A stretch of 32,186 nt of DNA. Origin: an uncultured Methanosarcinales archaeon. Lineage in GTDB: Archaea > Halobacteriota > Methanosarcinia > Methanotrichales > Methanotrichaceae. Shown here in pieces: positions 1 through 32,186 of this stretch. The notes under the pieces were generated by a model that worked only from the letters and a program-made list of their open reading frames with translations, ran no database searches and was not told where the DNA came from. Positions within the stretch are counted from its first letter, which is position 1. Every line of letters begins with the position of its first letter. Location of the stretch: assembly GCA_903871465.1 (NCBI GenBank), contig CAIQHB010000041.1, positions 1-32,186 of the forward strand. Reading direction: 5' to 3'. The translations under genes were made by a program, and so were the position numbers.

Positions 1-372
1 ATATCTATTTTCTATCGGAATAGTGGAATTTATGCTGTTCCTGAGATCATGATCGAAAATGAATTGGCGCCATTTGAATACAGCGAGGTTAGAGTCTATT
101 GGAATAAGTATTATAAGTCTGCAGAAGAAAATATGTCCATAGTATCTATATTTGCAGCAATTATTGCAACTATCTTTTATTTTCTTTCTCTACGTCAGTC
201 TCGACTGGATCTTAAAAATGCGAATGATCTTTTGAGAAATCAAGAAAAAAAAGGAACTTATTCAATAAGAACGCGGGGCACAGACAAAAATTTAGAATTA
301 TTTTATGATGCGACATATGTGATGACAGACGAACTACCCAATTGGCTAGATGATCATATTCATAAAAGGTGA
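1..372 (+). CDS. Partial hypothetical membrane protein (5' end outside window)
   Basis: The frame is open from base 1 with no stop, so the gene probably begins upstream; the first ATG inside the window is at 49. The visible part has one hydrophobic segment (MSIVSIFAAIIATIFYFLSL, starting about 28 residues after that ATG), followed by a charged, coiled-coil-like stretch and a soluble tail ending in DDHIHKR. I do not recognise the family. It is AT-rich compared with uvrC downstream, which could indicate an accessory gene. It reads towards uvrC (convergent), and the 234 bp between them hold no convincing gene. Confidence 0.5.
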   Translation: MSIFYRNSGIYAVPEIMIENELAPFEYSEVRVYWNKYYKSAEENMSIVSIFAAIIATIFYFLSLRQSRLDLKNANDLLRNQEKKGTYSIRTRGTDKNLELFYDATYVMTDELPNWLDDHIHKR

Positions 373-606
373 ACATTGCAAAAAAATCCTGCTCAGATCT
401 GATGACATAAATCCAAATAAGTGTGTTCGATTAAGCGATCTTCAGGGAAAAATTCGGCTTGCTTCCTAAATATCACAAGAATTTGCCATCACTTCAAGCA
501 AATTTATTGTGGATTATGTCAATCTGTTGATGTCGTTTCTATTGGCTTAAATTCTTTTGAGGAATGCTCTGAGTTCTCTCTCTATCTTGGGCCAAAACTC
601 TTCCCA

Positions 607-2184
607 TCACTCCCTTATCGCCTTCTTCCGGAGCAACCTGTTATAGGCTATAGCAAATCGGTGGGCTTCGTCTCTTATCTCCTGGAGATAGAGCGATGCC
701 TTTTCATTCTTCCTGATCCCCAGCGGCTTCTCGAGGCCAGGCACATAGATCTCTTCCTCTCCTTTGGCCAGTGATATGAGGGGGACCTTCACTCGCAGAT
801 CCCGGAGCTCCCTCAAAGCTGAGGAGAGCTGACCGGCTCCTCCGTCGATGACAATCAGGTCGGGAAGCTCCTTCTCCTCTTCTTTCAGGCGTGAGTAGCG
901 ACGACGCACGACCTCGGCAATGGACGCGAAGTCGTCCACGCCCTGAACATCCTGGATCTTAAACCGCCGGTAGTTGCTTTTGTCGGGCCTGCCGTCCCTG
1001 AACTGGACCATGGAGCCGACGGTGAAGGTGCCTGCCAGGTGAGAGATATCGAAGCACTCGATGACCTCCGGGCGCCCCGGCAGATGCAGTGCTTCCTGGA
1101 GGGCTACCAGCTTCGCCCGGTCGCCGAAGAAGCATATCTCCACATTCTTTCTGGCAAGCATGAGCAATTCTTTCTTTTCACCTTGCTTGGGGACGGTGAC
1201 GTGGACCTTCTTTCCCTTCATGTGAGTGAGGAACTCGACCAGAGACTCATCCAGGAATTCTGCCGCTATCAGCTCCTCAGGCGGCTCATTCTCCGAGTAA
1301 TACTGGACCAGGAACTCCTCCAGGAAGTTTTCAGTATAGCTGAAGACAAAATCCTCCTTTCCCTCCAGAGTGCCCCGGTAGACCTTGAAGAGCATGAGAT
1401 AGACATTTCCGCCGTCAATAGCGTAGCTTATGATATCCTGATCGTATTTGCGGCTGTGCTCCACTCTCTGCCTTTCTTGAAGGCGCTCCAGTGCCGCGAT
1501 CTCGTCCCGCAATTCCCGTGCCCTCTCAAACTCCCGGCGCGCCGAGAGGGCCGCCATATCATGCTTCATGGAATCGATCAGCTCGAACGTCTTACCGCTC
1601 AGGGCCGAGGCGGCCCGCTCTACCCTTTCCCGGTAATCCGACTCGGTGATCTTGCCGATGCATGGGCCTGAGCAGTGGCCCAGGTGGTAGCGCAGGCATG
1701 CCCGCTTGGGCAGACGCTTGCATGTGCGCAGGCCAAAGGTCTTGCGCACAATCTGGAAGACGAAGGTCCTCTCTTTGCCCGAAACAAAGGGCCCGTAGAA
1801 TGAGCCCTGGCCTTGCGTCTTACGGGAGATTCTGATCCTCGGAAACTTCTCTTCTGTGAGATGAATGCAGGCATAACGCGAGGAATCTTTGAGCTTGATG
1901 TTATAGCGGGGCTGATGCTTCTTGATGAGCGTGTTCTCCAGGAGCAGGGCCTCGACCTCCGTGTTGGTGACAATGAAGTCCACCGCCTTTATGGCCTGCA
2001 CCAGAGCCGCAGTCCTGGGGCCATGATCCTGTTTCTGGAAATAGTTGTTGACGCGCTTCTTGAGATCTCTGGCTTTGCCGACGTAGATGATATTGCCAGG
2101 GTTACCAGTATCGCCAGGGCTATCCAGGAAAAGATAGCATCCGGGCAGATGAGGGAGCGAGTCCAGGGAATCGAGGGAGATCAT
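607..2184 (-). CDS. uvrC: UvrABC excinuclease subunit C, short form without C-terminal HhH
   Basis: UvrC makes the two incisions flanking a DNA lesion in nucleotide excision repair, acting with UvrA and UvrB in the cytoplasm. The GIY-YIG nuclease domain is at about residues 12-95 (GCYLF, YVGKARDLKKR, catalytic Glu83 in LLENTLIKKH). A four-cysteine cluster (C155, C163, C171, C175) matches the Fe-S site known in UvrC. A UVR motif for UvrB binding is at about 205-239. The RNase H-like second nuclease follows (ECFDISHLAGT, DLIVIDGGAGQL, RDEAHRFA). The protein stops about 13 residues after RDEAHRFA, where bacterial UvrC (about 600 residues) continues into a helix-hairpin-helix domain. The next codons after the stop do not encode one, so this seems a natural short form. 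The start ATG precedes the GIY motif by a normal distance. No uvrA or uvrB lies in the window. Confidence 0.95.
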   Translation of the reverse strand: MISLDSLDSLPHLPGCYLFLDSPGDTGNPGNIIYVGKARDLKKRVNNYFQKQDHGPRTAALVQAIKAVDFIVTNTEVEALLLENTLIKKHQPRYNIKLKDSSRYACIHLTEEKFPRIRISRKTQGQGSFYGPFVSGKERTFVFQIVRKTFGLRTCKRLPKRACLRYHLGHCSGPCIGKITESDYRERVERAASALSGKTFELIDSMKHDMAALSARREFERARELRDEIAALERLQERQRVEHSRKYDQDIISYAIDGGNVYLMLFKVYRGTLEGKEDFVFSYTENFLEEFLVQYYSENEPPEELIAAEFLDESLVEFLTHMKGKKVHVTVPKQGEKKELLMLARKNVEICFFGDRAKLVALQEALHLPGRPEVIECFDISHLAGTFTVGSMVQFRDGRPDKSNYRRFKIQDVQGVDDFASIAEVVRRRYSRLKEEEKELPDLIVIDGGAGQLSSALRELRDLRVKVPLISLAKGEEEIYVPGLEKPLGIRKNEKASLYLQEIRDEAHRFAIAYNRLLRKKAIRE

Positions 2185-2253
2185 GCTCTTATGCCTTAAT
2201 CTTAAAGCCGAAATGATTCAAATGATCGATAGGAAGGCACTTAATGGTTTATG

Positions 2254-2263
2254 TTTTATTTAA
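2254..2263 (-). promoter_or_regulatory. Probable TATA box of uvrC
   Basis: Read on the minus strand the sequence is TTAAATAAAA, about 70 nt before the uvrC ATG, predicting a start of transcription near 2230 and a leader of about 45 nt. The identical 10-mer precedes cas1 at 22018-22027, supporting it as a promoter element of this genome. No experimental evidence. Confidence 0.4.
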
Positions 2264-2427
2264 CTCTAGCGTTAAAACAAAAATTGGCTCGGAAACCGAT
2301 CCAAAATGGAAAGAATCACAAATCACAAAAAAATTCAGTTTCTGCGCCTTAATCGGCATCTTGCCAATGGCGCAGAACCGGCCTATTCTTGTCTCTCAAT
2401 CGATCGCAGAAAAAATTGCATGCCAAT

Positions 2428-3525
2428 TCAGGCGGTAGCTGCTAGATCTCCTTCATCTCCTCCATTATTGCTGTTGTCGACGCTGCCACCAAGTCCCATG
2501 CAGTTGCACTGGCCGTTAGCCCATTGACATCCGTTGCTCTGGCACTCTGCGACCGGGTTTGGCGCCGGATTGAAAGGCTCTGGCTCTGGATTGGGATTAG
2601 GAACCGGTCCCGGCATGGGCTCAGGTTCTCCTCCCCGGCAATAGCAATGTCCATTGACCCAATCGCAGGTCGGACTAGCCTCACATTTTTCCTTTTCCGT
2701 ATCCACATCACCAGTGCATAGACACTGCCCGTCAACCCAATGGCAGAGCGGATTTTTCTCGCATTCCGCTACAGGATTAGGAGCCGGCTGGCAAATGCAT
2801 CCGCCATTCTCCCATTTGCATAGAGGTTGTTTCTCGCATTCCTCTTTCGGGCTGGGTTTGGGGGTCGGATTGATTTTGATGTAATTTCCTGCCGGATAGA
2901 CGTCTATTGTTACTGCATTGCTATATCCGCTATTGGTGGAAAACAGGCTGCGATGCCGTCCTGATGTATCTGCATAGTACCAGATGTAGTAGAAGCCGGA
3001 CTGAACCATTCCGAGGCTATAGCTCAGCACAAAGCCGCCTGGATAAATCTCGTACATGTTGACGGGAGACGCCTGCGGCACGTAGATCAGCTCTCTTGTC
3101 CATCCGCCCCTGGGCAGTGTGGCATAAAGAGTCCAGCTCACGGCTCTTTCTATCCATAGGCCTGGATTGTTGCTGGGGTAGGTGGTGGAGAAGTCATTCC
3201 AGGGCAGGTAATTTCCGTTGTAGTACATGTACTGGGGCGGACTCTTAAGAACTGCAGAAGGCACCAGCTTTTCCAGATCTGCCGCGGGTGGAGCCTGCTC
3301 TGAATAGACGGCCATTTCCGTTCCGCCTTCAATAGACGTCGTCCAGGGAGCACCGGTATCAACAAAGGAGTCCTGCGCATCGCTGAGCGGAACCAGAGTA
3401 TTAAAATCTGATATGGTCATATTCTTTGCATTGACATTTCCGGATTGGTCCAGTCCTCCTAGAGATAGGCTGCAAAGGAGCAGTGTGGCTATAGCAATCC
3501 GAAATAACAGAAGTTTTGCCTTCAT
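2428..3525 (-). CDS. Secreted protein with four Cys/Trp-rich C-terminal repeats
   Basis: I do not recognise the family. The start is taken at 3525 (MKAKLLLF) rather than the ATG 30 nt upstream, because GAGGG lies 4 nt before it and a clean signal peptide (LLLFRIAIATLLLCSLSLGG) begins there. Residues about 50-220 form a Tyr/Trp-rich, probably beta domain. The C-terminal part carries four copies of C-x4/5-C-x-W-x4-C-x-C (for example CEKNPLCHWVDGQCLC) at about residues 230-245, 255-270, 281-296 and 328-342, separated by Pro-rich linkers such as PNPNPEPEPFNPAPNP. It ends in an acidic low-complexity tail. The four cysteines per repeat could form disulfides outside the cell or bind metal; this is inference. 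It is monocistronic by spacing. Confidence 0.75.
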   Translation of the reverse strand: MKAKLLLFRIAIATLLLCSLSLGGLDQSGNVNAKNMTISDFNTLVPLSDAQDSFVDTGAPWTTSIEGGTEMAVYSEQAPPAADLEKLVPSAVLKSPPQYMYYNGNYLPWNDFSTTYPSNNPGLWIERAVSWTLYATLPRGGWTRELIYVPQASPVNMYEIYPGGFVLSYSLGMVQSGFYYIWYYADTSGRHRSLFSTNSGYSNAVTIDVYPAGNYIKINPTPKPSPKEECEKQPLCKWENGGCICQPAPNPVAECEKNPLCHWVDGQCLCTGDVDTEKEKCEASPTCDWVNGHCYCRGGEPEPMPGPVPNPNPEPEPFNPAPNPVAECQSNGCQWANGQCNCMGLGGSVDNSNNGGDEGDLAATA

Positions 3526-3943
3526 ATTTCCCTCACACTTTTTATTAAATTGCAAATTTGCCCTAGATTACTATTTATCCTTTTATTTTTTTTATTGCCT
3601 TGAGTCACGACGGTGACGACCAAAATGACTGAAAAGATTTAGATATCTTCCTCTGGTCCCAACAGAGATCATCATCATTTTCAGGAGGTCTTTTAGTTCC
3701 TTATCTTTCATCACCACCTGATAATCCTAATTCATGACATATAAATTTTTTGCACTGTTTGCAGGATAATATCGAGATATTATTGGAATACTATGGAAAT
3801 TTGTTTCAAAAATTTAGATAATTAGATAAACATCTATTCGAATCGGAGCAAAGGATCATCATCAATTCTGCACTTTTTGCGGGAGAAACATGCAGATTCT
3901 GACCGTTATGACGGCCTTCAGGTATTGTGGCAAATTGCTCGTT
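3526..3943 (-). other. AT-rich intergenic region with likely promoter
   Basis: No gene is seen. Minus-strand A/T-rich boxes near 3570-3590 (ATAAAAGGATAAATAG) are plausible TATA elements for the secreted protein starting at 3525. A second TATA-like string lies near 3740. A short inverted repeat CTCTG-7-CAGAG is at 3651-3667. Nothing else can be supported. Confidence 0.35.
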
Positions 3944-5647
3944 TCAGGCCAGGAGGAAGTGCAGTGTGGTTCCGACAAGGAGAGCCGCCACCAGCCTCAG
4001 TGCCACCGACTTCAGGGTTCCCGAGACTCCCAGCTCCTTCAGCATCACCATGAAGGTGGCGACACATGGAAAATACATAGCCAGGACGACTGAAGCAATC
4101 ACCAATTGCTCAGGCGACATATCCAGGGGTGCGAACATGCCGATCCCCACATCCTTCCTCAAGAAGCCGATGATCAATGCGGTGGCGGCGTCACTGGGAA
4201 GCCCCAGCAGCCCGGAGACGACCGGCCTCAAGTCCCGGCCGATGATCTGCATCAAGCCCGAGAGGTAAAAGAAGTTCATCACTATCATGCCCAGAGCGAT
4301 GTAAGGCACCGCTTCCTTCAGAAACTCCCGGACGCGAATGAAGGTCTTCTTCAAGAGCGAGCGCAGGTTTGGCATGCGGTAGGGTGGAATCTCCATAAAG
4401 ATCTCCGGAGACTCGCCGCCGATTAACCTGTGCAGAACGAATCCTGTGGTCACAAAGGTGCAAAAGAGGGTCAGGTAGACCATGAGGATGTACTTCAGGC
4501 CGTAGGGAGCTAGGATCCCGAAGATCATGGCGCTCTGCGAGGCGCATGGGATGGCCATGGTCATGAGAGTGGCGGCAAGATATCTCTGCTTGGGAGACTC
4601 CAGTATCCGCACCGAGAGGACCGCAGGCACGCTGCATCCCATTCCAAGCACGCAAGGCAGGATGGCAGCGCCGTGCAGGCCGATCCTGTGCATGAGCGCA
4701 TCCAGGATGACGCTAAGACGGGGTAAGTAGCCGATATCCTCCAGGATGCCCAGCACCAGGTAGAAAGGGATCAGGAAAGGCAGTACCACACCGAGAGGAA
4801 TGTAGAGGCCTGTGGTGATGATGCCGAAGGACTTGAGGAGCTCGGGAGAGGTTCCGATCAGAATGTTTCTCAGCAGCGCTGAACTGATGTGGCTTTCCAC
4901 TACCTCGCTTATGAACTGGGAGTAGGCGAAGAATATGGGATCGGTGATCTTCAGTTGCAGGAGCTCTCCGATGCGGATCACCAGGCTGAAGGAGAAATAG
5001 AGCACCAGCAAGGCAATGGGAATGCCACTCATTGGCTTGATGGAGATATCCTCCAATTTATCGAAGATGGAAGGGTGTCTGTGCAGGACCTTCTGGGTCT
5101 TTCCCGCAATCTCGCCGATGCGCGCCCAGCGCTGGTCTGAGGACTCGAAGTGGATCGGAGACGGGGGCGCTTTTGCGCCCGCCAACGCCTCCACCAGCTC
5201 GTAAATGCCCTGGCCGCTCACGGCCACTGTGGGAACCACGGAGACGCCCAGTTCTTTTTCCAGAGCCTGCGTGTCTATCTCGATGCCTTTGTGGGTGGCT
5301 ACGTCCCAGAGATTGAGGGCGACGACCGTAGGCAACCCCCATTCCAGGATCTGCAGAGTTAAGTTGAGGTTGCGCTCCAGGTTGGTGGAGTCGATTACGT
5401 TTACTATTACGTCCGCTCCCTGGGCGAAGATCTGGCGGGTGACCTCTTCCACATTGGAGGTCGGGTCCAGCGAGTAGACTCCGGGCGCGTCTACGAGCGT
5501 CGCCATCTGCTCGCCCAGCTTCATTCGTCCTTCCGTGTACTCCACTGTGGTGCCGGGGTAGTTGGCCGAGACTACCTCGATTCCGGTAAGCCGGGAAAAT
5601 ATGACGCTCTTTCCCACATTGGGGTTTCCCATGAGGAGGATCTTCAA
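3944..5647 (-). CDS. feoB: Ferrous iron transport GTPase FeoB
   Basis: FeoB is the inner-membrane Fe(II) transporter with an N-terminal G domain. All G motifs are present: GNPNVGKS (7-14), Thr33/34 switch, DAPG (53-56), NLWD (112-115) and SGQG (144-147). The membrane part from about residue 210 contains several hydrophobic segments and typical FeoB stretches (LGILEDIGYLPRLSVILDALM, GLHGAAILPCVLGMGCSVPA, PCVATF near the end). At 567 residues it is shorter than E. coli FeoB (773), as is common in archaea. The start is TTG at 5647, with GGAG 10 nt upstream; the next ATG (residue 6) would delete strand beta-1 of the G domain and no upstream in-frame ATG was found. No feoA is adjacent on either side, which is unusual but not rare. 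Transcribed alone by spacing. Confidence 0.95.
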   Translation of the reverse strand: MKILLMGNPNVGKSVIFSRLTGIEVVSANYPGTTVEYTEGRMKLGEQMATLVDAPGVYSLDPTSNVEEVTRQIFAQGADVIVNVIDSTNLERNLNLTLQILEWGLPTVVALNLWDVATHKGIEIDTQALEKELGVSVVPTVAVSGQGIYELVEALAGAKAPPSPIHFESSDQRWARIGEIAGKTQKVLHRHPSIFDKLEDISIKPMSGIPIALLVLYFSFSLVIRIGELLQLKITDPIFFAYSQFISEVVESHISSALLRNILIGTSPELLKSFGIITTGLYIPLGVVLPFLIPFYLVLGILEDIGYLPRLSVILDALMHRIGLHGAAILPCVLGMGCSVPAVLSVRILESPKQRYLAATLMTMAIPCASQSAMIFGILAPYGLKYILMVYLTLFCTFVTTGFVLHRLIGGESPEIFMEIPPYRMPNLRSLLKKTFIRVREFLKEAVPYIALGMIVMNFFYLSGLMQIIGRDLRPVVSGLLGLPSDAATALIIGFLRKDVGIGMFAPLDMSPEQLVIASVVLAMYFPCVATFMVMLKELGVSGTLKSVALRLVAALLVGTTLHFLLA

Positions 5648-6208
5648 AGACTGGGGCTCCTGGGGTTCGGGTTTAGTGGCTTGGATTTTATGTCTATGGA
5701 TGATCTTGCCTGGACGGAGTGATGTGAAGAAGCGTATATCTGTTTTGGCATGGATTCAGAAATATCGGAGGTTAAATTTTGCAACTATTCAACCCATGCC
5801 AACTAAATCATTTAGGATTAATGGCCTCAATCAAATGAGCATCCATGACTCAACCATCTCTCCCATATCCGAGACATGAACCCTATTGCCCAAGTGCGTG
5901 TAACATGCAAGGACCTTCTTTCTTTCCTGGCCTTTACTTAACAAGTCCTAAATCGCTTCTGCCTACCGGACCATTCCGTAAACTATGGAATGGTTTATCG
6001 ACAATTGCCCGTTATCGAAAAAGCAGCATCGTCTAAACTGAAAAGATGCTATAGAATCCGGCGCGCAATCCTATATGCCTTACGAGGTCGAAAGCATATT
6101 TATAAAATTATTATGGGCTCTGATTTGGGTCTGAAATGTTGTATAATCAAATATGTATAACTCCAAGACAACACACTTCTGGTTCACCGAATTTTTGCAG
6201 TACATAAT
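5648..6208. other. Intergenic region upstream of feoB
   Basis: 561 bp between two minus-strand genes. Plus-strand open frames here (for example 5845-6036) have no recognisable product and no ribosome site. No FeoA-like frame was found on either strand. The only structured element is the inverted repeat at 5970-5994, listed separately. Confidence 0.4.
5970..5994. repeat. Perfect 8-bp inverted repeat
   Basis: ACCATTCC, a 9-nt spacer (GTAAACTAT), then GGAATGGT. There is no T-run after either arm, so a terminator is unlikely. It lies about 320 bp upstream of feoB and could be a regulator-binding site or an RNA hairpin; the function is unknown. Confidence 0.4.
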
Positions 6209-7165
6209 CTAAGCCCTTGTGATTTCGTTGTAGCAGGTGCAATCAAAGATACCTTTGGCGCTCGTCCCGAAGCCCTTCTGGTCTGGAATGCTCATGTCAC
6301 CCCAGCCGCTAGAACAGCATGGCAGCCAACTATAACCAGAGAACTCATCAGCATCGGTATCATCAGACCTTTCGAATACAGATCTCATCTCTATCTTTCG
6401 TGCCAGATCGTATGTGCCGTAATATCGTTCTTCTCCCTCGCTGAGGGCAGGATAGTTCTTGTGTTTGACATCGTACTGAGAATCTCCTTGCCTATAGCTT
6501 AGATCCGCTATGCCCGTTGTATTGACCTGGATTAGGTAGCCCAAATATTTCGTGGGCTTGAACTCTGCCGATAGGATGGTATCATTGGTAGCCAGCACTG
6601 AGGCATTCATCCTCTGTAGCCAGATAACTGACCTTTGTTCCTTGGACAACTCGTGGTTGTATAGGAAGTATGCACCTACAAAGTCTCCGTTATTTCCTTC
6701 AAAATCTCGGTCATTTATCTGCCGGCCGGAATACGCTAGTGTTTTACTGGCTTTTATGATGACCGGCCATTGTTCATTTTCGTACTCAATTGCGTATATG
6801 TCCGTTCCGATGGGCTTATCAACTGTAATCTCGATTTCGTCCGGGTAAACAGCGGACTGCATCATTATTTCATCTGTGGATTTGTAGCTCCCTTCCAGAG
6901 CATTTGTCCTCTGCTTGAGCCGTACGTCATTAGTTCCAACTTCTTCATAGTAGGATTGGTATGGATGCAGGCTTCTATAACGTGATTCTACGGATGATAT
7001 TTTGCCCTCGACTGAGCTTGAGAGATTGAAGCTGATATTACTGCTCTCGCGATAGATGGACCAGTGAGACGAGTTGGTGTCAACGTGACTCGACCAGTAG
7101 ACACCGCAGACGTTTGAGCTCAGTGCAAATACTATGAGGAGGATTCCCCAATCCCTACGTATCAT
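6209..7165 (-). CDS. Secreted protein of unknown function
   Basis: I do not recognise the family. The N-terminus is a probable signal peptide (RRDWGILLIVFALSSNVCG). The rest (about 300 residues) is polar, rich in Tyr and Ser, with several N-glycosylation sequons (NSS, NIS, NLS, NAS, NDT, NTT), typical of an archaeal exported protein. The C-terminus is cysteine-rich: CCSSGWG and FDCTCYN. A Cys lies near the end of the signal sequence, but the context is not a clear lipobox. The gene is divergent from the beta-helix protein at 7251 across 85 bp, so the two may share a control region. Clear ribosome site not seen; the leader may be short. Confidence 0.65.
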   Translation of the reverse strand: MIRRDWGILLIVFALSSNVCGVYWSSHVDTNSSHWSIYRESSNISFNLSSSVEGKISSVESRYRSLHPYQSYYEEVGTNDVRLKQRTNALEGSYKSTDEIMMQSAVYPDEIEITVDKPIGTDIYAIEYENEQWPVIIKASKTLAYSGRQINDRDFEGNNGDFVGAYFLYNHELSKEQRSVIWLQRMNASVLATNDTILSAEFKPTKYLGYLIQVNTTGIADLSYRQGDSQYDVKHKNYPALSEGEERYYGTYDLARKIEMRSVFERSDDTDADEFSGYSWLPCCSSGWGDMSIPDQKGFGTSAKGIFDCTCYNEITRA

Positions 7166-7250
7166 ATAAAGACCTAAAGTTAGGATTCTAGTTAAGTTTA
7201 TCTACTACTGACTGTAGTTACTATTAGGAAAAGTTTTAGGAGGGAACAGA
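7166..7250. promoter_or_regulatory. Divergent promoter region between two secreted-protein genes
   Basis: 85 bp separate the two starts. For the plus-strand gene, CATATAAAG at about 7163-7171 fits a TATA box and AGGAGGG fits its ribosome site. An inverted repeat ACTAC-5-GTAGT at 7204-7218 is centred between the genes and could be an operator; this is inference. Confidence 0.35.
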
Positions 7251-8762
7251 GTGAAACTAATTAAAGGAGCTTTATTATTCGCACTGATTTTTTTGATCAG
7301 TATTTCGTTGACTTCTGGTCTAGAACTCTCAGCCTCGACAGGAGGCAATGACGGTAGTTCTTCAACACATGTCGTTTATGGATCCACTGTAGACGACTAT
7401 GCAAACGAGCATATAGGACTTAATCCTGGAGATGGCACGCTGTCTAACTCGTTTTCCGGCACAGGCAACTTGCCGTCTAGCTTTATTGGCATCAGCGACA
7501 CGAAAGGGAACTATGCCTCTGTTTCTAGGAGCGTTTCTGGAAAACCCATAACCACGAAATGGAACTACGATTGGAATACCTATTACCCATCTTCATCAAC
7601 TGCAGGTTCTGGTGTGGGAGCGTGGCTATCGCTAACTGCAAGCAATGCTTACTCTATATCTGGTGGATCATCCTCATCTAACCGCGAGGGAGACAACGCT
7701 CAAGCGAATATCAATATCAATTCTAATTCATTAACAGATTCCTGGCTCGGCAATTATTATACATATGCTACTGCGTTTACTAATGCAGCTAACGCACATC
7801 AGACCGCAACGATAGGAATCGGAAGCAGCATCGAGCTGTATGGTAGTGCCAAGGACGGCAGCGGACTTTACAGCGTAAATACACAACTCGACGGTTTATC
7901 TGATATAATTGGAGGAAAAATAATTAAAGGCAAAGCCAGTTTTGTAGGGTTAGATGGGTCCTCCTCAGCTGGAACCATCACTCAAGCGGTGCAAAGTGAA
8001 CACGTTCATGGATTATTCACCGGTACAGCCACGGCAGATACACAAACCAAGACTAGGACCTCCAACTATGGCTCAGACTATGACATAAGTCTAGGGGCCG
8101 CTAAGTCTTCAGGTATTCCAGTTGCAAATGGGATCGTAGGGTATTACGTTACTCCTTTCATGGAGATCCAGGGGGCAGTGAACGCAGCCGAATCTGGTGA
8201 TACAATCAATATAGCACCTTGGACCTTCAAAGAGAATGTCCGTATAGACAAATCGTTGACTTTAATTGGAGCTGGTAGGAGTAGTACCATAGTTGATGGC
8301 AATAAGGCGGGTTCAGTTTTCACTATAGGCGGTACCAATCCGAATATCGGTGTGACCCTCTCCGGCTTGAATGTCCAGAACGGTAAAGCATCAAACGGTG
8401 GTGGCATTTTTAATATGGGCAAACTCACGCTAGTAGACAGCACCCTTTCCGGGAATTCAGCCACCAATTCAGGCGGAGGAATCTATAATGGAAATGGAGG
8501 CAATTTGTTTATAGGCGGAACGAGTCAGATAGTGAATAATCAGGCTATTACAGGGTATGGTGGTGGGATATCCTCCATTGGCTCAGTGACGCTTGACGGT
8601 ACTAAAGTCGTTGTAAAAAACAATAAGGCCTACCTCCCTGATACGCTTCCACCTGGGACTCTTTGGTATCAACAATATGGTGTGTATATGACATCAGGCG
8701 CACCAACCACGCTCCACGGATTCAATCCCACAACGCAAGTGACCGGTAACACCAAGATCTAA
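7251..8762 (+). CDS. Secreted right-handed beta-helix (pectin-lyase-fold) protein
   Basis: The protein starts at GTG (7251), chosen because AGGAGGG is 7-8 nt upstream and a signal peptide follows directly (LIKGALLFALIFLISISLTSG). Residues about 25-300 are Ser/Gly/Thr/Asn-rich with no recognised domain. Residues about 300-480 form a beta-helix of the kind found in archaeal surface and adhesin-like proteins: AVNAAESGDTINIAPWTF, then SLTLIGAGRSSTIVDGN, LSGLNVQNGKASNGGGIFN, LTLVDSTLSGNSATNSGGGI and a GGGISSIGSVTLDG rung. The repeated GNSA/NNxA and GGGI steps are typical of this fold. It has no C-terminal membrane anchor or sorting domain, so it is probably released or bound to the cell surface non-covalently. 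Partner and substrate are unknown. Confidence 0.75.
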   Translation: MKLIKGALLFALIFLISISLTSGLELSASTGGNDGSSSTHVVYGSTVDDYANEHIGLNPGDGTLSNSFSGTGNLPSSFIGISDTKGNYASVSRSVSGKPITTKWNYDWNTYYPSSSTAGSGVGAWLSLTASNAYSISGGSSSSNREGDNAQANININSNSLTDSWLGNYYTYATAFTNAANAHQTATIGIGSSIELYGSAKDGSGLYSVNTQLDGLSDIIGGKIIKGKASFVGLDGSSSAGTITQAVQSEHVHGLFTGTATADTQTKTRTSNYGSDYDISLGAAKSSGIPVANGIVGYYVTPFMEIQGAVNAAESGDTINIAPWTFKENVRIDKSLTLIGAGRSSTIVDGNKAGSVFTIGGTNPNIGVTLSGLNVQNGKASNGGGIFNMGKLTLVDSTLSGNSATNSGGGIYNGNGGNLFIGGTSQIVNNQAITGYGGGISSIGSVTLDGTKVVVKNNKAYLPDTLPPGTLWYQQYGVYMTSGAPTTLHGFNPTTQVTGNTKI

Positions 8763-9263
8763 GGGCTATCGATGGAGGGCGATCTGCCCTTCATCCCCTT
8801 TTTGGAACATCTGATATATGAAAGTACATACAACCTGAAACCGGCCTCTCTTTTTTTCGATATCCACTAAACCACAGGATATTATCATAAGGCCTCTTCC
8901 TGGCTCAAACCTCACCAAGATTTTAGTGATTTCTATTGTGTTAACGAAGATATGCGTATTTCAACTCGGGAATGGATCAGATCGATATAGTGACGTCTTC
9001 ATGCGGCTGCGCTTCGCATGCCTCGTGTCTTGCTGCGCGGACTACCGTTTGACTTTTAATTGGAATTCGATGCTGTAAATTTTTCGTTCTTTTCCTTATA
9101 TTTCATCCGCAAAATTTTAAGACAAACGCAAAGTTCAAATAGTATAATCTCCAATCATCCTTAATAAAATTAGTAAGAAATAGTGAGGGTTCGGGGTCTC
9201 TTCACCATTCGAGGGGATGGATGCAGCTTTCCTGAATCTAGCAAAATATAAGGGAGGACATAA
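8763..9263. other. Intergenic region with no gene seen
   Basis: 501 bp. Besides the possible terminator, there is a CATGCG-9-CGCATG hairpin at 9000-9020, and A/T-rich strings (AATAGTATAATC near 9138; CTTAATAAAATTAG near 9160) that may be promoter elements for the membrane protein at 9264. No convincing coding frame or RNA gene was seen. Confidence 0.35.
8776..8790 (+). terminator. Possible terminator of the beta-helix gene
   Basis: AGGGC-GATCT-GCCCT hairpin 14 nt after the stop codon, followed by a C/T-rich run ending in five Ts (8796-8804). The stem is short, so this is tentative. Confidence 0.35.
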
Positions 9264-9734
9264 ATGCCGATGCCGATGTTAATACCTATAGGGATAATCA
9301 TGTTGAGCGGCGCCATAGGCGGAATCATAAACGCACTGGTGAGCGATAACGGCTTCATCAAGCCCAGTGAGGAGACCGCGGGCGAGGTCACCATCATCCG
9401 CCCCGGATTTGCCGGCAACATTCTTCTAGGAGCTGTTGCCGCTTTCATCTCCTGGGGCCTTTACGGAGCCTTCAGCAATACGGTCCTGTTTGGAACTGCC
9501 ACCGGAATAGGTACGGATGATATCACAGTCTCCATTGCCTCCATTGCCGGCGCTCTTCTGGTGGGAATAGGCGGGGCCCGCTGGCTGACGAACGAGGTGG
9601 ACAAGAAGCTTCTCCGAACCGCGGCAGCGACGGCCGCCGCCTCCAAGTCCAGCTTTGACGATTCCCAGAAGATCGCCATAGCTACACCTGCTCAGGCCTT
9701 CAATATCGCCAAGAAGATGTACCAGAATGAGTGA
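9264..9734 (+). CDS. Small membrane protein of unknown function
   Basis: I do not recognise the family. There are three likely membrane segments: about residues 5-25 (LIPIGIIMLSGAIGGIINAL), 48-70 (AGNILLGAVAAFISWGLYGA) and 88-106 (TVSIASIAGALLVGIGGA). A soluble, helical C-terminus follows (WLTNEVDKKLLRTAAATAAA), ending in a tail with repeated Ala/Lys. GGGAGG lies 7 nt before the ATG, a strong ribosome site. The next gene (RlmJ-like) starts 12 bp downstream, so the two are probably co-transcribed, but no functional link is evident. Confidence 0.6.
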   Translation: MPMPMLIPIGIIMLSGAIGGIINALVSDNGFIKPSEETAGEVTIIRPGFAGNILLGAVAAFISWGLYGAFSNTVLFGTATGIGTDDITVSIASIAGALLVGIGGARWLTNEVDKKLLRTAAATAAASKSSFDDSQKIAIATPAQAFNIAKKMYQNE

Positions 9735-9746
9735 ACCATAGTCTAG

Positions 9747-10553
9747 ATGCGCCATTACGATCACAGAATGCACGCAGGCAATGCAGGCGATGTCTGGAAG
9801 CATTTCCTCCTGCTCGAGGCGGCAGATTGCCTCCTCACCCCCGATAGCAGCCTGGTTTATGCAGAAAGCCATGTTGGACGCCCAGAGTATTCCCTGAAAG
9901 CAGCTTGTGACTGGGAAGGAGGAATCGGCAAGATCTGGCCGGTTCTTCCTTCCCTTTTAAATTTTTGCTATTTTGCTATTCTAAATGAGCTAAATCCTCG
10001 CGGCCTGATGCGTTATCCGGGATCGGCCCGGCTCGTATGGGAGCTGGCAAAGCGAAAGATGTCTATGCTTGAGATCGAGGCTTGGGACATCGAGAACGAT
10101 GTTGCCGCAGCCTGGAGCGAATTTCCGGAGACGACTTCCCTTTCCTTCCATCTGGGGGACGGTTTTTCAGGAGTCGTGTCTCTCTTGAATGAAGCGATTC
10201 CCGGCCTTCTGCTCATTGATCCGCCCTTTCTTGATCAGGGGGATGCAATGGCGGCAGAAGAGTTGTTCGACCGGGCCAGGGAATTGGGTTGGACGGTTCT
10301 CTGCTGGCATATGGTGGGAACGATTGATACGAATGGAAGAGAGTTTCTTCCAGAGAGTCGTTTTCATGAATCCTTCCATGAATTCCCAATCCAGTTTTCC
10401 CAGATCGGACTGGACTACTGCGGCGCGAAAGGCTGCGCAGTTGCCGTGAGTTCCCCTCATGGATATCTTGAGCACCGGCTGCTGGAACGGATCGAAGAGT
10501 TCCTCAAGGTAATTCAGAAATTCGATTGGTTCCTCGCTATATCGAGTGAGTAA
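9747..10553 (+). CDS. rlmJ: RlmJ-family 23S rRNA (adenine-N6) methyltransferase homologue
   Basis: E. coli RlmJ methylates A2030 of 23S rRNA using S-adenosylmethionine. Family marks seen here: HAGNAGDVWKH (9-19), the early SAM-site region YAESHVGRPEYSL, W-x-GGI-GKIWP, LNPRGLMRYPGSA (84-94), DGFSGV, and the catalytic DPP(F/Y) as LLLIDPPF (155-161). Length 268 compares with 280 in E. coli. The family is mostly bacterial, so this may be a transferred gene, and its target in an archaeal ribosome is not known. The Asp-Pro-Pro-Phe variant replaces the usual Tyr. The last residues (FLAISSE) fall inside a dispersed repeat that begins at 10528, so the native C-terminus may have been altered. No clear ribosome site; likely coupled to the upstream gene. 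Confidence 0.8.
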   Translation: MRHYDHRMHAGNAGDVWKHFLLLEAADCLLTPDSSLVYAESHVGRPEYSLKAACDWEGGIGKIWPVLPSLLNFCYFAILNELNPRGLMRYPGSARLVWELAKRKMSMLEIEAWDIENDVAAAWSEFPETTSLSFHLGDGFSGVVSLLNEAIPGLLLIDPPFLDQGDAMAAEELFDRARELGWTVLCWHMVGTIDTNGREFLPESRFHESFHEFPIQFSQIGLDYCGAKGCAVAVSSPHGYLEHRLLERIEEFLKVIQKFDWFLAISSE

Positions 10554-10615
10554 TAGATCATAGAATCCTTTGAGTCCTCCGTGCGCCATGTGTCTCTTTG
10601 GTTTTCTTCCGTAAC
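10528..10615 (+). repeat. Dispersed repeat, copy A (overlaps the end of the RlmJ-like gene)
   Basis: It begins GGTTCCTCGCTATATCGAGT, contains GAGTCCTCCGTGCGC, and ends TTCCGTAAC. It matches 15143-15234 along most of its length, and a shorter copy lies at 10681-10724. Such CTCCGTGCGCTCTGTG-type sequences are a known style of intergenic repeat in prokaryotes. Its first 26 bases supply the last codons and stop of the upstream gene. Confidence 0.8.
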
Positions 10616-10680
10616 ATCACTTGAAATTGAAAATAAAAACTGCATATTTGCGTCTGAGCAAATAGTCGTCTCCGTTCGTT

Positions 10681-10724
10681 CGTCCTCCGTGCGCTCTGCG
10701 ACTCTGTGGTTCTATTCCGTAACC
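10681..10724 (+). repeat. Dispersed repeat, partial copy B
   Basis: The 3' half only: CGTCCTCCGTGCGCTCTG then CTCTGTGGT and TTCCGTAACC. It lies in the same orientation as copies A and C, 66 bp after A. Confidence 0.75.
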
Positions 10725-10837
10725 ATCAGGATTTAATTATCAAGCCATTCGATTTTTTTGCTTAGCCTCGAATTCAGAGCCTTCGATTCATCGCTTGAAT
10801 TCTCCACCTTCGGAACCTTTTTAATTAAAGGAGCCGG

Positions 10838-12535
10838 ATGATATGCGGGGATCAGGGATTGCAAAAAAAAGCCTACAAGCTTGTCTTTGGAATACTGTTG
10901 CTGGTCGTATTCTATAGCTTAGTTTTTATAGAAATGATGAGTCTGGAAGGCCAGTACCAGAATGCAAACCTTTTAACGGCTTTTTATTGGGTTGTTGTTA
11001 CGATTACGACTCTTGGCTATGGAGACGTAGTCTTCCACAGCCAGCTGGGTCGCTTCTTCAGCATCTTCGTGGCCCTCTCAGGAGTCGCCATACTCTGGGC
11101 CGTGATCATGCCTCTAATAATCACACCACGTCTGGAGCACCTGTTCAGTGCAGATCTCAGCTCAGCTCCGAAGAATATATCCGGACATATAATAATTTCC
11201 GGCTTCAATCCTGTGGTGGAGACCCTGGCAGAGAGGTTCACTCTGCTGCAGATACCGTTCCTGATCATTGAGCGATCTGAGAATACTGCCCGAACCATCT
11301 ATCGAGACTATCCCGTGCTCAAAGGAGATCCTTCCGAGATGGAGGTGTTGCGAAGAGCTAACATCGATTCCGCCCGCCTCTTTATCGCCAACGAAAAGGA
11401 GGAGATGAACGCCGAAGTCATTCTAACTCTGCGGGAGATCTCGGACATCGAGATAATAGCGCTGGTGGACGACCTGACCCGATCCAGGTTCCTGAAGTAT
11501 GCCGGGGCCACCAGGATCATCTCACCAAAGACGCTCCTCGGAACCTTCATCGCCCAGATCACCTCCCCACCGCTGAAGAACGTATTCCCTGGAGCCATCC
11601 GGCTCTTTGGAGATCTCTTGCTGATCGAGCTGCCCATCTATCCAGGAGCGGAGCTGATCGGAGAGAAGCTGGAGGAAGGGGCGATCAGGGAGACGGGTGC
11701 CGGCATTGTCGGCATCTGGCAGCGAGGAGTCTTCCATCCCAACCCCGATTCCGATGATGTGGTGCAGTCGAACTCGGTCCTGATGGCAGTGGGAAATATC
11801 GATCAGCTCTCCAGAGTTCGAGAACTCACCATCGGCACTCGCCGGGAGGGACCTCAGATCATCCTGGGATATGGGGATGTAGGAAAACGCGTGGCCACAG
11901 TGCAGGCTTACTGCGGAATAAAGCCATTAATCGTAGATCGGCGTGATCTGGGAGATATAGGTTTTCAGCAAATAATAGGAGATGCCACAAGTGAAGCCAG
12001 TTTGATGAAGGCAGGAATCAAAGAGGCGGTGGGCATCCTGATCCTGCTCAATCAGGATTCCGATGCTATTTATGCCACGCTTCTGGCCAAGAACCTCAAC
12101 CCGCATGCCTTTGTGGTAGTGAGGGCAAACCATCTCAAGTCTGCGGAGAAGATCTACCGGGCCGGTGCGGACTATGTGGCATCCGTGCCCATCGTCGCCA
12201 GCCACATGCTGGCCAAGATCATCCAGGGAGAAGAGGAGGAGCTGGATCTGCTTTATGAGGATCTGGAGCTCAAGATCTTCCACGTGGGAAAAAGGTCCGG
12301 CGTGATCGGTTGGACTCTGGAGGAGCTGGATCTGCCACATAATTTCGGCTGCCGGGTGGTAGCCCTGGAGCGAAGAAGCCAGGCTATTGCCATTCCTGAC
12401 CCAAAGACGGTTGTGCAAGCAGGCGATGTTCTGGCTCTGATAGGCAGTCCGAAGGGCACAGAGGCCTTCAGCATGAGATATGAAAGAAAGAAGAGCTTGA
12501 AATGGAGGCTTAAGATCCTTCCTCTGATTCAATAA
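10838..12535 (+). CDS. Potassium channel with two RCK (TrkA-N/TrkA-C) domains
   Basis: It has two membrane helices (about 13-33 and 73-95) around a pore loop with the K+ selectivity filter TTLGYGD (57-63). Two RCK units follow: TrkA-N about 117-235 plus TrkA-C about 255-330, then TrkA-N about 338-460 plus TrkA-C about 475-550. The second unit has an intact nucleotide-binding turn, GYGDVG (344-349). In the first this is GFNPVV, lacking the glycines, so only the second is likely to bind NAD(H) or a nucleotide in the classical way. This resembles tandem-RCK channels such as GsuK, which gate on several ligands. AAAGGAG lies 6 nt before the ATG. The CoA-transferase gene starts 11 bp downstream, so they form an operon. 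Confidence 0.9.
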   Translation: MICGDQGLQKKAYKLVFGILLLVVFYSLVFIEMMSLEGQYQNANLLTAFYWVVVTITTLGYGDVVFHSQLGRFFSIFVALSGVAILWAVIMPLIITPRLEHLFSADLSSAPKNISGHIIISGFNPVVETLAERFTLLQIPFLIIERSENTARTIYRDYPVLKGDPSEMEVLRRANIDSARLFIANEKEEMNAEVILTLREISDIEIIALVDDLTRSRFLKYAGATRIISPKTLLGTFIAQITSPPLKNVFPGAIRLFGDLLLIELPIYPGAELIGEKLEEGAIRETGAGIVGIWQRGVFHPNPDSDDVVQSNSVLMAVGNIDQLSRVRELTIGTRREGPQIILGYGDVGKRVATVQAYCGIKPLIVDRRDLGDIGFQQIIGDATSEASLMKAGIKEAVGILILLNQDSDAIYATLLAKNLNPHAFVVVRANHLKSAEKIYRAGADYVASVPIVASHMLAKIIQGEEEELDLLYEDLELKIFHVGKRSGVIGWTLEELDLPHNFGCRVVALERRSQAIAIPDPKTVVQAGDVLALIGSPKGTEAFSMRYERKKSLKWRLKILPLIQ

Positions 12536-12546
12536 AAGGGGCCTGA

Positions 12547-14538
12547 ATGCAGGAATCTTCAAACTCAGAATCTATCAAGCAGGAAGCTATGCGGGATGAA
12601 ATCCAAAAAAAATGGCCAGGTAAGTTCCGGGATCAGGAGCGCTTCATCTTCCAGGAAATTCGCCCCGGCGATAGGATCTTCATAGGCACGGGCTGCGGCG
12701 AGCCTCAGTATCTCGTCAGGTCGCTTCTCAATTTCGTCAATGATCAGCCCAAGGCATTTCTTGATGCCGAGCTCATGAATATCGTTACCCTGGGGGTGGC
12801 ACCCTACACGGATGAAAAGTTCAGAAACAATTTTCGTCTTAACTCCTTCTTCATTGGAGACAGCAGCAGAAATGCCATAAATGAGGCTGCTGCAGACTAT
12901 ACACCCATCTTCCTCTCCAATCTGCCCGACCTGATTCGATCGGATAGGTTGCCGCTCGATGTGGCTCTAATTCAGACCACTCTCCCCGACAAGGATGGCA
13001 ACATGAACCTTGGCATCAGTGTCGATATGGTGAGGACGGCGGTGGAGAAGGCGAGCCTCGTAATTGCCCAGCCCAATTCCTATATGCCGTGCGTGGCTGG
13101 AGACGGCTGGATTTGCATGGATGATGTGGACTATCTGGTCCCAAAAGACGAGCCTCTGCTGGAGTATATTGTAGACGTTCCGGGGGAGGCGGCCCGGAAG
13201 ATTGGAGAGTATGTGGCCCGCATTGTGGAAGACGGCTCGACTATCCAGGTAGGATACGGCAGCATTCCCAATGCCATTGTCTCCAGCCTATCGGGTAAAG
13301 AGCATCTTGGTGTGCATACCGAACTCTTGAGCGACGGCATAGCAGAGCTGATACAAAAGGGAGTTGTGGACAACACTCAGAAGAGCATCAACCCTGGCGA
13401 GACCACTGCCACCTTCTGTATGGGCCGTTCCCAAACTTATGATTTTCTGAGAGGCAATAGCGGCGTCCGGTTTCGAACCATAGACTACACCAACAATCCT
13501 CTTGTCATCGCAAAAAACAGAAAGATGATAGCCATTAACAGTGCGCTGGAGGTTGATCTCACAGGACAGGCCACTGCCGAATCCTTGGGCCATAACTTCT
13601 ACAGCGGCATCGGCGGTCAGGCTGATTTCATGCGCGGTGCAGCACTTGCTCCCGGAGGAAAGACCATCCTTGCTCTGCCATCCATAGCTCATAGTCCTGG
13701 CCAGAATGCAGGAAATGGCACCGGATTGAGTTGCAAAGAGGTCATGCCCGCAGGCGGAGATGGGCTCAAGAGCGGAGAAGTCTCCAGGATTGTGCCTTTT
13801 CTGAGGGAGGGAGCAGGCGTCACCTTGACACGAGGCGATATTCACTATGTGGTGACGGAATACGGCATTGCCTATCTACATGGCAAGAGCATTCGGGAGA
13901 GGGCCATGGACCTCATTGCCATCGCTCATCCCGATTTTCGGCAGTGGTTGATAGAGGAGGCCAAGCGCCTGCATCTGATCTATCCCGATCAGGCCTTTAT
14001 TCCAGGGAAAGAAGGCGAATATCCCGAGAATCTGGAGAGCTGGAGGAGCACCAAAACAGGCCAGCGAGTGCTTCTGCGGCCGGCGAAGATCAGCGATGAG
14101 CCGCTGCTAAAAGAATTTTTTTACGCTCTCTCCAATGAAAGCCTGTATCAGAGATTCATCTCAGTTCGCAAAGACATTCCTCACCAGGTGTTGCAGAAGT
14201 TTGTAGCAGTGGATTACTTCCAGAAGATGGTGCTGGTTGCAGTCAAGGAAGAGCATGACAAGGAGTCGATCTGCGGCCTCGGCCAATATGATATAAACAG
14301 CGACATGTTCACGGCAGAAGTGGCTCTGGTGGTGAGAGACGATTGCCAGAGTAGAGGGATAGGCGCGGAGCTGCTCTCTTATTTAGCATATCTGGCGAAG
14401 AAGCGGGGTCTTCTTGGTTTCACCGCTGAGGTTCTGGCGGGAAATGATCCTGTCTTCCGCCTCTTCAACAAGATGGGGTTTGCCGTGGAAAAGAGAAGTG
14501 AGTCCGGTGTTTATGAATTGAAGGCCATGTTTAGATGA
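12547..14538 (+). CDS. Acetyl-CoA hydrolase/CoA-transferase fused to a GNAT acetyltransferase
   Basis: Residues about 30-465 are a family I CoA-transferase of the acetyl-CoA hydrolase / 4-hydroxybutyrate CoA-transferase group: the GxG region IGTGCGEPQYLV, and HTELLSDG with the likely catalytic Glu259 that forms the glutamyl-CoA intermediate. GAGVTLTRGDIHYVVTEYGI is also characteristic. Residues about 505-663 form a GNAT domain (VLLRPAKISDEPLL, acetyl-CoA site QSRGIG at 601-606). An apparent insertion of about 25 residues sits at 383-409 (after LPSIA, before VSRIVP). The enzyme probably exchanges CoA between acyl-CoA and acetate or another acid; the GNAT part could acetylate a protein or small molecule. 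The substrate cannot be read from the sequence. It is in an operon with the potassium channel upstream. Confidence 0.88.
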   Translation: MQESSNSESIKQEAMRDEIQKKWPGKFRDQERFIFQEIRPGDRIFIGTGCGEPQYLVRSLLNFVNDQPKAFLDAELMNIVTLGVAPYTDEKFRNNFRLNSFFIGDSSRNAINEAAADYTPIFLSNLPDLIRSDRLPLDVALIQTTLPDKDGNMNLGISVDMVRTAVEKASLVIAQPNSYMPCVAGDGWICMDDVDYLVPKDEPLLEYIVDVPGEAARKIGEYVARIVEDGSTIQVGYGSIPNAIVSSLSGKEHLGVHTELLSDGIAELIQKGVVDNTQKSINPGETTATFCMGRSQTYDFLRGNSGVRFRTIDYTNNPLVIAKNRKMIAINSALEVDLTGQATAESLGHNFYSGIGGQADFMRGAALAPGGKTILALPSIAHSPGQNAGNGTGLSCKEVMPAGGDGLKSGEVSRIVPFLREGAGVTLTRGDIHYVVTEYGIAYLHGKSIRERAMDLIAIAHPDFRQWLIEEAKRLHLIYPDQAFIPGKEGEYPENLESWRSTKTGQRVLLRPAKISDEPLLKEFFYALSNESLYQRFISVRKDIPHQVLQKFVAVDYFQKMVLVAVKEEHDKESICGLGQYDINSDMFTAEVALVVRDDCQSRGIGAELLSYLAYLAKKRGLLGFTAEVLAGNDPVFRLFNKMGFAVEKRSESGVYELKAMFR

Positions 14539-14614
14539 TAGGTGCCAGGCAGATCGATCTGGCGACAACGATATTAGCTCCGATACCGAACTTCACCAAA
14601 AATGGAGAAATTGC

Positions 14615-15079
14615 ATGAGATCAATTAGAATGTTTCTTCTTACCGTGACATCGATCGTTTTCTTGCTGAATACGTCGCTTGCCAGCGTTGTTATCAACGA
14701 ACTGGAGCAGGACCCGGCTGGGGACGAGGATGCCTTCAGGACCACCGTAACGGCATGGTTTGAGCTCTATAACAATGACGATAAAGATGTAAATATCGGC
14801 GGATGGAGCCTGAGCAACTCTGATGGTCGATCAATTACCCTTCCCAAAGGAACGATAATCAAAGGCCTTGATTACTATGTGCAGGATGTGCAGCCAAAAT
14901 GGCTGGCTCACGGCGGCGAAGTCCTGAGGCTTATGGATGCGTCCGGCCGAGAGGTCGACAGGACGCCGGGCTTAAGCGATGATGAGGATAATGAGGGTGC
15001 CTGGACAAGGGATCCGGACGGAAGAGATACCAACAGCACCGATGACTGGAAGTTTCTGCCATCAAGCCGCGGTTTTTAG
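14615..15079 (+). CDS. Secreted lamin-tail-domain (LTD) protein
   Basis: It has a signal peptide (MFLLTVTSIVFLLNTSLA, about 6-23) followed by a single lamin-tail immunoglobulin-like domain filling the mature protein: VVINELEQDP, AWFELYNNDDKDVNIGGWSL, SNSDGRSITLPKGTIIKG and a C-terminal WTRDPDGRDTNSTDDW. Prokaryotic LTDs are found on exported proteins and nucleases as binding modules; here no catalytic partner is fused. GGAG lies 7 nt before the ATG. It follows the CoA-transferase by 76 bp and may be on its own promoter. Confidence 0.85.
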   Translation: MRSIRMFLLTVTSIVFLLNTSLASVVINELEQDPAGDEDAFRTTVTAWFELYNNDDKDVNIGGWSLSNSDGRSITLPKGTIIKGLDYYVQDVQPKWLAHGGEVLRLMDASGREVDRTPGLSDDEDNEGAWTRDPDGRDTNSTDDWKFLPSSRGF

Positions 15080-15142
15080 AGCACATGAATTTTTATATCT
15101 TTTTGGAAGTCGTCTAAAACCAAAAATAAAGAATAAAAAATA

Positions 15143-15234
15143 GGTTCCTCGCTGTATCGAGTGGGTAATAGAATATTAGAAACCTCTGTGAGTCCTCCGT
15201 GCGCTCTGTGCCTCTGTGGTGGACGTCCGTAACC
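15143..15234 (+). repeat. Dispersed repeat, copy C
   Basis: It begins GGTTCCTCGCTGTATCGAGT, then GAGTCCTCCGTGCGCTCTGT, and ends GTCCGTAACC. It matches copy A at 10528-10615 with scattered changes and small indels. It lies in the intergenic space between the LTD gene and pspAA, which hold no gene. Confidence 0.8.
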
Positions 15235-15293
15235 AGAGGTTAGCCACATAAAGTGGCGGAGAGCCAAAAAATATGTTGCCCGGTTTTGTCTCT

Positions 15294-15572
15294 CTATCCC
15301 TTGATCAAACCCTCATCGCAAAAGACCTTCCTGGCCTCTTCCAGGGAGAGGTCCTCCGGAGGGATGATTATATCCGACGGAATGATCTCGACAGGGTCAA
15401 GGGGCTCACCCAGCTCTTTGACTGTGGAGATCAACCTGGCCAGATCCCTGTGAAACTCGGCCTTGTTGCCCTTCTGCACGTGATCTACTATCTGGTTGTC
15501 GATCTTATTGACTTTGTTGACCAGATTGTCATCCAGCCGGAATTGGCCCTCACCCAAAATCCTGATGATCAT
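15294..15572 (-). CDS. pspAA: PspA-associated protein PspAA
   Basis: This 92-residue protein matches the PspAA family that accompanies PspA in archaea and actinobacteria: MIIRILGEGQFRLDDNLVNK at the start, GEPLDPVEIIPSDIIIPPED and a C-terminal EGLIKG. It is thought to modulate PspA-based membrane stress response; the mechanism is not established. Its start overlaps the pspA stop by 4 nt (ATGA), so the two are translationally coupled. Confidence 0.88.
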   Translation of the reverse strand: MIIRILGEGQFRLDDNLVNKVNKIDNQIVDHVQKGNKAEFHRDLARLISTVKELGEPLDPVEIIPSDIIIPPEDLSLEEARKVFCDEGLIKG

Positions 15573-16264
15573 TTCTTCATCTCCGCCTTCATTTTAGCCA
15601 GCTCTTCCTCAACCGTGCTCTTAGCCTTAACTTTGGCAAGCTCGTTCTCGATCTCGTCGCCTCCAGAGTAGTCGGTCAGAGTTCCCGACTCCAGAAGCTC
15701 GTCCAGAGCTGCAGAGCGGGCTTTCATGTTCTCCGTCTTCTCTTCGGCCCGCTGAACGGCCATGCCCACGTCCGCCATCTCCTCGCTTATGCCTGTTACC
15801 GACTCCGTAATCTTTACCTGGGCATCAGCTGCCGAGTACTGAGCCTTGATGGTCTCTTTCTTGGTGCGGAAGGACTCCACTTTCGTAGCAAGGCGGCTCT
15901 CCGCTGCCATCAGCTTCTGCTGCTGGTCGTTCAGGTCGGTGATCTGCTGGTCCAATGAGTTTGATTGGGCTTGCAGTGATGCCTTGTTCTCCAATGCCTT
16001 TCGTGCCAGATCCTCGCGATTCGCCGAGATAGCCTCTTTGGCCTGGGAGTCAAGCTTGTCGATGCTCATCTGCAGCTTGGCCTTTTGCAGCTCGATTCTC
16101 TTCTTGGAGGTGGTGACCTCAGCAACGCCCCTCTTGACATTCTGCAAGAGCTGGAGCTGCTTTTCGTAGGACACATCCAGAACCTCCCTGGGGTCCTCGA
16201 TCTTATCCATGATCTTATTCATCTTTGCCTGCACAACTGTGCTCATACGATCTAAGAAACCCAT
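15569..16264 (-). CDS. pspA: Phage-shock protein A / IM30 family membrane-stress protein
   Basis: PspA binds and stabilises the cytoplasmic membrane and assembles into ESCRT-III-like oligomers. The 231 residues are nearly all alpha-helical coiled coil. The start MGFLDRMSTVVQAKMNKIMDKIEDPREVLD contains the amphipathic helix and the family's conserved EDP motif; VSYEKQLQLLQNVKRGVAEV and the mid-protein AENKASLQAQ-type heptads follow. Length is typical (about 220-230). AAAGGAG precedes the ATG by 8 nt. It is the first gene of a two-gene operon with pspAA. Confidence 0.93.
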   Translation of the reverse strand: MGFLDRMSTVVQAKMNKIMDKIEDPREVLDVSYEKQLQLLQNVKRGVAEVTTSKKRIELQKAKLQMSIDKLDSQAKEAISANREDLARKALENKASLQAQSNSLDQQITDLNDQQQKLMAAESRLATKVESFRTKKETIKAQYSAADAQVKITESVTGISEEMADVGMAVQRAEEKTENMKARSAALDELLESGTLTDYSGGDEIENELAKVKAKSTVEEELAKMKAEMKK

Positions 16265-16346
16265 ATCATACTCTCCTTTGTCTTGTGGTCGATAATCGAC
16301 TTCAGTTTGATAAGATGCAAATTAGATATCGAGAAGGTTTTTAAAC

Positions 16347-16354
16347 TATTTATA
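16347..16354 (-). promoter_or_regulatory. Probable TATA box of pspA-pspAA
   Basis: The minus strand reads CTATAAATAG followed by TTTAAAAA, 75-90 nt before the pspA ATG and downstream of the SWIM gene's stop, so pspA need not depend on the upstream helicase genes. Predicted start of transcription near 16320. Confidence 0.45.
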
Positions 16355-16381
16355 GCCTGTTGGAGGGTCTAGTTGGAGGAT

Positions 16382-17290
16382 CTACTTCGTCCCTCTGTTT
16401 TCAGACTCTTCCTGTGCTCCTTCTGCCTCCTGAAGCGCGGCGCGACTCGCTATCCCGTATGCCTTTGCGAGCAGGACTGCTAAATTAGCGTTCTGGCGGA
16501 TGGTGAAAGGTGCATCTCCGAGCCTCTTTAAGACTGCGTTCTCCACATCGGGGCCTCTCGGATCGATCACCAGAGAATCGAGCCGGTCGCCCTTTTGCCA
16601 GAAGCAATCCAGGCACTCTTCCAGAGGCTTGGCCTTATCCAGGGGCAGGGAGGCCGGATAAAGGGAATGAGTGCCGGATTCTTCCAGAGCCCCGGCGACA
16701 CGTAGATTGCGCACGGTCTCAATCAACTCCTCCTTCGTCCTTCCTCGAAGCTTGAAGATGAGAAAAGGGTCAGTGTCGAACTGCTCAGCCAAGAGATAAT
16801 AGACGGCGGCTATGTGCTTGCAAGGATTGGACCAATCCGGGCAGGAGCAATCCGTTACCAGATCCTTTTTTTTCGTGGGAAAGAGAGAGACGCCGGAATC
16901 GGAGAATGCCTCCTCAATATTTTGCGGCATCTCGCCTGATAGCAGGCGGGCGGAGAAGACCGCTTTTGAGGCCATGGCTGACGTGACCTTTTCCCACTCT
17001 GCCCCGGATAGAGGAGTCAATTTTATCAGTACATCGTAGGGCTTGGACATGGTGCCCTGAACCCTGGCCCGAACCGATCCCGGCTCGATATCGATGGAGA
17101 TGACCTGACCTTTTCTGGCATAGGATCTGCCCCGGGTTAGCCTGGCGCCCAGGTCGAAGGACTCGAGAACACTGACCCAGCGTTTTGACCACCAGGTCTC
17201 TCCAATGGACCCGCGCTTACTTTTGGCCTTCAGCCCGTTCTTGACGTCTTTCGGCGCTGCCCGCTCGTAGTAGCTCCAGTAGGGACTCAT
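16382..17290 (-). CDS. SWIM zinc-finger protein, partner of a SNF2 helicase
   Basis: The SWIM zinc-binding motif CxCx6CxH is at 148-159 (CSCPDWSNPCKH), in the usual context DLVTDCSCPDWSNPCKHIAA. The N-terminal part (WWSKRWVSVLESFDLGARLTRGRSYARKGQV) is conserved among SWIM proteins that sit next to SNF2 helicases in bacteria and archaea. SWIM fingers bind DNA or protein. The gene starts 3 bp after the helicase stop, with GGAGG about 13 nt upstream, so the two are in one operon and probably form a complex. The exact role (repair, chromatin-like remodelling or defence) is not established. Confidence 0.85.
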   Translation of the reverse strand: MSPYWSYYERAAPKDVKNGLKAKSKRGSIGETWWSKRWVSVLESFDLGARLTRGRSYARKGQVISIDIEPGSVRARVQGTMSKPYDVLIKLTPLSGAEWEKVTSAMASKAVFSARLLSGEMPQNIEEAFSDSGVSLFPTKKKDLVTDCSCPDWSNPCKHIAAVYYLLAEQFDTDPFLIFKLRGRTKEELIETVRNLRVAGALEESGTHSLYPASLPLDKAKPLEECLDCFWQKGDRLDSLVIDPRGPDVENAVLKRLGDAPFTIRQNANLAVLLAKAYGIASRAALQEAEGAQEESENRGTK

Positions 17291-17293
17291 GGA

Positions 17294-20005
17294 TCAATCG
17301 CCTCCGCTGCCATGCGGGTCCTGTCGCAGGGATATCATATCCTTCAAGGCTTCATTGGATAGCTCAGTCAGCCAGGCTTCGCCCGTCCCTATAACCGATT
17401 CCGCCAGGGTTTTTTTCTGCTCTATCATCCCGTCTATCTGCTCCTCCAGAGTGCCGAGGCAAACGAATTTGTGAACAAAGACGTTCTTCTTCTGGCCGAT
17501 ACGAAAAGCTCGATCAGTAGCCTGATTTTCCACAGCCGGATTCCACCATCGATCGAAGTGAAAGACGTGGCTCGCTGCAGTTAGATTGAGGCCAAAGCCG
17601 CCCGCTTTCAAAGAGAGTATGAAGACCGGCGACTCTCCTGCCTGGAACTTCTGGATCATATCATCCCTCTGCTTCTTGGAGGTTTTGCCGTGCAAGAACA
17701 GGACTTTGGCTCCCAGCTTCTCCTGGAGATGGTGTTTAAGCATGGCCCCCATTCCGGCAAATTGGGTGAAAATTAATGCCTTATCCCCTTCTGCGACGGC
17801 CTCAGAGATCATATCCTCCAGGCGGGAGAGCTTTCCCGAACGGCCCTCCAGGGGGCTTCCATCCTGGAGGAAAAGGGCCGGATGGTTGCAGATCTGCTTC
17901 AGTTTGGTCAGAGCGGCCAGGATCTGGCCTCTGCGCTCGATGCCCTTCATCGATTCTATCCGGCCAAGCATCTCTTCTACTACGGCGGCGTAGAGCGATG
18001 CCTGCTCAGCTGTGAGCATGCAGTTCACATTCATCTCTATCTTTTGGGGCAGATCCGTTATCACGGTTTTATCGGTCTTGAGTCGTCGCAGGACAAAAGG
18101 CTGGATGATGGAGCGCAGTGCAGCGGAACTGCTTTTGTTCTTGAATTTTTCAATAGGCAGCACGAAATCCTTTCGGAAGGATTGAGCAGATCCCAGATAG
18201 CCGGGGTTGAGAAAATCCATGAGTGACCACAGATCTGAGAGCCTGTTCTCTACAGGCGTTCCAGTGAGGGCGATCCTCTGCGTTGCTTGCAGCCGTTTGA
18301 TGGACTGGGTCTGCTGGGCCGCCCGGTTCTTGATGCTTTGCGCCTCGTCCAGGATGATATGGCCCCAAAGGACGCTTGACAGGTCTTCCTCGTCCCTCTG
18401 GGCGAGAGCGTAGGTGGTGATAACTACATCCATTCTTTCCAGCTCTTGCAGGAAGAGGCTTCCCGAGAGCCGATCCTGGCCGTGATGGACCAGGACCCGA
18501 AGATGAGGCGCGAAGCGATGCAGCTCCTTTTGCCAGTTGCCGGCCACGGACATGGGGCAGATGAGAAGAGCGGGTCTGGTTCTGTCCGGTGATCTGTTAT
18601 CTTCATCCACCACATTCGCATCGTCTACTCTATCCGCATCATCGTTGTCCTCATCATCGTCCCTGCTCGCAAAAATATCTTCACTCTCATGCTCTCGTTC
18701 ATGCAGCAGGAGCAGAAAGGCTATCAGCTCCACCGTCTTTCCCAGGCCCATGTCGTCGGCGAGACACGCCCCCAGACCCAATCTGTGCAGGTACATGAGC
18801 CATGAGACGCCCCGAAGCTGGTAAGGCCGCAGGGTGCCTTTGAATTTGTGAGGTGGCAAGACAGGCTCCAGGCAGCTGCCGGGATCGGACAATTTGGAGA
18901 GAATTTGCTCGATTTGGCCCTCAGCCTGCAGGCCAAGGATGGGAAGAGGAGACTTGATCTCCGACAGCTTCTGATCAATCGGGTTAAGGCCCAGACGCAG
19001 GGCCTCGGCCAGGGTCATCTCTCGATTCCTGTTCTTCTGGAAGAACTCGATAGCTGCCTCGACTTCGCCCGGGCGGAGCTCCATCCACTCGCCTCTAATC
19101 TGGATCAGGGGTATCTTAAGGCGTGCCAGCTCTCTGAACTCGGCCTCGCTGAGGGGATTGTCGCCCAGAGAAAGCTGCCAGTCGTACTCGATCAGTGAGT
19201 TCAGCCCGAAGAAAGCAGGTCCGACTTTGCCATCTTTTTTTGGGGCGTCCAATAATCGGATCTTTACACCCAGCCGGGATCCGGGGCGCTCCCACCAGGA
19301 AGGCAGCAGTACTCCGAAACCGTTCTGCTCCAATAGAGGCGCAGACTGGCGCAGGAAGGAATAGGCCTCTTCGGTCTCCATCTCCAGGCCGGTTGGGCGT
19401 GCGCTCTCCAGACTCTTCTCTATAAGAGGAAAGACCCGCGCCGCTCTGCCAAGATCGCCCAGGAGCTGCTCCTGAGGGTTTTTCAGCCTCTTCTTCAGGA
19501 AAGTGAGGGCAGAGGACTTTGTCCGCCATACATCATCGGCAGGAACAAGCAGGCTCCGGTCATCTTTGGCCTGGAGAAAGAAGCTAAGGGACCAGGTTTT
19601 GATATCCTCTGCTGGAGATTCCAGCCTAAAGCAAGTTCGAAAGGGTACATCCACCAATTTAGGAAGCACCTGGGAGGTCCAGGATTCCAGCTCTCTGGAG
19701 AATGCGGCCATCTCCTCTGAAGAGGCCTTCAGGCCGGGCTCTTCGGATGTGAGTGCCGCCAGGAACTGCTCGGCTAGAGGAACGGCCTTTGCAGGGCGAC
19801 CCCGGCGATTGGGAAGAAGCGTGACCCCATTCAGACTGCGATGCACAAGAGAATTGACAGCGCCGTCCAGGAAGCTTGTGACCAGGCTTTGGTTCGATAG
19901 CTCCGGATCTATGGCCTTGAGGGGCTTGAGCCCAAGTCCCAGACAACTGGGCGGCATGGACAAAGAGAAGGTCCTCAGCTTTTCCAGGTCTTGCTCATCG
20001 ATCAC
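17294..20005 (-). CDS. SNF2/HepA-type DEAD/DEAH helicase, main fragment
   Basis: A superfamily 2 ATP-dependent DNA translocase. Walker A is DDMGLGKT (about residue 418), Walker B DEAQ (about 552, in HIILDEAQSIKNR), motif III ALTGTPVENRLSDLW, and the C-terminal motifs LSLKAGGFGLNL and HFDRWWNPAVENQATDRAFR. An acidic insert (EDIFASRDDDEDNDDADRVD) lies after motif Ia. The N-terminal SNF2-associated domain begins before the GTG used here, so the reading frame continues upstream without a start codon; see the frameshift entry. The operon partner is the SWIM protein 3 bp downstream. Confidence 0.9.
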   Translation of the reverse strand: MIDEQDLEKLRTFSLSMPPSCLGLGLKPLKAIDPELSNQSLVTSFLDGAVNSLVHRSLNGVTLLPNRRGRPAKAVPLAEQFLAALTSEEPGLKASSEEMAAFSRELESWTSQVLPKLVDVPFRTCFRLESPAEDIKTWSLSFFLQAKDDRSLLVPADDVWRTKSSALTFLKKRLKNPQEQLLGDLGRAARVFPLIEKSLESARPTGLEMETEEAYSFLRQSAPLLEQNGFGVLLPSWWERPGSRLGVKIRLLDAPKKDGKVGPAFFGLNSLIEYDWQLSLGDNPLSEAEFRELARLKIPLIQIRGEWMELRPGEVEAAIEFFQKNRNREMTLAEALRLGLNPIDQKLSEIKSPLPILGLQAEGQIEQILSKLSDPGSCLEPVLPPHKFKGTLRPYQLRGVSWLMYLHRLGLGACLADDMGLGKTVELIAFLLLLHEREHESEDIFASRDDDEDNDDADRVDDANVVDEDNRSPDRTRPALLICPMSVAGNWQKELHRFAPHLRVLVHHGQDRLSGSLFLQELERMDVVITTYALAQRDEEDLSSVLWGHIILDEAQSIKNRAAQQTQSIKRLQATQRIALTGTPVENRLSDLWSLMDFLNPGYLGSAQSFRKDFVLPIEKFKNKSSSAALRSIIQPFVLRRLKTDKTVITDLPQKIEMNVNCMLTAEQASLYAAVVEEMLGRIESMKGIERRGQILAALTKLKQICNHPALFLQDGSPLEGRSGKLSRLEDMISEAVAEGDKALIFTQFAGMGAMLKHHLQEKLGAKVLFLHGKTSKKQRDDMIQKFQAGESPVFILSLKAGGFGLNLTAASHVFHFDRWWNPAVENQATDRAFRIGQKKNVFVHKFVCLGTLEEQIDGMIEQKKTLAESVIGTGEAWLTELSNEALKDMISLRQDPHGSGGD

Positions 20006-20514
20006 TGCCTTCCAGAGGGCGTTAGCGTCTCGAACCGCTGGAACGAACTGCTCCCTGGCAACGAGCTCCAGTGATAGAGGGCCAGCTGAGACCAGAAGAG
20101 CACCGAGTCTGCAAAAACCGTGCCCTGGGGAGGATGGGCGGGCATGTCCAGCAGCAGATCAAGGGCATTGCCCTGCTCATAGGCCAGAGCCGGTACAGTG
20201 CAGTCTCCGAGGTTAGCAGGCTTTTCAGAAGCAGAGTCCTCCCGAAGCAGCCAGGGGGAGGGAAGCGGGCCCTTTTTGCCGGAAGGAAGCCGGATAGTAA
20301 GAGGTAACACAATGCCGTGGCCGCCGTCCGGATGGAAGGTCTCTTGAAGAACGGCTTTTAGCTCCTCTCCAGGCAGGGCAAAGGGATGGGGAAGTGCGGG
20401 TTTTGTGGTCCGGCGGTCATTGCCATCAGGAGAGGTCAGAGAGAGCGGCAGGCTCGATGACTCTGCCCAGATGTAAAATGTTTTCGTATCCCAGAGAGAG
20501 TGCAAGACCTGCAT
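20002..20514 (-). CDS. N-terminal fragment of the SNF2 helicase (frame 1)
   Basis: 170 residues. The start VLHSLWDTKTFYIWAE and the later LPHPFALPGEELKAVL match the beginning of SNF2 helicases with a helicase-associated domain. The last residues after about SQLAL (YHWSSLPGSSS and on) are out of frame and unlike the family. Its stop overlaps the GTG that could restart the second fragment (20005) by 3 nt, which would allow translational coupling. Confidence 0.75.
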   Translation of the reverse strand: MQVLHSLWDTKTFYIWAESSSLPLSLTSPDGNDRRTTKPALPHPFALPGEELKAVLQETFHPDGGHGIVLPLTIRLPSGKKGPLPSPWLLREDSASEKPANLGDCTVPALAYEQGNALDLLLDMPAHPPQGTVFADSVLFWSQLALYHWSSLPGSSSFQRFETLTPSGRQ

Positions 20515-20673
20515 AGATTCGCGCCTTCAGAAAGCCTGTGGAACGGATCGAAGCTATGCAATAGTAGTATTAGAATATTGTCAGCCAGGACGATCCTATC
20601 TCGTTAGCCGGTGCCTTTTCCCTTGAAGGAGGGGCTTCTCTCTTTTGGTTCATTGAGATAATCCTCGATAAGA

Positions 20674-20976
20674 TCAGTCGAGGCGTTCTCCCACCTCTTC
20701 CGGACCTGTCATCTTGCGGAAGCTCGTGTAGGCATTCGATCCGTTTGTGAACTCAGATTCGATGCTCACGACGTCGAGGGGGGCATTCTTGATCTTTATG
20801 GCAGCCTCAAACTGCTCCAAATTATCTTGGCTCCCCTCTGCGATCAGGAGAACCTGACCGTTGGGCCGGTTCTGGATAAAGCCTGTCAGGCCCAGCTCCT
20901 GGGCTACAGATACCACTTTGGCCCGGTAGCCGACTCTTTGCACTCTGCCCGAGATCGTAGCCGTCAGTCGCATCAT
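20674..20976 (-). CDS. acyP: Acylphosphatase
   Basis: It hydrolyses the acyl-phosphate bond of compounds such as acetyl phosphate and 1,3-bisphosphoglycerate. The active-site loop is GRVQRVGYR (10-18; the usual form is GRVQGVGFR), with the catalytic Arg18, and Asn36 in GFIQNRPNGQV. Length 100 is typical. The Gly-to-Arg change within the loop (residue 14) is unusual. There is no obvious ribosome site; a TATA-like box at 21000-21009 predicts transcription starting at or next to the ATG, so the mRNA may be leaderless. Either of two adjacent ATGs could be the start. Confidence 0.88.
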   Translation of the reverse strand: MMRLTATISGRVQRVGYRAKVVSVAQELGLTGFIQNRPNGQVLLIAEGSQDNLEQFEAAIKIKNAPLDVVSIESEFTNGSNAYTSFRKMTGPEEVGERLD

Positions 20977-21280
20977 TTTTTTTACAATATGAGGCCTTGA
21001 TTATAAGTTTTTCTTGCGGTCCCGATCAAAGAAGCAATTTGCCTGTCAAGGTCATATTATGGAGAGCCGCTCTGCAATGTCGGTGATAGTAGGGGGCTGG
21101 CTCTCGAATATGTCCAACACCTATTGCCTGCTCTGCTGGCATACCGCGCGCGGAAAAACGCGCGGGTGCAAACGGGGCGCCCTCAACGCCGGGCAGGCTT
21201 GGATACTTGGGCAGCAAGATGCTGATGGTTCTGGTTGGCCTTGTTGAGCCACCTGCATTGCCTCCGGAAAGGTGTTGGTA
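20977..21280. other. Gap with a GC-rich hairpin; no gene recognised
   Basis: 304 bp. Open frames on either strand here give no recognisable protein. The main feature is a perfect 7-bp GC hairpin, CCGCGCG (21144-21150), loop CGGAAAAA, CGCGCGG (21159-21165). The toxin that would be expected downstream of the antitoxin at 21281-21487 was not found. Confidence 0.35.
21000..21009 (-). promoter_or_regulatory. Probable TATA box of acylphosphatase
   Basis: The minus strand reads AACTTATAAT about 25-30 nt before the ATG, consistent with a leaderless transcript. Confidence 0.35.
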
Positions 21281-21487
21281 TCAATCGGATACAACCTTTC
21301 CTACCCAGATATCTCTGGCAGCATGTTGCAGATCAACGGAGTCTATATCAATGTCTTTTAGAAGGCCGACGATTCTATCTGCATTTGACTTAATTATCTC
21401 AATTTCAACCTCGTCTCCTTCTATTAAATCCAGCTTTTCCAGAGGTTTTAGAACTTTGTCTTCATATCTTGCTTTCACGGGCTTCAT
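21281..21487 (-). CDS. DUF104 / AF2212-like antitoxin, apparently orphan
   Basis: 68 residues beginning MKPVKARYEDKVLKPLEKLD, followed by EGDEVEIEI: the signature of the AF2212-like (DUF104) family, antitoxins usually paired with a PIN-domain RNase. The C-terminal part (DIDSVDLQHAARDIWVGKVV) is the likely toxin-binding region. No PIN gene follows on the minus strand; only a short string PIDTNTF just after the stop in another frame recalls a PIN start, without the rest of the domain. It is therefore an orphan or a remnant of a toxin-antitoxin pair. AGGAAAG is about 17 nt upstream. Confidence 0.7.
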   Translation of the reverse strand: MKPVKARYEDKVLKPLEKLDLIEGDEVEIEIIKSNADRIVGLLKDIDIDSVDLQHAARDIWVGKVVSD

Positions 21488-21627
21488 ACCATGCTTATGC
21501 TTTCTTTCCTAATGAATTATCTCACGGTTCCTGATGTTGCAGCGAACTGGAAAATCCGATAGAGACTAAAACTAGATTCTCTCTTGGAGAACTGTTATGC
21601 TATGTAGGTGATAGTAGTAGGCTGAAA

Positions 21628-21972
21628 CTACATTCGTATGCATCGGAAGCTGTAAGTATTACCCATGTGGTAATGCATCCTCAAGAGAAGGGTGTCTGCA
21701 GATTCAAAACTTGCCGTCCCAAATCCGCTAACTTCGTCTCCTTCATCACTGCCTTCAAAAGAGAAGAGCAACCTCTGGCTTTCTTTGTCCTGCTCAAGTT
21801 GGGCATCGATGGAGCCGTCCTGGACACCGAATAAATAGCTCCCTGTCACTTCATTCTTGCCGTTTACTTCAATCTTGAGATGAGGGTCCGGTGTTAGGCT
21901 GAGATAGTCATCTACCATATCCATTGCCTCAATGACCTTCCACTTGCCTGCGAAATTGCTTTCTCTGATCAT
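21628..21972 (-). CDS. Conserved small beta-rich protein of unknown function
   Basis: 114 residues, probably cytoplasmic (no signal peptide). Motifs in order: SNFAGKWKVIEAMDM at the N-terminus, LKIEVNGKNEVTGSYLFGVQ, LLFSFEGSDEGDEVSGFG and LLLRMHYHMGNTYSFRCIR at the end. Alternating strands and Gly turns suggest a small beta barrel. It resembles conserved hypothetical proteins found sporadically in bacteria and archaea whose function is not known. GAGG is 9-10 nt before the ATG. It is divergent from cas1 across 129 bp. Confidence 0.65.
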   Translation of the reverse strand: MIRESNFAGKWKVIEAMDMVDDYLSLTPDPHLKIEVNGKNEVTGSYLFGVQDGSIDAQLEQDKESQRLLFSFEGSDEGDEVSGFGTASFESADTLLLRMHYHMGNTYSFRCIRM

Positions 21973-22017
21973 CCTGAATACCTCGCGTGATATGTTCCAG
22001 CTTTTTGTGTTCTCCTG

Positions 22018-22027
22018 TTAAATAAAA
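22018..22027 (+). promoter_or_regulatory. Probable TATA box of the cas1-cas2-cas4 operon
   Basis: TTAAATAAAA, 75-84 nt before the cas1 start, predicting transcription from about 22048. The same 10-mer lies upstream of uvrC. Confidence 0.45.
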
Positions 22028-22101
22028 CTTCACTTCTCAACCGATTAGATTAAGTGCCATGAGGTAGATAAACCGGCAAAAGTAATATCAGAGGTAATCA
22101 T

Positions 22102-23157
22102 GTGCAGCTCGTGATCAATACCTACGGTGCATATCTTCGCAAGAGCGGGAACTGCTTCCTGGTGAAAAGAGATGATAAGAGCTTTGAGGTTGCAGTCAAT
22201 AAAGTCAATAGTATTTTAATTACAACCGCTGCATACATCACCACAGATGCCATTAAGTTGGCTGTAGACAACAATATAGATATCGTCTTTCTCGATGCCC
22301 ACGGCGACCCCTACGGCAGGGTTTGGCATCCCAAGTTAGGTAGCACCACTCTGATCCGGAGGAGGCAACTGGAGATCTACGAGACTCTGGATGGCTTGAA
22401 TCTGGCGAAAGAGTGGGGTTTGAAGAAACTGGATAATCAGATAGAGCTTCTCGTCAGGCTGAAGAAGACAAGAGTTGAGACGCGGGATGAGCTGGATCGG
22501 TACATCGAGGATATTGAGCATTCCCGTGAGAAGATGAAGAGGCTGCGGGGCACGATCGAAGCCCGGCGGCAGGATATGCTGGGCCTGGAGGGCATGGCTG
22601 CCAGGACCTATTTCGAGGCCCTCTCCTCTATCATGCCGGAAAAGTACAGGTTCGCGGGAAGGAGCAGAAATCCGGCCAAGGACGAGTTCAATGCCTTGCT
22701 CAACTACGGATATGGCGTCCTCTACTCACTGATGGAAAAGGGATGCATAATCGCTGGCCTCGATCCCTACTTAGGCTTTTTGCATAGCGACTCCTACAAC
22801 AAGAAGTCACTGGTCTTCGATATCATAGAGATGTTCCGGATCTACGTCGATGAGACGGTGGTTTATCTTTTCTCCAGGAGGATGGTCAAGGATGAGTTCT
22901 TCGAGCCGCTGGAGCAGGGGATGGGCCTGAGCAAGGACGGGAAGGCGGCATTGATCGAGGCGCTCAACAAGACACTGGAGGAGACAATAGTCTACCGGGG
23001 CCGCAATGTGAAGACGAGGAACACCATCCAGATGGAGTGCCACAGGATAGCCAACGGGCTCATCCGGCCCGGCCAGGAGCTGCCGGACGACTTCGATCTG
23101 GATATTCTGGAGTCGGAAGAATACAAGGGAAGGCAAACGGAACCGGACGCAAAATAG
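22102..23157 (+). CDS. cas1: CRISPR integrase Cas1
   Basis: Cas1 is the integrase that inserts new spacers together with Cas2. The catalytic triad is visible: Glu163 (GLEGMAARTYF), His228 (GFLHSDSYNKKSLVFD) and Glu243 (DIIEMFRIYVDE). The N-terminal beta domain (LVINTYGAYLRKSGNCFLVKR, VDNNIDIVFLDAHGDP) is typical. Length 351 is normal. The start is GTG at 22102 with GAGG 7 nt upstream; the overlapping ATG at 22100 is in another frame. It is first in the operon cas1-cas2-cas4 with only 9 bp to cas2. Confidence 0.96.
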   Translation: MQLVINTYGAYLRKSGNCFLVKRDDKSFEVAVNKVNSILITTAAYITTDAIKLAVDNNIDIVFLDAHGDPYGRVWHPKLGSTTLIRRRQLEIYETLDGLNLAKEWGLKKLDNQIELLVRLKKTRVETRDELDRYIEDIEHSREKMKRLRGTIEARRQDMLGLEGMAARTYFEALSSIMPEKYRFAGRSRNPAKDEFNALLNYGYGVLYSLMEKGCIIAGLDPYLGFLHSDSYNKKSLVFDIIEMFRIYVDETVVYLFSRRMVKDEFFEPLEQGMGLSKDGKAALIEALNKTLEETIVYRGRNVKTRNTIQMECHRIANGLIRPGQELPDDFDLDILESEEYKGRQTEPDAK

Positions 23158-23166
23158 AGGTTGCTA

Positions 23167-23454
23167 ATGCTGGTCTGGGTGATTTACGACATATCGGAGA
23201 ATAGATTCCGCAGCCGGGTAGCGAAGATCTGCAAGAACTATGGCCTGTTCCGGGTGCAGAAGAGCGCCTTCCTGGGCGACCTGAACCGGAACGAGTCCGA
23301 TTCCCTGGCCCTGGAGTGTGAGGCGACCATTGAGGAATCCGATTCGGTCTACGTCTTTCCCATGTGCGAGGACTGTTTCGACAAGATAAAACTGATTGGG
23401 GCAGGATTTGATCGGGAAATGGTGAGCGGCATGACGATAACCAAGGTATTCTGA
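23167..23454 (+). CDS. cas2: CRISPR-associated endoribonuclease / adaptation protein Cas2
   Basis: 95 residues starting MLVWVIYDISENRFRSRVAK, the Cas2 fold start with the conserved Asp8 after the first strand. KNYGLFRVQKSAFLGDLNRN and SDSVYVFPMCEDC are typical of the family. The ATG at 23167 is chosen because GAGG lies 6 nt before it; a TTG two codons upstream is less likely. It forms the Cas1-Cas2 integration complex. The next gene, cas4, starts 7 bp downstream. Confidence 0.94.
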   Translation: MLVWVIYDISENRFRSRVAKICKNYGLFRVQKSAFLGDLNRNESDSLALECEATIEESDSVYVFPMCEDCFDKIKLIGAGFDREMVSGMTITKVF

Positions 23455-23461
23455 GGGCAAA

Positions 23462-24115
23462 ATGGAGACGGATGCAGAAATTGAAGCCTCGCACGCGCAG
23501 GCACAGGCGCGGGAGAGCGTGCTCGCGCCTGAGCAGGAGATTTTCGTAACGGTATCCGATGCCCTGGAGTATCTCTTCTGTCCCAGGTTCATCTACTTCA
23601 TGCATTGCCTGGACATCGCCCAAAGAGAAGAGCGGCGCTTCAAGGTCCAGAAGGGCAGAGAACTGCACGATAGCCGGGAGAAGGTAAACCGGGATTACGT
23701 GAGAAAGAAGCTCAACTGCGTCCGAAAAGAGATCTCAGTTTATCTTACTTCGCATAAATATCACTTCAAAGGAGAAGTCGATGAAATTCTCTTTCTGGAT
23801 GATGGAACGGCAGCGCCTCTGGATTACAAGTATGCGGAATTCAAGGACACCGTTTACAAGACGCACAAGTTTCAGGCTGCTCTTTACGGGCTGCTCATCA
23901 TGGAGCACTTCGGGGTGGATGTTAAGCGGGGCTTTGTCTGTTATACGAGGAGCAACAATCATGTGGAAGAGATAGACTTCCAGCAAAAAGATTATGAGAA
24001 GGCAAAGGAGATTGTGCGCGAGATATTGATGATAATTCAGAGGGGATACTATCCCGAAGGGACGAAGCAGAAGGTCAGGTGCGTGGACTGCACGTATAGG
24101 AATATATGCGTTTGA
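23462..24115 (+). CDS. cas4: CRISPR adaptation exonuclease Cas4
   Basis: Cas4 is a RecB-like nuclease with a 4Fe-4S cluster that trims prespacers and selects those with a PAM. The cluster cysteines are Cys40 (LFCPR) and Cys207, Cys210, Cys216 at the C-terminus (RCVDCTYRNICV). The nuclease motifs are GEVDEI and LDYKYAEF, with a QAALYGLLI (QxxxY) motif. The first 25 residues are Ala/Glu/Gln-rich and extend beyond the usual start. GAGG lies 5-8 nt upstream. It ends the adaptation operon; a 289-bp non-coding gap separates it from cas8b. Confidence 0.94.
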   Translation: METDAEIEASHAQAQARESVLAPEQEIFVTVSDALEYLFCPRFIYFMHCLDIAQREERRFKVQKGRELHDSREKVNRDYVRKKLNCVRKEISVYLTSHKYHFKGEVDEILFLDDGTAAPLDYKYAEFKDTVYKTHKFQAALYGLLIMEHFGVDVKRGFVCYTRSNNHVEEIDFQQKDYEKAKEIVREILMIIQRGYYPEGTKQKVRCVDCTYRNICV

Positions 24116-24147
24116 TTGATGAAAAATGGAACGACATGGAGAGAAAC

Positions 24148-24156
24148 AAATTTATT
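24148..24156 (+). promoter_or_regulatory. Possible TATA box of the crRNA-like RNA
   Basis: AAATTTATT lies about 30 nt before the first degenerate repeat (24182), so transcription would start at or just before that repeat. Supported only by sequence. Confidence 0.35.
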
Positions 24157-24181
24157 CTTTGCAATGAGAATACGAAAATAG

Positions 24182-24296
24182 AATCGATAGTATCTTCCCT
24201 AGTAACAAGGATTGAAACAGTGTTAAGGGTGTATTCGCTGATGTTTTCAGCGTTACCATGTTTAGATAACGCTTCCACCATAACAAGGATTGAGTT
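24182..24296 (+). ncRNA. Degenerate two-repeat mini-CRISPR: candidate CreA/CreR-like regulatory RNA
   Basis: A degenerate repeat at 24182-24218 matches the array repeat at 24 of 37 positions, including all of the last 15 (AACAAGGATTGAAAC) and TTCC at 14-17. A second at 24260-24296 matches 20 of 37, again with TTCC and AACAAGGATTGA, but has lost the final AAC. They are 78 bp apart, as in a real array, and lie in the same direction as cas genes. Between them is a 41-nt pseudo-spacer (24219-24259). Its first 16 nt pair, with one mismatch, with the cas8b promoter at 24340-24355. The first repeat keeps the exact 8-nt handle ATTGAAAC needed on a mature crRNA; the second keeps only what Cas6 processing would need. 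Known type I-B CreA and CreR RNAs have this layout. The pseudo-spacer also holds a hairpin, CGCTGA-5-TCAGCG (24236-24252). Confidence 0.75.
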
Positions 24297-24328
24297 GATT
24301 GGATTAAGGCTAGGGGTTATTCCAAGCG

Positions 24329-24355
24329 ATAAATTATTAAGTGTAAAGGGTGTAT
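24329..24355 (+). promoter_or_regulatory. cas8b promoter with overlapping target of the crRNA-like RNA
   Basis: An AT-rich box ATAAATTATTAA (24329-24340) is a likely TATA element for cas8b, predicting transcription from about 24358-24362. The target AGTGTAAAGGGTGTAT (24340-24355) directly follows it and equals pseudo-spacer nt 1-16 except position 6. The three bases before the target are TTA, which would be the PAM. Cascade bound here would cover the space between TATA box and transcription start. Confidence 0.65.
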
Positions 24356-24404
24356 CAAGTTTAATGCAAATCCAAGAAGCAGTCAATACGCATCGGTGAT
24401 TTGA

Positions 24405-26285
24405 GTGATCGAGGCCGTAAGCAGAATCGGAGATTATATGCAAAAAAATAAAGGTGAGAATGATTTACTATCTGCCTTTATCGAAAATCCAAATACCAAT
24501 GGAAAATATAAAGTTGTATTGATCGTGGTATTGAACGAGCGATATGGTGATTATTCATTTTGTCGCGTTGCGTTTGATGAGTTCAGCGATTATCCACGAT
24601 ATCTATATAAAAAAGGTCCATCAAATGGCACTAATGCGACACCTACTAGCAAGATAGCAGGTGATATTGGGAAAACATTCCAAAACAGATTCTTAAAATG
24701 GTTCCAGAACTATGAAACCTACGATATCTCAGAAGAAGAAAAAGAATCTCTCAAAAAGATGAACATGGCAATAAGAGATCAAAAAGAAACTATCTTAGCC
24801 GATCTACAGGAAAAATTTTCTCAAAAGAAATCTGATGAAAATGCCATCATAACCTTGGGGATCGAGAGAGATGGGGAGATGAGCTATCTTGGGGATCAAC
24901 AGGTTTTCAAAAATATTTTGCTCAGGAAAGGCAAAGACAAATATTATCTCAAGTCTCAGGGAAAATCGCTTGGGAAAGATTCTGCCTGCTCCGTCTGCAA
25001 AGAGGTGAAAGAAGAAGTCTATGGCTTCGCAATTCCCTGGACATTTCATACCTTTGACAAACCCGGATTTATTGCGGGTGGTTTTGAGGTCAATGAATCC
25101 TGGAAAAATACTCCCGTGTGCTTCGATTGTGCCACGCGCCTGGAAGTTGGAAAGAAGTACATCGAGGAAAATCTCGATTATGGCTTCTATGGCTTCAGAT
25201 ATCTCCTCGTTCCAAAATTGACCATGGCAGGGGACGAAAATGAGGCCCTTGAAGAGGTCCTGGACATCCTGGGCAATAAGGATGAAAAAAGAAAGATAAA
25301 AATAAATCGAGAAATTAAGAACCGAATAACCGCAGATGAGAATGAGATATTTGCGTTTGTCAAGGATCAGAAAGATTTCTTCAGCAACAGCCTGATATTT
25401 TATAAAAAGGAGCAATCGTCTTATAGAATTCTTCTCTTAATCGAAGGAATTCTTCCGTCAAGACTGAAGGCTCTCTTTAATGCCAAAGAAAAGGTCGATG
25501 AGAGATTTAATATATACAATGATTCGATTCTTAGCGAAACACAGAGGGAAAAGAATCACTTGGAGTTCAATTTTGGAGTCCTAAGACGATTCTTCCCGTC
25601 CGAGTCTAAAAATAGAACATTCGACAAAATATTCTTGGAAATGGTTGACAAGATCTTTGTTGGAGATCAAATCAGTTACCATTTGTTGATAGATTTTATA
25701 ATGAGCAAAGTGAGAGAGGCGTTCGTCAAGGATTATTCTACTAATATCACTACTTTGAACGGCTTCTTGCTATTGCACTATATTGAGAAGCTTAATCTTT
25801 TCAAAGCAAATAAAGCGGAGATGAAAGAGATGAATGAACGAGGCAGTGAGGTTCTTCGCATCGAAGAGCTTGAGAGTCTCCCATTAGAGCAACGCATTGA
25901 GAGGTTCTTCGAAGCAAACAAGGCGTTCTTCAATAGCGATGGCAAGAAGGCAACATTCCTGGAAGGAGTATTGACTCAGAAGCTCCTTAACATACAATGG
26001 ATGGACAAAAAGGCAACTCCATTCCGCACCAAGCTCCATGGCTTGAAGATGAATGAACCATTGATCAAGAGGCTCCTTCCGGAAATTCAGAACAAGCTGG
26101 AGGAATACGGGAAGAATTATTACCGAGATTTGGAATCTATCATTGCACATTATTTTGTTTTAGCTGGGGTTAATTGGAAAGAAGTAGATGATGAGCTAAG
26201 CTTCTACTTTGTTTTGGGAATGGACATGCATAAGCTGTTTAAGAATACAAAAGAGATGGATGAGCAAATTGGTGAGGGGGCATAA
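24405..26285 (+). CDS. cas8b: Type I-B Cascade large subunit Cas8b (TM1802-like)
   Basis: Cas8b recognises the PAM and completes the Cascade surveillance complex. The start MIEAVSRIGDYM and the following LLSAFIENPNTNGKYKVVL match the Cas8b/TM1802 family. A zinc-binding pair is present: Cys195-x2-Cys198 (ACSVCKE) and Cys239-x2-Cys242 (VCFDCA). The later region GFYGFRYLLVPKLT is typical. 626 residues is normal. The start is GTG at 24405; no strong ribosome site is visible, and a later ATG (residue 12) is the alternative. It is the first gene of the effector operon cas8b-cas7-cas5-cas3, whose promoter is the probable target of the crRNA-like RNA just upstream. Confidence 0.9.
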   Translation: MIEAVSRIGDYMQKNKGENDLLSAFIENPNTNGKYKVVLIVVLNERYGDYSFCRVAFDEFSDYPRYLYKKGPSNGTNATPTSKIAGDIGKTFQNRFLKWFQNYETYDISEEEKESLKKMNMAIRDQKETILADLQEKFSQKKSDENAIITLGIERDGEMSYLGDQQVFKNILLRKGKDKYYLKSQGKSLGKDSACSVCKEVKEEVYGFAIPWTFHTFDKPGFIAGGFEVNESWKNTPVCFDCATRLEVGKKYIEENLDYGFYGFRYLLVPKLTMAGDENEALEEVLDILGNKDEKRKIKINREIKNRITADENEIFAFVKDQKDFFSNSLIFYKKEQSSYRILLLIEGILPSRLKALFNAKEKVDERFNIYNDSILSETQREKNHLEFNFGVLRRFFPSESKNRTFDKIFLEMVDKIFVGDQISYHLLIDFIMSKVREAFVKDYSTNITTLNGFLLLHYIEKLNLFKANKAEMKEMNERGSEVLRIEELESLPLEQRIERFFEANKAFFNSDGKKATFLEGVLTQKLLNIQWMDKKATPFRTKLHGLKMNEPLIKRLLPEIQNKLEEYGKNYYRDLESIIAHYFVLAGVNWKEVDDELSFYFVLGMDMHKLFKNTKEMDEQIGEGA

Positions 26286-26287
26286 AA

Positions 26288-27205
26288 ATGAGCGAGGAAG
26301 TTAAGAACAGATCAGAGATTCTTTTTATCTACGACATAAGAGACGGAAATCCTAACGGAGATCCAATGGACGAGAACAAGCCTAGGATCGATGAAGAGAC
26401 GGGAATCAACCTTGTAACTGATGTCAGGTTGAAGAGGACTATTCGGGACTATCTCCACAATTTCAAGGATCAGGAGATCTTCGTTAGAGAGGTCACTTAT
26501 GATGCCGAGGGACATGTTCAGGATGGAAAGATGAGAGCAGGTAACTTCGCCAATGATGCCACTAGAATCTTAAATGAGTGCATAGATATTCGTCTCTTCG
26601 GAGGAGTAATACCTTTAAAAGAGGACTCGATAATCTATACCGGCCCAGTTCAGTTCAAGATGGGCCGTTCGCTCCATCGCGTCACCATGATGCATATCAA
26701 AGGCACTGGAGCCTTTGCCTCGAAGGAGGGTTCAAAGCAGGCAACCTTTAGAGAAGAGGACTTCCTGGCATATTCGCTTATCTCCTTTTATGGCATCATA
26801 AACGAGAATGCTGCCAAACATACTCATCTTACCGAAGAGGATTTGAATCTCTTGATGGAAGGTATCTGGAATGGGACAAAGAGCTTGATTTCGAGATCTA
26901 AAGCAGGACAGGTTCCAAGGTTGCTCCTGAAGGTGAATTACAGCAAAGCTAACTATCACATAGGAGACCTGGATAAAATGATGAAGCTGAAAACCGAGAT
27001 TCCTCATGAGAACATTCGTGACACTGCAGATTACCAGCTTGACGTCTCCGAGCTGGTCAAGAAACTTGCTGCTGAAAAGGGCTCAATCAAGAATATCGAG
27101 ATTTGCGTGGACGACAGAATTCGGTTCAGCAAAGATGGGGCCGATTTCCCAATTGAGGGATTGGCAGAGGCTTCGGGCATCGCCATAAAGCCAATTGCTT
27201 TTTGA
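26288..27205 (+). CDS. cas7: Type I-B Cascade backbone Cas7 (Csh2 family)
   Basis: Cas7 subunits form the helical backbone that holds the crRNA. Family marks: IFIYDIRDGNPNGDPMDENKPR-type start (here LFIYDIRDGNPNGDP), DVRLKRTIRDYL, DIRLFGGVIP, GPVQFKMGRSLH and HLTEEDLNLLMEGIWNGT. 305 residues is normal. The start is 2 bp after the cas8b stop with GGGG 6-9 nt before the ATG. As a known property of the fold, its thumb flips out every sixth crRNA base, relevant to the position-6 mismatch described for the crRNA-like RNA. Confidence 0.95.
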   Translation: MSEEVKNRSEILFIYDIRDGNPNGDPMDENKPRIDEETGINLVTDVRLKRTIRDYLHNFKDQEIFVREVTYDAEGHVQDGKMRAGNFANDATRILNECIDIRLFGGVIPLKEDSIIYTGPVQFKMGRSLHRVTMMHIKGTGAFASKEGSKQATFREEDFLAYSLISFYGIINENAAKHTHLTEEDLNLLMEGIWNGTKSLISRSKAGQVPRLLLKVNYSKANYHIGDLDKMMKLKTEIPHENIRDTADYQLDVSELVKKLAAEKGSIKNIEICVDDRIRFSKDGADFPIEGLAEASGIAIKPIAF

Positions 27206-27212
27206 GGTCCAG

Positions 27213-27920
27213 ATGCAGGAGAGAGTAATAGTATTCGATGTGTGGGGGGACTACGCTCACTTCAGGAAGAATTACTCTACCAGCTCTCCACTCACCTATT
27301 CTTTCCCACCTCGAACGGCTCTCTCTGGGCTGATCGGGGCCATCGTCGGTCTAGATAAATCGGAGTATTTCAGGCACTTCTTTAAAGTTGATGCCAAAAT
27401 CGGATGCAAGATCCTCCAACCTGTTAAAAAAGTTAGGATCGGAGAGAACCTGATCGACACCAAGAGCGCAGTTAAGATGCATCTGATCAAGAACCGAACC
27501 CAGATCAGATTCGAGTTCGTCAAAGATCCGATGTACAGGATTTACTTCACTCACTCCGATGAGCAATTGTATAAAAAACTCAAAGACCTGCTCACCAGCC
27601 ATCAATCTGTGTACACGCCGTGTCTCGGACTGAGCCAGCTCATCTGCAACTTTCAGTTTGTAGGTGAGTTTGGGCTGAAGAGTTCCGGAGATGAAGTCCA
27701 GGAAATAGATAGTGTCGTGCCGGGCAAATGCCTTCTGGAGCCTCCTGATTTCGAGGAGGGAAACGAATACTTCTCTGAGGTTATGCCTGGCGAGATGGGA
27801 GAGGAGCGGGTGGTAACAGACTACAGCGAGATTCTTTTTGAGAGAAATGGAGAGAAAATCAAAGCGAAGTCCAAAGAGCTTTGGGAGGTCGGTAATGGCG
27901 AGCGAATCGTATTCCTTTAA
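27213..27920 (+). CDS. cas5: Type I-B Cascade subunit Cas5 (Cas5h-like)
   Basis: Cas5 caps the 5' handle of the crRNA. The protein begins MQERVIVFDVWGDYAHFRKN, then SSPLTYSFPPRTALSGLIGA, the conserved Cas5 start (F-x-G-x-x-A-x-F and PPRTxLxGLIGA). The start is ATG at 27213, with GAGG 5 nt before it; an upstream TTG in the same frame would overlap cas7 and lacks a ribosome site. It overlaps the cas3 start by 26 nt. About 235 residues is normal. Confidence 0.93.
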   Translation: MQERVIVFDVWGDYAHFRKNYSTSSPLTYSFPPRTALSGLIGAIVGLDKSEYFRHFFKVDAKIGCKILQPVKKVRIGENLIDTKSAVKMHLIKNRTQIRFEFVKDPMYRIYFTHSDEQLYKKLKDLLTSHQSVYTPCLGLSQLICNFQFVGEFGLKSSGDEVQEIDSVVPGKCLLEPPDFEEGNEYFSEVMPGEMGEERVVTDYSEILFERNGEKIKAKSKELWEVGNGERIVFL

Positions 27921-30387
27921 GCTTAAGTCTCACCCTGATTTGCAGGATGGTCGAATCCGACCCTTGCTGGATCACTTGAGATGTGTAGGGCATTTAAGCA
28001 GGAAAACTGTTACAGATAAATCTCTAAACATAGATGACAAGGATCTTCTGACAGACGCTGCTTATCTGATAGGTGTTACGCATGACCTGGGAAAAGCTAC
28101 GAAATTTTTCCAGGAGTACATTGTTGAGAAAGATGAGACGAAAAAGAAGTCCCTCAAAGCCAAGGATAACACACATCATGGCCTGCTCTCGGCTTTCTTT
28201 ACTTACGCGGTAATCAAAGAATACCTGAGCCAATCAAAGATAAAAGGAGGATTATCGGATTACATTCCCATCTTATCTTTCCTAGTTGTGAAGAGGCATC
28301 ATGGAAACCTTATGAATGCCATGGACGAGTTAAGCGAGGTGAATGCGGAGAATGAGAAAATATTGAAGGTAGCGGAAGAGCAGATCGCGTCAATAGATCG
28401 AACTGAGATTAATGAAATCCTGACATTGCTTTTTCATGAAGGGAAGATTGATTTAAAAATCGATATTAATGATATTATTAATTACATCTTGAAGGATGCA
28501 TGCAATGAGATTGGTGGAAAGGAAAGGCGCCTGATAAGGCATCTCAATCGAAAGATAGATCTTTACCCGTATTTCATAACTCAGTTTCTCTATTCTGCCC
28601 TTCTGGATGCAGATAAGACTGACGCGGGGCTAGGTGACAAATATCTGGATTCAGATCGTTTAGACCTTTCAGCAGACCTGGTGGATCAATATAGAGACCG
28701 GAAAGGATTCACTTCAGACAGAAATAATATTAATAGTCTCAGGAATCAGATCTATGAAGATGCAATGGCAGGAATTAGGGATTGGAACCTCGATAATAGA
28801 ATCATCTCATTGAATGTCCCAACTGGCACCGGCAAAACTTTGACTTCTCTTTCCTTTGCCCTAAAGCTCAGAGATCGATTGAAGAATGAGAGAAATTTCA
28901 CGCCCAGGATAATCTACGCTCTGCCTTTCCTGAGTATAATAGATCAAAATTACGATGTCTTTAAAGATGTTATCTCTCAAGAGGGAGAACTTAAAGATTC
29001 CAGGCTTCTTCTCAAGCACCATCATCTAGCGGATGTAAACTACAAAATAGAAGATAAAGATGCTGAATTTTATAAGGCCGACGAAAGCCTCTTGCTCCTG
29101 GAAGGCTGGAACGCAGAGATAATTGTAACCACATTTTGGCAGTATTTCTACACGCTTTTCTCAAACAAAAATAAATTGCTTCGCAAGTTCAACAAGCTGG
29201 CCAACTCCATAATTATTCTGGACGAAGTGCAAGCAGTCCCTCACCAGTACTGGCAGTTGATTCACGACGCGACGAAGATGCTTTGCGAGAAGTTCAATAG
29301 CTATGTTGTCTTCGTTACGGCAACTGAGCCGCTCATATTCGATGAAGCGACAGGGGAGATAAAGGAGATCGTGCAGAAGAAAGAGGAATACTTCCGGGGC
29401 CTGGACAGAATTGAACTGATTCCCAGAATCGAGACGGCTTTGACTCTGGAGGAATTCAAGGTCTTGCTGGAAGAGGATCTAACCGACAATTCTAAAAAAG
29501 ATTTCCTGATCGTTCTCAACACCATTAGCTCAGCTAACGACGTTTACAAGTTCATTAAGGGCCTGGAGTTAGAGAATACTGAGAATTTTTACTTATCCAC
29601 AAATGTGATTCCGAAGGAGAGGTTGGAGCGGATAAAAAAGATCAAGGGACCTTCGGAAAATAGGGTGCCAAATGAGTCTCAAGAAAAAAGAAAAGTCATA
29701 GTGAGCACTCAATTGATTGAGGCCGGTGTAGATATCGATGCAGACAGAGTCTATCGAGACTTCGCTCCCATGGATTCCATAAACCAAGTGGCAGGTAGAT
29801 GCAACAGGAACTCGGCCAAAGCAGATAAAGGCACGGTATCAATATTTATTTTAAAAGATGATCGAAAAGAATTTTATAAATACATCTACGATCCATTCTT
29901 AATGAGCAAGACCCTTGACATCCTAAAACCGATTAAGGGTTCAATTCGAGAATCAGCTATATTGGAGTTGAACAACAAATACTTCAAAGCCGTGAAGAGG
30001 GGCATGGGTGATGAGAAATCAAAGGAAAATCTGGCCTGTCTGTCACAGTTGTCCTTCCAGGATCTGAGCAAGAAGTTCAAGTTGATCGAGGAGGATTATC
30101 CCAAGGTAAATGTTTTTGTAGAGCTAGATAAAACAGCTGCAGAAGTCTGGGCGAAGTATCAAGATTTGCGAATGGTGAAGGACATCAAAGAAAGGATAAG
30201 GAAAAAACTGGAGATAAGGAAAGATTTCAGCGAGTATGTGATCTCCGCACCAGAAAAGTACGCTCATAACCTGGTCACTGAAGACTCCGAAATGGGCTAT
30301 ATTTCAAGAGATGAGCTGCCCAACTACTACGATCTGGAGACAGGCTTCATGCGGGCCGGAGCCGGAGAGGGCTCCATGATCATCTGA
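27895..30387 (+). CDS. cas3: CRISPR helicase-nuclease Cas3
   Basis: Cas3 is the nuclease-helicase that degrades DNA bound by Cascade. The HD nuclease is N-terminal: His63-Asp64 (GVTHDLGKATKFFQEY), then THHGLLSAFF and KRHHGNLM. Helicase motifs: TGTGKT (310-315), DEVQ (443-446), FVTATEP, STQLIEAGVDID and MDSINQVAGRCNR. The start is ATG at 27895 with GGGAGG 6-7 nt before it; longer in-frame starts run deep into cas5. 830 residues. Followed after 15 bp by a truncated cas6 copy. Confidence 0.94.
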   Translation: MASESYSFKLKSHPDLQDGRIRPLLDHLRCVGHLSRKTVTDKSLNIDDKDLLTDAAYLIGVTHDLGKATKFFQEYIVEKDETKKKSLKAKDNTHHGLLSAFFTYAVIKEYLSQSKIKGGLSDYIPILSFLVVKRHHGNLMNAMDELSEVNAENEKILKVAEEQIASIDRTEINEILTLLFHEGKIDLKIDINDIINYILKDACNEIGGKERRLIRHLNRKIDLYPYFITQFLYSALLDADKTDAGLGDKYLDSDRLDLSADLVDQYRDRKGFTSDRNNINSLRNQIYEDAMAGIRDWNLDNRIISLNVPTGTGKTLTSLSFALKLRDRLKNERNFTPRIIYALPFLSIIDQNYDVFKDVISQEGELKDSRLLLKHHHLADVNYKIEDKDAEFYKADESLLLLEGWNAEIIVTTFWQYFYTLFSNKNKLLRKFNKLANSIIILDEVQAVPHQYWQLIHDATKMLCEKFNSYVVFVTATEPLIFDEATGEIKEIVQKKEEYFRGLDRIELIPRIETALTLEEFKVLLEEDLTDNSKKDFLIVLNTISSANDVYKFIKGLELENTENFYLSTNVIPKERLERIKKIKGPSENRVPNESQEKRKVIVSTQLIEAGVDIDADRVYRDFAPMDSINQVAGRCNRNSAKADKGTVSIFILKDDRKEFYKYIYDPFLMSKTLDILKPIKGSIRESAILELNNKYFKAVKRGMGDEKSKENLACLSQLSFQDLSKKFKLIEEDYPKVNVFVELDKTAAEVWAKYQDLRMVKDIKERIRKKLEIRKDFSEYVISAPEKYAHNLVTEDSEMGYISRDELPNYYDLETGFMRAGAGEGSMII

Positions 30388-30402
30388 GGCGACAAATGAT
30401 AA

Positions 30403-30530
30403 ATGAATCTCAAAATCCTCCGTCTCACCCTCCACGCGGGCGCGTCCCTGCGCGGGGATGGGAACGCGGCCAAGCTGCTGGCTTCCTTGCCCCAGATTCA
30501 ACGAACATGCCCTCCTGCACCAGCATGTGA
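30403..30530 (+). pseudogene. cas6: Truncated, frameshifted 5' copy of cas6
   Basis: Starting at an ATG 15 bp after cas3, this stretch matches the first 124 bp of the intact cas6 at 31140-31263. The protein begins MNLKILRLTLHAGA against MILKILRLTLHSDA, and after a net 2-base loss near 30481-30495 continues RFNEHALLHQHV against SFNEYALLHQHV. It also has a 6-base insertion (GN). The match stops abruptly at CACCAGCATGTGA. Roughly four of five bases agree, so it is an older or diverged copy, not a recent duplication. It marks the original cas6 position next to cas3. Confidence 0.85.
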
Positions 30531-30614
30531 TTGGTCACAAAGGCCAAAAAAGCCATAAAGACAGACATCGCAACAGCAGGTATCAAATATCAATACAGCT
30601 TAAGAGCTATCACA

Positions 30615-30851
30615 ATGAGGACACTAAATTACAAAGTTCTGCTCCGAAAAGAGGACGATGGGACTTATACGGTGATCGTGCCTTCGCTACCAGGCTGCCT
30701 GACTTTCGGGAGGACCGTAGAAGAGGCATTAGAAATGGCAAAAGAAGCCATTGAAGGCTTCATAGCTTGTATGGTTGCGCGTGGCGAAGAGGTTCCCATC
30801 GAAAACTGTGATTCAATGGTATGCACTATTGCAGTTGAAGCAAATGCCTGA
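30615..30851 (+). CDS. hicB: HicB-family antitoxin
   Basis: 78 residues: LNYKVLLRKEDDGTYTVIVP, LPGCLTFGRTVEEALEMAKE and AIEGFIACMVARGEEVP are the typical partial RNase H-like HicB fold. The ATG at 30615 is chosen because the family begins near it; the longer frame from 30531 adds a basic, unrelated extension. It neutralises the HicA RNA-cleaving toxin encoded 36 bp downstream. Antitoxin-first order is one of the two known arrangements. A separate DNA-binding domain is not evident. Confidence 0.85.
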   Translation: MRTLNYKVLLRKEDDGTYTVIVPSLPGCLTFGRTVEEALEMAKEAIEGFIACMVARGEEVPIENCDSMVCTIAVEANA

Positions 30852-30887
30852 GCCTTAGATGACAACGAACGCATAACCTTGATTGAC

Positions 30888-31112
30888 ATGGCTAAACTAC
30901 CCTGCATACCACCTGAAAAGCTCGCAAGAATACTTGAAAAATGTGGATTTGAGCTGGAAAGGATCTGTGGTAGTCATCACTTTTACCATAATCCCAAAAC
31001 CAAAAAATCTACTGTGATTCCTTTTCACGGAAATGATGTTCCAAAAGGATTATTGAATGAAATCTTAAAAGAGGCAGGTATCAGTCGTGATGAGTTCTTC
31101 GATAATCTCTAA
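30888..31112 (+). CDS. hicA: HicA-family mRNA interferase toxin
   Basis: 74 residues, MAKLPCIPPEKLARILEKCG then GSHHFYHNPKTKKSTVIPFH, the double-stranded RNA-binding-like fold of HicA with catalytic His in GSHHF. It ends PKGLLNEILKEAGISRDEF. An upstream TTG (30879) is in frame, but the ATG fits the family. The toxin cleaves mRNA when HicB is lost. It sits inside the cas locus between a dead and an intact cas6, where it could make loss of the locus costly; this is inference. Confidence 0.88.
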   Translation: MAKLPCIPPEKLARILEKCGFELERICGSHHFYHNPKTKKSTVIPFHGNDVPKGLLNEILKEAGISRDEFFDNL

Positions 31113-31139
31113 AGCCGCTTATGTTGGTGCTGAATACCT

Positions 31140-31796
31140 ATGATCCTCAAAATCCTCCGTCTCACCCTGCACTCGGACGCGCCCATGCACGGGGACGCGG
31201 CCAAGCTGCGGGGCTTCTTTGCCACCAGCTTCAACGAATATGCCCTCCTGCACCAGCATGTGACAGACAAGCTGATCTACCGGTATCCTCTCATCCAGTA
31301 CAAAATGCTGGACGGCAGCCCTCTGGTCCTCGGCATCAATGAGGGTGCAGAGATCCTGAAAGAGATTTATGATAAATTCGATGAGATAAAATTAGGGGAT
31401 AGCAACTACTCCATCATGGAGCGCGGCGTGACTGTGAAGAGCGAGGAGTTCGGCTGCACAGAGGAGATCCAGAGCTACAGGTTTGCCATGCCGTGGCTGG
31501 CCCTGAGCCAAGAGAACTACGCCCGGTATATGGGTGCATCTTTGGGGGATCGAAAGGATCTATTGCGAAGAATCCTGGTGGGCAACCTTCTTTCCGCATC
31601 CAAAGGTCTGGGGTATGTGGCCAAGGAGCACATCCGGCTGGAGCTGGGAAGGATGCAGGACGAGATTTGCCTGCTGAAGGGGACCAAGGTGACGGGTTTT
31701 CGAGGGGAGTTCATGACATGCTTTGCCATTCCGGACCATATGGGCCTCGGGAAGTCCGTCTCCAGAGGTTATGGAGCGGTTACAAGATTAAAATAG
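31140..31796 (+). CDS. cas6: CRISPR RNA processing endonuclease Cas6
   Basis: Cas6 cuts the precursor CRISPR RNA within each repeat, leaving the 8-nt handle ATTGAAAC. The protein is a double RAMP: N-terminal LKILRLTLHSDAPMHGDAAK, middle YRYPLIQYKMLDGSPLVLG, and the C-terminal glycine-rich loop GLGKSVSRGYGAVTRLK, diagnostic for Cas6. 218 residues. It has no strong ribosome site and starts 27 bp after hicA. It lies directly before the array leader, unlike most I-B loci where cas6 is next to cas8. Confidence 0.9.
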   Translation: MILKILRLTLHSDAPMHGDAAKLRGFFATSFNEYALLHQHVTDKLIYRYPLIQYKMLDGSPLVLGINEGAEILKEIYDKFDEIKLGDSNYSIMERGVTVKSEEFGCTEEIQSYRFAMPWLALSQENYARYMGASLGDRKDLLRRILVGNLLSASKGLGYVAKEHIRLELGRMQDEICLLKGTKVTGFRGEFMTCFAIPDHMGLGKSVSRGYGAVTRLK

Positions 31797-31955
31797 ATAT
31801 GCGTAATCATTTTTTGGGCCCGAGGGCCTATTTTAGGAATGCCTTGCCGGAATGAATTTATAAGGCATCTGATAAATTACACTCATGCCAGCGGGAGGGC
31901 GAGAAAAGGCCGGTTTGACACTGAGAAACAGGGAAAAGGACGAAAAAAAGGCGCC
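31797..31955 (+). promoter_or_regulatory. CRISPR leader
   Basis: About 160 bp between the cas6 stop and the first repeat. TTTATAAG at 31857-31864 is a probable TATA box driving the precursor crRNA, with transcription expected from about 31885-31890. A GGCC-4-GGCC hairpin is at 31817-31828. Leader-side orientation agrees with repeats ending in ATTGAAAC. Confidence 0.6.
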
Positions 31956-32186
31956 GTCCGAGGGCAAGTTCCAAGAAAACAAGGATTGAAACTTGATTCC
32001 TTTCCAAGTATATCAACAGAATAATAAGCTGGCGGGTCCGAGGGCAAGTTCCAAGAAAACAAGGATTGAAACCCTATTAAATTATATCTCATACATGCTA
32101 AAAGTACAGTCCGAGGGCAAGTTCCAAGAAAACAAGGATTGAAACAATATTGGACCACAAGAATCTTCGATTGATAATTCAGTCCG
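31956..32186 (+). CRISPR. CRISPR array, type I-B, continuing beyond the window
   Basis: Three identical 37-bp repeats (31956-31992, 32036-32072, 32109-32145) begin GTCCGAGGGCAAGTTCC and end AAGGATTGAAAC; a fourth starts at 32182 with GTCCG at the window edge. Spacers are 43, 36 and 36 nt. The leader lies on the left, so the first spacer is the most recent. The last 8 nt ATTGAAAC are the expected 5' handle of mature crRNAs. No match between a spacer and this window was noticed by eye. Confidence 0.97.

Follow-up and report, generated by a model that had tools for sequence, protein, structure and literature searches.

Gene organization and protein architecture

The stretch of DNA analysed here (the window; 32,186 nucleotides), from an uncultured archaeon of the family Methanotrichaceae, carries a gene for a predicted secreted protein in which a Tyr/Trp-rich domain is followed by a tail of four short Cys/Trp units (Table 1). 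The original prediction gave the coordinates of this gene correctly but did not include its strand; the gene is on the minus strand, and the plus strand contains 10 stop codons over the same interval. The four C-x4/5-C-x-W-x4-C-x-C units that it described were found as proposed, and so was the Tyr/Trp-rich domain preceding them, with 9.1% Tyr, 3.0% Trp, and 0% Cys over residues 27 to 224. The mature N-terminal part of the protein is free of cysteine. The proline linkers of the original prediction stood in part: units 3 and 4 are separated by a Pro-rich stretch, and the linkers joining units 1 to 2 and 2 to 3 are short (9 to 10 residues).

Table 1. Features of the Cys-tail gene, its product, and its upstream neighbour in the window
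Feature	Position	Strand	Remarks
Secreted-protein CDS, 365 residues	2428..3525	-	ATG at 3525, stop codon 2428-2430
Predicted Sec signal peptide, ~residues 1-24	3454..3525	-	Read by eye
Tyr/Trp-rich domain, ~residues 91-212, unnamed	2890..3255	-	Paralogous domain of Methanotrichaceae surface proteins
Cys/Trp unit 1, C230-C245, CEKQPLCKWENGGCIC	2791..2838	-	C-x5-C-x-W-x4-C-x-C
Cys/Trp unit 2, C255-C270, CEKNPLCHWVDGQCLC	2716..2763	-	C-x5-C-x-W-x4-C-x-C
Cys/Trp unit 3, C281-C296, CEASPTCDWVNGHCYC	2638..2685	-	C-x5-C-x-W-x4-C-x-C; modelled helix + hairpin, pLDDT 77
Pro-rich linker, units 3-4, residues 297-327	2545..2637	-	Sequence
Cys/Trp unit 4, C328-C342, CQSNGCQWANGQCNC	2500..2544	-	C-x4-C-x-W-x4-C-x-C
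feoB (ferrous iron transporter)	3944..5647	-	Upstream neighbour, 418 bases before ATG; FeoB_N + FeoB_C Pfam matches

Judged by eye from its signal sequence, the gene product is a predicted exported protein. A hydrophobic start with an LGG-like end was recognized by pattern in 26 of 27 orthologs, L031 being the one left unmatched. Comparison with 7 orthologs indicated purifying selection, with dN/dS values of ~0.1 to 0.2 in the N-terminal part and the tail alike; dS was not computable in 2 of the 14 comparisons, and the values derive from the remainder.

The gene next upstream on the same strand is feoB in 8 of the 16 loci compared (the window, L104, and L106 to L111), which belong to two genera. 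Its distance to the Cys-tail gene varies from 99 to 418 bases, and it is not found nearby in the other 8 loci. L106 possesses two feoB-like genes, the second one lying in between. We treat this adjacency as synteny, which may simply reflect close relationship of the genomes concerned. Elsewhere in the window, a divergent pair of genes (6209-7165, minus strand; 7251-8762, plus strand) encodes secreted-looking proteins that had no Pfam match at E<=0.001; the product of the latter contains GGG-rich repeats and by eye resembles a beta-helix surface protein. A CRISPR-Cas group occupies 22102-31796 on the plus strand, where Cas1, a TM1802-type large subunit, Cas7, and Cas6b were detected by Pfam and cas4-, cas5-, and cas3-like frames in between were recognized by eye.

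VKOR is a common archaeal disulfide-forming enzyme; no homolog of it was found in the genome to which the window belongs. Four frames of this genome contain DsbD_TM over the Pfam cut-off (DsbD/CcdA-type thiol transporters), although proteins of the DsbD/CcdA kind can also serve other pathways. The presence of DsbB/DsbD in sheath-forming Methanotrichales is described in the available part of PMC11576556.

Conservation of the Cys/Trp unit

The Cys/Trp unit is real and conserved. When the tail (residues 221 to 365) was shuffled 100,000 times, a single pattern match arose in 83 shuffles and two matches in none. A scan of the entire genome (3.13 Mb) with the back-translated pattern gave 17 matches, four of them in the Cys-tail gene. 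Among the other 13, L013 alone combines an open frame with a fit to the strict amino acid pattern, in a single low-complexity copy (CQIRLICRWLGYCCCC); the remaining 12 were discarded as out of frame, interrupted by stops, situated in short frames, or failing the strict pattern. Searching the same genome with the tail returned the Cys-tail gene only, plus one match at E=0.055 in an 81-residue frame. Further copies of the unit in other secreted proteins of this genome, proposed earlier as a check, were not found.

For statistics across the family, we assembled 107 units from 27 proteins (2 to 7 units per protein), comprising 25 proteins from loci of the tail search, the window gene, and L057, probably identical with the copy in G041. 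The second and third G005 copies and a 152-residue G005 fragment were left out of the counts, as was a partial frame found in duplicate in L031/L056. All 422 of the 422 tail cysteines in these 27 proteins fall inside units, with zero orphans. All four cysteines (C1 to C4) are present in 104 of the 107 units; in the other three, C2 and C4 are jointly missing and C1 and C3 are kept. The segment C2-x-[WY]-x4-C3-x-C4 has the same length in every extracted unit, and the C1-C2 gap ranges from 3 to 9 residues. The aromatic residue is Trp in 92 and Tyr in 15 of the 107 units, and the turn reads NG in 65 and DG in 22.

Two of the units lacking C2 and C4 belong to L029 and one to L031, with Trp standing in the C2 place; L043 has a unit of equal length in which all four cysteines are kept. 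L029 and L031 fall into separate supported groups in the tree of the N-terminal part. However, the three units are alike in length, position, and wording and may share a common source, and in view of this likeness in position and wording we claim at least one event of joint loss only. Unit extraction demanded C1 and C3, which makes the test of Cys loss one-sided. Loss of C1 or C3 would have left an orphan Cys, and none was found; thus, the one-sidedness is limited, yet not removed.

Several carriers showed peculiarities of their own. In L042, L047, L048, L049, L051, and L057 of genus g9, as well as in L031, one unpaired Cys of the N-terminal domain directly follows a GRH motif. This residue, absent from 20 of the 27 proteins, including the window protein, could form cross-links in the species carrying it. 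L048 has a further unit beyond an in-frame TGA (G045:C3, ~32675-32731), so that either the tail is truncated or the sequence contains an error. The Cys-tail gene occurs in two tandem copies, one of them with seven units, at L106/L056 (G022:C122, 6865-9701), and G005 carries three or more copies, spread over different contigs.

Distribution of the Cys tail and searches for known families

The unit was detected at strong E-values in 25 of the 50 genomes of the host family, always within this one protein family. A search of all 50 genomes with the tail gave matches in 28 at E<=0.1; those in G007, G010, and G013 (E 0.003-0.02) were rejected as chance, and 25 were counted as real. With the unit profile, 26 genomes matched at E<=0.05, 25 of them strongly, and the chance-like match in G020 (E 0.015) was set aside. 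Every strong unit match fell in a frame of this protein type, except for those in a 34-residue frame at a G041 contig end and in a 152-residue frame in G005. The Cys-tail protein is present in 14 of 26 genomes of the host genus and in none of the 9 genomes of genus g8. One carrier, Methanothrix sp. LCB019-064 (L057), carries the label Methanotrichaceae in the tree and was joined there to genus g9 with 100/100 support. Profile searches of a phylum sample of 392 genomes yielded nothing convincing beyond the host family; matches in G133, G382, and G312 (E 0.004-0.01, frames of 39-98 residues) were rejected as chance. A mobile or viral origin was likewise considered and dropped, as no match was found in plasmids (searched with the tail only), phages, or viral contigs.

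The original prediction assigned the unit to no named family and held that a profile search placing it in a known one would overturn this view. Searches of Pfam, NCBIfam, PHROGs, and PDB sequences produced no match over cut-off, and its view of the unit stands. The full protein gave only sub-cut-off rows in all four collections; NCBIfam and PHROGs were searched with the full protein only, PDB also with the unit profile, and Pfam also with units and tails. The profile of 31 aligned units matched no PDB chain at E<=10. Searched singly against Pfam, these 31 units gave one weak EB match (E 0.02), below cut-off, and for 10 of the 27 tails all matches stayed below cut-off and were scattered over unrelated families. 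Nine sub-cut-off matches of tail 4 and the rest were dismissed as compositional; one example is a nine-residue match to a galactose-binding domain (E 0.00039). No mention of the protein was found in the available portions of the literature on Methanothrix surface proteins, sheath, and proteome, and no paper was found on cysteine-rich repeats in methanogens. The Cys/Trp repeat appears to be new and is lineage-specific and unnamed.

The N-terminal domain is shared by tail-less paralogs

The window protein (P0001) matches 20 places in its own genome, including its own gene; two of the weaker matches among the 19 further ones lie in short or broken frames. These paralogs mostly appear exported by eye and lack the Cys tail. 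At E<=1e-6, a profile of 12 of the domains found in this genome matched 15 of the 392 phylum genomes, each of them a member of the host family, and the window protein belongs to the Methanotrichaceae Tyr/Trp surface-domain family as defined here (alignment A5). Moreover, 9 of 12 selected tail-less family genomes searched with the N-terminal part hold related domains at E<=1e-15. Together with the profile matches, this indicates that the domain is family-wide and that the tail is a patchy addition to it.

No Pfam family matched the N-terminal domain over cut-off, and its profile gave only weak matches in PDB, namely to acetyltransferases (E 0.03), the C-terminal part of subtilisin (E 0.3-0.4), and filamin (E 0.5-0.8). 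A beta-jelly-roll is our guess for its fold. One paralog had a CBM53 match at E 0.053, below cut-off. In the paralog L063 (C80:74500-76900 of the same genome), a plastocyanin-like cupredoxin (Pfam E 4e-14) is joined to the same Tyr/Trp domain, which makes its product a candidate for surface electron transfer.

Predicted structure and disulfide pairing of the unit

An AlphaFold model of a single 34-residue unit, built from an input of six rows from the window and L057 only, reached a mean pLDDT of 77 (medium confidence) and consists of a helix (residues 3-12) followed by two strands (16-19 and 22-25) that are connected by a two-residue N-G turn. In this model, C1 (residue 10) lies in the helix, C2 (residue 16) is opposite C4 (residue 25), and the Trp (residue 18) is opposite C3 (residue 23). 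The full-length model, computed with one relative, was poor (pLDDT 49) and drew the same helix-hairpin for all four units. Neither Foldseek (0 of 25 matches at E<=0.001) nor VIA-align (0 of 35 chains at Z>=2) found a significant likeness for the unit model, which is too small for both methods; with only 34 residues, this outcome was expected. C2 facing C4 in the model agrees with their joint loss, and this in turn implies a C1-C3 pair. On the basis of this covariation and the medium-confidence model, we favour the helix-hairpin fold with C1-C3/C2-C4 connectivity.

Discussion

Loss of C2 together with C4, the lack of orphan tail cysteines, and the model placing C2 opposite C4 favour two internal disulfides per unit over a metal or redox site. 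Thus, the disulfide module, one of the options in the original prediction, is the best reading of the Cys statistics and the unit model. We consider it probable that each unit is closed by two disulfides and that the tail, displayed by the N-terminal domain at the surface, serves as a tough stalk or in multivalent binding. The protein would start with a signal peptide, followed by a beta-rich domain of ~120 residues common to many surface proteins of the family, and end in 2 to 7 independently folded mini-modules connected by linkers that are either acidic or made of proline. In each module, a short helix carrying C1 would be followed by a beta-hairpin with an Asn/Asp-Gly turn; the C2-C4 disulfide would bridge the hairpin, a second disulfide would tie C1 of the helix to C3, and a core might be provided by the Trp (or Tyr) packing beside the disulfides. 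At the cell surface or in the sheath, such a tail might act as a stalk that withstands proteases and denaturants or might present a series of identical modules for binding, its length being set through duplication and loss of units. The location at the surface is inferred, and a function as stalk or binder is a guess from the architecture.

It is tempting to speculate further that a minimal, ~16-residue, two-disulfide helix-hairpin module was born in Methanotrichaceae, fused once to a lineage-specific surface domain, and spread by duplication as a multivalent tail binding sheath glycans or partner cells, be it in aggregates or in interspecies electron transfer. We put forward this scenario tentatively, as a possible but doubtful one.

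The tail cysteines might act between rather than within molecules, making the protein a covalent cross-linker of sheath hoops. According to the available part of PMC6242892, Methanospirillum sheaths dissolve only with DTT and inter-hoop disulfides were proposed; intermolecular disulfides between hoops were proposed for M. thermophila PT too (PMC6242892 and PMC11576556, both in excerpt). The unpaired Cys after GRH in 7 of the 27 proteins would fit such a role. It is nevertheless unlikely for the tail, since the even Cys count in every unit and the absence of orphans point to closure within units, most of the proteins, that of the window included, have no Cys at all in the mature N-terminal part, and half of the family genomes lack the protein even though members of the group typically have sheaths. 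That the tail is a metal-binding array for iron, zinc, or copper, in which the four cysteines of a unit, with their C-x-C, would hold one metal and perhaps feed FeoB, strikes us as quite unlikely. The number of cysteines per unit, the proximity of feoB in half of the loci, across two genera, and the cupredoxin domain on one paralog of the N-terminal domain speak for this option. However, a four-ligand site of the metallothionein or zinc-ribbon kind would be destroyed in the three units retaining only C1 and C3, the C1-C2 gap is variable, and no His, acidic, or other ligand is conserved at a fixed place; feoB, in turn, is missing from the other half of the loci, lies at varying distance, and may be there by plain synteny. 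The metal- or redox-binding tail envisaged in the original prediction therefore finds no backing in the way cysteines are lost and spaced.

Two further explanations start from the likeness of the unit to the PSI domain (PF01437) of semaphorins, plexins, integrins, and MET/RON. The C-x5-C-x-W stretch of the units, with a Cys after it, is similar to the PSI core, and so is their N-P-x-C-x-W run. If the likeness reflected descent or horizontal transfer, the units would be a degenerate or minimal eukaryotic PSI core. The corresponding run is C23-A-W-C26 in integrin beta3 (PMC12383024, in excerpt), and in RON the Cys536-Cys552 disulfide spans Cys545, the Cys before Trp, just as C1-C3 would span C2 (PMC3405059, in excerpt). 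Semaphorin 7A ranked 7th of 25 in Foldseek, a match that is not significant (E 7.7, 21 columns, 2.0 A, matched part unstated). By contrast, PF01437 had no match in the window's own genome at E<=10 and none in 31 units or 10 tails, VIA-align gave nothing at Z>=2 for a model too small for this method, the PSI Cys equivalent to C2 pairs elsewhere, and occurrence of the unit was observed in a single archaeal family. The PSI domain has eight conserved cysteines forming four disulfides (PMC3405059, in excerpt), against four (or two) per unit and no others in the tail. Because the profile and the cysteine number both speak against it, we did not file the unit as PSI, and a PSI ancestry is very improbable. 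We give next to no weight to the idea that the units are thiol-disulfide active modules, whether redox or isomerase. PSI domains of MET and integrins, whose C-x-W core is similar, have been reported to act as isomerases (PMC9604360 and PMC12383024, both in excerpt), but the units have C-x-C and no C-x-x-C, the strong constraint on the Trp and the turn suggests a role in the fold, and loss of C2 and C4 leaves C1-C3 as the sole pair.

With two internal disulfides as the preferred reading, the Cys/Trp unit ranks among the smaller disulfide repeats proposed, while tandem small disulfide modules on secreted proteins as such are already familiar. Much methane is made by Methanothrix species, whose surface proteins are for the most part without named parts. 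A module that is well delimited and has a predicted pattern of disulfides offers a testable marker for surface biochemistry in Methanothrix-type archaea, in which the composition of the sheath plug is poorly understood (PMC11576556, in excerpt). Should glycans or partner cells prove to be bound by the tail, it would be relevant to the aggregation of Methanothrix filaments.

Among known systems, EGF-like, EB, laminin-EGF, and Dickkopf_N modules resemble the tail in that they are secreted, occur in tandem, and contain a G-x-C-x-C piece. Laminin-EGF appeared below cut-off in 4 of 10 tails (E 0.1-1.3) and Dickkopf_N in 1 of 10 (E 0.0028, 18.4 bits versus the 25 needed). However, modules of the EGF-like and EB type need six or more cysteines, whereas the units of the window protein have four. 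The Methanothrix sheath proteins MspA (Mthe_1069) and SH, compared by description, resemble the Cys-tail protein in its predicted export by the same archaea and in its putative Trp/Tyr-rich beta domain; in contrast to them, the Cys-tail protein is missing from half of the family. Cupredoxin-bearing surface proteins have been described in Methanothrix (PMC10470525, Table 3, in excerpt), from which the window protein differs in having a Cys tail and no cupredoxin. The PSI domain, which acts as a hinge or spacer between surface domains, has a short helix followed by a hairpin with C-x-W, as modelled for the unit, and a disulfide spanning the next Cys, as predicted for C1-C3. It differs in its eight cysteines within ~50 residues, as compared to four within ~16 to 25 residues in a tandem array, and the units, unlike PSI, have an extra C-x-C that would pair with C2. 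By analogy, the unit may work like PSI, as a rigid hinge between surface parts.

Follow-up and report, generated by a model that had tools for sequence, protein, structure and literature searches.

Two diverged copies of a CRISPR repeat lie outside any array, in the gap between cas4 and cas8b of an archaeal type I-B locus. What does such a mini-CRISPR do there? The window analyzed here, i.e., the whole stretch of 32,186 nucleotides from an uncultured Methanosarcinales archaeon, carries cas1, cas2, cas4, this gap of 289 bp, cas8b, cas7, cas5, cas3, cas6b and the start of an array, in that order. We conclude, with a probability of roughly 0.84, that the mini-CRISPR is a CreR-type gene (for a cas-regulating RNA), whose guide would repress the promoter of cas8b-cas7-cas5-cas3; both the RNA and the repression are predicted from sequence. 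The original prediction had proposed a crRNA-like regulatory RNA of the CreA or CreR kind. That is still the best reading, and a 15/16 match of the guide to the cas8b promoter region narrows it to CreR.

Architecture of the cas locus

The named relatives of the window's Cas8b belong to Methanothrix MAGs and are 71-82% identical to it across most of the protein. Its gene, the first of the putatively repressed operon, has a GTG start with GGTGA upstream. Both cas1 and cas2 lie upstream of it, alongside cas4. The repeat of the array is GTCCGAGGGCAAGTTCCAAGAAAACAAGGATTGAAAC.

22102-23157, cas1
23161-23454, cas2
23462-24115, + strand, cas4, upstream neighbor of the mini-CRISPR
24405-26285, + strand, cas8b of the TM1802/Csh1 type (Pfam PF09484, E-value 3e-184; TIGR02556, TIGR02591)
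26288-27205, + strand, cas7 (Csh2)
27195-27920, + strand, cas5b
27838-30387, + strand, cas3
31140-31796, + strand, cas6b, predicted guide processor (PF17262, PF17955)
31956-32145, + strand, beginning of the actual CRISPR array, with three identical 37-bp repeats followed by the contig end

Two further features were noted around these genes. A hicB-hicA toxin-antitoxin pair (30615-30851 and 30888-31112; Pfam PF15919 and PF07927), within 30403-31263, is flanked by a duplicated 5' fragment of cas6 (30403-30530, in 83-95% identical blocks) and by the intact cas6b (31140), an arrangement that looks as if the pair had been inserted with target duplication. Additionally, a SNF2-family helicase with a DUF3670 domain adjoins the cas locus (17294-20005, - strand).

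The mini-CRISPR

Re-reading of the sequence bore out what had been described at first: two degenerate repeats at a spacing of 78 bp (24182-24218 and 24260-24296), both with TTCC and AACAAGGATTGA at the positions that these occupy in the array repeat, and a handle that is whole in the first copy (ATTGAAAC) and reduced to ATTGAGTT in the second.

24145-24157, + strand, putative TATA-like promoter element of the mini-CRISPR, AACAAATTTATTC, judged by eye
24182-24218, + strand, degenerate repeat 1 (psiR1), 24/37 identical to the array repeat, TTCC and AACAAGGATTGAAAC exact
24211-24218, + strand, predicted 5' handle, the last 8 nt of psiR1
24211-24288, + strand, predicted mature guide RNA of 78 nt, from the 8-nt handle rule (PMC8501985)
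24219-24259, + strand, pseudo-spacer (psiS), 41 bp
24219-24234, + strand, seed and matching part of psiS, AGTGTTAAGGGTGTAT
24260-24296, + strand, degenerate repeat 2 (psiR2), with the decayed handle

Both copies share the motif TTCC-N5-AACAAGGATTGA. Five sites of TTCCNNNNNAACAAGGATTGA were counted in the window, i.e., the three array repeats and the two degenerate ones, against 0 expected, and across the genome (3.13 Mb) no further exact copy of the motif exists, only one extra site with 2 mismatches. Since the motif is confined to the array and the gap repeats, the mini-CRISPR is confirmed. The identity of psiR1 is the best among all non-array sites, while psiR2 (20/37) is unremarkable by plain identity and distinctive only through its 16 conserved bases. 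With 24/37 and 20/37, the pair is no ordinary CRISPR array, the repeats of which are near-identical. The pseudo-spacer is comparable in length to the genuine array spacers (43 and 36 bp), and its part beyond the seed contains the hairpin CGCTGA-TGTTT-TCAGCG. An Rfam search at gathering level returned zero matches in the window.

A guide matching the cas8b promoter region

The seed of psiS has a counterpart on the same strand, 121 bp downstream of the guide and 65 bp ahead of the GTG start of cas8b, immediately 3' of a TATA-like sequence.

24330-24339, + strand, TATA-like box of the putative cas8b promoter, TAAATTATTA, judged by eye
24337-24339, + strand, TTA at the PAM position of the target
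24340-24355, + strand, protospacer-like target, AGTGTAAAGGGTGTAT, 15/16 to the guide with the sole mismatch at position 6

Type I Cascade leaves position 6 unpaired, and in the CreA of a haloarchaeal type I-B system positions 6 and 12 are unpaired and freely mutable (PMC8501985). Matches were scored here over the first 17 nt of the guide with these two positions omitted, i.e., over 15 positions. The pair in the window scores 14/15, a value reached in the gap by 0 of 2000 shuffled guides, and the next best gap site scores 9/15. Across the 3.13 Mb of the genome, AGTGTNAAGGGTGTAT occurs at exactly two sites, namely the guide and the target ahead of cas8b. Beyond nucleotide 16 the similarity falls to chance, as would be expected of a guide meant to bind without triggering cleavage. 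Given this near-perfect match to the start region of cas8b, the immune complex very probably lowers its own production. The window combines two traits of a CreR gene, namely degenerate repeats outside the array that keep the processing and handle bases, and a guide with partial complementarity to the promoter of the cas operon it belongs to (at 24340, the promoter being a putative one).

A coding duplication as the origin of guide and target is excluded, because the only long + strand ORF (97 aa, 24106-24399) reads the two in different frames and has neither a family nor a convincing relative in 237 genomes of the class. The idea that this ORF encodes a real protein was rejected: it matched neither a Pfam nor an NCBIfam family, and the 237 genomes gave only itself and one marginal match elsewhere (E-value 7e-4). 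A much shorter ORF of 11 codons (MQIQEAVNTHR, 24364-24399, + strand) begins near the predicted start of the cas8b transcript and terminates within the cas8b ribosome-binding site; it is possibly a leader peptide, or a product of chance.

Related loci at the same gap

Mini-CRISPRs were searched in about 40 cas loci of the class, with array edges and single-repeat noise set aside, and none appeared beyond those of the window and of four further loci (L002, L003, L012 and L128). The exact mini-CRISPR of the window was found in one genome. In most relatives the element is absent: cas4 abuts cas8b or, in the closest one (G004, cas8b 84% identical), a short promoter gap is all that is left between them. 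Three of the four loci belong to Methanotrichaceae, and their gaps are occupied as follows.

L002 (G001), 7356-7465, - strand, mini-CRISPR
L002, 7659-7748, + strand, tRNA-like gene
L002, 7768-7845, second, more degenerate tRNA-like element, downstream of the first
L003 (G021), 7398-7506, - strand, mini-CRISPR
L003, 7662-7749, + strand, tRNA-like gene
L012 (G042), 887-992, - strand, mini-CRISPR
L012, 1180-1268, + strand, tRNA-like gene

These three mini-CRISPRs lie on the strand opposite to that of the window's and have different guides. Each gap has a single high-scoring site (13, 14 and 12 of 15 for L002, L003 and L012, respectively; next best 9), located directly upstream of the tRNA-like gene with TTA before it. 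Guide positions 5 and 10 differ between L012 and L003, and the L012 target has the identical changes; guide and target have changed together, in part, among the relatives.

The fourth locus, L128 (G115), comes from another family of the class. Its mini-CRISPR carries the guide ATGTAAGAAATATGTGT (region 7456-8068) and has two targets, both after TTTA. The one at 7679 matches 15/15, position 6 excepted, and precedes an N-terminal fragment of cas8b (7704-8036; over 80 aa it is 50% identical to the intact Cas8b), and the one at 8034 matches 12/15 and precedes the intact cas8b. Judged by these matches, L128 is an independent example, in the same cas8b family, of a guide apparently aimed at the cas8b promoter, with the caveat that the intact gene has the weaker match. 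The ORF between the two targets was considered as a membrane toxin and rejected, as tblastn identified it as the cas8b fragment. The two leader regions of L128 have a duplication-like appearance.

TTA stands at the PAM position in 6/6 guide-target pairs found, i.e., in the window, L002, L003, L012 and twice in L128. The CreR logic draws support from the further pairs at this gap: their guides differ from the window's, and the one high-scoring site again falls in a promoter region and follows TTA. Concerning independent evidence of the PAM, no protospacer was found for three spacers in IMG/VR or for three arrays in a phage collection, and 133 spacers compared with the cas loci of relatives gave no cross-genome match except a duplicate of the same contig.

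In the cas8b tree, the window genome (G000, CreR) groups with G004 (no element) and with G001 and G021 (tRNA-like modules) in one supported clade, and G042 (tRNA-like module) comes next with lower support. Repeated loss, gain or exchange must have taken place at the cas4-cas8b site.

Comparison with known systems and alternative explanations

CreR has been reported in types I-B, I-E and V-A (Liu et al., 2023, Cell Host Microbe, cited in PMC12737573; also PMC13131331), and the window element therefore joins a known kind. As far as these accounts describe CreR, the likeness lies in a crRNA-like RNA (predicted here) from ectopic degenerate repeats, in partial complementarity to the cognate cas promoter and, the 11-codon ORF aside, in the lack of a toxin gene. 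The window case differs in its host system (Methanothrix I-B with a TM1802-type cas8b), in its site between cas4 and cas8b, in a complementarity of about 16 nt and in TTA versus the haloarchaeal PAM TTC. CrePA (Shu et al., 2025), in the form in which PMC12737573 cites it, resembles the window in that Cascade with a crRNA-like RNA represses a neighboring promoter, which we infer here, but the window gap has no toxin protein gene.

The two-repeat CreTA of H. hubeiense (PMC8501985, PMC9458426) is close in anatomy. There too, two divergent degenerate repeats flank a pseudo-spacer, positions 1-5 and 7-11 pair with the promoter while position 6 is unpaired (PMC8501985), and psiR1 retains the handle whereas that of psiR2 has decayed (PMC9458426). 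However, psiR1 is overall the more diverged of the two repeats in the haloarchaeal set (PMC9458426) and the better conserved of the two in the window, no CreT toxin gene was found in the window and the targeted promoter is that of cas8b. These points bear on a first alternative, namely that the guide is a CreA antitoxin: the repressed transcript would carry a toxic RNA (e.g., the 11-codon ORF at 24364-24399), to be freed when Cascade is lost. The identical two-repeat anatomy of CreTA modules (PMC8501985) speaks for it, as do the three relatives whose mini-CRISPRs at the same gap aim at a tRNA-like gene and the position of the short ORF, the sole toxin candidate, near the predicted transcript start. 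Yet a CreTA module has its creT gene under the targeted promoter, and in the window only the 11-codon ORF is found there, without a strong ribosome-binding site. No separate gene lies in the 65 bp between target and cas8b (start to start), and the window showed neither a tRNA-like gene nor a family match for the long ORF. We consider the antitoxin explanation unlikely.

The strong divergence of the repeats could also mean that they are what an old CRISPR array has left behind, decaying and without function. To test repeat conservation, the window's array repeat was taken as reference for eight ectopic repeats from four loci. Positions 1-13 match at 23-29%, which is chance, whereas positions 14-17 are kept at 94-100% and positions 23-29 at 96-100%; the handle (30-37) is kept at 94% in repeat 1 versus 59% in repeat 2. 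Decay is thus limited to positions 1-13, positions 18-22 and, in repeat 2, the handle. What has been lost is the 5' third of the array repeat; the bases on which Cas6 processing and Cas5 handle binding should depend have been kept. A handle kept in repeat 1, with the cleavage region kept in both, is the pattern that guide processing and loading would preserve. The original prediction that positions 14-17 and 23-37 are more conserved than the rest holds in these eight repeats, which represent few loci (four), and the pattern supports its claim that the functional bases were kept rather than randomly decayed. As the guide also fits the adjacent promoter far above chance, a mere remnant is very improbable. 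An accidental self-targeting spacer, captured from the host's own cas locus, would account for a spacer-sized insert that matches host DNA with TTA at the PAM position, but it should match at full length rather than only to nucleotide 16 and would not sit between two degenerate repeats outside any array, so that it can practically be dismissed.

Proposed mechanism

Under the CreR reading, the guide RNA would be transcribed from its own TATA-like promoter at about 24145, and Cas6b would cut both repeats to give an RNA of about 78 nt (24211-24288). Loaded into Cascade, this RNA would direct it to the DNA directly downstream of the cas8b TATA box, where the bound complex would block transcription of cas8b-cas7-cas5-cas3; binding without cutting is predicted because the guide-target match is only partial. 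Cascade would thereby limit its own level. In the published CreR model, as PMC12737573 and PMC13131331 present it, ordinary crRNAs and anti-CRISPR proteins relieve the repression, and by analogy their titration of Cascade may ease it here. This kind of control is already known elsewhere and is here traced in a Methanothrix I-B system. The guide, the target and the PAM candidate make a sequence-level case for Cascade autoregulation in methanogens, a group other than the haloarchaea covered by the two CreTA papers (PMC8501985, PMC9458426), and the related loci supply further natural pairs of guide and target for a single gap, some of which co-change between species.

tRNA-like genes in the relatives

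The less expected result is the tRNA-like CreT candidates of L002, L003 and L012, which may form a new class; no tRNA-like CreT came up in a search of the literature. The Rfam tRNA model gives the three genes 56-58 bits (cut-off 29), and they are present in only 3/50 genomes of the family. Since CreA-like guides match their promoters, they are candidate CreT toxins, possibly of a tRNA type and repressed by CRISPR. Judging from the related loci, autoregulation modules and addiction modules may take each other's place at a single site. We tentatively propose, as something possible rather than probable, that the cas4-cas8b gap is a site where Cascade-guided modules replace each other (CreR; none; CreA-like guide with tRNA-like gene), the tRNA possibly being an identity-altered (mistranslating or decoy) toxin.

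Specifically, the three genes are 58-71% identical to the genuine tRNA-Leu of the family versus 50-59% to tRNA-Ser(GCT), while the discriminator position 73 is G versus A in the genuine leucine tRNAs. A serine-type identity was dropped, as the alignment is closer to tRNA-Leu in spite of G73. Their anticodons are UAA, UAA and UAU. A tRNA with a UAU anticodon is unusual in archaea, where AUA is normally read by a modified CAU anticodon (cf. PMC8501985). In L003, a second, more degenerate tRNA-like element is perhaps present downstream. Finally, the guide seed of L002 and L003 lies within an inverted repeat (AAATGTAG...CTACATTT) that includes the handle end and is imperfect in L012; it could reflect folding of the guide RNA or a trace of its origin.

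What the first reader, a model, noticed from the sequence alone, without database searches (positions are those of the whole stretch)
24340..24355. Pseudo-spacer seed matches the cas8b promoter, with the one mismatch at position 6
Seen: pseudo-spacer nt 1-16 (AGTGTTAAGGGTGTAT) against AGTGTAAAGGGTGTAT at 24340-24355, 15 of 16, starting exactly at spacer nt 1; no match beyond. Known: in type I Cascade every sixth crRNA base is flipped out, and seed-only pairing gives binding without Cas3 cleavage. The target abuts the likely TATA box and lies 50-65 bp before the cas8b start. A rough hand estimate of chance is about 1 in 10,000. Inference: Cascade represses its own effector operon, so an anti-CRISPR that blocks Cascade would raise its expression.
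Basis: partly seen in the sequence, partly recalled or inferred. Interest (0 to 1): 0.95.

Follow-up and report, generated by a model that had tools for sequence, protein, structure and literature searches.

The report
CRISPR complex switching itself off
Next to its CRISPR genes, this methane-producing archaeon carries a small guide RNA gene that very probably makes the CRISPR complex sit on, and turn down, the promoter of its own genes, a known kind of control (CreR) found here in a new organism, while close relatives seem to use the same slot to hold down a mischarging tRNA.

Summary
Between cas4 and cas8b of a type I-B locus in a Methanothrix-genus genome lies a degenerate two-repeat mini-CRISPR. 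Nt 1-16 of its pseudo-spacer match 24340-24355, in the cas8b promoter, at 15/16 with the single mismatch at nt 6. None of 20,000 dinucleotide shuffles reaches this, and it is the only such PAM-plus-seed site in the genome. This is best read as a CreR (Cas-regulating RNA): Cascade loaded with it pairs through the seed, does not cut, and represses its own operon. CreR was described in 2023, so this is a new member of a known kind.

Direct co-variation cannot be tested, because no searched relative holds this copy. Independent support comes from four other cas8b loci with equivalent RNA/target pairs. Every target has a 5'-TTA flank, and 7 of 9 mismatches in the five best pairs fall on multiples of six, the flipped-out Cascade positions. 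One (G203) is also CreR-like.

The other three (G013, G017, G035) match the promoter of a tRNA-Ser-like gene (G73) with a Leu (UAA) or Ile (UAU) anticodon. That looks like a CreTA module with a mistranslating tRNA as toxin, which I did not find described. Repression and derepression were not tested.

The parts
22102..24115 (+). cas1-cas2-cas4 (adaptation genes) directly upstream
   Evidence: NCBIfam TIGR00287, TIGR01573, TIGR00372 over cut-off
24150..24156 (+). putative TATA-like element of the pseudo-crRNA gene (ATTTATT), which would put the transcript start next to psi-repeat 1
   Evidence: read from sequence; inference
24182..24218 (+). degenerate repeat psiR1: keeps TTCC-N10-GGATTGAAAC, AACAAGG and the intact 8-nt 5' handle ATTGAAAC; 13 of 37 mismatches to the array repeat
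24219..24259 (+). pseudo-spacer, 41 nt; nt 1-16 are the seed that matches the cas8b promoter; the 3' part holds a strong hairpin (CGCTGA/TCAGCG)
24260..24296 (+). degenerate repeat psiR2: keeps TTCC-N10-GGATTGA; 17 of 37 mismatches; would supply the 3' handle
24211..24288 (+). predicted mature CreR RNA after Cas6 cleavage before each 8-nt tag (78 nt)
   Evidence: inference from the repeat position; processing not shown
24331..24339 (+). TATA-like box of cas8b (AAATTATTA); its last three bases TTA are the candidate PAM (24337-24339)
   Evidence: read from sequence; TTA also flanks all targets in relatives
24340..24355 (+). target (protospacer-like), 15/16 to the pseudo-spacer seed, mismatch at nt 6
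24364..24399 (+). 11-codon mini-ORF (MQIQEAVNTHR*) ending just before the cas8b start; no consecutive rare codons; significance unknown
24405..26285 (+). cas8b (large Cascade subunit), first gene of the effector operon
   Evidence: TIGR02556 1.4e-83, TIGR02591 9e-50
26288..30387 (+). cas7, cas5, cas3 of the same operon
   Evidence: TIGR02590, TIGR02592, TIGR01587/TIGR01596
31140..31796 (+). cas6b, the crRNA-processing enzyme
   Evidence: Pfam Cas6b_N and Cas6b_C
31956..32186 (+). start of the cognate CRISPR array (37-nt repeat GTCCGAGGGCAAGTTCCAAGAAAACAAGGATTGAAAC), cut by the contig end

Best explanation
24182-24296 is a creR gene. Its transcript is cut by Cas6 at the two degenerate repeats into a crRNA-like guide with an intact 5' handle, and is loaded into Cascade (Cas8b-Cas7-Cas5). 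The guide pairs through seed nt 1-16 (nt 6 flipped out) with the cas8b promoter next to a TTA PAM. Pairing is too short to license Cas3 cleavage, so Cascade only blocks TBP/TFB/polymerase and lowers cas8b-cas7-cas5-cas3 expression. The level of free Cascade thus sets its own synthesis: array crRNAs, or anti-CRISPR proteins that remove Cascade, would raise it. Shown here: anatomy, match, uniqueness and recurrence in relatives. Inferred: transcription, processing, loading, PAM, repression and derepression.
For: 15/16 seed match from nt 1, 0 of 20,000 shuffles, single site in genome, negative control with 133 array spacers. Both psi-repeats keep the TTCC-N10-GGAT motif and psiR1 the exact handle. 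Recurrence: G203 has a same-strand mini-CRISPR before cas8b, 17/18 with the only mismatch at nt 6 and TTA, plus a second site at the present cas8b start; the small ORF behind the first site looks like a duplicate of the cas8b N terminus. Three relatives have the same logic aimed at another promoter, all with TTA. Mismatches concentrate on multiples of six. CreR is established for type I-B.
Against: Not conserved as such: no other genome of the 50 searched in the family holds this creR copy. The closest relatives either have cas8b about 20 nt behind cas4 with no intergenic region, or a different element. No RNA data. PAM not confirmed: eight spacer seeds gave no true viral protospacer.
Confidence: 0.82

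Rival explanations
1. CreTA-type addiction module: the guide represses a small toxic RNA encoded between the target and cas8b (for example the 11-codon mini-ORF at 24364), and cas8b is only downstream.
For: The same slot holds CreTA-like modules in G013, G017 and G035. A mini-ORF starts close to the predicted transcript start.
Against: Only 49 nt lie between the target and the cas8b start. The mini-ORF has no tandem rare codons and no tRNA-like gene is present.
Confidence: 0.08
2. A decaying ectopic mini-array whose first spacer was picked up from the cas8b promoter by accidental self-acquisition, now degenerating without regulatory use.
For: Repeats are degenerate (13 and 17 of 37 mismatches) and the match ends at nt 16.
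Against: Decay should not spare just the handle, the Cas6 motif and the seed while hitting nt 6. Independent loci show the same pattern.
Confidence: 0.06
3. Direct repeat that is a protein operator (transcription-factor site) or a chance repeat, unrelated to RNA guidance.
For: Two copies in one intergenic region could be operator sites.
Against: The first copy starts exactly at spacer nt 1 behind an intact crRNA handle. In three relatives the match is in the opposite orientation relative to cas8b with unrelated sequence. Shuffles give less than 5e-5.
Confidence: 0.04

Closest known systems
CreR (cas-regulating RNA; types I-B, I-E, V-A; reviews PMC13131331, PMC12737573, PMC12948488)
   Same: Degenerate mini-CRISPR next to the cas operon, crRNA-like RNA, partial complementarity to the cognate cas promoter, no toxin gene
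   Different: New host lineage (Methanothrix genus); function not measured. I could read only reviews, not the original 2023 paper.
CreTA / CreA antitoxin RNA (PMC8501985, PMC9458426)
   Same: Two degenerate repeats that keep the Cas6-critical bases, partial match to a promoter, same cas neighbourhood
   Different: CreA represses a toxin RNA gene; here the repressed gene is cas8b itself
scaRNA-Cas9 of Francisella
   Same: Degenerate repeat plus a short (15-bp) complementarity directs a CRISPR effector to repress without cutting (described in PMC9458426)
   Different: Class 2 effector, target outside the cas operon

Membership tests
CreR | Degenerate mini-CRISPR inside the cas locus | tested here: met
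   psiR1 24182-24218 and psiR2 24260-24296 between cas4 and cas8b
CreR | Repeat remnants keep the handle and Cas6-critical bases | tested here: met
   ATTGAAAC exact in psiR1; TTCC-N10-GGATTGA in both. Processing itself not tested.
CreR | Partial, seed-located complementarity to the cognate cas promoter | tested here: met
   15/16 from nt 1, 0/20,000 shuffles; promoter position inferred from TATA-like box
CreR | PAM next to the target | tested here: inconclusive
   TTA at this and all related targets; no viral protospacer found to define the PAM
CreR | No coupled toxin gene | tested here: met
   49 nt between target and cas8b, no tRNA, no rare-codon tandem in the mini-ORF
CreR | Cascade-dependent repression of cas; relief by crRNA abundance or anti-CRISPR | not testable with these tools
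   needs reporter and Cascade deletion
CreTA | Toxin gene under the targeted promoter | tested here: not met
   in the window none found; a tRNA-like gene takes this place in G013, G017, G035

The most novel reading that the evidence does not exclude
The cas4-cas8b gap in these archaea is a slot for interchangeable Cascade-repressed modules. In the window and G203 the repressed gene is cas8b (CreR). In G013, G017 and G035 it is a tRNA-Ser-like gene (G73; nearest relatives examined outside the family all tRNA-Ser CGA/UGA) whose anticodon is UAA (Leu) or UAU (Ile). Loss of Cascade would then release a tRNA that puts serine at leucine UUA or isoleucine AUA codons: an addiction toxin acting by mistranslation rather than by tRNA sequestration.
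Probability: 0.5. Interest if true: 0.85.

Novelty: new member of a known kind. Interest (0 to 1): 0.58.

Why it matters
It adds an example of CRISPR autoregulation in methanogens and gives a sequence-level test of it: mismatches in guide/target pairs fall where Cascade flips bases out. It also shows that one locus position swaps between self-regulation and an apparent toxin guard, which makes the origin of CreTA and CreR from mini-CRISPRs testable. The tRNA-Ser module in the relatives, if toxic, would be a new way for an RNA toxin to work.

Tried and rejected
(1) PAM from viral protospacers: eight 20-nt spacer seeds against IMG/VR. Seven gave no match; the eighth matched three contigs but is the trailer of the G001 array, not a spacer, and the contigs share ATTGAAAC plus trailer. 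(2) Another copy of this creR: none in 50 family genomes. The 21-nt G019 hit lies inside an open reading frame that looks like an ATPase-subunit gene and was taken as chance. (3) genome-contig scan with Cas8b gave five relatives; the new one outside Methanothrix that reaches the cas8b start (L016, Methanophagales) showed no repeat remnant before cas8b. (4) A widely conserved Methanosarcina-type creR: of 15 class-level cas8b loci scanned only L055 (G203) gave a convincing pair; the weak hits in L053 and L054 have implausible repeats. (6) G030 carries a lone repeat-like sequence next to an unrelated gene; no TTA-flanked match found in L091.

Full report
WHAT WAS CHECKED. The window is contig 41 of a 3.13 Mb genome, 99.6% complete. 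Relatives with public names place the genus as Methanothrix. Gene order on + is cas1-cas2-cas4, a 289-bp gap, cas8b-cas7-cas5-cas3, a disturbed cas6/HicB region, cas6b, and the start of a CRISPR array with a 37-nt repeat. The gap holds two degenerate copies of that repeat, 78 nt apart. Both keep TTCC-N10-GGATTGA; the first keeps the full 8-nt handle ATTGAAAC. The segment between them behaves as a 41-nt pseudo-spacer, in the range of the spacer lengths read at the array start (36-43 nt).

THE MATCH. Nt 1-16 of the pseudo-spacer equal 24340-24355 except nt 6. The second best 18-nt alignment in the region is 10/18. Dinucleotide shuffles never reach it in 20,000 trials, and 133 genuine array spacers used as controls reach at most 12/16, or 10/16 next to TTA. 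TTA plus seed with up to one mismatch occurs once in the genome. The target lies right behind the TATA-like AAATTATTA, about where polymerase and TFB would sit if transcription starts near 24361-24364 (inference).

TEST IN RELATIVES. Cas8b homologues were taken from 50 family and 238 class genomes. Most Methanothrix-family loci have cas8b about 20 nt behind cas4 and thus no room for such an element. G001 (84% Cas8b identity) has a gap of about 115 nt without repeats. But a scan for repeat remnants followed by a TTA-flanked seed match found equivalent pairs before cas8b in G203, G013 and G035 (L028 and L036 are the same G035 locus), and a looser search found one in G017. The one other locus flagged with a strong score, L037, was a pair of similar spacers inside a normal array; L053 and L054 gave weak hits with implausible repeats. 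G203 (class relative): mini-CRISPR on the cas8b strand, 17/18, only mismatch nt 6. It has two targets. The stronger lies before a 111-codon ORF that by eye resembles the cas8b N terminus (a partial duplication), the weaker (15/18) before the real cas8b. So G203 is a second CreR. G013 (16/18, mismatches 6 and 17), G035 (14-nt segment, mismatch 12) and G017 (mismatches 5, 6, 11, 12, 18) have the mini-CRISPR on the other strand. In each case the best plain alignment, scored without favouring any position, is the same site. G013 and G035 differ at several seed positions in both guide and target while keeping the match, which is co-variation of a related pair.

STATISTICS. With the plain best sites, 7 of 9 mismatches fall on multiples of six (12 of 86 positions), hypergeometric P 4.7e-6; adding the weaker G203 site gives 7 of 12 and P 1.6e-4; using one locus per kind gives P 0.002. 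G013, G017 and G035 are related, so these values are optimistic. TTA makes up 2-5% of positions in these regions yet flanks all five best targets (product about 4e-8). The first scan required TTA, but the later unconstrained search gave the same sites. Single-locus shuffles on 16 nt: window, G013 and G203 at most 2e-4; G035 0.004; G017 0.044 plain and 0.0016 when positions 6, 12, 18 are ignored, so G017 alone is weak.

MECHANISM. Established: CreR RNAs make Cascade or Cas12a repress the cognate cas promoter, and this is relieved when crRNAs or anti-CRISPR proteins take the effector away (PMC13131331, PMC12737573, PMC12948488). CreA RNAs carry two degenerate repeats that keep Cas6-critical bases (PMC8501985). 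The window fits the first, with no toxin gene in the 49 nt before cas8b. I therefore hold CreR at 0.82. Not shown: transcription, processing, Cascade loading, PAM, repression.

THE RELATIVES' OTHER USE OF THE SLOT. In G013, G017 and G035 the targeted promoter drives a class II tRNA gene, Rfam tRNA 56-58 bits. It is absent from the other 47 family genomes at E 1e-6. All three have discriminator G73, like tRNA-Ser in these genomes; tRNA-Leu there has A73, and G035 has a normal tRNA-Leu(UAA) elsewhere. Outside the family the nearest sequences examined are all tRNA-Ser (CGA or UGA). So the gene looks like tRNA-Ser(UGA) with the anticodon changed to UAA or UAU. Serine identity does not depend on the anticodon, tRNA-Ser with changed anticodon mistranslates in yeast, and G73 bars LeuRS in Haloferax (PMC9976931). 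The reading that Cascade holds down a mistranslating tRNA is inference, but it is simple and testable. UUA is 3% of Leu codons and AUA 22% of Ile codons in ten genes of the window (which stopped with an error before the second gene set). I found no description of a tRNA-like CreT, within an open-access library only.

LIMITS. The original CreR paper could not be read; that it dates from 2023 is from my own knowledge. The PAM is not independently known. Genomes are mostly metagenome assemblies.

Noticed in passing
L019:6527-6614 (-), L020:7731-7816 (+), L036:3042-3127 (+): tRNA-Ser-like genes (G73, long arm) with anticodon UAA, UAU, UAA between an antisense mini-CRISPR and cas8b; their promoter is matched by the mini-CRISPR seed with a TTA flank. 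Candidate CreTA with a mistranslating tRNA as toxin.
   Followed up: partly
L019:6429-6506 (-) and the equivalent stretch in L020 and L036: A second, more degenerate tRNA-like sequence (ARAGORN: Glu ttc) directly behind the first one in G017; decayed remnants appear to be present in G013 and G035.
   Followed up: no
L105:4704-5039: Small ORF before cas8b in G203 that resembles the Cas8b N terminus, with its own creR target: a partial duplication giving two targets for one guide.
   Followed up: partly
window 30403-31263: Duplicated 5' end of cas6b (30403-30530) with a HicB-like antitoxin ORF (30531-30851) inserted before the intact cas6b (31140-31796).
   Followed up: partly
L147, L148, L149 (viral contigs) and L018 array end: Viral contigs carry ATTGAAAC followed by the sequence that trails the last CRISPR repeat of G001, as if array ends and viruses share a junction.
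   Followed up: partly
L109 (G030:C74): Lone repeat-like sequence (GGAAATCC... / AACAAGGATTGAAAC) beside an unrelated gene; no TTA-flanked match found.
   Followed up: partly
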